Below, piece after piece: positions 1 to 64,000 of a DNA stretch of 64,000 nt. Under the pieces are notes generated by a model. The model had not been told where the DNA came from and ran no database searches. It worked only from the letters and a program-made list of their open reading frames with translations. A program made the position numbers and the translations under genes. Location: NCBI GenBank assembly GCA_001600635.1, contig BCKL01000003.1, forward strand, positions 819,923 to 883,922, written 5' to 3'. Position 1 is the stretch's first letter. Each line of letters opens with the position of its first letter. This DNA comes from Leucosporidium creatinivorum. Taxonomy: Eukaryota; Basidiomycota; Microbotryomycetes; Leucosporidiales; Leucosporidiaceae.

Positions 1-449
1 CCACTCCCTTCCCTACTTCGCCGCTCGCTTACCTCAGGGCTGCCGACAAGCTGCTGCTGTACAGTGTCGTCGAATAGGGAGGTGCTACTAGAGTCGATGG
101 AACTGGGTGCCCTGTGCTCGTGAGTGGTATAGAGGGGTTGGTCGACGGGGAGGAGTGGAGAAGGAAGCGACGACGAGAAGGACTGAGGCGAAGGGAAGAG
201 GTACTGTTCGGTGGCTCCGCCTTGGCTGATCCATCGCGAGGAGTCGACAGCAGAGTGTGTAGTGGGATGTGTAGGTGGGCTGTAACGATACGGGTGATAG
301 TGCGTGCTGGGCGGCGGTAGAGGAATGGAGAGTAGCGACTGATCGCTGCTCGGCGATGTGGGGGACGGGAGGAAGTGTGGCGGCATGTACCAGTTGAGGG
401 GAGGAGGTGGCAACATCCCTCCAGCCTCATAGGGAGGCCAGGAGGTCAT
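1..449 (-). CDS. Unknown Pro/Ser/Tyr-rich protein, N-terminal part (runs off left edge)
   Basis: An open first exon runs from an ATG at 449 (MTSWPPYEAGGM) down to a GTAAGC donor just below position 33, so the rest of the gene lies outside the window. The visible ~139 residues are rich in Pro, Ser, Tyr and Thr, with a Gln run near the end, and look disordered. No domain can be named. The reading frame has no stop and good codon use, and a consensus donor closes it, which supports it as a real exon. This kind of sequence is common at the N-terminus of fungal transcriptional regulators, but that is only a guess. The sequence upstream of the ATG is not recognisably coding. Confidence 0.5.
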   Translation of the reverse strand, partial: MTSWPPYEAGGMLPPPPLNWYMPPHFLPSPTSPSSDQSLLSIPLPPPSTHYHPYRYSPPTHPTTHSAVDSSRWISQGGATEQYLFPSPQSFSSSLPSPLLPVDQPLYTTHEHRAPSSIDSSSTSLFDDTVQQQLVGSPEVSERRSREGS

Positions 450-1641
450 GCCAGCGCGCGGAGAGAGGGAAAGAGCACGGTTGGCTTCCCCTCGAACCGT
501 TCAGTTCAGCGAAGGGGGAGGGTGGGGGAGCAGCCAGGGCCGAGGCAACGGAAGTCGAGTTATCTTCTTCGATGAGCTGTCTTACAGCGTCATCCTCATG
601 GCGTAGCTTCCTGTTACGGTAGAGGCGCGGTAACGAGGCAGAAAGCTGAAACCCGTCCGTGCAGCTGAAACGGGCAGCAAGCGCTCTTCGCCGACATGGG
701 ACCGAGACTTGAGCAGGCGAGCAAGTCTCAGCGCTTTGCTATGCGATTCCACGCGCCGGGCGTGTAGCAAAGTACAGGCCGTCCACTCGTACTTGTAATG
801 CACAGCACGCTAGCGCGAAACGTCGAACGGCTTCACCCTCACAAGCAGCTCGCGACCAAAGCAAGTACTAGGCGTACTCGGGTTATGAAAGGGCATGAAA
901 GTGGGCGCTCCCCCGACAGAAGGTCGTCAGAAAGTCACCAGGAACTCTCTGTAGAGCGATCAAGGGAATCACATGGCAAACGATCTCCTTCCGCGCCTTG
1001 TGGCAGCGGGAGAGGCAGCGCGGCTGAGTTTTAAGTTGTAGCAGCCTGTCTGATGATATACATCAACCTTGGGGACGCGAGTTGCTGTCAGTACTTCGGC
1101 GCCGAGGGTGTTTGCTGACCCAGACGAGACCTGCCCCTTATGCCCCTTCAGCTTCGGCGGGGACCATCTGCGCCGAGCAGCTGACTTCCAATCTCCATAG
1201 CGGAGAGTCCGAGCGAGGAGCCACTGGGGGGCAACTCTCAAGATCGCATGCTTGTGCAATGATTTCGGCTCCCGTTTAGCCTCTCACCCACTCTCGCGAC
1301 CCTCGCGAGAGCGTGAATCCCAAAATGAATAGTCGCCGAGCGCCGAGCGCGCCTCAGGTGGCTGGGGAGCCGGGCGAAGTGCAGCGTGACAACGACGGTA
1401 ACATGAGGCCTAAAACAAGATCTGAGAGCGCTCGCTCGCTGTAAGCCCCGCAGACAGCGAGGGGATGGCCTTCGCAGGGTCGGCGCCGACGGTTAGCTCA
1501 CCAGCTCGAGATGCGAAGCTCGCGCGGGGCTGTAGATGAAAACAGAGGTAGAAATTGACAGCACTCATCGTATTTGAAGAACTGCCAGAGTGTCTGTGGC
1601 CGTATCTTGCCTTCCTCCCATCCCTTGCCCTCCTTCTCCCC
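450..1641. other. Intergenic spacer, no gene recognised
   Basis: About 1.2 kb lie between the start of the left-edge gene and the stop of the HSF-type gene. No open frame here shows the codon bias or splice pattern of the neighbours. It contains two copies of the CGCCGAGC-type motif (around 1334-1351) and a short perfect hairpin at 1291-1311. It presumably carries the promoter of the left-edge gene and the 3' UTR of the HSF gene. Confidence 0.5.
1291..1311. repeat. Perfect 9-bp inverted repeat (hairpin)
   Basis: CTCTCGCGA and TCGCGAGAG are perfect reverse complements separated by CCC, giving a GC-rich stem-loop with a 3-nt loop. It lies about 330 bases past the HSF stop codon. It could be a 3'-end RNA structure or a binding site for a dimeric factor; the sequence alone does not decide. 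Confidence 0.5.
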
Positions 1642-2999
1642 TCAAGCTCCTTGCCCGGGGTAGGGCCAGCTACCGCCAACATAGCCGCCCGACGTAGGAC
1701 TCAAGCTCAAGCTGGTACCGCTGCCCGCTCTGCTCCCGCTTCCACTTCCACTTCCACTCCCACTCCCACTCCCACTCCCACTCCCGCTGCCACTCGCCCT
1801 CCTGCGACTGAGGTTGGCCGAGCGCCGAGCCTGCTCCTCGCTCTGCAGGCGGTCCTGCTTTTCAATCTTCTTTTGCATGCGAGCTCGAGATGGTTTTGGT
1901 GTGAGGGAGGTGAGCACTGCGAGCAGGAAGGGTCAGCGTCTGGTCGGGGCTACTGGCGAAGGGCGCCGAGAGCGACGACTTACTGCTTCGGTCGTCACGG
2001 AGCAAGAAGGGGTTCGACCATCCGCTGTATTCGGAAGTGCTCGACGTCGCCAGCGTGTCGGCGAGGTCGGGTTGACTCATCCTCCTGAAGCCGTACACGT
2101 TCAGCTGGCCTGTGAGGTGAGTTCCGAGCGTCAGTCATCGCCGAACTCGCGTCGACGTCCTCAAAGGTCGGGAGACAAGTCGAGTGGTGATGATAGATAC
2201 GAAGCGCGACTCACGAGTGAAGCTATGGATGTTGGAATGACCGAAGAAGCGAGGCAGGATCTCTGTGGTGAGCCTCGGGGCCGTATTGCAGATGATTACG
2301 CTTCGTCCGTCGTCGGTCCAAATCACACAGTCGCGGTATCTGTACGATGGGTCGAGGTAGAGAGCGGATGGGAGCAGTGCGAGAGAAAGCGAGGTTCGGC
2401 GGGAGATAGTTAGCGAGGGCCTTCGACGATCGCTGTATAGGAGAGGGCTCACTCAGAAGGGTTGTCTAGCAGCTCGAGAAGCTTCGAGATGAATGGTTTG
2501 ACGGTCAACGACGCCCCCTCGGTACCCTGCAGTCGTACGAGAGGTCAGCCTCCACTTGCCATCTCGGGGGAGAGCGAGACCCCAAACACACCTCTTCCTC
2601 GAAACTCAGCGCTCTGTACTGTCCAGCAGGAGGAGACTGATGCAATGCTACAGGTGGAAGCTGATTGAGAACGTCGCCGATCGTCCCGCCGTGCGAGAGA
2701 GCGCTGTGAAGAGCTCCGCTGATAGGCGAGCCGAACGCCGTTCCCTGAGCCAGCGCGCTGCTGCTGCCTGCATCGAAGCCGCCGTACGCCTCCCACCGCG
2801 AACTCTCTACAGCGCCATTGAGAGAAGCGTGGTGCTGCGAGTAGGTCGGGTGCTGTAGTTGAACCGCCGCTGGTTCGTAATGCGGGAGGCTGAAGGAGGG
2901 CGGCTGCTGCTGGAGTGCGGTGGAGAAGTCGAACGAGTCGAACGAGAGCAAGTCGCTGCCGTGGTAGCTGTACTGGTGGTCCTCTGGCCGCTGCTCCAT
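1642..2999 (-). CDS. HSF-type DNA-binding domain transcription factor
   Basis: The protein probably regulates stress- or morphology-related genes in the nucleus. The start is the ATG at 2999 (MEQRPEDHQ). Residues 1-139 are a Gln/Ser-rich, probably disordered leader. The HSF winged-helix domain follows over several exons: VKPFISKLLELLDNPSE, then VIWTDDGRSVIICNT, then EILPRFFGHSNIHSFTR joined to QLNVYGFRR. These match the family pattern of FV.KL..ML, W..DG.SF.V, ILP..FKH.NF.SFVRQLN.YGF. After it come a short Lys/Gln-rich helix (QKKIEKQDRLQSEEQ) and a Gly-Ser dipeptide tract coded by a TCCCAC-type repeat near 1740-1795, then a stop at 1642. At roughly 350 residues it is short for Hsf1 and lacks a long hydrophobic heptad trimerisation region. 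I cannot assign it to Hsf1, Skn7 or Sfl1; no receiver domain is visible. Confidence 0.8.
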
Positions 3000-3542
3000 C
3001 TGTAGCAAAGCGCGCAAACGAAGCAGAGGCAAGCGGGGGAGATCTTCCGTTCGACTTGGGCGGAGCAAGAGCAGGCCAGCCGGCCGATTTCAACATGACG
3101 CGCCGACGCTCCTATCTTTTTCTGTAGTTGAGTAGGCTCGGGTACCATTTTTCAGGCTTAAGTAATACTTGGAAACTCGAGCGAGGTCACTAGGAGCAGC
3201 TTTAGGCGAGCAGGACTCGACTTCGGCGCTCGGCGCTCCTTTTTCTTTCGGCGAAGCCAGCCGCTGCCTGCTATGAGATATTCTGTTGCAAATATCGAGT
3301 ACATTAACACTCTGCACAGACCCCCATTGAGGATGTGCGTGCATGCACATTGAATTGGCCTGACGACGAGCTCCAAAGCCTCTAGGCGTCATGCTCCTTG
3401 CTTGGCCTTCTCCCACACATTGTCGTCGCCCTCTTCAACAAAGAGCGGTTTGTACAGCAACAGCGACTTCTCTAACCTCGGATCTACCAGCGGAGAATCT
3501 ATCACACCGCAAGACTCGACCCGCTTCCCGCTCCTCCTCAAG
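3000..3542. promoter_or_regulatory. Divergent intergenic region, HSF-type gene / tricalbin
   Basis: A 543-bp spacer separates two start codons facing away from each other, so it must hold both promoters and 5' UTRs. It contains a TCGGCGCTCGGCGCTC repeat at 3223-3238. No TATA box or HSF response element (inverted nGAAn units) stood out clearly. Confidence 0.5.
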
Positions 3543-6500
3543 ATGAGCAGCACACAGCACCCTCCCGCGCTTGCCAACGACATGGCCGCCTACGACGACA
3601 AGAAGGCGGATAGCAGTTGGGGCACCCACAACAAGATTCCTAGTGTTGGCAAATTCCTAGAATCGCAAAAGGTGAGGGAAGCAGCGATGATGCGGTCGCG
3701 CACTTCGCTCGGGTGCTGACGAGCATCTCCCGACTACAGAAAGCGACCAAGGAAGCGCACGCAACCCCCCTTCCCTCTACTCCTGCTGCCCCTGCTGCCA
3801 CCGACGAGGTCAAGGCGGAGGATGGCCAAGAGCGCCAGCAAGAGTCGGGCGCCGGAGGCAAGAGCGAGAAGGAGGAGGCTATGGCCAAGGCTCGCGCTCC
3901 TTCCGGACCCACGGCGCAGGGCTTTACTCGAGAAGGCGAGCGTACTGTGGTCGATCCCGTCACCGGTCAGAGCGTCGTCGTCAAGGATGCCGAGCTCAAG
4001 GGTGAGCCTCTCTCGGCGCTCGTCGTTACTTCGACGCTGACCAGCTCCTCTGCAGACTTCCAAAACGCCAAGCTCTTCTCTCGAGATGCTCTCGACCCCG
4101 CGAAACCCGACGTCGCCGGCCCTGCTACCAACATTCCCGACTCAAAGGGAGCTTCGGTCCAGCAGATCACGCCCAATCCCGTCGAGCCCAGCAACATTCT
4201 CCTTCAGCAGTTCCCTGCCCCCGTCACCGACTCGGTCAAGCCCATCATCGCCAGCATCGAGTACTACGCCTACGCTATCATGGCGGGACTCGGAGGACTC
4301 TGGTTCTTCACCGCCTTCGGTTCGGGCTGGTGGGCCTTTCTCTTCCGCTCGTCGCTGTTCGGAGGACTGGCCTTCTGTGTCTTCGTCGCCCACGGCATCA
4401 TCGGAAGGAAGGTCGAGAAGGAGATTGAGCGCATTCGCCTCGATCAGATCAAGCAGCGCGGCGAGAAAGTGAGTTCAGCCCCGCTGTGCACGACGAAGCT
4501 CGGCGCTGATCTCCTCTCGCCCTACAGCACTCTCCTCCTACTCCCGAGTCAGTCGAGTGGCTCAACTCGTTCGTCAAGGTCGTCTGGCCTCTTATCAACC
4601 CTTCCATGTTCGTCTCCATCGTCGACATGATCGAGGACGTGATGCAGGCATCGCTCCCTGGATTCATCGACGCCGTCAAGATTGACGACTTCACCATCGG
4701 ACAAAACGCTCTTCGCATCGTCTCCATGCGTGCCCTCCCCGACCAGCCCCACGAGAAGGACTACCCCAAGGAGGAGTGGATCGACCAAGGCGACCAGGAT
4801 GCCGCGCTCGACCCAAACCGCAGGACGAAGAAGCAGGAGCAGGAGCAGAAGGAGGATCAGATCAAGACGCCCGGAGAGACCCCCGAAGACGAGGACCAGA
4901 CTGGTGAGCTTGCAAGTCAAGACACGGCTGAATCACGAGCTGACTTGTACTCGGCGCAGGCGACTACGTCAACTTTGAGATCTCCTTCGCCTACTTTGCT
5001 CCTCCCGGCGAGAAGCACCTTCAAAACAAGAACATCTCCCTCATCATGAACTTCTTCGCCGGAGTGCACGACTGGTTCCACCTGCCCATTCCCATTTGGA
5101 TCGCCGTCGAGTCCATCGTCGGAACCGTCAGGCTTCGCTGCCAGATGGTCTCGCAGCCTCCCTTCATCCGCAACGTCACCTTCACGCTCATGGGAGTCCC
5201 TGCCATCGAGGCCTCCGCCATTCCCCTCGCCAAGGCTCTTCCCAACGTCCTCGACCTGCCCCTCATCTCGGGCTTCGTCCAGTCGTCCATCGCCGCCGCC
5301 ACCTCGATCTACTGCGCCCCCAAGAGCATGACCCTCAACATTGCGCAGATGCTCATGGGCGACGGCGTCAAGCGCGACACGAAGGCGCTCGGCGTGCTCA
5401 TGATCACGATTCACCACGCCGAGGGCCTCTCTGCGCAGGACGACAACGGCTTCAGCGATCCCTACGTCGTCTTGGCCTTCGCCAAGTTTGGAAAGCCTGT
5501 AAGTATCGCCTTTTTCAGGCCTTCCCTTCCTCGGCCCGACCCTTCCTGCTCGGCGCATCTGAGCGAGGACTCGGCGTCGACTGCTCGCTCGCTTGCGCTC
5601 GCTTGGAATCGACGCTGACCTACTCTTCACACTACAGCTCTTCAGCACTCGCATCATCAAGAAAGATCTCAACCCCGTCTGGGAGCAGACCGCCTTCTTG
5701 CTCGTCTCCGACGACGAAGTCCGCGCCAACGAGAACCTCAGTGTTCAGCTCTGGGACTCCGATGGTGAGCAGTCGGGCTCCTCCCTGTCGACTCAGGCAG
5801 GTGCTGACTTTCCCTGGCTCTACAGTCGTCTCCGCCGATGATTTGGTTGGCCGTATCCAGGTTCCTCTCGTCGACCTCATGCTCACGCCCAACGAGGTGC
5901 ACGAGCGCAAGGACAAGCTCATGGGATTCGAGGGTGAGTTTTCGAGGTATCGTTGTCTACGACGGCGCGCTGACATGTCTTCTCGCAGACTCCGACTCGC
6001 TCTCGGGCACTCTCTCTTGGTCGGTCGCCTACTACGAGAAGGCCAAGCTCAACCCCGCCCTCAAGGCCGCGCCTGGAATCGACCACAACCTTCCCAAGGA
6101 GCTTCAGGATCACCCCGAACTCAAGGTAAGTTGACTCTTGCCCTTCCCCTCGCGGCGTCGAAGCTGAGCAGCCCTCCTTGATTCGCAGGTCGAGACCACC
6201 GCCGTCGACACGGCCGAGGAGGCCGATGTCACTCGCACCCCTCCCGACCCACAGTACCCCTCGGGAGTCCTCTCCATCGTCATCCACCAGATCAACAGCC
6301 TCGAGCGCCAGAACCTCTCGGGAGCCAAGGGCAAGAACCGCGAGGGTCAGGCCGGTCAGGACACCGACGACGCTGCTGAGGACGCCGACAACATTCCCTC
6401 TGCCTACTGTGAGATCATCTTGAACGACGACATGATCTTCAAGGTGAGCTCCTTCTGCCGCGCTGCCTTCGCCGAGCTTCGAGCTGACCCATCCTCCTCG

Positions 6501-7877
6501 ACTCGCAGACTCGCGTCAAGCAGTACAGTCAGATGCCCTTCTTCGAGGCTGGTACCGAGGTCTTCTTGCACGACTTCACCGACGCCTCGGTCCGTGTCGT
6601 CGTTCGAGGTGAGCTTTCTCGTTCTCTGCCCGTCGGGAATTGTAGCTAACGCTGGCATCTTGCAACAGACTCCCGTCTCCGCGAGCACGATCCCATCCTC
6701 GGTATCGTCGACCTCCCTCTCCGCGACATCCTCGCCCACTCGAGCGAGGTTACTCGTCTCTTCTCGCTGCAAGACGGCGTCGGCTTCGGCAAGGTCAACA
6801 TCAGTGTCCTCTTCAAGGGCGTCAAGCTCGACCTCCCTCAGAACCTTCGCGGATGGGATACTGGAACGGTCGCCATTACCTCGGACATCAAGGTCGAGCC
6901 CGTCGCCGGCGTTGACTTTGACTTCAAGGAGAAGAAGCTCCTTCTCTCCACTCTCGAGGCCAAGCAGAAGCTTCCCGGCTCGGCTGCTACTACCCAAGCC
7001 GACGGAACGATCACCTGGGATGTCGACAAGCACATCCGCCTGCCGACCTGTGAGCTTCCTTGCCGGCCACTCGAGTTTTTGGAGACCCCGCTGACCTTTC
7101 CTTCCTTCGCAGACGACAAGTACAGCAGTGCGCTCTTCCTCGACTATGGAGGAGGAGCCACTCTCGGACCCCTCGGCACCAAGACTGAGGCCTTTGCTGC
7201 CATCTGTGAGCTGGGCGATGTAATCGTTCGAGAGGGCGCCGAGCTGACGAACTTCTCGCAGGGCTGTCCGAGCTCGTCGATGACGAAGAGACCGAGGTCC
7301 GCGTGCCCATCGTCACCGCCGATAGCTTGCAGGAGCTGCGCCAGAACTACCTCAACGACCAGGCCAAGAAGACGCACGAGTACACCGTCGTCGGCTGGCT
7401 CACGACGACCATCCTCCTCGACTCGGGATTGGACGAGGACCACGAGCAGTACTCGACTACTCAGACCGCTCGTCACGAGTTTGAGACGTACGACCGTGTG
7501 GTGAGTGCTCTGCTATGCCTGAGAGGCGGGCTTGAGGCTGATCTCGCTATTCGCCTTTCACAGGAGGGACAAGCTGCTGCCGCCGACAAGAACGCGCACG
7601 CCAACGACGACGGAGTCATCGACAAGGACGAGCAGCGCGCTATCGACCGTGCTCACAAGAAGGCCCTCGAGTCTCGGTAAGCTGGCCTCTTGCTCTCCAG
7701 CGATCGCCGAGCATGTTCGCTGACTCCTTCTGCAGCCACCGCGGCAAGATGCAAGTAGGTGCGGTCAGGAGTACCATCTGGGCCAAAGATGGGGTAAAGG
7801 ACCGAATTCGCAAGGCCGCCAGAAAGCTCACAGGAAAGAGTTCGCATGAATCGGAGACGGTCGCCTCGGAGGCTTGA
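3543..7877 (+). CDS. Tricalbin-like SMP- and C2-domain protein (ER-plasma membrane tether)
   Basis: Tricalbins are extended-synaptotagmin relatives that anchor in the ER and bind the plasma membrane through C2 domains, moving lipid with the SMP domain. The spliced protein is about 1,150 residues over about a dozen exons. Residues 1-190 are disordered and acidic. A hydrophobic hairpin around 200-245 (YYAYAIMAGLGGLWFFTAF, then SSLFGGLAFCVFVAHGII) fits the family's membrane anchor. The SMP region follows from ESVEWLNSFVKVVWPLIN through PIWIAVESIVGTVRLRCQM. The first C2 domain starts near GVLMITIHHAEGLSAQDDNG; its Asp residues (DDNGFSDPY, LWDSD) fit calcium binding. A second C2-like domain starts near GVLSIVIHQINSLERQ and is more diverged, without an obvious Asp set. 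The start at 3543 has a good AAGATG context; an upstream in-frame ATG exists only within probable 5' UTR. The C-terminus is basic. Confidence 0.88.
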
Positions 7878-8252
7878 GCCGTTCGCTTCACCTCAACTCG
7901 CCCTCAGCTGTACGATGGACACTCGATACTCTGTAAATACAAAACACGACTTTCAGTGCCACTCTCGTTTGACTGGGACTCGAGAGTTTCGCGGGGAGAA
8001 AAGCAGCCAGTCGGTCTTGCTCGGCGGCGGGCTCGGCGAAAGCGGAAACTCGCGCGGGCGAACAAGGCTTCCGAAACAAAAGCACTGATTCCAGGTGAAA
8101 GAACGAATGTACACTGAACAACTAAAGGGTACCGCTCACTAAAATGCGATCCCAGAACACTACAGCTCGTCGACCGAGCAGTTTTTGGTAGGCTGTCTCC
8201 TTCGCCTCTCCACCCTCCCCACGATCGCCCTCTCCAGCATCTCCGAACCACC
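7878..8252. other. Short convergent spacer
   Basis: These 375 bases lie between the tricalbin stop and the SGNH-like stop. I see 3' UTR-like sequence and no gene. Confidence 0.5.
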
Positions 8253-10001
8253 TCAAACCGACACCAAACCCCTGGTGACCTGGTTCTGTAGCATCCTGCC
8301 CCTCTTCTCGTTGTGGAACGTTTCGAGGCTGGTCTCCAGCCTGGCCGAGTCGCGCGTGTAGCGGCCGCGGAGGATGGGGATCTCGTTGCACCAGAACTTG
8401 ACTGCGTGGGGGCTTGGGTCAGCGACGGAAGGCGAAGAGAGCTGGAGGTAGAAGGCCGAGAGGGAAGGGCGCGAAAGCCGAACTTACGAGTCGTCTCCCA
8501 GAGGACGTTGCGGAGGAGAGAGCAGGATGGTTAGCTCCGTCAAAGAATCTGGAGCCCTTCATTGCGACTCACTGAATATTGGTAGGGTCCTCGCGGTCGA
8601 TGAACATGGGGTTGACGCGCTCGCCATCGCCGAGGTAGCGATTGATGTCGACAAAGACGAGTTGGCCGGGGTAGCGAGCGCAGAAAGACTTGAGAAGCTG
8701 ATTGTAAGCCTTGACCATGGCGGTACGAGTCTTGAGGTCGTGCGGGTGGTAGGCTTTGGAGAGCGGAGGAAGGGGGCCGATGTTCTCCTTCTGCGACACG
8801 AGAGGTGGGTCAATACAGGGACTGGACTCGGAGAGGAGAGCAGGAGAGCACTTCGGTGTACTTCTGCATGGAAAGCTCGAGGACTGAGGGAGGGAGAGAG
8901 GTGGAGGTCAGCTCGGCGCTGAGCTTCTCCTTCTTCTCGCCGTGGCTCACAGCGATCCTCGACGACAGGCGGCGTGACTCCAGCGACGTAGATCTTGCTT
9001 CCGACCATCATCCTTGGCAGCAGCTCCTCGGCGATGTAGCTCGAGTACGCCTGGACAACGGTGCGCACCCAATCGCTCGGCTTGAGGGCCTGAGGTCCGC
9101 GAGCCTTGAGTTGCCTGTTGGTCGACGCCTTGAGTCAGCATGGCTAGCTTAATGATAATCGAAAGCTGACTCGCGACCTCTGAGAGCACGCACCAGAGGT
9201 AGTTGAGATGGATGTCCACAGCGCCGAACTGCAAGAGGATCGCCTTCGACTGGCTGCTCTCGATCTGCTGCGCGAGCCTCTGTCCTATTCCAAGCGTGCT
9301 GTGGGGGTTGTTGAGTCCTCTGTAGGTGATCGTCTGAGGGTCAGCGATCACTTTCGGGAGGAGATGAAGGCCGTCGGGCTCACCTCGCCGATCCTCCCTT
9401 GAACTTGATGACTCGGACGGCCTTCGGGATCAAAGTAAAGACGCCGACGTAGCTATCGCCGTACACTTCGAGTTTCTCGTCTCCCCAGGAAGGTCCTCCA
9501 CGTCCGAGAAGAGGCGGTAGAGGCGAGCTGAAGCTACCTCGGCGACCGAGAGGGATCGGCGACGGAGAGCGGTAGGAGGGTAAAGGAGCTGCTGGAACAT
9601 GGCGAGGTCGACTGGACGAGGAGGACCTACAGGGAAGCGGATGATGAGCTCGCTCCGCGACGCCTTCAGGGTTGCAGCGCACTGACCTGTTCAGAGAGCG
9701 GGTCGAAGGGGAGGGAGGTCGAGCTGGTGGGGAGGCAAAAGGGCGAGGGATGGAGTGAGGAGGGGTATAGGTGTAGTTGGATCCTCTGTTAGTCGTCAAG
9801 ACAGTCAGCTCCACCGCTCTGCAGTCTTTGAATCGCCTGCAGTGAAGAGCGAGCGTTTCTAGCAGCTCACGGGCTCGACGAGAAGGAGAGACGGCGGGCG
9901 CTGGCTGGAGGAGGAGGAGGAGGAGTAGAAGAGCGCCTCGCCTGCCCTGGTCCAGGTGATGCAGATCGTCTCGTGTAGCTTGAGGATGGAGTAGCAAACA
10001 T
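8253..10001 (-). CDS. SGNH-hydrolase-like protein (putative esterase/acylhydrolase)
   Basis: The N-terminal ~110 residues, from the ATG at 10001 (MFATPSSSYTRR), are Ser/Pro/Arg-rich and probably disordered. The folded part starts at KLEVYGDSYVGVF, where GDS fits the block I nucleophile of SGNH hydrolases. IKFKGGSARG could be block II, LLQFGAVDIHLNYLW block III, and DPTNIH, followed by VLWETT, the C-terminal Asp-x-x-His block. That order is right for the family, but the blocks are divergent, so the substrate and even activity are uncertain. The gene has many short introns. The junction just after the catalytic-type His codon is abnormal: the acceptor that keeps the frame reads AA, not AG (8508-8509). 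The last exon (KFWCNEIPILRGRYTRD) reads well up to a stop at 8253. If the AA is real, the copy may be impaired. Confidence 0.6.
8508..8509 (-). other. Non-canonical AA splice acceptor in the SGNH-like gene
   Basis: On the minus strand the intron beginning GTGAGTCGCAATG after DPTNI-CA has a branch-like GCTAAC and a pyrimidine tract, but ends CTCCGCAA. Splicing there gives an in-frame HVLWETT then KFWCNEIP. The next true AG is 12 bases further on and would shift the frame. A G-to-A change of a normal CAG is the simplest reading; base-call error is the alternative. Confidence 0.6.
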
Positions 10002-11568
10002 CGTTGTTGGGGCAAGCTCTGGCGAAGCAGGACGAAGTAGGAGCGAGTGAAGAGGGGCTGTCTCCTTCTTTACTGTTACTGTAAAGTACGAAGGCGAGCG
10101 ATCCCTTCTGCTGCTGCAAAAGTCGAGATGGCTGCGAAAGTGAGATGTGGGCTGAAGCAAGGAGATGCGGCCATCAGCTTGCGCGAGGGCGGCGGACGAG
10201 GTCTGATCGCTCACCTCCAGTTCAGGAAAGTATCGCAATGTTCCTCAAGGCTAGCCATCTATCTGGAAGGCTGAGGCTAGTCTAGTACAGCTAATGACGG
10301 GGCTCTGCCTCCTCCTGGCAGTCCTGAAAAGGCCATCGCCGAGCTCGGCGGATTCAGTCATATGTATTGGGAGAGCTTGAGCTGTGCTCCCTCACACACG
10401 ACTAACTTACCAGCTCATCAAGTTACCTCAAGCCATCAGCATTCATAGCAAGCTACCACATCTCGATACAAGCTCGCCAGAGCCAGAAAGGGTCAGCTCG
10501 GTCGCCGTCTGCCCGCTCCTCCCGCGCCATACGCCAGGACATGGTCGTCCACTGAGCGCCAGAGGAGAGATCGCATATGTACCGTATGGTGAGCGGGATG
10601 GGATCGTGTCCGAGCTTGTATCCAGTCCGATGTAGACGGCTCGGCGATGAGCTCCAGACCTCGGGGTGCGCGACCCACTGCTCTGTAGACGGATGAAGAC
10701 CTGTATGTCGATTCAGAAGCTTTTTATCATATCATCGAGGTCTCACTGGGCTCACATCGCATCAAAGTGCAGTCGGTCGCTCAATAAGAGCTTCGGCGAT
10801 GCCACCGACTCCGAGCAGGCCGAGGAGTAAGGCTCGGAAGCTGAGCAGCCTTGAACGCGTGCAAGTGGGGATAGACATCTTGAAGTTCCAGCTGAAATGA
10901 GTCTGGGACGCAAAGAATGTGTAGCAGTGAGATAAGGCCGCGTTGTCGGCGCTCACCCCTGCTTCGCCGAAGTGCTCCTTGCGGGCGTACAGTGACTTCG
11001 TAGGACAATCCCTGGCTCGCAGTAGCTCTAGAATATCCAAGATAGCCGAGCTGACCTGGAGCAGGAGCACTGAACGCCCTTCTCGCGGTTCTTGACCTCA
11101 GCCTAGCTCGGCGCGCGAAAGAAGGAGAGGAATGGCTGTGGTGAGCTTGCTTCGATGTGCAGGACGTCGGCAAGCAGGGTCAGAGGACTTTGATGCTCTT
11201 TTCCCTCCCTCCAGACACTGAATCTGCTCACCTACACGCCCAAGGGAGTCGAGCAGGGGGCTGGCGAAATCTCGCGTCTCGCGCGAAAGTGAGCCTGAGC
11301 AGGTCTCCTACTCCCCCTCCTCTCGCTAAGTTATTCGACTCGCCTTTCAGCACCGGAGCAACTTCTGTAGAGCTTCATACTCTACTCCTCGTCACCTAGA
11401 ACACCTTCCACAAGGCCTCCCCGCCCTTCTCCCCGTCGCCTTCAGCTCAAAGCCGCGCTCGCGCTCCTTCGACTCGTTCCCGCTCCTCTGCAGCTTGCCT
11501 GTAGCTACTTGGCTACCTAAAAACGCGCCTACAGCCACAAGCACCCGTCAAACACGCCAAACGCAGCT
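10002..11568. other. Intergenic region, no supportable gene
   Basis: About 1.57 kb lie between two diverging genes. Several open frames exist on the minus strand between 10490 and 11170, and there are GTGAG/CAG pairs, but no chain of exons gives a protein with the codon bias of the neighbours. A small gene or long 5' UTR exons cannot be excluded. The last ~170 bases before the CTP synthase ATG are pyrimidine-rich and look like its leader. Confidence 0.4.
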
Positions 11569-14100
<2,532 letters not shown>

Positions 14101-14285
14101 GTATCATTAACCGTGTGATCGTGTAATATCATTCTTAGTAGCATCTAGAGCATCCACTTCCTCGGTCTCCCAAGTCCCGAGCCAAGGCGAAGCTCGTCGT
14201 CCGTCTTGCTCGACGCGAGCGGCCAACTCTCGCTCTTCTCCTTCTCCATCTCACCTCGCTTTTTCATCTCGACGTCGCTTCAGCC

Positions 14286-17200
14286 ATGGACGGCAATGGA
14301 ACGGGGCTCACCTCGCGCTCCGACTCGCCGCTGCCTTACGATGAGCAGAGCTCGCTGCTGGGCTCGGACGCTACGACGGAGCGGCCGCATCATGACCTCA
14401 GCGACAGGTTACAGGCGGACTTTGCTTCGCCGGCGGACTACGGCAGCACCAAACCAAGCACCAGTCGAGCTGCTGGTCAGTCTACCGAGCTGCAACGAGC
14501 TGCAGACGGGTGAGCTGACGCTTCCGCTTGCACCTCAGCTTTCGCGACACTGCCTACAAGACTAGCGAGGAGTCAGAGCATGGCTAGGAGGGTGGAGAGA
14601 CAGCAGAAGAGGGAGCAGAAGTGGGCAACATGGCGGCACAAGCTGCCTTACTACATCCCCGTGCGTCTCTTCGCTTAAGCCCTTCGCGCTTCTTGAGCTG
14701 ACCCTCTCGCTCTGCAGGTGCTCGCCTGGCTACCAGAATACACGCTCAAAGCCTTCGTCGGCGATGTTACTGCTGCTTTCACGGTCCGTCGGTCTTCCTC
14801 TCGCCCTTGGCCGGGCACCTGATCACGTTGGCTGACGGCCGAATGGCATACTGCTGCATTTCTCCCTCCGATGCAGATGACCTCACTCATCGTACCTCAA
14901 GCAATGTCCTACGCCACGAATCTCGTGCGCTCGGATCCCATCTCTGGCCTGTTCGGCGCAGCCATTCCCGCCCTTCTCTGTAAGTGGCTTCCGTGCCGCT
15001 CATTGAAGGCGGCTAATCCCACTCTTACACAGACTCGGTTCTCGGTACATGTCGACAACTCAGTGTGGGACCGGAAGCGGCGCTGTCGCTCATCATGGGC
15101 GAGGCTATCGCCAGCTTCATCGAAGCCGAGACTCACGCTCATGGCCACCTCTCGGACGCCCACAAGATGCGCATCACCCTCATGGTCACCTCAATTGTCA
15201 CTTTCCAGGCCGGACTCATCACCTTCGCGTAAGGCGGCCTCGTTCCCGCAGGTAGAGACGAACGAAAGCTGACTCCCCTTCATTTCGCAGGCTCGGCATG
15301 CTTCGCCTCGGCTTCCTCGATGCTGTACTGAGCAGGGTGGGTCGTGGAAGGGCTATTCAGCATATCTTACTCCGCGCTGACCGGCTGTCGTGCTTCTCAG
15401 GCTCTCCTTCGAGGCTTCATCACCGCCGTTGGGATTGTCATCTTTGTCGCGCAACTTATTCCTACTCTCGGCCTCGAACGCTTGATCAGCAAGACACATC
15501 CTCCGGAGTCAACACTCGACAAGGCTGGCTTCATCATCGAACATCTGAGAAGCGTCCACCGCCTGACCGTCGCCGTCAGCTTCGTCGCCCTCGCCATTCT
15601 GATCCTCGCAAAGCTCTTCAAGTCTCGCCTTATCAAGCGTCGAGGCTTCGGATGGCTCGCATATGTACCAGAGTAAGTGTAGAGTCCTTATAGCCATGAG
15701 AAGAGCCTTACTAACTCGGTTCTCGCTCGCAGAGTCCTTGTCGTGGTCATCGTCTCGACGAGTACGTTTCACGACCTGTTACTAGTCCACCTGGCGCTGA
15801 TCGCTCTCCCTTCATCAGTCTTCTCCGCCGTCTTCAACTGGGAGGCCAAAGGGCTGCAAGTCTTGGGCAAGGTCTCCCCTGGCAACGTCCAGATTCGCCT
15901 TCCCTTCGGCTCCGGCGTCGGCGACTACGCGACCCAGTGCCTCGGTACCTCCACCGTCATCGCCGTCCTCGGATTTCTCGACAGCATCGTCGGAGCCAAG
16001 GACAGCGCGTCCAAGTTCGACTACCCCATCTCGCCGAATCGCGAGCTGGTCGCCATCGGAGCCGCCAACCTCGCCACCTCGTTCGTCTCCGGCACTCTTC
16101 CAGGCTACGGTTCTATCACTAGGTGCGTCAGACCGCCAAAGCTAGCCTCTCGTACACTGGCGCTGACTCGCTCGCTGCTGCAGGTCTCGCCTCGCAGGAG
16201 CGACCGGAGCGACGACTCAAATGGCCTCGCTCCTCACCGGCACCTTCGTCCTCCTCGTCACCTACTTCCTCCTCGGATTCCTCGTCGCGCTACCCAAGTG
16301 CATCCTCGCCGTCATCATTCTCGTGGTCGTCTTCTCCATCCTGGAAGAAGCGCCTCACGACGTCAAGGTGAGCTCGAGAGCAATCGCTGCTACCAGACTC
16401 GGTGCTATGCCGCTAGTTACTGACGACTTACATCTCACAGTTCTTCTGGAAGATGCGCGCATGGGTCGACTGCGGTCTCATGGCTCTCACCTTCGTCCTT
16501 TCGCTACTCGTGAGCGTCGAGACGGGGATCATCGTGTCGATTGCCCTGTCGATGGTGCTCTGTGTGAAGCAAGCGGCGATTACTCGCATCAAGATTCTCG
16601 GACGAGTGCCAGGTGAGCCCAGCTTCGACGTCGACGAGCGCCGAGCGCCGAGCTGCTCGCTGATCTGCTGTACCGAACAGGCACTTCCTTCTACGAGCCG
16701 CTCGATGACGACGAGGATGATGGACTTTTCCCCACCGAGGAGATCCCAGGCATTCTCATCGTGCGGTTCCGCGACCCATCTCTCAATTTCGGTGAGCTCC
16801 GAACATCGCTCGAGAGGGCGCGTTGCACAACGCTGACGGTTCCACCGAACCTGCAGCCAACGCGGGTGCGCTGAAAGAGCGTCTGCGGCGACTGGAGCGC
16901 TACGGCCGAGGCCGTCATCATCCCTCTGATCAGCCGAGGAGGGGTGAAGCATCTGTCATCATCTTCCACTGCGTCGACGTAGAGGGTGAGCAGCTTCATC
17001 TCGATCCTCGAAAGGGCTCGACTGACTCACCCGCCCTTCCAGACATCGACGCCTCTGCTCTACAGCTCCTCTACGAGCTCGTCGAGAGCTACGCTTCTCG
17101 GTCGGTGCTGGTGAGTTCGCCTCCCTTCGTCTCTCAGGGACCTCTTGCTCACGCCGTAGCATCTCAGATCTACTGGAGTCAGATCCAGCCTGTTCCGCTA

Positions 17201-17380
17201 TCTCGCCTACGAAAGGCAGGCGTGTTGGAGAAGTCGGGAGGAGGTGAGAGCGATTCATCCTTCGCATCTTCGGCGATCGCTGACCCCTTCTTCGACGCAG
17301 AGGGACACGTACAGCCGAACGTCCAGATGGCGCTTCAGGTGTTGAACGATACCATGGGATCGCAGATCAGCCTTCCGTAG
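14286..17380 (+). CDS. SulP-family sulfate permease with STAS domain
   Basis: SLC26/SulP proteins carry sulfate or related anions across the plasma membrane. The start at 14286 (MDGNGTGLTSRS) follows the CTP synthase stop by only 185 bases. A disordered, acidic leader of about 110 residues precedes YYIPVLAWLPEYTLKAFVGD. The transporter signature follows as DVTAAFTMTSLIVPQAMSYA. Later helices include GFITAVGIVIFVAQLIP, LVVVIVSTIFSAVFNW and ALTFVLSLLVSVETGIIVSI. DSIVGAKDSASKFDYPISPN and ELVAIGAANLATSFVSG match the conserved core that lines the substrate path. The C-terminal STAS domain starts at IPGILIVRFRDPSLNFANAG and includes VIIFHCVDVEDIDASAL. Length is about 780 residues. The sequence resembles the vacuolar/uncharacterised SulP branch as much as Sul1/Sul2, so the substrate is not fixed. 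Confidence 0.9.
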
Positions 17381-17554
17381 CCATAGATGAAACCCTCTTG
17401 CTGGCTCTGGGATCGCTTTCGGGAGTCTCGAGAAGTCGGGAACGGCGTAAGAAATCGTGAATATACTACATACTGTACACCCTACTGCTCTATGGTACAT
17501 CTAATCCTGTCTACAACGTCCTGCCACCCTATCCTCGAACTGGCTGTCCCCATC

Positions 17555-18552
17555 TCACGCCCACTGGTTGTGGCTCGAGGGCTTGGAATCGCTGGGCCAC
17601 TCGATCTGCTCGTCGAGACCATTGTGGAGGGCGACCTTGACCGACAAAGCCACGAGAGCCTGGCAGACGGTCGAAGCCCATAGCAGGTCGAAAGCACTGC
17701 CAATTTCGGCGACCCATCGAGTTGTTCCGCCTTTGATGAGCCCCTGCCAGCCGGCGTAGGCGATCCAGGCGTTGAAGTCCTCAACCGAAGCGATCAGAAG
17801 GAGCTTGTAGCCGAGGCCGATGGTGAAGGTGAAGATCATGGCGATGAAAGAGAGGACGCCGACGACTTGGAACAGTCGCCGAGCGTAGAAGCGAATGAAC
17901 TTGACGATGGGAGCGGGGAAGGGGGCGTTGGGGAAGTAGGCGAGGGTCCAGAGGGGGAGGTAGACGAGGAGGGCGGTTCCGAGCATGACGACGGCGGAGA
18001 GGAGGACGGAGGGGGTCTGCACCGACTTGAGGGGGAGCTTGAGAGCAGCGAAGCCGGGGATTTGATCGCTGAGGAGGAGGATGGAGGGCAGGAAATTGAC
18101 GTAGAGGGTGGAGGATGTGCAGATACGCTCAGTTGTCCCTGGAGCTCGGGCGCAGGATCCTGTGTGCGTCCAGAGAGAAAGTCGGTCGGCTGCTTGCTGC
18201 GCCAAGCCCACGGCATGCACTCACCGAGGATGCCAAAGTCCATCAAGCCGTTTCCTCCGACTTGGCGGACCTTCATGTATGGACTGCCTGTCTGCACCAA
18301 CGCCACCAGTACCAAGACAAGCCCGATCAAGTGCAGGGCGAGGGGCACGCTGGCGCACAAGATGAGCTCAACTTGTGGCCATGTAGGTCGGTTCCACTGC
18401 TTCCGAGGTCGGGGTTGGTTCTCTCCTAGAAGCTCATGGGAGCCCTTGGTCGATAGAGAGCCGGCTGCTGCTGCCGCTGCTGCTGCTGCTGCTTCTTCGG
18501 GGTGCAGGGGCGCGAGGTGGATGGGGTGCGTTGTGTGAGGAGCGGCGGGCAT
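17555..18552 (-). CDS. SUR7/PalI-like four-TM membrane protein
   Basis: SUR7/PalI (Rim9) family proteins sit in plasma-membrane eisosome domains or in the pH-sensing complex. The start at 18552 (MPAAPHTTHPIHL) has a CAAGATG context; an in-frame ATG at 18597 would add 15 residues. A poly-Ala run coded by GCN repeats follows. TM1 is around LILCASVPLALHLIGLVLVL. The outside loop includes DFGILG joined by splicing to TTERICTSS, which resembles the family's F-G-x-x-G...C signature. Three more helices are SVLLSAVVMLGTALLVYLPL, LFQVVGVLSFIAMIFTFTIG and FDLLWASTVCQALVALSV. The tail is short and acidic. The gene is convergent with the SulP gene (174 bases) and divergent from another four-TM protein of the same general design. 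The family call rests on topology and the loop motif. Confidence 0.65.
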
Positions 18553-19188
18553 CTTGAGGTACGAGCGAGCAGGTGCAGGGTGAGATGGCTTGTACAAGGT
18601 GAGAGGTAGAAGAACAAGCTCCCTCTTCTCTCTCGGACAAGAAGACAGCTTTCCTTTGTTGTCTTCCTGCGAAGAGCTGAGACAACGCTCGCCTTTTGTC
18701 CAAAAGGAGGGGGAGAAAAAGAAGCAGTCGAAGGCTGCAGAAGCCCTTGCTGTTATACGATAGTGTCATCAAGTACAAGTGGATGTCAGCAAGCAGTAGG
18801 AGGAGAACGAGGAGAACAACTTGAGCTCGGCGCCGACTTTCGGCTCTTGATCTCTCGCTCTCCGCATACCTCGCTGCTTCTCTCTCGCTGCTTGTAATTG
18901 GCTGTAGGCTGTACAATTCTTCTTATCTGACCATCACATCAATTTGACGGACAGCAACCGCAGCTAGACTACTTCCCTTTCTGAGCAGGCGCCTCGAGAT
19001 TCTCGGTCGAGGACAAGGCGAGGAGGAGGGGAGTCCAGGACAAGGGTGCACGATGTTGAGGCTGCTGGCGAGAAGCTCTCGTCTCCTTCCTCCTTCCTCA
19101 ACCTCACTTCACCTGTTCCCTCGCTGGTCGAGCTCGCTTCCTTTCACCCTCGGTCGACTCCATTTCACCTCACCCAAAGACACTCAAG
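18553..19188. promoter_or_regulatory. Divergent intergenic region between two SUR7-like genes
   Basis: A 636-bp spacer lies between two start codons facing apart, shared by two proteins of similar four-TM architecture. Short pyrimidine-rich stretches precede both ATGs. A CTCGGCGCCGA copy of the recurrent motif lies near 18826-18836. No further element was recognised. Confidence 0.45.
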
Positions 19189-20122
19189 ATGAACCACCTG
19201 TACCACTCACTTTCCCCCCTCGTCCTCCTCGCCTCTTTCCTCGTAGTACTCCTCTCTTTCCTCGCGCCCACAACTATCCTACACGAGCGGGTCTCCTTGC
19301 TCAAGGTGCAAGTCAACTCGACCTCCTCCTCGGCTATCAAGCGCTGGCTCGCTCCTCCCGAGGCGCCCATTTTCACCCCCTCATTCCACCGGATGGACAA
19401 GAGGAGCAAGGCCATCGTCGCCCGAGCCACCAACGGGATTAAGAAGGCCTCGGCTTCGACCAACCCTCTCCCTTCGGCGAGTCACACCCTCTTCTTCGGT
19501 CCTATGGGTGAGTGAAGCTGGCGCCTCCTCCTATCCTCTTTCACGCTAACCGACCTGCTCACAGGCGCTTGCTCCCGCACCGTCGCCACCAACTCGAACC
19601 TTACCTGCTCGGCTCCCTCCTTCACACCAATTTTCGTCGACCTCGTCGAGTCTGTTGGCCTCTCTTCCGCCCAGCAAGCGATCCTACCCGACCAGTTCCC
19701 CCTCGCGCCCGCCGCCCTCTTCCTTGCCCTCCTCCTCAACGTCCTCTGCCTCAACTCGGCGCTCCTTTCGGCGCTCGTCAGCCATGCGCCCAAGAAGGCA
19801 GCGTTCCTCGCCAAGAAGCAGGTCACGCTTCGAAAGGTGGCCCTCGGAACTGGTTTTGCCTCCCTGTGCATCGGGCTGGCGGCGACCATCTGCCTTAGGG
19901 TGCAATTGGCGAAGGTGGTTAGGGAGTGGAATCACCTCGGTGTCGGCGAGGCGCAGTTGGAGACAGGTTTTGCTCGTACGTTGCCCAGAGCTACTTGCCG
20001 AGATCATTTCTACGAGCTATCTGCTGATACGTCTTTCGTTGCCTGCAGAATTCTGGGCTGGCTTCGCTCTCCAGGCCGTTTCGGTGCTCTTCCTCGTCGC
20101 CGAGGGCTTGACTAGTCGCTGA
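19189..20122 (+). CDS. SUR7/PalI-like four-TM membrane protein
   Basis: The start at 19189 has a CAAGATGAAC context. TM1 is SPLVLLASFLVVLLSFLAP at residues 9-27. A large outside loop contains TLFFGPMGACSRT, where the G-x-C arrangement fits the Sur7/Rim9 signature, a second Cys in NLTCSAPSF, and an N-glycosylation-type NLT. TM2 is ALFLALLLNVLCLNSALLSA, TM3 VALGTGFASLCIGLAATICL and TM4 FWAGFALQAVSVLFLVAEGL. The protein is about 280 residues, with three exons joined by short introns (the last donor is GTACGT). It ends four bases after the last helix region (TSR), so there is almost no cytoplasmic tail, unlike PalI, which has a long one. It is paired head to head with another four-TM gene. Confidence 0.68.
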
Positions 20123-20350
20123 GCAGCTGTAGCGTAACATAGACACTATCGGTACTGCTACACGAGCCTGCGAAGGTTTGTCCGCCAGTCTGCTCCTTGA
20201 GGGGCTCAAGCTGTTGGCTTTCCAGCTCTCGGCTCGCCAGCGACCGCACTCAGCTCGAGCATAAGAGAAGGGGTATTAATGCGGCAAGTACAGTACAGAA
20301 AGTGACGACCTAGATACTACGCTACTACTCGAATGCGACCCCTCTCTCTC

Positions 20351-23300
20351 TCACCGCTTCTCTCCCTGCTCACCAACATTCGGCGACGACTCGACCTTCC
20401 CCCCCTTCTCGCCCGACTCCTTCTCTTTCCACTCCTTCGAAGCCGCGCCCGCTCCACCACTTTTACTAGCGGCCCTAAAGCACAAGAACTGCAGCGCAGT
20501 CGCCCTCCTCGAAGCGACCAGCGTGCGCTTCAACCCTTCGAGCTCGGATTGCAGCTCGGCGGCGCTGTTGGGCGTGGGGCGGCGGTAGTAGGACTGCGAG
20601 ATGGTCTTGTAGATGGATTGGAGGGTCGTGTCGGCGAGGGGGCTGACGTGTTGGGAGAGGGTTTGGTGCATGAACTCGATCTCGAGGGTGGCCTGCGGAG
20701 GGGAGAGTCAGCTTGGGCGCTCCAAAAAGCTGCGAGGTCGAGACAGAAGAGCTCACCTGCAGCATTCCTCCCATGCCAAATCGTTCGACCTTGCTGAAAG
20801 CGTCGAGGGCGACCTGCGCCAACTCCTCCACCAAACTTCCGAGCGTGCGAGCGACGAGTGGTCGAGCTGTTGCCGAGACTTGCGCGTGGACGAGTACGAG
20901 CGAGAGTAGAGCGTCGTAGATGAAGGGGTGTACCTCTGCGAAAGAGAAGCGAGGAAGGTCAGCTCCGCGCGGAGGGAGAAATGAACGGCGTCGAGCACTC
21001 ACCAGTCGGCTTAGCAGCCTCATACCAATTGACCGTCCCTCCCAACACGCCCTTGCGAATGATCTTGGCGACATCGGCGCTCTTGCGCTTGACATAGTCG
21101 TCGAAGAGGATCTTGTCGAGCTGGTCGGTCACGTCCATGAGCATCTGAGTGTCGGCGCTCATGTCGACCTTGAAGGCCTGCTGAAACTGGTGTACGAGGC
21201 GGGGGATGGACGACTCGCGGAGGTGGGTGAGGTTGGAGACGGTGAGGAGGATGCGGGTGTCCTGCGAGTGGGAGGAGATGGTCAGCTTCTCGGCGCCGAG
21301 AGATGAGATGTACAGGCGAGTACTCACGACGTTGCGAATGTCGACCTCCTTTGGCCGACCACTCTCGTCGTTCTCAAATGGTGTGCGACGAGTGACGAGC
21401 TTGCCCGAGGCGAAGATGGCCTCGGGGTCGGAAAAGGCGACGTGGACGAGGCCGTCGAGGAAGGCGTACAGCGCGTCGAGGAAGGACGACTGCACCTTGC
21501 GCACAAACTCGCCGGGTAGGTCCTGCGGGCGGCGCGGTATCTCGACATCAGCTCCGCTGTTCGGATTGAAGAGAGAGCCCGATCGACTCACCGCCTCCTG
21601 CCGACCTTTGCTCCCTCCTCCCGTGGCGGTACTGCTCATCAGAGCATTGGCGCGCTCCTCCGTGCCTCCTGCTACTCGGTAAGCGCTGATGGTGCAGAAG
21701 CGCTGGAAGGCAGCGACGTTGCGAAGGTAGGCTGTCGTTGACGGCTCGTCCGGGTCAGGGAGCCAGGTTTCGAGGCGGTAGAAGACCTTGGCGTCTGTGG
21801 ATGAGAGTGGGTGAGCCGAAGCGAGGCGACGAGGAATCGGGAAGAGAGCAATTCACCTCGCACCCAAGACGAGCAAATCGCCTCCTCAAACCTCCACCTC
21901 GTACTCGCGACCAACTCCTTCAAACTCGCGCTCGCCTCCCCGGCCAACTCCAGCGCAGCCAACTCGCTCACACACTCGGTCAACTCATTCAGTGTCTTGA
22001 GCAGCCAATGGCAATTTGCCGCGGCATTTGAGTTTGGCGGAACGAAGGGAGGGAGAGGAGGGGTGGCATTCGGGTCGGTGGATGCTGCGCCGAGGGAGAG
22101 GTTGGGCGAGTGCGTTGAAGAGGAGAGGGTGAAGAAGGAGGAGAGGAGGGAGACGTAGAGGGTGACGATGTCTTGTGACATGACGCGGCATTGGGTTGGG
22201 CTGCGACGAGCGGCCGTGGCAGAGAAGGCGTTCTTCTGCGAAGGGCGAGATGGGTCAGCGCGAGGAGGGGTGAGGAAGAGCAGGAGCCGCACCTTCTGGT
22301 ACTTGCCCTCCATGTAGCCCTTGGCGACCTTCCAGAAGCTCGGCAGCGTCTGGAGGATGACTTCATTGAGGTTTCGGACCAGCTCGAAGATGAGCTTCCA
22401 GACTTCGAGGCCGGCCGAGGACTCTGCGAGATGGAGAACCCAAGTCAGCTGCGTCCTTCCATCTCGACATCTCTTCCAACATACCTCGCACCTGCTCCCC
22501 ATCCAGCGCCTCCAAGCTCGCGACACAAGCCCGCAGATCACTCGCCGCCTTGCGATCATCTTCGAACACCTCGCCGTACTGGTCCATGGCCACTCGGATA
22601 CGCGACATGGACGCCTCGGCCGACGTTCTTAGGAGCTGGAGGATATGCCGGTGTTGCGTGTCGAAGAAGATCCAGACGGGGTCGTCTGAAGGGTCGAGCT
22701 CGAGGAGGATCCTGGCGAGGCAAAGCGGTTAGCAGGACGAGAGAAGAGGAAGAAGAGGGAGAGCTCACTCGATAGTCTTCTCTACCTCGTCCAGTCCTCG
22801 CTTCGTGTCTCGTAGTCGCTTGCCGAGCGTTGCGCGAAGGTCGCCGATGATCTTCTCGACTTGGCCCCAGACCTATATGGCGACGGGAGGTTAGCATGCG
22901 AGTCCGACGTCTGATCGCTAGATACAATCTCAGCGCACCTTGTCATAGATCCTCTTCTGCTGTTGCTGCTGTTGAGGCGTGGTCGCGACTGGCAGTCCAA
23001 GCAGCTGCGCCGGCCGCGAGGCGAGTATGTACCTGCCCTTCTTGTACGCCTGCAGGGCGACTTCGTACTTGCCCTGTAGCATTATCATATCGTCAGCTCT
23101 AGCGCTGAAAGGGCAGACAACGCCCAACTCACATCCTCCACCGCCTCGCCGAGAATGGTCGGCAAGTTGAAGAAGAACTTGCTGCGCTCAAAGACGCCTA
23201 GGGTACTCTTGAGTCGTTCCGCTTTTGTTCGAGCGTCAAGGATGGGCTGGAAGACGGCGTCGGCGCGACTTGTGGCTTCTGCTCGGTGGGAGAGGGATCA

Positions 23301-24475
23301 GCGAGCGCCGAGCTGAAAGCGAAGTGGATGACACGCACGCTTGAGAGTATCCCTGACTTCCTTGACTCCATGTTCTGATTCAGGCGCCAATGGTCCGCCG
23401 ATCTTCATCTCCTCGTAGACGGCTGTACGTTCGGAATCGTCAGCTCGGCTCGCCTTCTTCGAGCGAAGTGTCCGACTCACACTCCGTCGCAGCCTTGACG
23501 CCGACAAAGCGGTCCCACTCGGCTTGCACCAGTAGCTTAAGAGCTCCTGAACGCTGCTCCAGCGAATCCTTTAGCCGTTCTCGACCTGTGACAGAAGCGA
23601 GCGAGCGTAAGTGGGGGTGGACCTCTGCGAAGCGCCGAGGGAGCCGACTCACCGACGTTGAGGTCTTTGAAGGTGGCGTTGGGATGCACGGTCGAGAGGA
23701 AGACTTTGGGGTCGAACGTCTTGGAGCCCAGTAGGATGGCGGAACCTGTATGAGCGAAGCAGAGGTCAGAACGATGCGTCGTGGAGCGGCGGCGGAGGAC
23801 GTACGAATGTCGGTAGTAATGTCGGGGTTGGCTCTGTGGATGAACGACAGTATTAGCTGAGCTCCGGCCTTTCCCAGCAAGCTCATAGTCCTCTTGCGAA
23901 GCTACAACGCCCGCTCGCCGCTTCTCAACAAGGCCGAGGACTCACGCTAGGACACCACCACGCATCAGTCCTAATGGGTCCAGCTCGTCGCTCTTGCCTC
24001 CCAGTCCTCCGGAGGTGGGTCCTGCACCGTCTGCTCTTGGAGAGCCAAAGAGGCCGGGGTCGCTCGAGTCGCCTTCCTGCCATTCGCTCTGTAGTTGTGT
24101 GTCAGCTTGGAGCGTGAGCGGAGAGAGCTACACTAGAGCTCACTGGTGCTAGTGTAGTCAAGCCGTAGAGTTGAAGCACTGGAGAGGGAATTAGCTGGTC
24201 AGCTCTCGTGGAGCGCCTCTTCTCTCGAGAGGATGTAGCTCACTAGCGCTTTCATCTGCAGCCCAATCGCGCTTCTCTCCTCCTGGTAGCGGGTCATGAT
24301 GATCCTGCTGCTGTAGTGGAGCCGAGTTCTTCCTACGAGGATCTCCAGCCATTGAGAGCGGTCGGTCGCGAGGAGCGCGCGCTGGTGCTTCCCTACGCTG
24401 ATCCGGAGGAGGAGGAGGGCCAGCAGAGCGAGGATCATAGCCTCGGTCTGGCCTTGGTGGTGGGCCCCGGTCCAT
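20351..24475 (-). CDS. SEC5: Exocyst complex subunit Sec5
   Basis: Sec5 (EXOC2) is a subunit of the octameric exocyst, which tethers secretory vesicles to the plasma membrane before SNARE fusion. The start at 24475 opens a Pro/Arg-rich leader (MDRGPPPRPDRGYD). The family signature follows around DPKVFLSTVHPNATFKDL, then VGRERLKDSLEQRSGALKLL and AEWDRFVGVKAATESVY. Further along are helical rod segments such as FNLPTILGEAVEDGKYEVAL, KKGRYILASRP and the KVWGQVEKIIGDLRATLGKR region. The C-terminal part, LTHLRESSIPRLVHQFQQAF through KVERFGMGGMLQATLEIEFM, also matches Sec5. Length is about 900-950 residues in more than fifteen exons. The last exon ends in a Lys/Glu-rich tail. It is divergent from the PDAT gene, 262 bases between start codons. 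Confidence 0.88.
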
Positions 24476-24737
24476 GCGAGTTGCTGATGAGGTACAGACG
24501 AGATTAGGGCTGAGGTTGAGGGACGCTCAACCCCTTCCGCGCTTCCGCTCCTTGCCCTCCTCCCTGTCGCTCGGCTCTGACTTGTCGGCTTTCGGCTCTA
24601 GGTGAGCAGCTCACTTGGCTATACCTACCACTGCTCAGCTCACTCTGCTGCTCTGTACCCTCCTACATCCCTCTATTTCCAGACTCAGCTCTAAAGGACG
24701 TCAACACTCGGCTGAGCTTCTCTCTCAGACCTGCAAG

Positions 24738-27700
24738 ATGAAGCAGCGTAAAGCAGGCAGCGGCGGCCAGCGCGCCAACGCTCCCAAATCCATCGACATC
24801 TCCACCACCACCTCCCCTTCCGCCTCCTCGCCCGAACCTTCCCCTCCCCTCGCCGCTTCCTCCGCCCTCCGCGTCCCTCTCTTCCGTCGCAAACCAAAGG
24901 GCACAGACGTTGAACCAGAAGTAACACTCTATCCCGATACTGGACGAGCGAGGATCAACGCACCCCAGACGCCGTACCATGAGCTCGATCTGAGCGATAC
25001 CTTTCTCAACGCGCTCCACACCGGCAGCTTTGAACCCAAGAAGACGTGGTTCAGGAAACGGAGGGCTTTCTTTGTCATCGGTGGACTGCTCGGGATCTTC
25101 TGCGGGTGCGTCAGCACGCGTGTTCGACCTCGAAGAAAGGTCGCCGAGCCTCCGAGCTGATCCCTCCCTCGCTTTCCACAGCTGGCTCTTCACCGAAGGC
25201 GACTCGCTCTCCAACCTCAAGATGGACTTTGAGACCCTCTCCTCCAGCTGGGACCTGCAGAACCTCGTGGCCGACTTCCCTTCCTTCCCTCTAAACGTCA
25301 CCGAGTACCTCGCCCCCGGGCGCGATTGGCTCAATGCCAAAGGATCCAACTTTGTCGTCGGGCGAGATGCTGCTGAACGGGGGTTGAAGAAGAAGCATGC
25401 GGTGGTTATTGTGCCAGGTATCAGTGAGTCGCTGTTGAGGCTTTCGACCCATCTCGGCGCAGCAGCTGATCCTCATCTCTCCTCCACAGTCTCCAGCGTT
25501 TGTCTTCCACACTCTCCACCGCTCTCAAACCCTTCCACTGACCCTCTTACATAACCCAGGGCCTCGAATCCTGGTCCACCACCCCCGACGCCGCCCCCTT
25601 CTTCCGCAAGCGCATTTGGGCCAGCACGGCCATGGTTCGCGCTATCCTCACGAGCAAGGAGACGTGGGTGCGAGCGATGAGTTTGGACGAGTTTACGGGG
25701 CTGGATCCGCCTGGGTATAAGGGTGCGTTTAGAAGTACGAGGAAGAGGACGAGAGAGGGAAGCTGATCGCCGAGCTTGATTGAGCAGTTCGGGCGGCGCA
25801 AGGACTTGATGCGGCGACTTCTTTTATGCCTGGTGAGCCTCACTCTTGACTCTGAGACGTCACTCGTATGCTGACTTGTCCTTCTACAGGCTACTGTACG
25901 TCTTCGACGCTCGACTTGCCGCCACCGGGACCCGCTGACCTCTTCACTCACAGGGATCTGGCAGAAGGTCATCGAGAGTGAGTCGCTAAGACTGTCAGAC
26001 TCGAATCGAACTAATAGCTCCTCCTCTCTCAGACCTCGCCGTCCTCGACTACGACCATGACGACATGCACCTCGTTTCCTGTTCGCTCGGTGCTCCCTCG
26101 CCTCACTCGGCTCGCAAGCTGATACCCTCGCTTGCTCAACAGACGACTGGCGACTAGCCTACTACAACCTCGAAGTCCGCGACCAATACTTCTCGCGCCT
26201 CAAGAGTCAGATCGACTTCAATTTGGACATCAGCGGCAAGAAGACAGTCCTCGTCTCGCACTCGATGGGCTCGCTCGTCGTCTTGGTGCGTCTCGGCTTC
26301 TTCTTGCTCGGCGAGCGATGATTGCTGATGTGAGTTGGATGCCCGCAGTGGTTCCTCAAATGGGTCGAGGCTGAGGAGCACGGCAAGGGGGGCTCGACGT
26401 GGTGCGAAGATCACATCTCGGACTGGGTGAGCTAGCTCACCGCCTCTTCCTCTCTCCCTCGATGGCTGACCCTCTCCATCGACTACAGATCAACATCTCC
26501 GGGTGCGCATCTCTCCCCTCCTTGCTCCTCCACCCGCCGCTGACCCTCTCCCCCTCTCAGAACCATGCTCGGCGTCCCCAAAGCCATGTCCGCCCTCCTC
26601 TCGGGCGAGATGCGCGATACCGTCGAAATCAACGCTGCGGGAGTCTACCTTCTCGAGCGCTTCTTCTCGAGGAGCGAGAGGGCCAAGCTGTTCCGCTCGT
26701 GGGCTGGTGCGGTGAGTACGAGCGAGCGCTACAGAGGGCAGATGAGACGGGAAGCTGATGCCTCTTGCGCGGCAGACTTCAATGATGCTCAAGGGAGGGT
26801 GAGTCGATGAGTTCGGGGGCTGTTCTTTAATCTGAGCTGACTTTACACCTCGCCTTCAGCAACTCCGTATGGGGAGACGAGACCGGCGCGCCCGACGACG
26901 CCGAGAACGCCGAGCTCAGTAACGGCAAGATCTAGTCCGTCTTTTGTCACTTCCCTTCCTCCAGCTCCTTCGCTGACCTGCTCGCCCACAGCTACTTCAA
27001 GCCCGAAGTGGAGAGCAACGAAACCGAGATCAACTCGGCGACCGCCAACCTCAACCTCACGCTCAACGACGCGACGACCTACATCCTGGACCACGTCCCC
27101 CCTTCCTACCAAGCGATGATGCACTCGAATTACTCCTTCGGCATGGAGAAGGACCCCGAGGTCATCGCCGCCAACGACAAGGACCACCGCAAGTGGACCA
27201 ACCCGCTCGAAGTCCGTTTGCCCAACGCTCCGAGCATGTCCGTCTACTGTCTTTACGGCGTGGGCAAGGAAACGGAGAGGGCCTACTTCTATCAGAATGG
27301 GGGGTACGAGCAGGATGAGGCGCCGACGGTCCTCGAGAGTCAGAGCCAGTCGGATGGGGTGGACGAGACGCCGAGGGCGCCGTTGGATCTGCCGCTAAGT
27401 CGGAGGGTGTGGATTGACGGGACGGTAACGCTGCCGGACTCCCATGAGCCGAAGGTCAGGAGTGGAGTCGTGTTCGGTGATGGGGATGGAACGGTCAGCT
27501 TGCTCAGTTTGGGCGCCATGTAAGTTCAAGTGTCCATCCTTGCGGCTCAAAGCTATTCGCTGACCTCCCTACCGCTTTGCAGGTGTGTTGACGGATGGAA
27601 AGTAGGTCGTCGTGCTCCCTCGGCGTTTGATCTCGGCTGACCTTCTTGCTCTCCATAGCGCGACATCTACAACCCCGGTCGCAGCAAGGTCATCACTCAC

Positions 27701-27986
27701 GAGATCAAGCACGAGCTAGCAGGTCTCGATCCCCGTGGCCCTACGAGCGCCGATCATGTACGTTTGCTGCTTCACTCATTCGATTCCCGAGCTGACCTTC
27801 TCTCCGCAACCTCCTCCTCACCGCCCTCTCCTTCTCGCCTCGCACTCTCTCCAGGTCGACATTCTAGGCAACAACGAGCTGAACGAAGCCATCCTCGAGA
27901 TCGTCACGGGCAACGGCCACAGCGTCAAGGATGTCATCCTCTCCAAGATTGTCGAGTTCTCGCGCAAGATTCGCTGGACAGATTAG
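24738..27986 (+). CDS. LRO1: Phospholipid:diacylglycerol acyltransferase (PDAT, Lro1-type)
   Basis: PDAT moves an acyl chain from the sn-2 position of a phospholipid to diacylglycerol, making triacylglycerol in the ER without acyl-CoA. The start at 24738 (MKQRKAGSGG) has an AAGATGA context. A basic, disordered N-terminus of about 110 residues precedes one TM helix (RAFFVIGGLLGIFCGWLF). The lumenal LCAT-like hydrolase domain includes KKKHAVVIVPGIISSGLESW, the lid-type region FFRKRIWASTAMVRAIL, DDMHLVSYDWRLAYYNLE, and the nucleophile elbow KTVLVSHSMGSLVV. The Asp region is GVVFGDGDGTVSLLSLG and the His region ADHVDILGNNELNEAIL. All three catalytic elements are present. Length is about 670 residues. 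Oleaginous red yeasts use this enzyme for lipid storage, which suits the suspected lineage. Confidence 0.93.
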
Positions 27987-28204
27987 ATGGACACTCGGCG
28001 AGGGATGTGTTGTGAGGTATATAGAGTACTGGTGCATTCGTTGATGTGTTACGAGCTTTTCAGAAACCGAGTGCGCCGAGAGAGCGGCTCGGAGCAGCTC
28101 GCGGCAAACGAGAGGCTCTCGAGTTGCGGGCGAACTAGGATAAACGATAGTTGCGATTGCGAATTATGGCTGTACAGAAGTAGCGTCACTTGCCCCCGCA
28201 CCCC

Positions 28205-31200
28205 TCAAGCCTTCTTGAGCATCTTGACCGTCGCCACGCTGCTCGGCCTCTCCCCTCCCGCTGCCGAAGGTGCTCCTCCTGCTCTCCAAGGAGCGAGACG
28301 CTCGGGAGCGAGACGCCCTTTTCTCAAGTCGACGCTGCCGTCCCTCCTCCTTCCTCCGTTGGGGCTCATGGCGCGAGTAAAGAGCTCGATGGGTGGAGTG
28401 TCGACGGCGCTTGTTGAAGAGGCGCTGCGCTGGTGGGCGAAGGACGGTTGGGAGTGGTAGGTCGAGTTGTCCTCTTGCTCGTTGGAGGACTGCGAGTTCT
28501 CCTGATAGCTCGAGAAGGAGGAGTCCCCGCCAGCGCCGATGCGCTCCATTTGTTCTTCTCCTTCCTGTTCGGCATCGTAGTCGTCCTCGGACTGTAAGCT
28601 GGCGGAACTGGCAGGCCTGGACGCTCCGAGCCCTTCGGACGCGCTGGCGAAGGACTGGTTGTCCCAGTCGTAGTCCGAAGCCCTCGACGGCGAGGCGAAT
28701 CGGCCGGCGTCGTGCTGGCCGAACGAGTTGTTGCCAGAGTGGTGGGAGAGGTAGAAGTCGCTACTAGCGGAGTGGGACCTGACGAGACCCGAGGACGAGT
28801 GGTCGGGAGTCGCGGTGGTGGGTGTCGAGACCGACTCGGCGGTGAAGGTCGAAGCGATGGAGCTGTTGACGCGGTGGCCTCGGCGACCTCCTCCTCGCTC
28901 GGTGGTGACGAATGGAGGTGGACCAGAGGTTGTGAGCTCGGGGGAGACGGGAGGAGTGAGTTGGAACCGCTTGGGCTGGAAGCGGCGAGGGTGGGGAGGA
29001 CGAGCGGAGAAGCTCGAGTCGGCGGCGGTGGTGAATGAGTCGTCCATCTCGGCTTGGGAGGGCGAGGCGACGGAGCTAGGAGGAGTGTCGGGGAGAGGGA
29101 GCGCGTTTGCAGACGCGGGGATGAGGCTGTGCTGGTGTGCGCGAGGCGGTTTGGCAAGGAGTCCATCCTCGGTGCTGTTGGACTGGAGGCGAGACTCGGG
29201 ACGACGAATGCTGGCGGCGGATTCGGCACGGGGAGCATCCATGGTCAGGTCGAGCTGACCAGCATTCTGGAGGACGATGGAGAGGCGGGACTGGATCGAC
29301 CTGAGCGTCTCCTGTACGGCGAACCTGACCGAGTCGAGTCGGTCCTCCTCCGTTCCATGCGGCGCGGTCGACTGGGTGTGAAGTCGCTCCTCTTCTTCTT
29401 CCTCCTCCAGTACGGCGAGTGCGGCATCGTCGTCGGCGAACGAAGGGCGCCGAGCGAGACGACTGCTCGACCTCATCGACTGAGCCGTGCCCGGCCTCGA
29501 GCTCGTATCGCTCCTCTGCGACAACGCCTCGATCCTTGAGTACACACTCTCGTACAAAGGCGAAGACTCGTCATCCGCCGCGAGGATGGCCGTCATCTCG
29601 CCCATGAGGAGGGCGCGCTGCTCCTCGAGGACCTGGCGGACGTGTTGGACGTTGGAGAGCTCGAGGAGGGCTTGCTCTCGAGCCTTCTCCGTTGCGTTGA
29701 GGGAGGCTTCTAGTCGAGCTTGGCGTTCCTTCTCGAAGGAGACCTGGCCGGTGAGGCGGCGAGCTTCTCGGCGCTCCTTCTCGAGGCGAGTCTTGAGGTC
29801 CACGCCCTCCTTGGTGAGCTTGTCGGAGAACTGGGGGGCGCGTGAGATCAGCGAAGGGATTTGAGATGTAACGACGACTCTGCTCACCTCCTTGAACACA
29901 TCAAACGACTTCTGCCACTCGTTCGACTCAGCGACGAGGAAGGCGAGCTTGGTGTTGAGCCTGTTGATCTTGCTCTCCAGCAGGTCCCGCCTATCGACGA
30001 AAGTAGCGGCATGCTTGCGAACGAGGTGTTGAACATGCTTGGCGGAGGGGTCGAGCTCGGCGATACGGCGAGGCTTCTTGGTGGGGAGGAAGCGGGCGAG
30101 TCCTTTGCGAGGTTGGGAGGCGAGGATCGAGTCAAAGGTCTTGAGCAGTCGATTCTGATCCCACTGTGCGATGCGAGATGGGTCAGCGAGGTTAGACGAG
30201 CCTCGGACGAGAGGACGGCTCACATCCCACGACTCGGCGGGGCGAAGCCTCTCGGCTTCTTTTGACACTCCAGCGACCTCGACCTGCACGTCGGAGAAGG
30301 TCAGCTTTCTTCCCGTCGTCGATCCAGTTGTCGAATCACCTCCGAGAACGGCCTGAACCTCCCCCCAGGGAAAGCCTCGGTTATCTCGCTCGGCACTCCC
30401 CAAAACGACCCAACGTTCCCAATCGCCGCCTCGAGCTTCTTCCTCGCCTTCTCCCTCGCTGATCCCGTCGAGAGAGCTCCCGGCGCGACCCGAGAGCAGG
30501 TGACGCTGTTGGTGTCGAGGTCGACGATGGCGACTTCGGCGGGGAGGTCGGCGAGCGCGAGCGAGCGGGAGAGGTGGGGGATGCCGATGAGCCAGGGTCC
30601 AGGGTCCTATAGCGTGTAAAGTATGGTTAGTAGGCGGCCGAGGAGTAGACGTGCCCGAGAAGGCTTACCTCGACGAAGAGCTTGAGGTCCCGAGCATGGA
30701 CGGTCGAATGAGTGATGCCTCGCCAGCCACGGCGTTCGAGGATATGCTGGAAGGTCGATACCGCGAGTCCCTGTAGTAGACAGAGAGTCAGATCGTGCTC
30801 TTGAAGGACGTCTCGCTCGACTCACGAGCATGATGGCGTGGCGCGAGATGAACAGGACTCGACCGAGAGGGGAGAGGGCGATCTATGGAGGCGCTTCGAG
30901 GATCAGCGAGGGACTCGAGTGAGCAGTAGAGGTAAGGTGGAGGACTCACCTCGGCGATAGTGAGCAGATTATCGGCGTGCAGCGCTTTGAACACGGGCCA
31001 CATGGCAAAGTTGACCTTCTGCTCTCCGGCCGTCCAATCCATCTTGCCGGGCATGTTCTGCAGCAGCGTCCTCGTCAGCTTCCCAGTCCCTCGCAAGGCT
31101 TTGCCTTCGAACCCACAGCGACAAAGTACGTCTCCCTCGCCGTCGACACCGAGACGGGCAGCCTAATCTTCTCGCCGACCTTCGGCGCAGGGAAGTGGAG

Positions 31201-34094
31201 GACGCGCTGCATTCGGAGGGAGTGGGAGGCGATGTCTTGGTGGTATCTATATGAGCAAGGAGCGTTAGTCTGGAGAGCGAGGGACCTGAAGGTAGGCGGA
31301 AGAGCGCACCGAGCCCACGAGATGCGAAGGATGTCGGTGAGGAGGTTCTGTGCAGCTCTAGAGGGTCAGCGAGGGTCTCTTGAGTGGCGGATGAACTTCA
31401 AGTACGTAAACGGGTGCCTCGGAAACGAGGATCAAAGCGTAAGGCAGCCAAAACGGCGTTGAAGGGGTCAGATGAGCCAGCGCCGCCGAGCCCTGTCCTG
31501 CGACCGAGGAGGCGTCGCCCCACTCGCTCTCGGTGACTGTCGAGGGGGCACTTCATCAGCTTTCCCCTCCTGAATTTGAGAAGAGGAAGACTCACCAAGC
31601 CCCTCCGTCTCCCCCTCCGTCTCGCTCGTCGCTCCCCCCGCTCCCGGGCTATCCATACTCCACCTCCCACCACCGACCGTAGCTCCCAACGGACTCCTCA
31701 ACTGCCTCTCCAACTTCTCTCCCCACTTTCTCCCCGCCTTGGCCGCTTTCGCAGCCTTGCTCCTCGTTCCCGCTCGACTGTCTGAACCGGAAAGAGCGAG
31801 CCGAATCGCCTCGGAACGAAGGGCGTCGGCGTGGGACCAGACGAGGAGGGTGGAGGCGTAGTAGGTCTTTGTCTGTTGTTCTGCTTCTCTGCCGGTGGCG
31901 GTGGTGGAGGAGGGGCGAGAAGAAGAGGACGAGGAGGAGACGCCGAGAGAGAGGTCCCAGGCGACGGCGGTGGAGCCTGAGAAGGGCTGCTTCTTGCTGT
32001 TTGAGTTCGAGAAGGAGGGAGAGACGGGGATGTTGAACTGGAATTGGGAGACCGTGGATGCCGGCTGGGTCGTCGAGGCGAGGATCTCGACTTCACGGTT
32101 GAAGGCGAGCTGTGGGGAGGGAGTTCGGCGAAGGGGTCAGCTCTTACTCGCAGGCTCTGGAGGTCGAGAGTAGAGCGAGAGACCAGAGTGAAAACACACC
32201 TTGATAGCCTTGCCCTGAATCCTCTGCACCTCCTCCCTCCCCAACCTCGGCCCAACCTTCTGCTCCCCCTCCCTCTCCCTCTCGACCGCCCCTCCGAGAT
32301 TCTGACTACTCTTCCTCCTCTTCCCGCTCTTCCTCCTACTCCCTCCCTCATTCTCGCCCTCCCCCTCCCCCTCCCCCTCTCCCTCTCCCTCCCCAGAAAC
32401 ACTACACCCCAACACCTCGGCCCTCCAAAACCTCGGCACAGCATTCATCGCATGGTCCGGCCCAAGCTGTCCTCCCCTCCCTCCCCCTCCTTCGCGGTCA
32501 AGATCGGCAAAGGACCAAGTGGAAGGATCTTTGGGAAGACCGGCGACGATGTAGGCTGTCGCTAGGGGAGTTATGGGGGTGGAGGGGGCGGGCGAGCGAG
32601 GTGGAGTGGGAGCGAGCGAGGGGGGGATGGGCGCTTGCGAGCGGAGCGAGTGGTGCGAGGCCTTTGTGTTGAGCGGGTTGCGAGAAGGGTGGGAGGTCGG
32701 CCTGGGAGGTGGATGAGGAGTTGCGAGAGGAGAGGCCTTGGGGGCAGCGGAGGACGGCCGAGCAGTCGTATTCGAGACGGTGGACGCCGAGTTGGATGCC
32801 GAGTGGTGCGCGAGGGTCGTTCTAGGCGGTACCGGAGGTTTGAACTCCTCCGTGAACGCTCCTCCTCCTCCTCCTGCACCCGTGCCAGTCCTATACAAAC
32901 TCGTCGCCTCCCCGTCCTCCTCTCCCGGATCGTATCTCTCTTCCTCGCTCTCCTCCGGCACCTCATACACGCTGCTCGAGAAGCCCGAAATCATCCTCTC
33001 CCTCGCTTGACCTCCTGGCTCGCTCCCAATGGAGGAGTACATGGTCGAACGATCGGTTGAGGAGGTGGCGGAGAAGATGGAGAGCCGAGCGTTATCGGGG
33101 ACGATGCGGCGGGTGGGGAGGTCGTCGTCTGTGGTCAGGGCGAGGCCGACTTGGGAGTTGCGGATCCCTGTTGGAGGAGAGGAGGACGAGAGAGGTCAGC
33201 TCGGCGTTGGTCTCGGGCGCCGAGGCGAGCTCTTCCCATCCGGCGTAGAGACTGAGACTCACCAGTAAGCCTCTCCACTCCCTTCCTATTCTCCCTGGTG
33301 ATCCTCGGACCACCCAGCACCTCAAACGCCTTACTCGACTCCGTCGGCGGATGCGCGACCCTCTCCCTCTCCTTCTGCTCCTCCCTGCTTCTCCCCTCCG
33401 CGCTGCTCCCCAATCCCATCCTCAACGAGCTACTCCTACCCAGACTTCTCGTCCCCTCCTGCGCACCAAACACCTCATACACCGACGTTATCCTGCCCTC
33501 TCCTCCCCCTCCCCTCTCGGAAGCCCTCAACGACCCCTCGCCAACAGCATAACTATTCCTCCTCGATTGCCCCGCCTCGGCCAAGGACATCAAGGACGCT
33601 GACGACCTGATTGGACCGATGCGAGGAGGGTCTGTAGGCGAGAGGACGGGGGAGGAGATGGAGGCAGTGGAGAGGGAGGAGCGCGAGCCTGTTCGGCGGA
33701 GGAGGGAGCGGAGGAACGAGGGGCGGCGCTGGAGCTTCTTGGTGTCGTTGGAGGAGGAGGTGATACTGCTGCCCCTGCTGCCTAGTCGAGAATCCGGTCG
33801 CCCGTTCTCACTGCTGCTCAGTCTGACCTCGTCGTGGTGGTGGTTCGGGCCCTCCTCGTTGATTCTCCATTCCTCGCCTCCGAGCGGAGGGGTCGCAGCC
33901 TCAGGTGAGGAATCGTGCGGTGGAGCTTCAGCAGCGAATGGATCATCCCCTGGTTGGACAGAGAGACGATTGGAAGAGGTGCGGGTGCGCGTCGTCGTTG
34001 ATTCAGAGTGGAAGGTCGAAGGGGAGAGGGAGAGGGATGAGGGGGCGGTAGAGACGGTGCTATACCGCGCGGCGATGGGCGTGGGGGAGCTCAT
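28205..34094 (-). CDS. Large DENN-domain protein (putative Rab GEF)
   Basis: DENN proteins exchange GDP for GTP on Rab or Arf GTPases in membrane traffic. The start at 34094 (MSSPTPIAARYSTV) opens about 450 residues of Ser/Pro-rich disordered sequence. A uDENN-like part begins near RFWRAEVLGC and is interrupted by a Gly-Glu dipeptide tract. The cDENN core is clear: STPFWLPYALILVSEAPVY, NLLTDILRISWARYHQDIAS, HSLRMQRVLHFPAPKVGEKI and NLLTIAEIALSPLGRVLFIS. A dDENN-like end (KKLEAAIGNVGSFWGVPSE) follows. Next is a long coiled coil (DRRDLLESKINRLNTKLAFL onward to about EEQRALLMGEM), then another ~400 residues of low-complexity Ser-rich sequence. The total is about 1,700 residues. The largest exon is the 3' one, over 1.6 kb, unusual among intron-dense neighbours. 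The GTPase partner is unknown. Confidence 0.78.
32336..32392. repeat. CCCTCC/CCCTCT microsatellite inside the DENN gene
   Basis: A pyrimidine-rich hexamer-like repeat on the plus strand encodes, on the minus strand, a Gly-Glu dipeptide run in a loop of the uDENN region. It is in frame and probably length-variable between strains. Confidence 0.6.
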
Positions 34095-34398
34095 CCCTCT
34101 CGTGCTCTCCTGCAGTAGAAGAGAGGCGAGCGAGGCGAGGCGAGATGCAGAGAGGCAAGAGCGCAAAGCTAGCCTCGAGATGCGTGAGGCTCGAGCGACG
34201 GGAAATGGGTCAAAACACGGTCTGTGCGCTAGGGGTCGAGTTGTACTTTGATAGAGCTGTAAGTCAGCGAGATCGTTCTACCGCTCTCCACCTCCCTCCG
34301 ACTCGTCTCGCTCAATCCCACTGCAGGTCCCAAGTTCGGCGCTCGGCGATGGGCTTTCCAATCCAAGCTTCCAAGCTATCAAAGCTATCCTCCAAGCT

Positions 34399-35540
34399 CT
34401 ACTTGGTCGTCCCGAGGTACTCGCTAGGCTTGGTGGTACTCGCCAACTTAACGCTCGCCCCATCATCACTAACGAACAGCCTCTCAAAGGCCACCTCGGC
34501 TTGGGGGGTCTGTTCGAACCGAAGGCGAGAGCGCCGAGGGTCAGCTTCAACGACTCGGAGACTGACGCAGAGGACGCCCCAAACTCACATCAGCATGATA
34601 ATGCGTCAAGGGGATCCACGCCTCCCCCTCCTCAGCCCTCAACGGATCAAACAAGCTAGCCCCAGCCCTTCCATTACTCAACCCCCCAGCATTAGGCTTC
34701 TGCGCCGCGGCCGCTCCCTCCGCACTCTGCTTGACAGACACCTGCACGGCTTTCGCCTCCTCCTTCTTGATCTCGGCGTCCGAGAGGTCGCCCTCGGAAT
34801 CGTCGTCTTGGTCTTTTTGGTCGCGCTTGCGGCGCCGTTCGAGGGTGATGAGGTTGTCGAGGTAGGTGAGCGAGGGGCGGAGTTGGTACGTTTGGGTGAC
34901 GGGGGAGAGGTGCAGGGCGTCTGTTCAACCGTCGAGAGAAGCGAGGTCAGCCATCGCCGAGAAACTGAGAGCGAGAGCGAGACGACTGACCATCCTTGAT
35001 GACCCCTACGAGGTAGTTGGTGACATCGGGTACGGAGCTAGCGGCATAGGTGATATGATCCAACCTCTTCCTCTCCCTCTCCTCTTCCTTCCTCGCCTTC
35101 TCCTCGGCTTCCTCGTGCAACTGCTGCTTGGACTTCTTCCTCTTCTTGCCCGTGCCATCATCGTGCTTGTTGTCCTCCTCTAGTACTCCCTGCGCGAAGA
35201 GCCTAGCCTGTTCATCATTGTAGCGATCCAATTGGCGTTCGATGGGGATGTTGATTTCCAAGTGTTGCGAGTTTGGCTTGTATTTTGCTGCTAGTTTGGA
35301 GCGAGTAGACTCGGGAGGAGGGTCGTGGTCGGGTCGTAGAGTTGGAGGTAACAGAGGGTGACGAGTATCGGGTCGAGGTGGTCGATCAGGGTATTGTAAC
35401 AGAGTGAGGGAGGAGAGGTAGTGTGGGGTGTAATAGACGGGTAATCGCTTCACAATGGGATCCAGCTCATCCTCGCTGGAAGAAGAGCCACTCCCATCGC
35501 TGTCGGTATCCATACGAGAGGTAGATGCTCGTGGTGCCAT
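34399..35540 (-). CDS. RPC37: RNA polymerase III subunit Rpc37/RPC5
   Basis: Rpc37 forms, with Rpc53, the TFIIF-like subcomplex of RNA polymerase III that acts in initiation, termination and reinitiation on tRNA and 5S genes. The start at 35540 (MAPRASTSRMDTD) opens an acidic Ser-rich leader. The conserved core begins at DPIVKRLPVYYTPHYLSSL and LTLLQYPDRPPRPD, the typical RPC5 opening, followed by HLEINIPIERQLDRYNDEQA. A Lys/Glu-rich coiled segment, then SSVPDVTNYLVGVIKD and LHLSPVTQTYQLRPSLTYLD match the second half of the dimerisation barrel. The last exons give EAWIPLTHYHAD joined to TPQAEVAFERLFVSDDGASV and end at YLGTTK. Length is about 370 residues, with three introns. It is divergent from the J-domain gene, 329 bases between start codons. 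Confidence 0.85.
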
Positions 35541-35869
35541 CTGAGAGCTGTAGGTCGATACGAGAGGCGAGAGGAGAGACGAGGCAAGAGTTGGCAGAAG
35601 GGAGAGCCGTGACTTCGAATTTCGTTTCTAAGTCCTCGAAAGGTCTCGACCCTTTGAATCGCCCAAGTCCTCCCCTCTGCCTCAGCGCGTCACTCCAACC
35701 TGCTCTTCTCATTCCTGCTACGTCTTTGTTCTCTGCTCGTCCAACTCTTGACTAGACTACAGCACCTACTCGACACTCCTACAGCACTCTCACCCCATCC
35801 AGCCTCGCTCTTTCTCGCCTACAAAGCGCCACCGGAACCAACTCGCTCAGAGCCTCTCTCTCAGTCAGA
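35541..35869. promoter_or_regulatory. Divergent promoter region, Rpc37 / J-domain protein
   Basis: This 329-bp spacer between divergent ATGs must hold two promoters. It contains pyrimidine-rich leader sequence before the J-domain ATG; no specific site was recognised. Confidence 0.45.
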
Positions 35870-37061
35870 ATGGCTTCGTTCCCAGACTACTACAGCGTCC
35901 TCGGTGCGCTTCCTCCTCTTCTCTGCTTCTTTGCATAGCTGACACTGCTCTTACACCTACAGGCGTCGCTCCCACGTCTACACCCGTCCGTCTCCTCCTC
36001 CCTTGCCTCTGCGCTCTCTCCACCTCACGGGCTAATTCTGACTCCACCGCACACAGGACCAAATCAAGACGGCCTACAAGCGCAAATCCCTCCAGTGCCA
36101 TCCTGACCGCGTCCCCGCTGGCCCCGGCTCGGACATCAAGAGGAAGGCGGCGACGGTCGAGTTCCAGGCGGTTGCTGATGCGTATTACACGCTGAGCGAT
36201 ACTGGTGAGTATTACGGTACTCCTGTCGGGGTGTAGGTGGGGAGCGTGAACATGAGAAAGGCCGGCGAAGACTGCTCGGCGCTCATTCTCGGCCCGTCGC
36301 TGACCCTCCCTCCCTCCCTCCTCCACGCCGCCTCACGAAAACAGGCCGCCGCGCCTCGTACGACCGTCTGCGGACCTCCAAGCCCTCCAGTTCCTACGCC
36401 TCAAATCCCACCGCCGACGCTTCCTCCTTCTTCAACTTCTTCTCCTCGCGCGCTGGAGCACCCTCCTCCGACTTCGAGGAGGAAGAGGAGGGAGAGAGCG
36501 ACTATGGCCAGCCGGACGCAGAGTATGTGTTTGGGAACGTGTTTGAGGATATGCTGAGGCCCGAGGTGGGTTCTTTCGACTGCTCCTTCTACTCGGCGTT
36601 ACCGCTGGACCGAGATCATAGGCTGATTCCCTCGCTTCGCCTCCGCTGAACAGGTCAACCGCCACCTCCCCTTCTGGATGTGGACCGGCGCCGCCGCAGG
36701 AGCTGCTCTCGGCTTCGTAGGTTCCTCTCCTTCCCTGCCCTGCTCGGCTCGGCTCGGCGCTCACCTCTCTCCCCTCCCTCTCCAGATCGCAGGCAACCTC
36801 CCCGGCGCCGCGATCGGCGGGTTCGCAGGCTCCAAGCTCGGTGCTGTGCGAGATGCCAAGGGCAAGGCCGTTTACGAGGTGTTCAAGGTCCGTTTCTCGT
36901 TCCTCCTTTCTTCCTCCTCGACCGAGCCGAGTCGAGCATGAGCTGACCTGTTGACGGATCGTTTGGGTTTACAGGACCTCGGCGCCGATCAGAAGGCGCA
37001 GGTGCTCAAGGGGTTGGCGGCCAAGGTGTTCGGCATGAGCGGGATTGGAGGCAGTCGTTAG
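35870..37061 (+). CDS. J-domain (DnaJ-like) co-chaperone with glycine-rich C-terminus
   Basis: The start at 35870 gives MASFPDYYSVLGVAPTSTP, the first helix of a J domain. After two introns, DQIKTAYKRKSLQCHPDRVP has the HPD triad needed to stimulate Hsp70 ATPase. FQAVADAYYTLSDTGRRASY completes the domain at about residue 85. A Ser-rich acidic linker (FEEEEEGES) follows, then NVFEDMLRPEVNRHLPFWMW. The last part, WTGAAAGAALGFIAGNLPGA followed by IGGFAGSKLGAVRD, is a glycine-zipper-like hydrophobic hairpin. There is no Gly/Phe region or Cys-rich zinc finger, so this is a class C (type III) J protein, about 310 residues. The glycine zipper suggests membrane association, but no targeting signal is evident. 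Confidence 0.85.
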
Positions 37062-37324
37062 GAGCTGAGCGCGAGCCGAGGGGGGGAGAGCGTCGTTTCA
37101 CTTTTGTATTCTAGCCCGCCGAGCTCGGCTTTCTCTTTGAATCTAGATCTCTGTCAATACACTTCATCACGCACGACCCGTCTCTCGACCTTTCGAGCGA
37201 TGAAGGGCGAGACGCTCCAAGGCTCGGCGCCGGACTCGAAGACTCTCGCTCTCCCCGCGTCCAGCGATGCTCTTCTACGCATTTTTCTGACGCCTCGGAT
37301 GGGTTCATACATCGCCTCACTGTG

Positions 37325-38841
37325 TTACAGCTCCCCACCACCCCTCACCGCCGCCGTAGGAACCGGCCCCTTCACCTCTCTACTCCTCCCTCCCGCCAGC
37401 AACTCGCCTTCCACCCCTTTATAATCCACCGCCTTTACCACCACAGGAACGAACCCCCCAGGCGGAACGTCGTGTTTCTGATGCCCAACAACGCGGAAGA
37501 AGGAGGCGATCGTCCCTCCGTGCGCGGTGAGAGAGATGTAGGGCGAGGGGTCGGCGGCGAAGAGCTGGGTTGAAGGTGGGAGGGGGGTTAGTGAGGGAGG
37601 GGAGAGGGAGAGGGGGGGGAGGGGACAGAGGAGGACGAACCTGGTTGAGGAGCTGTTGGGTTCGCAAGGCTTGTTGGATGGTGGATTCTTGGAAGTGGGG
37701 GGACCAGAGTTGGTCCTGTGTGGTAGTGAGGTGGTCAGTAGGCCAACAGGGAATCAGCGAGTGCATGAACCGCTCACATGCTCCGAGAAAGGGGCTTCAA
37801 AGCGGAAGGAAGGAAAGCGCGTCGAGAGGACCGATTTCGGTGATCGCTTGTCGCCTGTTGGGGAGAGAGTCAGCGAGGTCGCATGGCTCGACAAGGGTAT
37901 GAGTGACTCGCATGTATGCAGGCCGATGGTCTCCCTGCGAGTCACACAGCTTCATCAGCCTCTCCGCGACCCATCGCCAAGCCCTCCCCTCAAAACTCAC
38001 CTCAAATGCTCCCTCACCAACGGCCTCACCCCCTCCGGCTCAATCAGTACATCCTCCCACGTAATCTCCAATGTCTTGGCACTCCTACTCAGCGGACTCG
38101 AGTACAACGACATGGGTAGGGGCACGCCCTCCTTGATCTGCTCCTTCCATGCTCGGTTGACCGCTTGGGCTTGGGAGACGCCCAAGGGCGTGAGAAGGGG
38201 GTCGGGTCCCCACTTTCGAGTTCTTCGTCAGCTTTTTTAGCAAGGAGAGAGAGCAGGGACTAACCACCATCTCCCCATCCCCCTCCAGCCTGCTCCACCT
38301 CCGATTCCACTCCTCCGAGCCATACGTCTCCTCCGCCCTGTTATGCCACCCTTCCCCATGGCGGGCGATGTAGATCACTTTATAAGTCGTATGTTTATCA
38401 GCTTGGGAGTTGAGAGCGTCGATTGCAGAGCGGAAGGAGTGCCATCGCGAGGATGAGTTGGAGAGAAGGCCGAAAGAGGAGTGGAGGAGGTCAAAGGAGG
38501 TGGCATTGAAGGTGGGTTCGTCCTGTACGGTCCGAGCGTTAGTCGTGGTGGTGATGGAGACTGTCGGAGCTCACCTGTATGAAGACTGGTAGTGCTCAGG
38601 TCAGCTCAGCACGTTCTCGATTGTTCGTCTGCAGCTCAACTCACATCCCGGCACCACTGAGTAGTTCGTAGGTGTGAATACTTTGCCCATGCCCGGCTGC
38701 TGCAGCTCGTCCATTGCTCTTGGCGGTGGCGGAGGCGACGAGGAGAGCAGCAGCTGTGTCAACATCTGTAGGGAGATCCGCGGGGTCAGTGGGCGACGGG
38801 GCGGTGTATGGAATCGATGTCCTTACATGAGGGAGCCTCAT
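37325..38841 (-). CDS. Phosphoglycerate-mutase-like histidine phosphatase (Pmu1-like)
   Basis: The histidine phosphatase superfamily uses a phosphohistidine intermediate; yeast Pmu1-type members act on small phosphorylated metabolites, and the substrate here is unknown. The start at 38841 gives MRLPH, then MLTQLLLSSSPPPPP after the first intron. The conserved fungal opening TPTNYSVVPG is spliced through an 11-nt exon to FFIQDEPTFNATSFDLL. The catalytic motif is YIARHGEGWHN, followed by LLTPLGVSQAQAVN, YSSPLSRSAKTLEITW, VREHLRETIGLHTCDKRSP, and the second His in ISLTAHGGTIASFFRVVG. Length is about 350 residues. The junction HT/CDKRSP uses a GC-AG intron. The protein is convergent with the J-domain gene, 263 bases between stops. 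Confidence 0.85.
37855..37911 (-). other. GC-AG intron (57 nt)
   Basis: Inside the histidine phosphatase gene, the exon ending CTGCATACAT is followed by GCGAGTCACT and closes at CCCCAACAG, with a CGCTGAC branch site. Only this GC donor joins LHT to CDKRSP in frame; no GT donor fits. GC-AG introns are a known minor class of U2 introns. Confidence 0.7.
38575..38585 (-). other. 11-nt microexon in the histidine phosphatase gene
   Basis: The minus-strand sequence TCTTCATACAG is flanked by a CCAG acceptor and a GTGAGC donor. It joins ...VVPG-F to FIQDEPTF in frame and restores the family motif PGFFIQD. Skipping it would lose 11 bases and shift the frame. Confidence 0.75.
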
Positions 38842-41811
38842 CGTGGTCTGAGAAGGTCCAACAAGCTGATTCAAGAGAGCAGTGGACGGCGAGAGGGAGC
38901 GAGGTGGGGCGGGGCTGAGCGCCAGGAGGAGCGTTCAGAAGGGCTCAAAGTGGTGGATGGAAAGTTGCCAGTGAGACCAATAGATATCTAAAAGCAGCTC
39001 TGTGGCATTCACAGTCATCCTAGTGCCCTTGGAGACGACCCAGCGCGGCCCACATCATCGCCGAACTCTCAGGGAGAGGAACAGGAGCAGGAGTTGTACC
39101 GAGTCGATGTACAACCGTAGGCCTAGCTGACTTCTATATACTTCTATTTGTGGCTCCTGGCGCAATATTTCGAGCAGGAAGGGCGTCTCCGTGAACTGCT
39201 CGGCAGAGACGACCCCTTGCCGCCGCTCTGCTCGCTGTTGAAGCGCTCTCCAGTGTCCGCTCGAGCACGGATCATACTTATATAATTACTTAGTGCCCTC
39301 CACTGACCCACCGTAGCACAGACGCCCCCTTCCCTACCACCCAGCCGCCATCACCGAGATCCGCGAATGGTCCGGCAATACGGCGGGCTCTAGCTCGTTA
39401 CAGAAGGTACTTGAGGCTACTAGGGTGCTCGGCTCTTGTAGTGCAATATTTCGGCATAGTGTTAAAAATCGGAGGGGGGTTCTAGTGCAGTGCAAGGTGT
39501 TGAAATCGGCGTTTAAAGTGCGGATTGTCAAAAATCGAGCTACAGACTCTCCAGCAGGTGCCAGAAACCCCAAATTCACTGCTGTACATCCGAAAGATGT
39601 AGTGGTTTAGTGGTAAAATTGGGCATTGCCATCTGATGACATCTTGCCTAGCCCCGGGTTCAATTCCCGGCTACATCATTAATTTTGCTTCTCTGATGTA
39701 TCCGCAGTAATCGGACTTCATTTTTTTGCGCAGAAATCATGAACAACATCCCAATCTACCGCCCAGACTGACGGACACCCCTGCTGGTGACCTCAGTCTC
39801 GAGATATTGCCGTCGGAAGGGTTCCAGCTCGGCGATGGTTCTCTCGCTCACTGCACCAGGTGCACACCTCTGTTTGCTCCAGACAGCCACGGCATGACAT
39901 CCAGTATACTAGAAGTACACTTATGCCGACTTGTAGCTTACCTGCAGCAGAGGACTCGCATCTACATCGACCTCTCGGATCTCGGCGAGGAGCACAGGAC
40001 CGGCAAGCTAGGCTGGCCGGCGCTGGTGAGGCACAGTGATGCCAAGTGAACACCAGATTGACCCGTGTAGACCACACTGATGCCTCGGCCACCCTTGGAC
40101 CCGTCTCTGGCTCTGCAACTGCGCTCAGCGAGCCAGTCGGGCGAGCGCCAAAGAGAAGCCCTTTCTCCTCCGCCAGCTGCGACCTCCTGCTCCTGCTCAG
40201 AGTGAGAGGCTGCAGATATCTCCAACCTGATTACTGCAACGCTGTCAGCCTCTCTACAGCGCCCTCCCTCTAACGCAACTACCCACTCCCCACTCCACTC
40301 GGCACTCTGACCACTCCTCTCGACGAAAGTGCCCACTCTTCACATCCCAGGAAACACTTTGAAGGCAGCTCATGCTTCACTCTCGGTAGTGCAGCTCTCC
40401 GCATCAAGTGCAAGCAAGTCGAACAGACGAGATCTCGACGTCGACAGGCCATGCGAGCTCTCACTCTCGGAGCGGGAAGCCATCGCCGAGGTCGGCAGGG
40501 GCGAGCAGGAGACAGTTGGACCGGCGAGAGGTGAGCTCGGAATGTGAGGCCTGTAGCTGTATCATTCTCTCCTCTACTACATGCACCAGCAGGATTCGCA
40601 CACCCTCTGAGAGGCGGCGGAACACTCTTCCGCCGGCGGATGGAATTGATTCCGCCTCGTCAGGAAACGTTTGAGGTGGCTCAGAGCTGACCTTGCAGAG
40701 GTGTGGAAGGTGGTATGCGTATTTGAACTTGCTGGTTGTACCACAGACGGCCAAGACCTAGCCACTGAGGGGCAGCAGCCTCGGTCGACCCTACTCGGCG
40801 CCGACGCGCAAGCCTTGATCTTAGCAAGCAGAGACCGAGATAGCCTGCACTTCTGGCATTCGTATTTCAAGAGTACTATGAGTCTCCCTGCCGAGCTACA
40901 GCCTCTGCAGTCACCATCTCGGCACCCTCAAAGAGTTTCCTGAGTCGTGTACTTTCCCGGTTTTTTTTTCCGGTTAATCGCATCGCTGCCGCCTCGTATC
41001 TCTGCTCAGGCAAGGCTCGCAGCGCCTGTTGGGCGTAGCAGGCTGTAACAACACTGTACTCAATCTCCGAGCGCTCTGCGAGCCTGGATGTCCCACCTTT
41101 GGCCGTCTGCTCCATCGCCGAAGGTCGCTCGCCTCCCTTCTGACCGCTCTTGTGGGCTCTCGGCACCTCTATAGCTCTCAGAGCCCTCTGCACTCAGCTT
41201 CGTGAGTCACCTCCCGCCTCTCCCTTTCAACCAATCCCATGCTCTCCAGGCTCGACGAGCGGCAGGTCACCGCCCGAGGAGCGGCGGTACCGCCCGCAGG
41301 TCAGGAAACAAATCGGAGATGCCAAAAAAGGTGAGCTACAGAAGAGCAGACCTGAATGAGCATGTGCTTGAGGTGTTGTAGCGCCGTTGTCGAGTTACAA
41401 CGAGCCTGGAGCGCCATGCACGCCATAAGGTCGAGCTTGTCGCCGTCGGCCGAGCCACCCTCTCGGCAATGTCAAAAGGGAAGCAGTGCAGCAAGGGGTA
41501 CATCGGCGGCGCGATGACAGGTCATAGTCCTCAGCGAGTAGCGTTCTTGAAAGGCAAGGGCGGGGAGCTGGTCTGGAACCGAAGAGAGGCGATTAAACGC
41601 TTCGCCGAGCCCTCTCCCTATAGCGATTGTGAGGTTTGGAGAGACGACGAGAGCCACCTCGCATTCACAGTAGACCAGCGTGGCGCTTCCCTGAACCCAT
41701 TACAAAGAGCTAAAAGCCTGGTCACGTCCTTTATCTCCGAGTCGGTCTCGACATCTTGAAGCGTGCTGGTTTCCCAATGAAGTCGCCTTTGCCGCCTGCA
41801 CGGAGATCGGC
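38842..41811. other. Gene-poor region containing one tRNA gene
   Basis: Nearly 3 kb with no supportable protein gene on either strand. Open frames are short and lack the local codon bias, and no exon chain could be built. Around 39100-39600 the sequence is less GC-rich than elsewhere and contains two copies of GCAATATTTCG (39162-39172 and 39444-39454). A tRNA-Gly gene lies at 39596-39678. From 40100 to 41700 the sequence regains normal composition but still shows no gene; degraded coding remnants are possible but cannot be named. Confidence 0.5.
39596..39678 (+). tRNA. tRNA-Gly (anticodon GCC) with a 12-nt intron
   Basis: The acceptor stem GATGTAG pairs perfectly with CTACATC, followed by discriminator A. 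The D arm contains AGTGGTA (A box), and the T arm CCGGG-TTCAATT-CCCGG is perfect (B box GGTTCAATTCC). The anticodon stem GGGCA/TGCCT closes a loop TTGCCAT with anticodon GCC. Between position 37/38 and the 3' half of the stem lies a 12-nt insert, CTGATGACATCT or the same shifted by one, at the canonical tRNA intron site. No other RNA gene was recognised nearby. Confidence 0.9.
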
Positions 41812-42768
41812 TCAGCTCAATATGGGCGAAGGATGAAGATTCTGAAACCCGGTCATGATCCTACGTCCCTCCTCCTCGGAAACATCGAGTAGCGTCACCG
41901 AGAGTTGAAGACGAGGCGGGCAAACGTCGAGCAGAAGCCATTCCACGCAGTCGAGGGTGGTTTGAGGAAATGACGAGAAGGTGAGAGAGTTTAATCGATG
42001 AGGGGTGTACTCGAGGAGGGTGGTAGGGCTCTTGCGACTGTGCTTGGCGGTGTTGTGCTCGGCGCTCGGCGAGCAACTCGGCAGCTCTTGCGTCCAAACA
42101 GCGCGGTAGCGGTCTCCAAGGGGGACGGAAGCGCGGGTGAGGGTAGAGGGAGCGCCGTTTGAGTGTGAGCGATCCTGCAGCTCGAGGGATTGGAGCGTCG
42201 AGAAGTGCGAGATGTCGGGGGGAGGGTACCACTCCTCGACGGGAGCGCGGATGACGAGCCTTTTGAGCGTGTCGGGACAGTCGGCGGTGAGCAAGGCGAC
42301 CATATCCCACGGTCGCGCCACAGAGTCGAGCTTCAAGGCCTGAAGGCGGCAGCGGAGGATGAGAGGCTCGCCGGCTGCCGAGAGACGCTCGAGGAAGTCG
42401 GATTCGACGAGCTGGAGGCGCGTCAGGTAGGGGGTTAACGAGAGGACTTGAAGCTTGGTGGTGAACACTTCATTTCCATCGCGAGTTGTATCCATGTCGA
42501 GGGTGCGGACGGCGTTGTCGGAGGGGGTGAGAGCGCCATCTGAGGCGACGCCGGACTCGAATTGGCTTTCCAGGTCGAACGAGACAGCCCATCGAGGTGG
42601 CATGGAGCTCATCAGGGAAGCTTTCGGACCGCGCCTGCTCTCCATTACTCCACGCGCCGCTTCATTCCACACCGTCGAGACGAGCAAGAGACGGCGGAGG
42701 TCTCGGCGATCCTCCACTTGCCCGGCGATGCCGGGGACGAGCTCGGGTGGTAGCGAGGGGACTGCCAT
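41812..42768 (-). CDS. F-box-like protein
   Basis: A single-exon gene of 318 residues, unusual here because the neighbours have many introns. The N-terminus, LPPELVPGIAGQVEDRRDLR then RLLLVSTVWNEAARGVM, matches the F-box pattern LPxEll..I...L.....L.....vs+.W. F-box proteins link substrates to the SCF ubiquitin ligase through Skp1. The rest contains Leu-rich spaced segments (LQVLSLTPYLTRLQLVESDF, LRCRLQALKLDS, FSTLQSLELQD, HRLNSLTFSSFPQTTLDCVE) that suggest irregular leucine-rich repeats. Basidiomycetes carry many such fast-evolving genes, and the substrate cannot be inferred. The start at 42768 has a GCCATGG context. Confidence 0.72.
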   Translation of the reverse strand: MAVPSLPPELVPGIAGQVEDRRDLRRLLLVSTVWNEAARGVMESRRGPKASLMSSMPPRWAVSFDLESQFESGVASDGALTPSDNAVRTLDMDTTRDGNEVFTTKLQVLSLTPYLTRLQLVESDFLERLSAAGEPLILRCRLQALKLDSVARPWDMVALLTADCPDTLKRLVIRAPVEEWYPPPDISHFSTLQSLELQDRSHSNGAPSTLTRASVPLGDRYRAVWTQELPSCSPSAEHNTAKHSRKSPTTLLEYTPHRLNSLTFSSFPQTTLDCVEWLLLDVCPPRLQLSVTLLDVSEEEGRRIMTGFQNLHPSPILS

Positions 42769-43384
42769 GGTGGTGAGCTGAAGGTCTGTAACATGTGGAG
42801 ACCGAGGTCAGCGAGCGCCGCGAGTTGGGGCGAGAGGTCAGCTCGCCTTTCTTGACTGAGGGCGCTCGATCTGTAGCTGGGAGAGCAGGCGAGGGCTTGC
42901 AAGTGTACTATGGGAGCGCAGAGATATGAGCAGGTCAGCCTGCGCTCATCTTACCCCCCTGCTCAGCCGTCGACTCACAGTTTCCGTTGGACGAGTTTCG
43001 ACGAGGGACCAGCAGCAGCTTCCCGAGAGCGATAGAGCAGGCGAGTAAAGCTTCCTAGAGTCCTAGATAGCTTACGTGGTGCTGTAGCGAGTCGAGCGAG
43101 CTGTCGAGCGAGAGACAAGGTGTTGGTCGAAGGCGAACGAAACGTCGCTCGCTCCTCTCCTTTCTGCCGCTCGGGTCGCCTCCTCCGCGGGGCGGAGTCT
43201 CTGAGGCGTCGATGTTCGTCGGAGCAGCGTCGACAACCCATACTCAACTACAACTCTACATCGAACGACCACGCCATCTCGCCGTTCTCCCCCTCGCCGA
43301 AGCGCTCGTTCGCCCGCCTGCAGCTCGTTCCTAGCCTCGAGACGCACACCGGAGCGCGTCTTTGCTTAACAGCGCGATCCAATT
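42769..43384. other. Divergent spacer upstream of the F-box and membrane-protein genes
   Basis: About 0.6 kb holding the F-box promoter and the leader or first exon of the membrane protein at 43385. Several ATGs and possible introns occur on the plus strand (for example around 43120 and 43212), but I could not fix which is used. Confidence 0.4.
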
Positions 43385-45711
43385 AAGCTCCTACAGCACC
43401 ACCACAGGCCAAAGCCGACCAGCAGCCGTGTTCGCCGACGACCAGTTCCTCATCTTGTGCCCCGATGCTGTTTCGCGGGCAGCGTGGTGCTTAGCGCCGC
43501 CAACGGAGGGGATCTGCTGTGGGTGAGCGTTAGGTTGAGTAGCGGGGTGTATACTGTAGGAAGGATACACGAGCAGCTGGGAGCTCAGACAACGGAGGAA
43601 AGGGAAGGCCGAGCTGGGAGAGCAGGCCGAGCTGACGGATACGATGCTCAACTATGCAGGATCTGCCCAGCTGCAGGTATCTCAGGTATACAAGGTGCGT
43701 CATATGGCTCTGCAGAATGTGCCGGAGAGCCTGAGGACGTCAAGCGCTGACCCGAGCCGGTACCTCCGCCGAGCGCAGGTCATATCACCCTCGCGTTCAG
43801 CTCTCTATCATCCAGTGAGCCACAGATCCATGGAGATCATATGTAGAAGCGAATAGAAGGGCTGACCCCTGCTCTGATAAACCCCAGTCGCCGCCATCGC
43901 TCTCTCGCCCGAATCGGCGCCGAACTCGCTCTTCACCAACCTCCTTCAAGTGAGCTGACCGGCTTGCTCAACTTCCTCCCTCAATCCTACCCATCCAATC
44001 CCATCCCGCCGCCCTCCCCAGTCGCCCATATACTCACAGCCTCCCGAATCCTTACCTCGGCGCTAACCCTCCCTCCCTCTCACTCGCAGTGCAACGCCTA
44101 CGCCATCTCCCTCCTCTACTACCTCCTCTCCGATAGTTCAGGACTAGATTGGTTCCATGCGGCGTATGCATTGATGCTCGCGTTGTCGGTGAGTTCGGCG
44201 GAGGGATTCAGAGCCGAGGGGAGTCGACTTCGAGCTGACGACGGCTTTGATGGGCAGTGTTTGATCCCTTTGACAGCTGTGAGTGAAGCGAGGATAGCGT
44301 GTAGAAGCTCGAGAGGACGGCAGCTGATCTACTTGTCTGCAGATCGGTACGCTCTCGAACTCCGCTGGCTCGGCGCTCGGCGTTTGCTCTTCTCCTCGAC
44401 GCTGACACTCCTCGCCCTCTTTCTCTCCCTACCCACCCCGATGAACATCCTCATGTACCTAACCCCTCTCGCACAACAGCCGCCTCCCCACCCTGGGCCG
44501 TCACAGGCGAAGAGTCCCCCGCCGCGCGCGCCCAAAAAGAGGAAGCCACAATCATGGGCGTCCTCTCGGCCATCGAACGAGGGGAGTCCCTCCGTCGAAA
44601 AAAACGGCGCCATCACAAACGACGTTCAGACTCGAGTAGTGACAGCGAGCACGAGGGTCTGCTGAGGAAGAGGAGGGACAGGAAGTTGACGAGGAAGTTT
44701 GTGCTGATGAGGGAGAGGGAGGAGAGGCCTTGTTGTGGCGTTAGTGCGAGTCATATGGTGCTTTGTGAGTGGGTGTCTCGCTCTCACTGAGCCGAGCGAG
44801 AAAAGGGGGAGGAGAGAGAAAGCTGACCTCGGCGGCGCTTCTTTCGGCTGGAACAGACGTCGGCTTCACCTTCTCGGTGCTACTCTGGGCCGCGTGCTTC
44901 TGGTTAGGAGTAGTGGTGAGTCGTGCGACCCTCAGCAGCCTGCACCTCCCCGCGTCGCGAGCAAAGATTGACCCGCTTTTCCTCGACTCGGTTCGAAATC
45001 GCAGGGCGGTCTAACAGGCTCAACACGCGTCTCGCTCTCCCAGCCAAACTGCACGTCTTCGCTCCGAGGAGCAATATTACTACTCTACACGGTGAGCAAC
45101 ACGATGAGGAGGTGGCTCGACTCGAGGTGCGAGCGTAGGGATCGCCGACGCTGACCCTTGGCCGAACCACCAGGACCTCGGACTCTTGCTCCTCGCCGTC
45201 GTCGTCTTTATCGCGAGCGTCATCAATCCGCTGGTGTCGGATGTGGCTGACGCGTAAACTGCAGCTCTCCCTCCTTTCCTCGCCTTCCCTCGAGCTCGGC
45301 GCTGATTCTCTCGCACTCTCGCACACACAGGACGGGCCGCGAGTCGCTCATCTCGTGCAATACGAACCCTCAGCTCGTCTTTGGCCTTTCCTTCATCGTC
45401 TGGGTGCGTCGCTTGTTGCCCTTCTTCCCTCTCCCTCCTTTCGGCGCGGAACTGACCCCCCTCCCTTCGCTCACTCGGAACAGCTCGTCTGGATGGGCGT
45501 CTCGTCCTGGATCTACTACCTCGCCGCGCAATCCAACCTCCTCGCAGCGGGCGAGTTCTCCTGGTCCTGGAGCTCGGTGTTCTCCGCTTTGAGTGAGTTT
45601 ACCCTACTTGCTTTTCGCCGAGCCGAGCCCAGCCCGAGCTGACTCTCGAGCGCGACAGTGGTATTGGTGCCCATCACTTCAATTGTCAAGACGCTGTGGA
45701 GCCAGCGGTAG
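43385..45711 (+). CDS. Unknown polytopic membrane protein (5' end unresolved)
   Basis: About ten exons can be chained in frame; the first codons are not resolved, because the earliest clear exon (STTTGQSRPAAVFADDQFLI) lacks an ATG and must be preceded by another exon. Hydrophobic segments follow: GHITLAFSSLSSIAAIALSP, CNAYAISLLYYLLSD, HAAYALMLALSCLIPLTA, then after a charged loop VGFTFSVLLWAACFWLGVV, DLGLLLLAVVVFIASVINPL, LVFGLSFIVWLVWMGVSSWI and SALMVLVPITSIVKTLW. A very basic, Ser/Asp-containing loop (ESLRRKKRRHHKRRSDSSSD) sits in the middle and is probably cytosolic. The C-terminus is SQR. One intron near 44350-44480 is ambiguous in its donor. I do not recognise the family; about seven helices are seen. 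Transport or trafficking roles would be guesses. Confidence 0.6.
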
Positions 45712-46040
45712 TGCTCATCAAGAGGAGGGAGGGAATGTAATGGGCTAGTGAGACGAAGAAGCTGAGGGAGCGCCGAGAGGTCAGCGAGCGGTTCGAAGGG
45801 AGAGAAGGCTAGACGACCTTACGAGAAGGACAGCTACAGCGGGAGAAGCGTACTGTGCTACCTTCGGTCGGCTCCATCATCTCTACGCGAGCTTGGCGCG
45901 GCTCGAGGCTGGAATCTCGGACACGGAGCTCTGCGCCGAGAGGAAAGAAGCACGAGGTCAGCGAGGGGTACCTCGAGCTGGCAGGGGAAGAGAACACACC
46001 TCAGATCAGAGCTCCAGCGGCCTCACTACCACACTACACC

Positions 46041-46437
46041 TCACTGGTCGTCCTTCTTGACCTTCCTCCTCTTTGGCTCCTTGCCCTCCTCCTCGGTCTT
46101 CCTCTTGCGGTCCTTCTTTCCTTCCTTCACACCAGCATTTCCCTTCTTAACCTCCTTAGCCTCCTCCCTCAACGCCTCCACCAACCTCTGCAACGCGACC
46201 CTTGTAGCTCCACCTCCCGCACCAGCGAGCGCAGGCTGAGCGAGGGGGTGGTCCAAGAATTGTTGGAGGTGGTTGGTGGCGCGGGAGGAGGAGATGGAAG
46301 AGCCTTTGGTGATGCGGAGGTGGAGGGGGGCGGGAAGGACGGCGGCGGAGAGGGCCCTGTTGTAGAGCAGAGCGGAGATGAGAAAGGTGAGGATTTGCGG
46401 GAATCAAGAGAGGAGGGAGAGAGGAGAGAGCTTACAT
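46041..46437 (-). CDS. Small Lys-rich protein, unknown; start codon split by an intron
   Basis: The coding sequence is two exons: only the bases AT at 46437-46436, then a 79-nt intron (GTAAGC...ACAACAG), then G GCC CTC, so the start codon is assembled by splicing. The protein is about 105 residues: MALSAAVLPAPLHLRITKGS, a Ser-rich turn, NHLQQFLDHPLAQPALAGA, a helix ALQRLVEALREEAKEVKK, and a Lys/Arg/Glu tail ending RKVKKDDQ. The tail suggests a nuclear or nucleolar location. No family is recognised. An exon 2 reading without splicing lacks an in-frame ATG before residue 43. It is divergent from squalene synthase, 371 bases between starts. Confidence 0.6.
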
Positions 46438-46808
46438 GGCTAATAGGGAGCAGAAAGCTGAGATTTAGAGCGTTAAGAAAGCTGTACGAGCTGGTATAGA
46501 GAGAGTCGAGCCGAGGGCGACGAGTTGGTAGAAGCGAAGGAGCGCGTCTTGCTCGTCGCGGCCAAGTCCTCCAGCCAGCTCGGACCAACTGGACTCTGCT
46601 TCCTGCCACTCTCACCTCGTTACTTGCTTTCGTATCGACCTACAGCTTCAACCTCGACTCAACCAGCCTACAGCCTTATCTCTCTCACTCTCGCACCGCT
46701 CTCCCGCCCAGCACTCGGGCCCCCATCCTCTCATCAGTCAGTCCCTCTCGTCTCACTTCTCTTTTGCACCTTTGCAGCTCGTACTGACGCTGCTATTTAA
46801 CAGTGGGA

Positions 46809-48946
46809 ATGTCACAATTCCTCCTCGCGGCCATTACTCACCCTAATGAGGCCAAAGCCATGGTAAACTACTCGATCTGGCGCGATCCTCTCAGCCAAAT
46901 CGAATCAAACCCCGAATCTGGATGGTATGTAGTGCTCTTACACCCCCCGAACCACCGCCCTACAGCCCGAGCTGACTCCGCTACACCCACCAGGACCCGC
47001 GCCGACATGAAGAGGTGCTGGGAGCTGCTCGACCAGACCTCGAGGTCTTTCGCCGCCGTCATTAAAGAGTTGGAGGGCGACTTGTCCCGTGTTGTACGTC
47101 TATCTGCCTACAGCCCATCCCAGCCCGAGCTGCGAAGCTGACCTTTGCACCCCGAACGCGTCTCGTCGTCCAGGTCGCCCTCTTCTACCTCGTCCTCCGC
47201 GCTCTCGACACTGTAGAGGATGACATGACCCTCAGCATCGATGTCAAGGCGCCCATTCTCGAGAACTTTTACCTCAAGCTCGAGGAGGATGGATGGAACT
47301 TCACCGAGTGTGCGCTTTGGCCTTTCGCTCCTCCTGCCCTGCCGACGAGCGGTGCTGATCCCTCGATACTACACAACCACAGCCGGACCCGACGAGAAGG
47401 ATCGTCAACTTTTGGTCGACTTCCCCGTCGTCATCAACGAGTTCAAGCGTCTCAGCCCCGAGTAAGTCCCGTCCCGTCGTGCTCGGCGAGAGGTTGAACT
47501 CGAAGCTAATCCTCCCGCACCAGATACCGCGAGGCCATCTCGGACATCACCAAGAAGATGGGAGCTGGCATGTCGCGCTACGCCAAGCTGCACGCCTCCA
47601 ACGGCGGCAAGTTCTCGGTCGACACGCTCGCCTCGTTCGACCTCTACTGCCACTACGTCGCCGGGCTCGTCGGCGAGGGCCTCTCGCGCCTCTTCTCCGC
47701 CTCGGGCAAGGAGTCGGTGCACCTCGGCGAGCAGGTGACCCTGTCCAACTCGATGGGCCTCCTGCTGCAGAAGACCAACATTATGCGCGACTTCCGAGAG
47801 GACACGGATGAGGGCCGAGTCTTTTGGCCGGCCGAGATTTGGAGCAAGTACGCGTCCAAGCCGGAGGAGTTGTACGCCCCTGGGAATGAGGAGAAGGCCA
47901 TGTGGGCCTTGAGCGAGATGACGGTGGATGCGCTCACCCATGCCACCGACGCGCTCGACTACCTCACCCTCCTCACCAACCAATCCGTGTTCAACTTTTG
48001 CGCCATCCCTCAAGTCATGGCCGTCGCGACCCTCAACGAGTGCTTCATGAACCCCAAGGTCATGCACCAGAACGTCAAGATTCGCAAGGGCATGGCCGTC
48101 AACGTGAGTCCTTCTCGGACTTCTCTTGCTCGACCGAGCGCCGAGCTGACCGCCCTCCATCTCGCTCCCACAGCTCATCATGCAAGCCTCCAACCCTCGT
48201 GACGTCGCCTACATCTTCCGCGACACCCTCCGCTCCATCCACGCCCGTGCCCGCGCCAACGACCCTTCCTTCATCAAGCTCGCTGTTCTCGCCGGTCGTG
48301 TACGCCTCTCTCTCCTCTCGCGCCCTTCTCTATCTCCACCCTAACCTCCCTCTCACGCAGGTCGAGCAATGGACCGAATCGCGCTACCCCTCCTTCATTC
48401 AAATTGGCGCCCCGGCGCCCAAGTCGAGGGAGGATTGGAGGGAGGGCATGGATGCCAGGATCAAACAGCTCAAGGGGCCCGATGCCGAGATGACGGAGAG
48501 GAAGAGGAGGGCGGATTTGCTCAATGGCAAGAAGATGACGGGCGAGGATGTGAGTACTGCGCTCTCGGCGAGGGGAGAGGAGGGCTGAGGAAGGGGAGGA
48601 GGGCCGAGCTGACTCAGACTTGCTTTCGCGGTGCGCAGTACAAGTTCATGGCTTTGTTGGTCGGTGAGTGGTTCTCGTATGGACTGCGACGACCGAGCTT
48701 GTGCTGATTCGTGCGCTGCTGCACAGGTGGAGTTCTCGGTTTGATCACCCTTATGATCGCTATCGGTGGACTCGCACTTTGGTTCTTCCTTATCAGGGAA
48801 GGAGCCATGTTTGGAGTGAGTGTTCTGCGTTCGTCTCGAGAGCTCCCGCTGACCCTCCCGCTTGACAGGAATCGCTCGGTGGACAGACCCCAGCGACCGC
48901 TTCGGCGACTCCCTCCCTGTATGGAATGCCTCACGGCGAGCTCTAG
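46809..48946 (+). CDS. ERG9: Squalene synthase (farnesyl-diphosphate farnesyltransferase)
   Basis: Joins two farnesyl diphosphates to squalene with NADPH, the first committed step to ergosterol, on the ER membrane. The start at 46809 (MSQFLLAAITHPNEAKAMV) follows what looks like a leader intron ending TTTAACAG. Catalytic motifs are TSRSFAAVIKELEGDLSR, YLVLRALDTVEDDMT (first DxxED-type Asp cluster), SRYAKLHASNGGKF, YCHYVAGLVGEGLSRLF, and LQKTNIMRDFREDTDEGRVF (second Asp cluster and DYxED-like motif). The C-terminal region is a long basic linker and one TM helix (GVLGLITLMIAIGGLALWFF), followed by a short Gly-rich tail. Length is about 500 residues with about nine introns. All motifs look intact. 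Confidence 0.95.
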
Positions 48947-49240
48947 GAGGCTACTGTATCACTAGTTCTTCCCCATCTACTATTCAACCACCCCCCAAAA
49001 TGCACTCGTCGTTTGATCAGTTTCTCGTCCGCCCAGCCCAGCTGAGAGCCGAAGCGAAGCGGTCGAGCCGCTCCCAGCTTGCGCTCCTCCAAACTCGTCG
49101 ACCCCGCACTATCCAGCACTTCGTCGTCTAACAGCACACCCTTCTCAACGCTACTCGCCTCAGATACACATCTTTCACCTCTTGCACCTCTTTACCGCCC
49201 TTTCCCCGCTCTTCCCTCCGACGACCCGTTCTCCGGCAAG

Positions 49241-51226
49241 ATGCACAACGGTTCGAGCATCAAGCTCCTCACGGGTGAGCTCGTACAGCAGCTCCCTGTA
49301 GCTCTCTTCCCAGCTCTCGCTCTCTTACGAAGAAAGCGCGAGCTAAAGAGCTACAACACGAGGCACAAAAATTGACCCTCCCCTTCGCTCGTCTGTCTGC
49401 TTCTGCATGCGACTCTTTCGGTCGCTGTGATCAGGCAACAGTCACCCTGAGCTCGCTCAGCAGGTCGCAAAGAGGTGAGTGCTCGGTAGATTTTGCTGTA
49501 GCGCTTGGAGGAGAGCTGGATAAGTGACGAGCACGCATGAGGGAGGGGAGTAGGTCGGAGATGGGATTTGGGAGGGAAGGGCAGAGGCTACAGAGCAGGG
49601 GCAGGGGAAGGTCGGCAAGATCTGTAGCATAGCAGATCCCAACCACCTCAGCTCCTACAGAACTCATCTCCCAATCTCCGCAATCACTCGCTTGACCGCG
49701 GTTCGCTGACTCTTCGCTCTCGCTTCAATAGGCTCGGCATCCCCTTGACCAAGTGCACCGTCAAAAAGTTCAGCGACAACGAAACGTCCGTCTCCATCGG
49801 CGAATCGGTGCGCGAGGAGGACGTCTTCATCCTCCAAACGGGCTTCAACCCCTCGCCCTACCCCTTCGGCTCCAAAGCCCGTCACTACGGCGAGGCCGGC
49901 GTCGGCGCCGACATCTCGAGGCCTGGTACTCCCGTCGCTTCCCGCCCTGTTACCCCTCTGCCTGGAGGACATGGTGTCGCTGGAGCAGTGGCCGCCGGAG
50001 CCAACAAGCCTGCGCCCGAGCCTTTCAACGATCCTAACGACCTGTTGATGGAGCTGTTGATCCTCATCTCGGCTTGCAAGACGGCTAGCGCAAAGAGGAT
50101 CACCGCCGTCATCCCTTGCTTCCCTTACTCTCGCATGGTTCGTCTTTCTCTCGCTTCTTAGACTTCGGCTCGGCGCTGACGATTCGACCCGGGAAACAGG
50201 ACCGCAAGGACAAGTCTCGCGCGCCCATCACCGCCAAGCTCGTGGCCAACATGCTCCAAATCGCTGGATGCGACCACGTCATCACCATGGACTTGCACGC
50301 CTCGCAGATCCAGGGATTCTTCGAAGTCCCCGTCGACAACCTTTGGACCGAGCCTAGCATGATCCGGTGGGTCTGGGGAGGCGTTGAAGATGCTTCATAG
50401 CCTGTGCTGATTCATTCTGTCGTGCTGCAGCTGGGTCAAGGACAACATCCAGGACTGGAGGGACGTGATTATCGTCTCGCCCGACGCCGGAGGAGCCAAG
50501 CGGTTCGTCTTTGCCTTCTTCCTACCATCTTCTCTTCCCTCAATCTGACCCCCACTCTACCTACAGCGCCACCACCCTCGCTGACCGCCTGGACGTCGAC
50601 TTTGCCCTCATCAACCGGAATCGGTCCAAGGGCGACGCGCCCGACTCGGAGGGCAGGATGGAGATCCTCGTAGGAGACGTCAAGAACAAGGTGGCCATCC
50701 TCATTGATGATATGTGCGATACTGGATCGACCATCCGTCTGGCGACCCAGACGCTGATGAACAGTGGCGCCAAGGCCGTTTACGCTGTCGTTTCGCATGG
50801 TGGGTCCTTTCTTCGGCATTGGGAGAGAGTGAGAAGCTGACGCCCCCTGCTGCAGGTCTGCTGTCGGGAGAGAGCATGTACGAGCTCGCCAAGCTGCCGT
50901 TGGAGAAGATTGTCGTAAGTTGCCCTTCTCGCTTTCTTCGCCGAAGGTGAAGCGCAGAAACTCACCTCGCTTCCGCTACTACAGGTCTCCAACACCATCT
51001 GCCAAACGGAGCACATCAAGCAAGCCAATGGCAAGCTCGAGATCATGGACATTTCCCCCGTCTTGGCCGAGTCGATTCGCCGAGTGAGTTCAGCTTTCGC
51101 TCTCGGACCTCCTCCCTCGTCTCTTGAGCAGCTCGCTGATCCTCGCTCACACACCTTGAACAGACGCACAACGGAGAGTCCATCTCGCTCCTCTTCTCTG
51201 AAGGTGGCGCCAGCATGTTCTCGTAG
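49241..51226 (+). CDS. Ribose-phosphate pyrophosphokinase (PRPP synthetase)
   Basis: Makes PRPP from ribose 5-phosphate and ATP for purine, pyrimidine, His and Trp synthesis. The start is [20 protein letters not shown]. Motifs in order: [40 protein letters not shown] (ATP-binding flexible loop region), [34 protein letters not shown] (pyrophosphate loop) and [20 protein letters not shown] (PRPP-binding loop). The protein ends [13 protein letters not shown], as usual. Between ILQTGF and [15 protein letters not shown] sits an insertion of about 65 residues rich in Gly, Ala and Pro, absent from the short classical enzymes; yeast Prs1 and Prs5 also carry non-homologous inserts, though not necessarily here. 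The first two introns are long for this genome (160 and 257 nt). Confidence 0.93.
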
Positions 51227-52364
51227 TCTACAGACGAGGGAGAGGAAAGCCGAGGGCAGGAGCAGGGAGGAGGGAGGCTACACCAAACTAGAGGTATCAT
51301 TTTTAGCCCCCGCGCGACGTCGAGGGATTGAGCCGAGTGTTCTTGAAAACGCTATCTACTTTGTATCACACTTTTCTTGAGCCTGTAGCCGCCCCAGCGA
51401 GAGGGAGCGAAAAGTTCAAGGCTCGGCTCGGCGCTTGAGTTTCGGCGAGGGGTTCGAGCGTAGGAGGTCGGTCGGAGAGCTGGGCGGAAGAGCTCTACTT
51501 CTAGGACTGTATTACACTACACTACAGGATTTTTCTTACGATTTGAAAAGAGGAAAAAGGCCACTCTTTCCGATCCCATCGCTGACGGGGCCAAACACAC
51601 GAACCTCGCGCGTTCTGCTCGTCTTCTTCCTTCCTCCCCCCTCTGCTCGTCTCCCTCTTCCGACCCTTTGTATCGGGCTACAGGACAGGCTACGAACCAA
51701 GGTGGCCACTCGAGGACAGCTTTCTTCCGCCCCTTCCTCCTCTTCTCCCTCACCTTGGCAGGACCCTTCCCTCCCTCGCCTAACGTTGCAGCGCCCCAGC
51801 CTCGACTCGAACCACGAGCAGCAGCAGCAGCAGCGACCTCCGCCTAACGAGCTCAACAAAGTCTTCAACACTACTACTACAGCACAGGTCAGTCTCCACT
51901 GCTACATCACAGCACAGCCAAGCGCTCTCGCTCTACCCCAGAGTTGGTTCACTTCGTCGTTGGCTCGTCTTTCTCGGCGGAGCGGCCTCTGCGGCTCGAT
52001 AAAGCAGCAGCAAAGCTCCGACGATACAGCAGTAGTCTGCTACAGCTCGGCTAGCCCTCGAGCACGTCTACAGAGCTGCACCACGACGTTCAACCACGAT
52101 TGTGATCCGTCGCGCGTTCCAGAGTGTTAGGCTTCTCTCAATCGAACGAGGGGGTGATGGAGCTTTGCAGAGGCTGCTGCAGGTCAGCGAGGGATAGCTA
52201 CTATTAGCAGCAATGCTTGAGTACAGCTTGCCCCGGCCTTCAAGAGCTACAACCATCTTTCGCCTCTCGAATCGCGCTCTGACCAGGGTTTGCCCTTCAC
52301 TTCGCAGGAACGACCTTCGAGCGGCCCCAGCTCGTCCTCCTCGTCGTCTCTTCACCGGGCGCCC
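51227..52364. other. Long leader/intergenic region before the fusion gene
   Basis: About 1.1 kb between the PRPP synthetase stop and the chosen start of the acyltransferase-glycosyltransferase fusion. It contains pyrimidine-rich stretches, CAG-repeat runs near 51820, and TACTACTACAG-like sequences. A plausible leader intron runs from a GTCAGCG donor near 52179 to TTCGCAG at about 52307. This looks like a long, spliced 5' UTR plus promoter rather than a separate gene. Confidence 0.45.
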
Positions 52365-55300
52365 ATGTCCACACCGATTCATTCCATGTACTCTTCTACC
52401 TCGCCCCAGCACCACGGCGATCAGGCTCACGGCGGAGCTTCGTCCAACGCCCCCGCTGGAGCCTACGACGACGCCATCACCTCGCCCGACCTCGACGGCC
52501 ACCACCACTCGAACGAGCCCCTCCGTCCCCAGTACGGCGACGGATACGATCCCGACAGCAACTCCGGTTCCCGCCGCGAGTCCTACATGGATTCCGACCT
52601 CGAGATGCGCAAGTACCAAGGGCTCTCCGCCTCGGGCGTGCAGGGTTACCAGGCCGTCACGAGCGACCACTCGGAGCCTGGAAGCCCTACCGGCGAGAAC
52701 GGATCCTACGAGCGCTCCCACGAGAGCGGCAGCAGCGGCACCAAGGTCGAAACCCCTGGTGGTCAGAGGCACCAGAGGCCCGACACCATGAGCAGCGACG
52801 GCAGCTACGACATGAGGGCTGGTGGAGCTCACACTGTGAGTCGTTGGATGCATCATCGAGCTACAGGAAGAACGGCGAGCTGACCCTTGTCGCTTCTTCC
52901 TCATCTCCCTCGTTCATTCACCGCCTTTCGCCAAACAGTCCGAGTCCGGTCACCCCGCCTACGGAGCTGGCTACCAGGATGCTGGCCTCTACAACCCCTC
53001 TTCGCCGTCGGCCCACTTTGGTCGCTACCGCGAGGGCTCGTTCGGTCAACACTCGGGAATCGAGTCGGGTCGCGCTTCCACCATCGGCACCGACCACTCC
53101 CCCTCGGGCCTTCCTCACAACTCGTCGCGCGTCGCCCTCAACAACGAGTGGCGCAACTCGTACGACCAGGGCTCCGACATGAGCCGCGGTATGGCCATCG
53201 CCGAGATTGCCCCCGGCAAGGAAGGCTACGGCCACTCGGACCCTCGCTACGACGAGATCAGCCACGAGAAGGGCCTCATCCACGACAAGACCTACGCTCC
53301 CATCCCTCCTTCCTCGCCCGCCGTCGGCGCTCCCGAGAAGGCCGGAGCCAGGGATCCTCCCGAGGTCGTCATCTCGCGCACCAACCGTCTCGACTGGATT
53401 GACGGTCTTCGCGGTATCGCCTCGGTCATCATCTTCGCCCACCACTTCTCCGATCTTACTTGGTCCCAGCGCTTCCCCAACGTCCTCGCCGAGGGTAGTC
53501 TCGAGGGTATCCTGAGGTGCGTTGCTTGACCGAACTCTCCCTCGCCGAGCTTACGCTCACTCTTTCGCTCTCTCGTAGGAACGGACAACTCGCCGTCGGC
53601 ATGTACTTCGTCCTCGGAGGTCGTGTCCTCGCCGCCTCCTTCCTCAAGTCGGCCTTCACCGTCCCCAAGGCTCCCGTCGTCCACGGCGACGACGAGCCCG
53701 AGAAGCCCGTCGTCCCCCGCAAGCCTCCCGGCCCTCGCTGGCTCTCGCTTTCGTCGTCCCTCTTCCGTCGCTCCATCCGTCTCGCCTTCCCCGCCATCAT
53801 CGTCGGCTTCATCCAATGGAAGGTCTGCGTCGACGGCCTCATGGAGACCGCCATTGTCGCCCAGGAGACCTTCCTCGCCCCTTCGTCCATGTGGCGACCT
53901 ACGTGGTGCAACATCGGCAACTTTGCCGGCTTCCTCCAGTTCTGCCTCGACCTCTTCACCGAGCGTAACCACCAGTACATGCTCGTCGTCGGTTCCGCCC
54001 TCTGGACGACCTACGATCAGTTCTGGGGATCCGTCCTCGTCTACATTGTCGCCGCCATGCTCGCTCCTCTCCCCTCGCGTGGAAGGTACTCGGTCTACGC
54101 CGTCATCCTCGTCTCGCTTTGGTGGATCAACTCGCCCAACATGCTGTAAGCTGCCCTTTCTCGCCGTCGCCTGCTTCGCCGAGCTCATTCGCTGACCTTC
54201 CTGCGACCGCTACAGCTACATGTGGGGACTCTTCCTCGCCGACTTCCACGCTTCCGGCTACGTTCGCAAGATCCAGGACTCGTGGAAGCTCACCGTCGGA
54301 ATCGAGATCGGCGCCATGGCCCTCGCCATGTCGATGATTGCTGGAGGAACCAACGTCATGGGACCCGCCAACCGCGCCATGGGCAAGATCACCGTCTACG
54401 ACGGCAAGTTCGGATGGAGCCCCGACGCCGTTTGGCCTCAGTACATGCTCATGAGTAACTGGTGAGTCGTTGGCGAGCTTCAGCGATGATGGCGAGCGCG
54501 ACGAAATGCAGCAGCTGACTCTCTCGCTCTTCTACCTCTCTATAGGATCCCTCCCACCATGATCCTCCTCTGGGTCGAGCTCTCGCACTGCATGCAGTGG
54601 TTCGCTTCGTGGCGCCTCTTCGTCTGGGTCGGCAAGGTCTCGTACGGCTTCTACCTCATGCAGTTCCTCACCCTCTACGGAATCCTCCCCCACGTCGTCC
54701 TCTACCTCGCCGGTCAAGATCGCACCTACTGGGGAGTCATCGTGCCCGCCTTCATCATCTGCCTTCTCACCAACTTCCTCATCGCCTGGTGAGTTTCGCT
54801 TCGTTCTCACTCGCGCCGAATCGAAGCGAGACGCTAACGTTGAGCTTCTACCATCGAACAGGGCCTCCTACCACCTCCTCGACCGCGTCGGCCTCAAGCT
54901 CGGAAAGTGGATCTGGGACGGATTCTTCGTCACGAAGCCCAACACCGCCGGCTCGCTCCCCATGAAGATGGTTCGCGCTCTCGGAGACGTCGTCGTCCAC
55001 GGCCCCGGACGCGCCGTTCGCGACATCTCGACCGGCTCGTCGAAGAAGTGGACCGGCCTCTGCTCCGGCCTTCACACCCTCTTCCACTGGCGTACTCCCA
55101 CCACTCGTCCCGCCGTTCCCGACCCCACCGACCCCGAGGTGCTCTCGCAGCTCCACTCGACTCGCTGGAACTCGGACCTCAGCCACGACAAGGAGGCGAC
55201 GCGCACGGCCAAGCTCCTCAAGGTTCAGAGCTACGCCTGGATCCCTCACCTTTTCCTCATCCCCGGTCTCACCGTCGTTTGGATCATCTACCACCCTACC

Positions 55301-57166
55301 GGACAGTGGACCTACGACGCCCTCACCTTCTCGTCGCTCTGGCGCTTCGTCTGGGTCCTCTCGCTCCCCAACTGCCTCTTCGCGTGGGTCGGCTTCATCA
55401 CCCCCGACATGGTCTACTCCAAGGAGGTCATGGACAAGAAGCCCGTCCACCGCGAGTACATTCGCAACTTCTTCATCGTCCTCGTCACCAAGGGATCCAA
55501 CGAGGCCGCCGTTCGCCGTGGTTACAACAAGCTCATCAAGCTCGAGAAGTACCACCCCTCGGTCAAGGTCGTCGTCCTCACGGATGAGCCCTACGTCTAC
55601 CCCGACCTCCAAAACATCGTCTGCCCCAAGTCGTACAAGTCGCCGCTCGGTGAGTTTTCGAGCGCCTGGAAGCTTCGGCGGGCGAGCGCTGACCATCCTT
55701 CTTCTCCCACGCAGGCAAGGCCAAGTACAAGGCTCGCGCTCTCGACTACTTCCGTTACCACGTCTCGCTCGGTGTCTACGATTGGATCTTGCACATGTAC
55801 GTTCTCGAGACGAGCGATCGCGCCGAGGGTTCAGGAGACGGTCGCTAATCTTGTCCTCGCTTCTCTTCATCCCTTCTTCTTCTCCCACCTACTTCTCCTT
55901 CTAACAACAGGGATGAAGAGTCCACGACCGACGGCGAGTCGCTCCGCCACTGCATCGAGTTCATCCGCTACACTCCCCACCACTTTGGCCAAGGCATCAT
56001 CTTGTACAACGGAGAAGGATTCTGGGAGAACTGGTACTTCACCGTCGCCGATGGTATCCGTGTTGGAGACGATCTCGCTCGCTTCCACTTCCAAAACTCG
56101 GTCATCCATCGCCCCGTCTTCGGTGTCCACGGATCGTTCCTCATGACCAACGGAGAGATGGAGAACGAGTGTACTTGGTATGTTGACCTCTCTTGCTTTC
56201 GTCGTCGCCTACATAACGCTGACCTCGTCCTTCGCCTCGCAGGGATTTCGGATCGCTCGCCGAAGGTTCGTTCGACTTTCTGGCTTGCTCTACGCCTCGG
56301 CGGCGCTCTCGTGTAGCGTACTAACGCTTTTCGACTCGCCACAGATTTCGAGTTCTCGCAGGACGCCTGGCGCCGTGGCTTCACCTCGGGACGTATTCAC
56401 GGAATCGTTCGCGAGCAGTCCCCGACCACTCTACGTGATTTCCTCAAGCAGCGTCGTCGTTGGTTCATGGGTATCGTGCGCAAACGCTATTCTTACGTCT
56501 AGAAAGGTGCAGGACTGACCCTCGCTCGTTTCCCACCTTCAGCGCGACATCAAGGGTCTCTACGGTCTTCCTAACCTCGCCATCAACCTTTGGTAAGTTC
56601 TGATCGCCCGTTCGATGCACCAGAGCAGCTACTGATCTTTACTACAGGATCGTCGGAGTCTTCACCCTCGCCGTCACCATCATCAACTTGCCCCTCGGAT
56701 TCATCGAGCACTCGCTCACGCCCCTTTGGGTCGCCGTCTGCGCCAACTTCTGCTTCATTACCTTCTTTGTGAGTTACACACAACTCTATACAACTCTTTC
56801 CGTCGCGCCGTTCTCGCTAGCAACGGCGAGAGCGGTCGGAAGACCGCCGTCGCCGTCCGAGCCGAGCGCTGACTTTGCGCTCTTCCTAGACGCTCTACCT
56901 CTGGGGTATCCTCTTCCAGGAGCTCGATTTCGGACAGACCTGGTGGAAGATCCCTATTCACATCTTGTGCTCCGTCATCATTCAGCGTAAGTCTCGAGGC
57001 GACCTTCGCGCTCGGCTTTCGTGCTCGGCGAACGTTTTCCCTTCGTTCTCCTTTCGCTGACTCGCTCTCCCATGCAGCTTTCGCGTCCGTGGCAGAGGGA
57101 TTGAGTGCAATCTGGGCTATGAGCAGTGAAGATTTCGGAAAGTTCGAGGTTATCGTCAAAAGGTAG
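52365..57166 (+). CDS. Acyltransferase-3 / GT2 glycosyltransferase fusion protein
   Basis: One continuous spliced frame of roughly 1,400 residues joins two enzyme families. Residues 1 to about 300 are Ser/Gly/His-rich and disordered. At RTNRLDWIDGLRGIASVIIF and AHHF an acyltransferase-3 (OafA/NodX-like) membrane domain starts, with many TM helices and a late WVGKVSYGFYLMQFLTLYG motif. A linker and two more helices (IPHLFLIPGLTVVWIIYH; WRFVWVLSLPNCLFAWVGF) lead to a GT2 domain like Egghead/BRE-3: VKVVVLTDEPYVYPDL, WILHMDEEST (Asp motif), HFGQGIILYN, DGIRVGDDLARFHFQ, VFGVHGSFLMTNGEME, SLAEDFEFSQDAWRRGF (ED) and FLKQRRRWFMGI (QxxRW). C-terminal helices follow. Both halves look catalytically complete except that the AT3 late motif has Gln where many have His. 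It probably acts in an ER/Golgi or plasma membrane, adding acyl and sugar groups to a glycolipid or polysaccharide; that is inference. Confidence 0.85.
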
Positions 57167-57696
57167 TCAGAACGAGCTCGGCCGAGCGCCCCCCCTTCCC
57201 TCCTTCTCCCTTCTTCCCCTTGCGTCTTACCTCGCCCCTCCCATACATAGACACTTCTCTAGCCTTCCTCTACATCCTTTGCTACCTCTCCTGCTATGCA
57301 AGCTCTCCTTCTTGTCACCTCGTCGTCGCTCGTTCTTCGCGAAGCTCTCCCTCGCAAGCTCCGAGGCGGCACATTTACCGTGCTTTCTTGGTCTTGGTAA
57401 CGGAGCTCCTTGGTTCAAGTGTACACGACGCACGCATTCTCCACTGCATCAGCTCGCCCAGACGACAACTCGAACGGTGCGACCGCCGAAGAAGGCATCG
57501 CCGAAACTCGATTTCGTGTAGCTCACGCTCGTCCTTTGGATGTCTACAGAAAGCCTATGCAGGGATTGACTCTTCTGTAGCTTGCTGGGTCTGTTCTGCG
57601 TGACCTCCCTGCACCGCATCCACGGACCCCCTTCGTGCTCGACCCCTCCCCGCTCTTGACCTCTTCCACATCTCTTCGCTGGCGCTCCAAACGACA
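57167..57696. other. Spacer between fusion gene and charged-protein gene
   Basis: About 530 bases; 3' UTR of the fusion gene and a pyrimidine-rich leader before the ATG at 57697. I see no gene in it. Confidence 0.45.
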
Positions 57697-59286
57697 ATGG
57701 CTCGCTCAAAGTTCACCGAGATTGAGCAGAAGGGCGTCCCGGAGGGTGCAAACTACGTCGAGGCGCAGACCGCTCATCCTGTATGTTCTCAACGCGGCTA
57801 GGAGCAGCGCAGGGCTGACCCTTAGCCTCAGCTCGAAGGAGTGACGGCGGAGTCGTTTCTCGCTTCCGCAGGCATTGCCACGGCTACTCTCAAATGGGAC
57901 GGCCAAGACGAGCCCTTCACCTTCGAACTTGAGAGCAAGCAGTTCCGGTGAGTCGTACTGAGCGCGGTCCGAGCAGCATCGAGTGGGGGCGCGCGAAGTG
58001 GATGGTAGAAGGGTTACAAGCTGATGCAGCTCTCTTCACAGCACGGGGAGTTTCGGCTACACCCTTCCCATCGAATCGCAGCAGATTTCTGGCCCTTCCG
58101 TATCGACCCACGACGCCAAAACGATCGCCGAGCCTGCCTTCGCCTTCTCCCTCAACTTGACGGTGGGTGCAAAGGCCATCCCTCTCCGATATTTATCAGT
58201 AGCTTAGTCTCTTTCAATCGCACAGCTCCGCCGATCCGCCGAGCTCCCTACTACAAACGCCGAGGCTGTCGCCGTCATCGAGGACGAGAAGTCGTTGGCA
58301 GTCGCCGAGAAGGACAAGGCGAGTGGGTCCAAGGCTGGAAAAAAGGTGAGCTCTCCTGCTCGACAGCCTGGCGCCTCCCCGTTGGATGCCGGTGGACAAG
58401 CCACGCGGGAGAGCTGACCTCGCCGGAAACGCTTTGCGCGCAGGACGGATCGACCAAGAAGTCCGAGAAGAAGGCTGCTCCCAAGCAGAAAAAGGGAGAA
58501 GACGATGAGGAGGAGGAGAAGCCCAAGAAGAAGGTCAGTCGGGCCTCCCAGTCGAGTCGTGGCCACTCACGAGGCGGTGCTCACCTCGCGACCCTCTTCG
58601 TCTCGCAGGCTCCCGCCAAGAAGACCAAGGCCAAGGCCAAAAAGGACGCTTTCGAATCTGAGGAGGATGTGAGTTGTGAGTTTGGCCGCTCGGAGATCGA
58701 CCGAGCAGGAGCTGACTTCTGCCCGGCCCTTCCGCCTGCACGCCTGCAGGAGAAGCCCAAGATGAAGGTTCGGGCTTCGATTTATCTCCTTCTCGCTCGG
58801 CTTGCATGCTTACTCCTCTCCCATTCCAACAGACGCCTGCGAAGCGCGCTCGCAAGGAGGACTCCGAGGAGGCGAGCCTTTTCGCTTCTCTTGCCGTTTT
58901 CGAGAATCGACACTGACCCTACTTCAACCAAACAGGACGAAAAGCACCGCAAGCTTCCGAGTCGCACCGTCAGCAAGAACAACAGCATGACCAGCTCCAA
59001 CAAGAGCTTCAAAGCCAAGTCGGGCAAGACCGACGTTGTCGACTTCGCTTCGTCGTCGTCTGGCGAGTCGGAGGGATATGTGGAGCCGGATGAGAACGGC
59101 GAAGGCTCGTCTGAGGAGTATAGGGACGGCTCTTCCGACTCGGAGGACGAGCTGCTGGCGAGGAAGAAGGCGGGGAGGGCTAGTGGAGGAGGGAAGGCCG
59201 GAGCGAAGGGCAAGGGGAATGGAAAGGCGAGGAAGGTGCAGGCTAAGGCTGGCGGTGGACGTTTGAAGAAGCGTCAAAACTACTAG
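57697..59286 (+). CDS. Unknown protein with basic/acidic low-complexity tail, probably nuclear
   Basis: The start at 57697 gives MARSKFTEIEQKGVPEGANY. Residues 1 to about 115 form a compact-looking domain with beta-like segments (TATLKWDGQDEPFTFELE, TGSFGYTLPIESQQIS, AFAFSLNLTLRRSAELP). The rest, about 220 residues, alternates Lys-rich and Glu/Asp/Ser-rich stretches (KKSEKKAAPKQKKGEDDEEE, KKTKAKAKKDAFESEED, SSSSGESEGYVEPDENGEGS) and ends in a Gly/Lys-rich basic tail, GGGRLKKRQNY. This recalls histone chaperones and chromatin or nucleolar proteins with an N-terminal beta domain, such as nucleoplasmin-like folds, but no signature proves it. Several short exons encode the charged repeats, each starting near a Pro-Ala-Lys motif, suggesting exon duplication. 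Confidence 0.7.
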
Positions 59287-59900
59287 GTACGCCTCATCTC
59301 CCTTTTCTACAACGCTCTTCTCCAACGCTTCCGGCGAGAAGCTGAGAGCTCGGCGCTGACTTTCTCACCCCCACATAGTGATCAAAACTCAAGACGCCCT
59401 TTGCTCTGCTTCTCTGTAGCCTACTAGCTCGACCAAATTTGACTGCTTTCGCCTGTTCCCTAGTCTTGCAATGAGAGCCTGCCAGCCATCCCGACGAAGA
59501 GCTTGAGCCGAGCCGAAGCGGATCAAAAGGAAGCTGAGGCGCTTGCACGCCCCTCAACGACTCTCATGATGACCGCCGAAGAATTACGGTGCTATTGAGG
59601 AGCGTTACAAAAGCTGGAATCCCCCCTCTCAGTCACTCCTCCCACTCCGAGCCGACTTGGTCCCGCCTCGAAACCCTCCTCCCACCACTCCTACATCCTG
59701 CAGGCTAGCTTTCTCCCCTACTCTGGAGAATGAAGAAGATATCGTCGTTTGAGGAGGACAAGAGGTCAGCAAGCTGTGTACGAGAGCGAGCAGCCACGCC
59801 GAGCGTCGAGCGGCCGAGCGAGCGGCTAAGCCTCGGCAAATAGGAATCGCGACGCACCTTCATCGAGCTCCTTCATCGCCAGCCCTCCAGCTACTCGCCA
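59287..59900. other. Convergent spacer
   Basis: About 0.6 kb between two converging genes. No gene or RNA was recognised. A possible 3' UTR intron of the upstream gene (GTACGCC...CACATAG) occurs just after its stop. Confidence 0.4.
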
Positions 59901-62405
59901 TCAGCGGCGCAAGAACCTCGTCCAACGCTCATCTCCACGGCGAAGAAAGCCATCCAAGGTCGGGAGGCCGTCGCCCGAATTGTGGTGGACTTTGGAGTTG
60001 AGGAGTTGGTCGGCGGGGTAGCGGTAGACGGTGACTCCATCGGCGAGGTGCTGCTCGATCTTGCTCCACTCTCCTCCCGCTGTCCTGTAGACTCGCCACT
60101 CATCCCCCTCCTCTTGCTCGACCTCTCGGGGGATCCTCCCTGCCTTTAACTCCCTTCTTCATCGTGGGCTTGTGCTGAGCGAACGACTTCTCCTTGACGT
60201 CGCGGTAGTTCTGGTATCCAATCCCAGACGAGTTGTCGCCGTGGATGTGAAGCTGTCGGCGCTAGGAAGGTTAGCGCGAGTGATGGGGCGAAACGAGAGG
60301 GTTGAACTTACGGGGATGTAAGGCGGCGAGGAGAGCAAGCCGGATTCAGTTTCGTCCATCGAGGCTTGACGCCTGAAGTGGATGGGTCGCGTTTCGAGGC
60401 TCTGCGAGGTGTGCGCTGGTCAGCGTAGAGTCGACATGGATACGAAGGCGAATCCGTACGGCCTCGTCCAAACGATCCACATCCTCCTCCTGAGTAGGGA
60501 TCTCTTCCATCATACTCCTGATCGTCTCCATATTCCTCGGACTTGCACCCAACGTCTCCCAACGACCCGACTTGAGCGTAAGCAATCCCGAGACGAGATC
60601 ACGAGCGAGCTGCCTCAAGCTTTGACGCGAGAGATGAGTGAAGACGTCAAGCGGGACGCTCACCCACTTGCCCGTCTCCTCCTTAACCTCGACCCATACA
60701 TCTCCCTCTCCAAAGCGATAGCCGTAGCGCACCGGCTGACCCCAAAGGAGGCCGTACTGCTGATGACCTTCGAGCGCAATGTCCATTTGACGGGTGACCG
60801 AGGTATGAGAGCCGACAGAGGTTGTAGGGAAGACGAGGGCGTCGGGGTTGACGTCGGGGAGCTTAAAGAAGTAGTGGGGCTGACGAGCGGCCGGGAAGGA
60901 CACGAGGATCTCGTTCTGCGAAAGGTCGAGGTCAGCGCTCGTTCGTAGAGCCCTCTCGCCGCTGTACTTACGGTCACTCCGGACGTCAGGAAACGCTCGA
61001 CGTAGTCGACTCGCGTCTGTGGTGATGAATGGAAGGGTCAGCCTCGTCTCGATCGAATAGCTAGCGCCGAGCTCGAACAAACTCACCATCTCCACCTGAC
61101 CGACTCCATCCGTAGGCAGCCATCCGCTATTCCAGTCGGGTGGAATCGCGTTGAGGTAGACGGGTCCGGTGGTGCCGATGAGAGCGCGAGGGATTCCGAG
61201 AGCGCGGCTGAAGTCGTCGGCCGCGATGCCGCTGAAGAGGGTGGCGGGGAGGAGGACTCCCTCGAGCATGGCGACCTAGCGCGAGGGAAGATCGTCGACG
61301 ACGAGGAGACCGAAGAAGGCTTCGAGAGGGACCTCGGCGTTGGGAGTGGAGGCGAGGGGCGAGTCGGGGTCGAGGCGGTTGCGGTCGAGTCGGCCACGGT
61401 AGATGTCGGTGCAGAGGGAAGGGGCAGCATTGGGTCTCTGTGTTGGAGGTCAAGCGAGGTCGTCAGCGTTGAGAGCACATTGTGCAGGCTCGAAGAGCTC
61501 CTACTCACCCAGTGACCTCCATGAACTCTAGAGCCCATCGCTCGCTCGGTCTTCCCAATATACGCATCAGGACCATCATGTCCGATCCACATCTTGCCAC
61601 CATCATTCTCCCGCTCCTCTGTCCACCTAACAAGCTGACCTTGGGATCCTCCCTCCTCGGCGCCGACGAGGATGCCGACGGAGACTCCACGCTCGAGCGA
61701 GCCGTAGCCCTCGCGGTCGTAGATGTACTGGTGGCGGAAGTGGTCGGTGGTAGTAAGGGGGGTCATGAACTTGAAGGGGTTGGCGTACGAGTCGCGCGAG
61801 CGAGCGACGAGGAACTTGTCGGCGCCGTAGGGGATTCGTTGGCATGCGATGGCGACGAAAGAGCTCATAGGTTCGGGTCCGTAACGCAAGGCAAGGGAGG
61901 CTCCGGTAGCTCGTTCCATGCTCTCCAAGCACTCGATGGCACGACTCCACTCGGCGAACTTGCGCTCCATGACGGGCTTGAGGTCTGAGAGACAGAGAGG
62001 GGTCAGCTCTCTACTCTCATACATCACCCCAAGGAACGTCCGCATACCCTGAGGTCGTCTGGGATCATTCTTGAACGCCTCGCGCTCGAAGGGGACTTGG
62101 CGCAAGTCGAACTCCTTATGGCGCTCATTCTTGGGAGGGGGAAAGGTCCAGTCGGAGACTTTGACACCTTTGACCTTGGTCACGCCGTAATCTCCTGCTT
62201 TGACGTAGCCTGGCAAGACGGAGGACGAGCTGATTCGGCGGGCAGGCGGGCGCGGAGCGTTGGGTTCCTCGTCGTCGCTAGGGAGGACGATGGGAGCTGT
62301 AGGAGTGTAGTAGAAGATCAGCTCTACTGCTCGGAGCTGTCGCTGCTCATGCGGCTCAGCGCTCATCTGCCATGCGTTGCTCGTCAACTCACCTCGTCTC
62401 GACAT
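59901..62405 (-). pseudogene. Unknown conserved-looking gene with in-frame TAG and a frameshift
   Basis: The start at 62405 gives MSRRG. About eight exons then encode a soluble-looking protein of some 700 residues with strong C-ending codons. Recognisable stretches include VLPGYVKAGDYGVTKVKGVK, MSSFVAIACQRIPYGADKFL, HFRHQYIYDREGYGSLERGV, KMWIGHDGPDAYIGKTERAM, VAMLEGVLLPATLFSGIAAD, LNAIPPDWNSGWLPTDGVGQ and HIHGDNSSGIGYQNYRDVKE. I do not recognise the family. Two lesions interrupt it. A TAG at 61276-61278 stands in frame between DDLPSR and VAMLEG. Near 60128-60132, a run of five C, the frame shifts by one: upstream it reads GVKGRED, downstream EVEQEEGDEWRVYRTAG to a stop at 59901. A poor 57-nt in-phase intron (GTCCCT...GCTAG) could remove the TAG. 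It may be a decaying gene or an assembly error in an intact one. Confidence 0.6.
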
Positions 62406-62792
62406 GCTGGGAGAAGGATCGCGAAGCCGAATGAGAGAGGGTAGTAGAGGAAAAGCTTATGTGCAGTCGAGCAGCGCTGGTCGAAGATGAGAAGACGAGG
62501 CGACGAGCGTGAACGTAGGAAGCAAACCAAGCTCGCCGGCGGCTCGTGCCCAAAGTCTCGAAGAGAAAGGGGGCGCAGCGAATCGTCTGTCGCAAAGCAC
62601 AGGGATCAAGAACCGTACCTGCAGAGTGGGAGCCAATCCAACGTAGCAACGCTGAGAGCGATCCACTTGGTCACATCGCCGAGTTCGCTAAGCCCATCGC
62701 CGAGCTCACTGAGACCGCCGTGGATCAGATGTAGCTGCTCAAGTCCATTGCCTAGTCGGATCTAACAGTCTCCCCACCCATCTCCCCGCTAT
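62406..62792. other. Spacer upstream of the broken gene
   Basis: 387 bases between the ATG of the broken gene and the stop of the right-edge gene. Short open frames on both strands lack ATG starts and codon bias. It presumably holds the promoter of the former and the 3' UTR of the latter. Confidence 0.45.
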
Positions 62793-63917
62793 TCAATCAT
62801 CCTCTTTCTTGACCAACTGCGAGAGAGCCACCTCGGTCGCATTCTCCTCCCTCCAATAAAGCTCTTCTCCCTCCTTATCCTCCTCATCCTCCTCCTCAGC
62901 AAGCAAGTTGTGATCGTCATCCCCCTCCACAACCACATCCTCGTAGCCTCCGCCCCAACGCCTGATCAACACACGCCTCGGGTCCCCATCCTCATTCTCC
63001 TCTTCCTGCTCCTCTCCGTCACTGTCCTCCACAGCATTCTCGCCCGAGTAAGCCCTCATCGTTTCTTTCTCCGCAATGTGTACTATCTCAGCGTTCACGG
63101 AGGCGAGTTGGATGCTGGTGCGGAAGCTGCTGACCAGCGACTCGGGAAGGTCCCTACGGTGGAGGGGAAGTGTGGCGGGCTGCTCGGCGCGTTGGGCCGC
63201 AGAGGTGGTAAAGTCGAGAGGGGTGGGAGGGGTGTAGCTGAAAGGCTCGTCTTCTTGCTCCTGCTCGTCGGCGACCTCGTAGTCGTCGTCCATGTCGGCC
63301 GAGGCGCGAGTGACTCTGAGCGAAGCTGCGATTGTGGCTCGGTAGGGGGGATCGGCTGTAGATGTGCACACGGTCAGCTCTAGTTGCTGTCGTAATCCTA
63401 CTCCTAAGGCACGAGAACTCACACTCCAAGATTGTCTGCAGGCGCTCATACTCGGCCTTGCACTCCTCCTCCGAGAACCCTCCTCCGACCCCAAGGCTGA
63501 TGCTGCTCCAGTTGACCGCGCTCATATTCTCGGACCAATCAAGAAGCTTAGCGCGGCGTTTATCCTCCCACTCCCGTGTGAGCTCGGGCGAGGGGGAGGC
63601 GCGGGCTCCGTCAATCTCCATCGGCTGCTCGGGCGCGGGCATGTCGGCGTTTGAAAGGGCGAGTGGCTGCGTGGGCGCAGCTAGAGAAGATATAGGGTTA
63701 GTAGAACGTTCTCTGCGCCTGGTCAATAGTCTACAGCATCCACCTATAAGAGCGAGAAGAGAGCGAAGAGACTCGGAGCGCAGGCTCTGCAGCAGGGCGG
63801 GGGCATATGAGCGTTTGAGTCGATATCGGCGCTCGAGAAAGCTCACCTGGAGATTTGCAGCGGGATCCGAAGCGTCCAAGAGCCTTGGGCTGCTGCTGTA
63901 GATTGTCTGCGAGCGAG
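62793..63917 (-). CDS. Unknown acidic, probably nuclear protein, 3' part (runs off right edge)
   Basis: At least four exons can be joined: DNLQQQPKALGRFGSRCKSP, then AAPTQPLALSNADMPAPEQP through KRRAKLLDWSENMSAVNWSS and SLGVGGGFSEEECKAEYERL, then a Pro/Thr-rich part with DMDDDYEVADEQEQEDEPFS, then LPESLVSSFRTSIQLASVNA and a very acidic tail ending SQLVKKEDD. The segment NWSSISLGVGGGFSEEECKA with its preceding WEDKRRAKLLDW resembles one helix-turn of a SANT/Myb-like or trihelix domain (spaced Trp, E-E-C-K), but it is too short to prove. The first visible exon begins after an acceptor at 63918; the donor lies beyond the window, so the start is missing. Acidic composition suggests a nuclear co-regulator. 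Confidence 0.62.
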
Positions 63918-64000
63918 GAGAGCAAGGTCAGCGCCGAAGTCGCTTGGTGAAGGCTGATCGTTGGTGGTGGAAGCGTGTCAAATTCGCTGGGAGCTCATCA

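Follow-up and report, generated by a model that had tools for sequence, protein, structure and literature searches.

A predicted fusion of an AT3 acyltransferase domain with a membrane GT2 glycosyltransferase, encoded in one reading frame of Leucosporidium creatinivorum

Introduction

Fusions of AT3 to other domains exist in Eukarya, and for an AT3 protein with ten transmembrane helices (TMHs) both ends have been placed in the cytoplasm (PMC9833829). The motif DxxRx10H has been defined for this family (PMC9833829, PMC12423673), and the R-X10-H and RXXR residues were reported to be essential (PMC9833829). A 2022 review (PMC9558356) counts few characterised AT3 proteins among eukaryotes and, for its examples from worm and fly, gives the molecules that they acylate as unknown.

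Here we describe a gene located in a 64,000-nucleotide stretch of L. creatinivorum DNA (the window), in which an AT3 domain is followed, in the same predicted frame, by a membrane glycosyltransferase of the GT2 type. We consider, with a probability of about one half, that its product is a single bifunctional membrane enzyme, in which the GT2 half would make or extend a sugar product and the AT3 half would O-acylate that same product. All of the features described below are located on the forward (+) strand, and the coordinates are those of the window.

Structure of the gene and its neighbourhood

The coding region (52365-57166) extends from the first ATG of the frame, which is the predicted start (52365), to the end of the stop codon (57166). 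The splice model and the translation revealed 14 exons and 13 introns, whose in-phase joining gives a protein of 1250 amino acids (aa) with no internal stop. Exons 1-5 occupy positions 52365-52835, 52939-53516, 53579-54145, 54216-54461 and 54546-54788, exons 6-10 positions 54862-55649, 55715-55796, 55911-56177, 56243-56265 and 56345-56475, and exons 11-14 positions 56543-56592, 56648-56768, 56890-56986 and 57078-57166. All 13 introns (55-121 nt) are of the GT...AG type, and a branch-like word, CTGAC or CTAAC, is present in 11 of them (introns 2 and 11 lack it). The splice choices in the GT2 half have independent support from two intronless bacterial homologues, which align with residues 824-1240 and 828-1249, respectively; the donor of exon 10, for example, is backed by the alignment of QRRRWFMG-IRD with QRRRWLLG-IRS.

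An earlier note on this DNA had proposed a single spliced frame with the same limits, running in phase across the AT3/GT2 boundary. Both the limits and the frame, the latter also supported by the coding bias of exon 6 (see below), agree with our model, and the motifs quoted there are present in the translation, but the number of exons, given as about ten, was too low. At the level of the predicted protein, one reading frame carries both domains with intact motifs.

The N-terminal part of the protein (residues 1-300; 52365-53367, including the intron 52836-52938) is by composition a low-complexity region rich in Ser, Gly and Pro, which is presumably disordered and cytosolic; no Pfam match fell within it. 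Only three families were found when the entire 1250-aa protein was compared with Pfam at E≤1.

No biosynthetic cluster was seen among ten neighbouring coding pieces submitted to Pfam; nine pieces cover, entirely or in part, 9 of 11 groups (all but g7 and g8), and the tenth is the downstream gene. Seven pieces were matched (CTP synthase, sulfate permease, Sec5, LCAT, squalene/phytoene synthase, PRPP synthetase and SMP/C2) and three were without a match.

The GT2 half

The GT2 homology region (residues 824-1250; 55226-57163, introns included) was delimited by BLASTP with two bacterial stand-alone GT2s. It contains a match to the membrane GT2 family PF13632 (residues 988-1185, E=1.3e-28, 100.6 bits against a cut-off of 27, model positions 1-185 of 198), and a hydropathy analysis placed two TM segments ahead of the glycosyltransferase core. 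The following motifs were recognised: (i) VVVLTDEPY (55568-55594), in which Asp943 is invariant in a three-way alignment, (ii) HMDEES (residues 991-996, with DEE at 993-995; 55792-55923, split by intron 7), the presumed metal/nucleotide-sugar motif, (iii) AEDFEF (residues 1087-1092, with AED at 1087-1089; 56259-56355, split by intron 9), a catalytic-base motif of the TED type, and (iv) QRRRW (residues 1124-1128; 56449-56463), a QxxRW motif.

The two bacterial proteins, both of which exceed the PF13632 cut-off, come from a Xenococcaceae MAG (L005, 433 aa; 38.7% over 429 columns, residues 824-1240) and a Myxococcales MAG (L006, 438 aa; 36.0% over 425 columns, residues 828-1249). They share with the GT2 half the TM pair, the C-terminus and the motifs, DEE, AED and QRRRW being conserved in both, but, unlike the window protein, they have no AT3 domain. 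At E≤1e-30 their genomes were the only ones to match among the 292 and 282, respectively, sampled from their phyla. More distant GT2s were detected in eight haloarchaeal plasmid records (24-28% identity by tblastn; 23-25% over the alignment with four of the eight, in which the same motifs are present). These proteins differ from the window GT2 in being stand-alone, and the four aligned ones show a gap of 11 residues at FWENW.

An alignment scan for GT2 relatives found 95, of which 80, representing 79 distinct loci, were retained. An AT3 domain is encoded in 3 of 49 prokaryotic genomes with GT2 relatives, and in none of them on the contig of the GT2. Since the examined relatives are stand-alone, and AT3 is rare in their genomes and off-contig, the association of the two domains gives no independent support for a shared product.

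Other comparisons yielded no relatives: the exon 6 piece had none among viral contigs, and the 277-aa GT2 core had none among viral contigs (4 pattern matches), phages (no match) or prokaryotic genomes (34 pattern matches). In NCBIfam, no family matched the AT3 or the GT2 half at E≤0.1. Against the PDB by sequence, the whole protein produced nothing at E≤1 and the GT2 half 11 chance-level matches (E 0.3-1.2); the region of the GT2 half with the TED and QxxRW motifs aligned with BcsA at E=0.049.

A structure model of the cyanobacterial relative L005 (pLDDT 78.0, pTM 0.79) was used to stand in for the window protein. In Foldseek it matched BcsA (E=2.7e-9), hyaluronan synthase (E=1.7e-8) and the mannosyltransferase PcManGT, and its TM-scores against the solved synthases (ranks 1-18) were moderate (0.46-0.58 by query, rmsd 6.0-17.7). 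As this modelled fold is similar to cellulose and hyaluronan synthases, and also to a mannosyltransferase, a polymer synthase would be as possible as a single-sugar transferase of the Egghead type.

The motifs of the window GT2 seem to resemble those of Egghead/BRE-3, animal GT2s of glycosphingolipid synthesis that are not known to carry an AT3 domain. The fused protein might contain a non-processive GT2 of this type, adding one sugar (e.g. mannose) to a glycolipid, and its AT3 half, in the Golgi or the plasma membrane, might acylate this glycolipid or else an acceptor unrelated to it. We regard this as possible but doubtful: the model also matches PcManGT (TMt 0.55-0.56), and PMC10337751 cites Egghead as the source of a beta1,4-mannosyltransferase activity in the synthesis of glycosphingolipids, but the lowest Foldseek E-values belong to cellulose and hyaluronan synthases, and the families named for fungal sphingolipid sugars in PMC13161914 are GT1, GT28, GT31, GT32 and GT33, both matches to "GT2" in that text being GT28.

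The AT3 half

The AT3 domain (PF01757; residues 309-702; 53392-54862, introns included) was identified by Pfam with E=1.8e-14 (54.0 bits against a cut-off of 31), and the match covers model positions 2-326 of 326. It contains DxxRx10H in TMH1 (D312, R315 and H326; 53401-53445), RxxR in TMH3 (R414 and R417; 53769-53780) and SxxxY in the presumed TMH9 (S653 and Y657; 54640-54654). The FxxxxG position of TMH2 was placed by eye at Y359-x4-G364, where Tyr replaces Phe. A second conserved His of AT3, in TMH9, is listed in PMC2824669; its counterpart was not located in the translation, where the stretch SYGFYLMQF is without His. The AT3 half alone had no match among plasmids.

The AT3 half may have lost its catalytic role, serving instead as a membrane anchor, a CoA sensor or an export channel for the GT2 half. 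This would fit with a Pfam match much weaker than that of the GT2 half, with Tyr359 at the Phe position of TMH2, and with the seven clear segments revealed by a simple hydropathy scan of the AT3 region, where ten TM helices are expected. However, DxxRx10H, RxxR and SxxxY are all intact, and a Phe/Tyr exchange is counted as a conservative substitution in PMC12423673, so we consider a non-catalytic AT3 half quite unlikely.

That both domains look complete, as had been claimed from the sequence alone, is borne out by Pfam matches far above the cut-offs, by the intact motifs (DxxRx10H, RxxR and SxxxY; DEE, AED and QRRRW) and, for GT2, by the alignment with the bacterial proteins. Neither half looks decayed, given that the GT2 motifs are intact and common to two bacterial relatives, and that the alignment reaches the last residues.

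The junction between the halves

Exon 6 (54862-55649) encodes in one uninterrupted frame the end of AT3, a presumably cytosolic linker (residues 720-817, about 100 in all; 54914-55207, limits approximate) and, from GT2, the TM pair and the first part of the catalytic core. The 33 codons ahead of the first Met of this exon show a coding bias of 1.03 bits per codon, and 31 of them end in G or C; this score was reached by none of 3082 windows of equal length from flanking DNA assumed to be noncoding. From these sequence features we infer that the AT3 and GT2 halves are present on one transcript. Two adjacent genes, an AT3 gene ending at the TGA (54790-54792) just inside intron 5 and a GT2 gene starting from the Met at 54962, are highly improbable and were rejected on this coding bias: although retention of intron 5 would place the TGA right behind LIAW, at the end of the Pfam AT3 match, the 33 codons are strongly coding, intron 5 has its splicing signals (GTGAGT, CTAAC and ACAG), and a terminator, a promoter and the two untranslated regions would have to fit into only about 170 bases.

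Proposed function

For the bifunctional enzyme that we favour, we infer the activity, the topology, the order of steps, the shared product, the acyl group and the sugar. The GT2 half would have a cytosolic GT-A core (with DEE, AED and QRRRW) lying between two TM helices on its N-terminal side and about three on its C-terminal side. From a nucleotide sugar of the cytosol it would assemble or lengthen a sugar chain or a glycolipid head group. The product would reach the outer or luminal side, as with hyaluronan and cellulose synthases. In the AT3 half, R315, R414 and R417 would bind cytosolic acyl-CoA, and H326 would assist the transfer of the acyl group, most likely acetyl, to a hydroxyl on the product at the outer or luminal face. 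Acylation would be coupled to synthesis by the linker. The topology of such a fusion would be compatible with the cytoplasmic location of both ends of a ten-TMH AT3 protein (PMC9833829), as the two TM segments would return the GT core to the cytosol. Weighing against the bifunctional reading are the seven, rather than ten, helices resolved in AT3 by hydropathy, the Tyr in TMH2, the TMH9 His that was not located and the moderate TM-scores of the L005 model. The two halves could also act on different substrates. Polyol-ester synthesis, suggested in the earlier note as a possible role, is neither favoured nor disfavoured by the present results; the acetyltransferase acting on these esters is described as unidentified in PMC5749799.

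One polypeptide might even be both synthase and decorator, making, exporting and O-acetylating a beta-mannan, a glucomannan or a similar surface polysaccharide, which we consider unlikely. It is favoured by the mannose-rich exopolysaccharide secreted by Rhodotorula/Rhodosporidium red yeasts (84 mol% mannose in R. babjevae; PMC7191244), by the O-acetyl groups reported for Tremella exopolysaccharide (PMC9728225) and by the mannosyltransferase among the fold matches, and disfavoured by the absence of the word "acetyl" from the main text of PMC7191244.

A natural AT3-GT2 fusion hints at the acceptor: the leading candidate for the AT3 substrate is whatever its GT2 partner produces. If the bifunctional reading is true, the gene would make O-acylated surface sugars or glycolipids of fungi accessible by simple genetics, and would offer a natural scaffold for the one-step production of acylated glycans.

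Comparison with known systems

The earlier note knew of no characterised enzyme joining AT3 and GT2; likewise, our literature searches aimed at such a fusion gave no description of one among the matches listed. BcsA and the hyaluronan synthases (Chlorella virus, Xenopus) resemble the fold of the L005 model, but have no AT3 domain, and no significant sequence match was found between them and the window protein. ZtGT2 and the Cryptococcus protein CPS1 (PMC5653360) are hyaluronan-synthase-like GT2s of fungi. The Cryptococcus protein Cas1p (PC-esterase plus 10TM acyltransferase; PMC2824669) is likewise a fungal fused 10TM acyltransferase, and acts on a surface glycan; it differs from the window protein in its partner domain, and PF07779, the Cas1p acyltransferase family, is not among the Pfam matches of the window protein at E≤1. 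Among the AT3 O-acyltransferases, the AT3-SGNH proteins OafB and OatA also carry a second catalytic domain C-terminal to AT3. However, in OafB and OatA this is an extracytoplasmic SGNH domain, whereas the window protein has a membrane glycosyltransferase with a presumably cytosolic core in this place, and its AT3 is preceded by a long low-complexity N-terminus.

A predicted single coding sequence for the AT3 and GT2 domains

The gene located at 52365-57166 (+ strand) is predicted, from the splice model and its translation, to comprise 14 exons, which read in phase over 13 introns to give a protein of 1250 aa followed by a stop. The earlier note had proposed a single spliced frame carrying AT3 and GT2, and this is upheld by the 14 exons in phase and by the scores of both Pfam models, which exceed their cut-offs. 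For the predicted protein, the reading frame, both domains and their motifs can be read from the DNA. All of the introns are of the GT...AG type (55-121 nt), and a branch-like word (CTGAC or CTAAC) is present in 11 of them, being missing from introns 2 and 11. In nine of the 11 word-bearing introns it starts 21-31 bases before the intron end.

The critical join between the two domains lies within exon 6 (54862-55649, + strand), which is stop-free and runs from the end of the Pfam AT3 match, through the linker, into the GT2 half. Retention of intron 5 would place a TGA immediately after LIAW, and for this reason an alternative needed testing, namely an AT3 gene ending at this TGA and a separate GT2 gene starting from a Met of exon 6. 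The coding score of exon 6 was calculated from codon usage trained on the remaining 13 exons, in nine windows of 30 codons each (the last of 22). Every window of the joined frame was positive, at 0.44-1.12 bits per codon; the two other frames were negative. The 33 codons upstream of the first exon 6 Met, which would be untranslated if the GT2 gene were separate, scored 1.03 bits per codon. This value was reached by none of 3082 overlapping windows from both strands of 1640 flanking bases presumed to be noncoding (mean −0.87, maximum 0.43). The coding bias of these 33 codons makes the two-gene reading very unlikely.

On this sequence evidence, the prediction of a single coding sequence at 52365-57166 is well supported.

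Features of the two halves

The AT3 domain (PF01757, Acyl_transf_3) spans residues 309-702 (E=1.8e-14; 54.0 bits against a cut-off of 31). Comparison with the conserved AT3 motifs, as defined in the parts of PMC9833829 and PMC12423673 consulted, revealed (i) DxxRx10H (D312/R315/H326), (ii) RxxR (residues 414-417) and (iii) SxxxY (residues 653-657). The Phe position of TMH2 is occupied by Tyr. A conserved His in TMH9 is among the AT3 features given in the consulted part of PMC2824669; the SYGFYLMQF stretch of the AT3 half contains no His, the TMH9 His position itself being unaligned. A hydropathy scan resolved only seven of the ten expected AT3 helices. The first 300 residues have a high content of Ser, Gly and Pro, and no Pfam family matched there.

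The GT2 half contains PF13632 (Glyco_trans_2_3; residues 988-1185, E=1.3e-28, 100.6 bits against a cut-off of 27), with the motifs DEE (993-995), AED (1087-1089) and QRRRW (1124-1128). PF13641, the third Pfam family on the protein, scored below its cut-off. The hydropathy scan placed two TM segments after the linker (827-845 and 864-882) and three more after the GT core.

Genomic neighbourhood

Of ten neighbouring coding pieces compared with Pfam, seven matched families (CTP synthase, sulfate permease, Sec5, LCAT-type acyltransferase, squalene/phytoene synthase, PRPP synthetase and an SMP/C2 protein whose SMP domain is MUG190-like), and three had no match. Among these ten pieces, Pfam gave no sign of a polysaccharide or glycolipid gene cluster. 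The best PDB match of the CTP synthase piece was 7rkh (E=8.3e-52), which we take to be the yeast CTP synthase. This match, the intron style and the neighbouring MUG190-like SMP domain point to a fungal source, perhaps a basidiomycete yeast. The LCAT-family gene (24705-27977, + strand) is presumably PDAT/LRO1-like. Across the window, Rfam gave a single match at gathering scores, a tRNA gene (39596-39678, + strand; 53.3 bits). The squalene/phytoene synthase family gene (47162-48296, + strand) and the PRPP synthetase pieces (49733-50364, + strand) lie upstream of the fusion gene, the latter with a Gly/Pro/Ala-rich stretch within the N-terminal domain. The next gene downstream (57698-59286, + strand) starts with MARSKFTEIEQKG and has both acidic and Lys-rich stretches; its N-terminal pieces had no Pfam match, and we assume that it is nucleoplasmin/FKBP-like.

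Prokaryotic relatives of the GT2 half

No relatives of the GT2 half were found in viral contigs or phages; plasmids yielded eight haloarchaeal records (24-28% identity). A second genome scan, in which the query was an alignment of the GT2 half with four of these eight, returned 79 loci. Two of them, L005 (a Xenococcaceae MAG; 38.7% over 429 columns) and L006 (a Myxococcales MAG; 36.0% over 425 columns), are much nearer to the GT2 half than the remaining 77 (22-34%), mostly from named halophilic archaea. These others (L007-L083) form a family of related membrane GT2s of approx. 400 aa. The L005 and L006 genes (L005:4947-6245 and L006:4896-6209; 36-39% relatives) have stand-alone products, 433 and 438 aa long. 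Both proteins exceed the PF13632 cut-off and share the TM pair, the motifs and the C-terminus of the fusion's GT2 half. In phylum samples (E<=1e-30), the only matching genomes were L005's own (1/292) and L006's own (1/282), and the occurrence of such GT2s in these phyla appears sporadic. Gene transfer or MAG contamination is a possible origin of both.

The cyanobacterial L005 protein, rather than the fusion protein, was modelled, together with 17 other prokaryotic sequences (L005: mean pLDDT 78.0, pTM 0.79). Its listed PDB matches included E. coli BcsA (E=2.7e-9), Chlorella virus hyaluronan synthase (E=1.7e-8), Xenopus hyaluronan synthase 1 (E=9.3e-8) and the mannosyltransferase PcManGT (E=1.4e-6, TMt 0.55), with moderate TM-scores (0.46-0.58 by query, ranks 1-18). 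A sequence profile search gave cellulose synthase entries only (E=0.049-0.056), covering the TED and QxxRW region.

Co-occurrence of AT3 was analyzed in 49 genomes: 17 of the 79 loci were further loci of genomes already included, and 50 of the other 62 were taken. A GT2 relative was detected at E<=1e-20 in 48 of the 49, and AT3 in three: G002 (AT3 on contig C181, GT2 on C217), G594 (C20; C4 and C18) and G606 (C12; C18). Since AT3 and the listed GT2 relatives occupy separate contigs in all three carriers, none of the 49 genomes shows a fusion; the genomes are drafts, so proximity of the two genes is possible. Some GT2 matches of this search carried a stop flag, which for L005 and L006 is the gene's own terminal stop, and the flags at other loci may therefore be terminal stops too. 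The 49-genome result, which concerns prokaryotes and has no bearing on other fungi, counts against an ancient functional pairing of AT3 and GT2. Against these genomes the fungal fusion stands out.

Proposed function and comparison with known AT3 proteins

The consulted part of PMC9833829 describes a ten-helix AT3 protein with both ends cytoplasmic, and a model in which AT3 presents cytosolic acyl-CoA to the outer face. In the fusion protein, the linker would lead into two TM segments (827-845 and 864-882) that would put the GT core back in the cytosol. Nucleotide sugars are cytosolic. The GT2 half would make or extend a sugar product that reaches the outer or luminal face, where the AT3 half would O-acylate it. 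Such joint action on the same product is the simplest and most likely reading of the domain content; for this protein we infer both activity and topology, as well as a shared product, the sugar and the acyl group.

Among the open-access matches listed, we found no description of an AT3-GT2 fusion. NRF-AT3 proteins are mentioned in the consulted part of PMC12423673, the main text of which does not contain the word 'glycosyltransferase'. In the portion of PMC9558356 consulted, the domains most often fused to AT3 are SGNH and alanine racemase, and what its worm and fly AT3 proteins acylate is given as unknown; AT3 joined to other domains in Eukarya is reported in the part of PMC9833829 seen. The combination of AT3 with GT2 appears undescribed, and each of the two domains is of a known kind.
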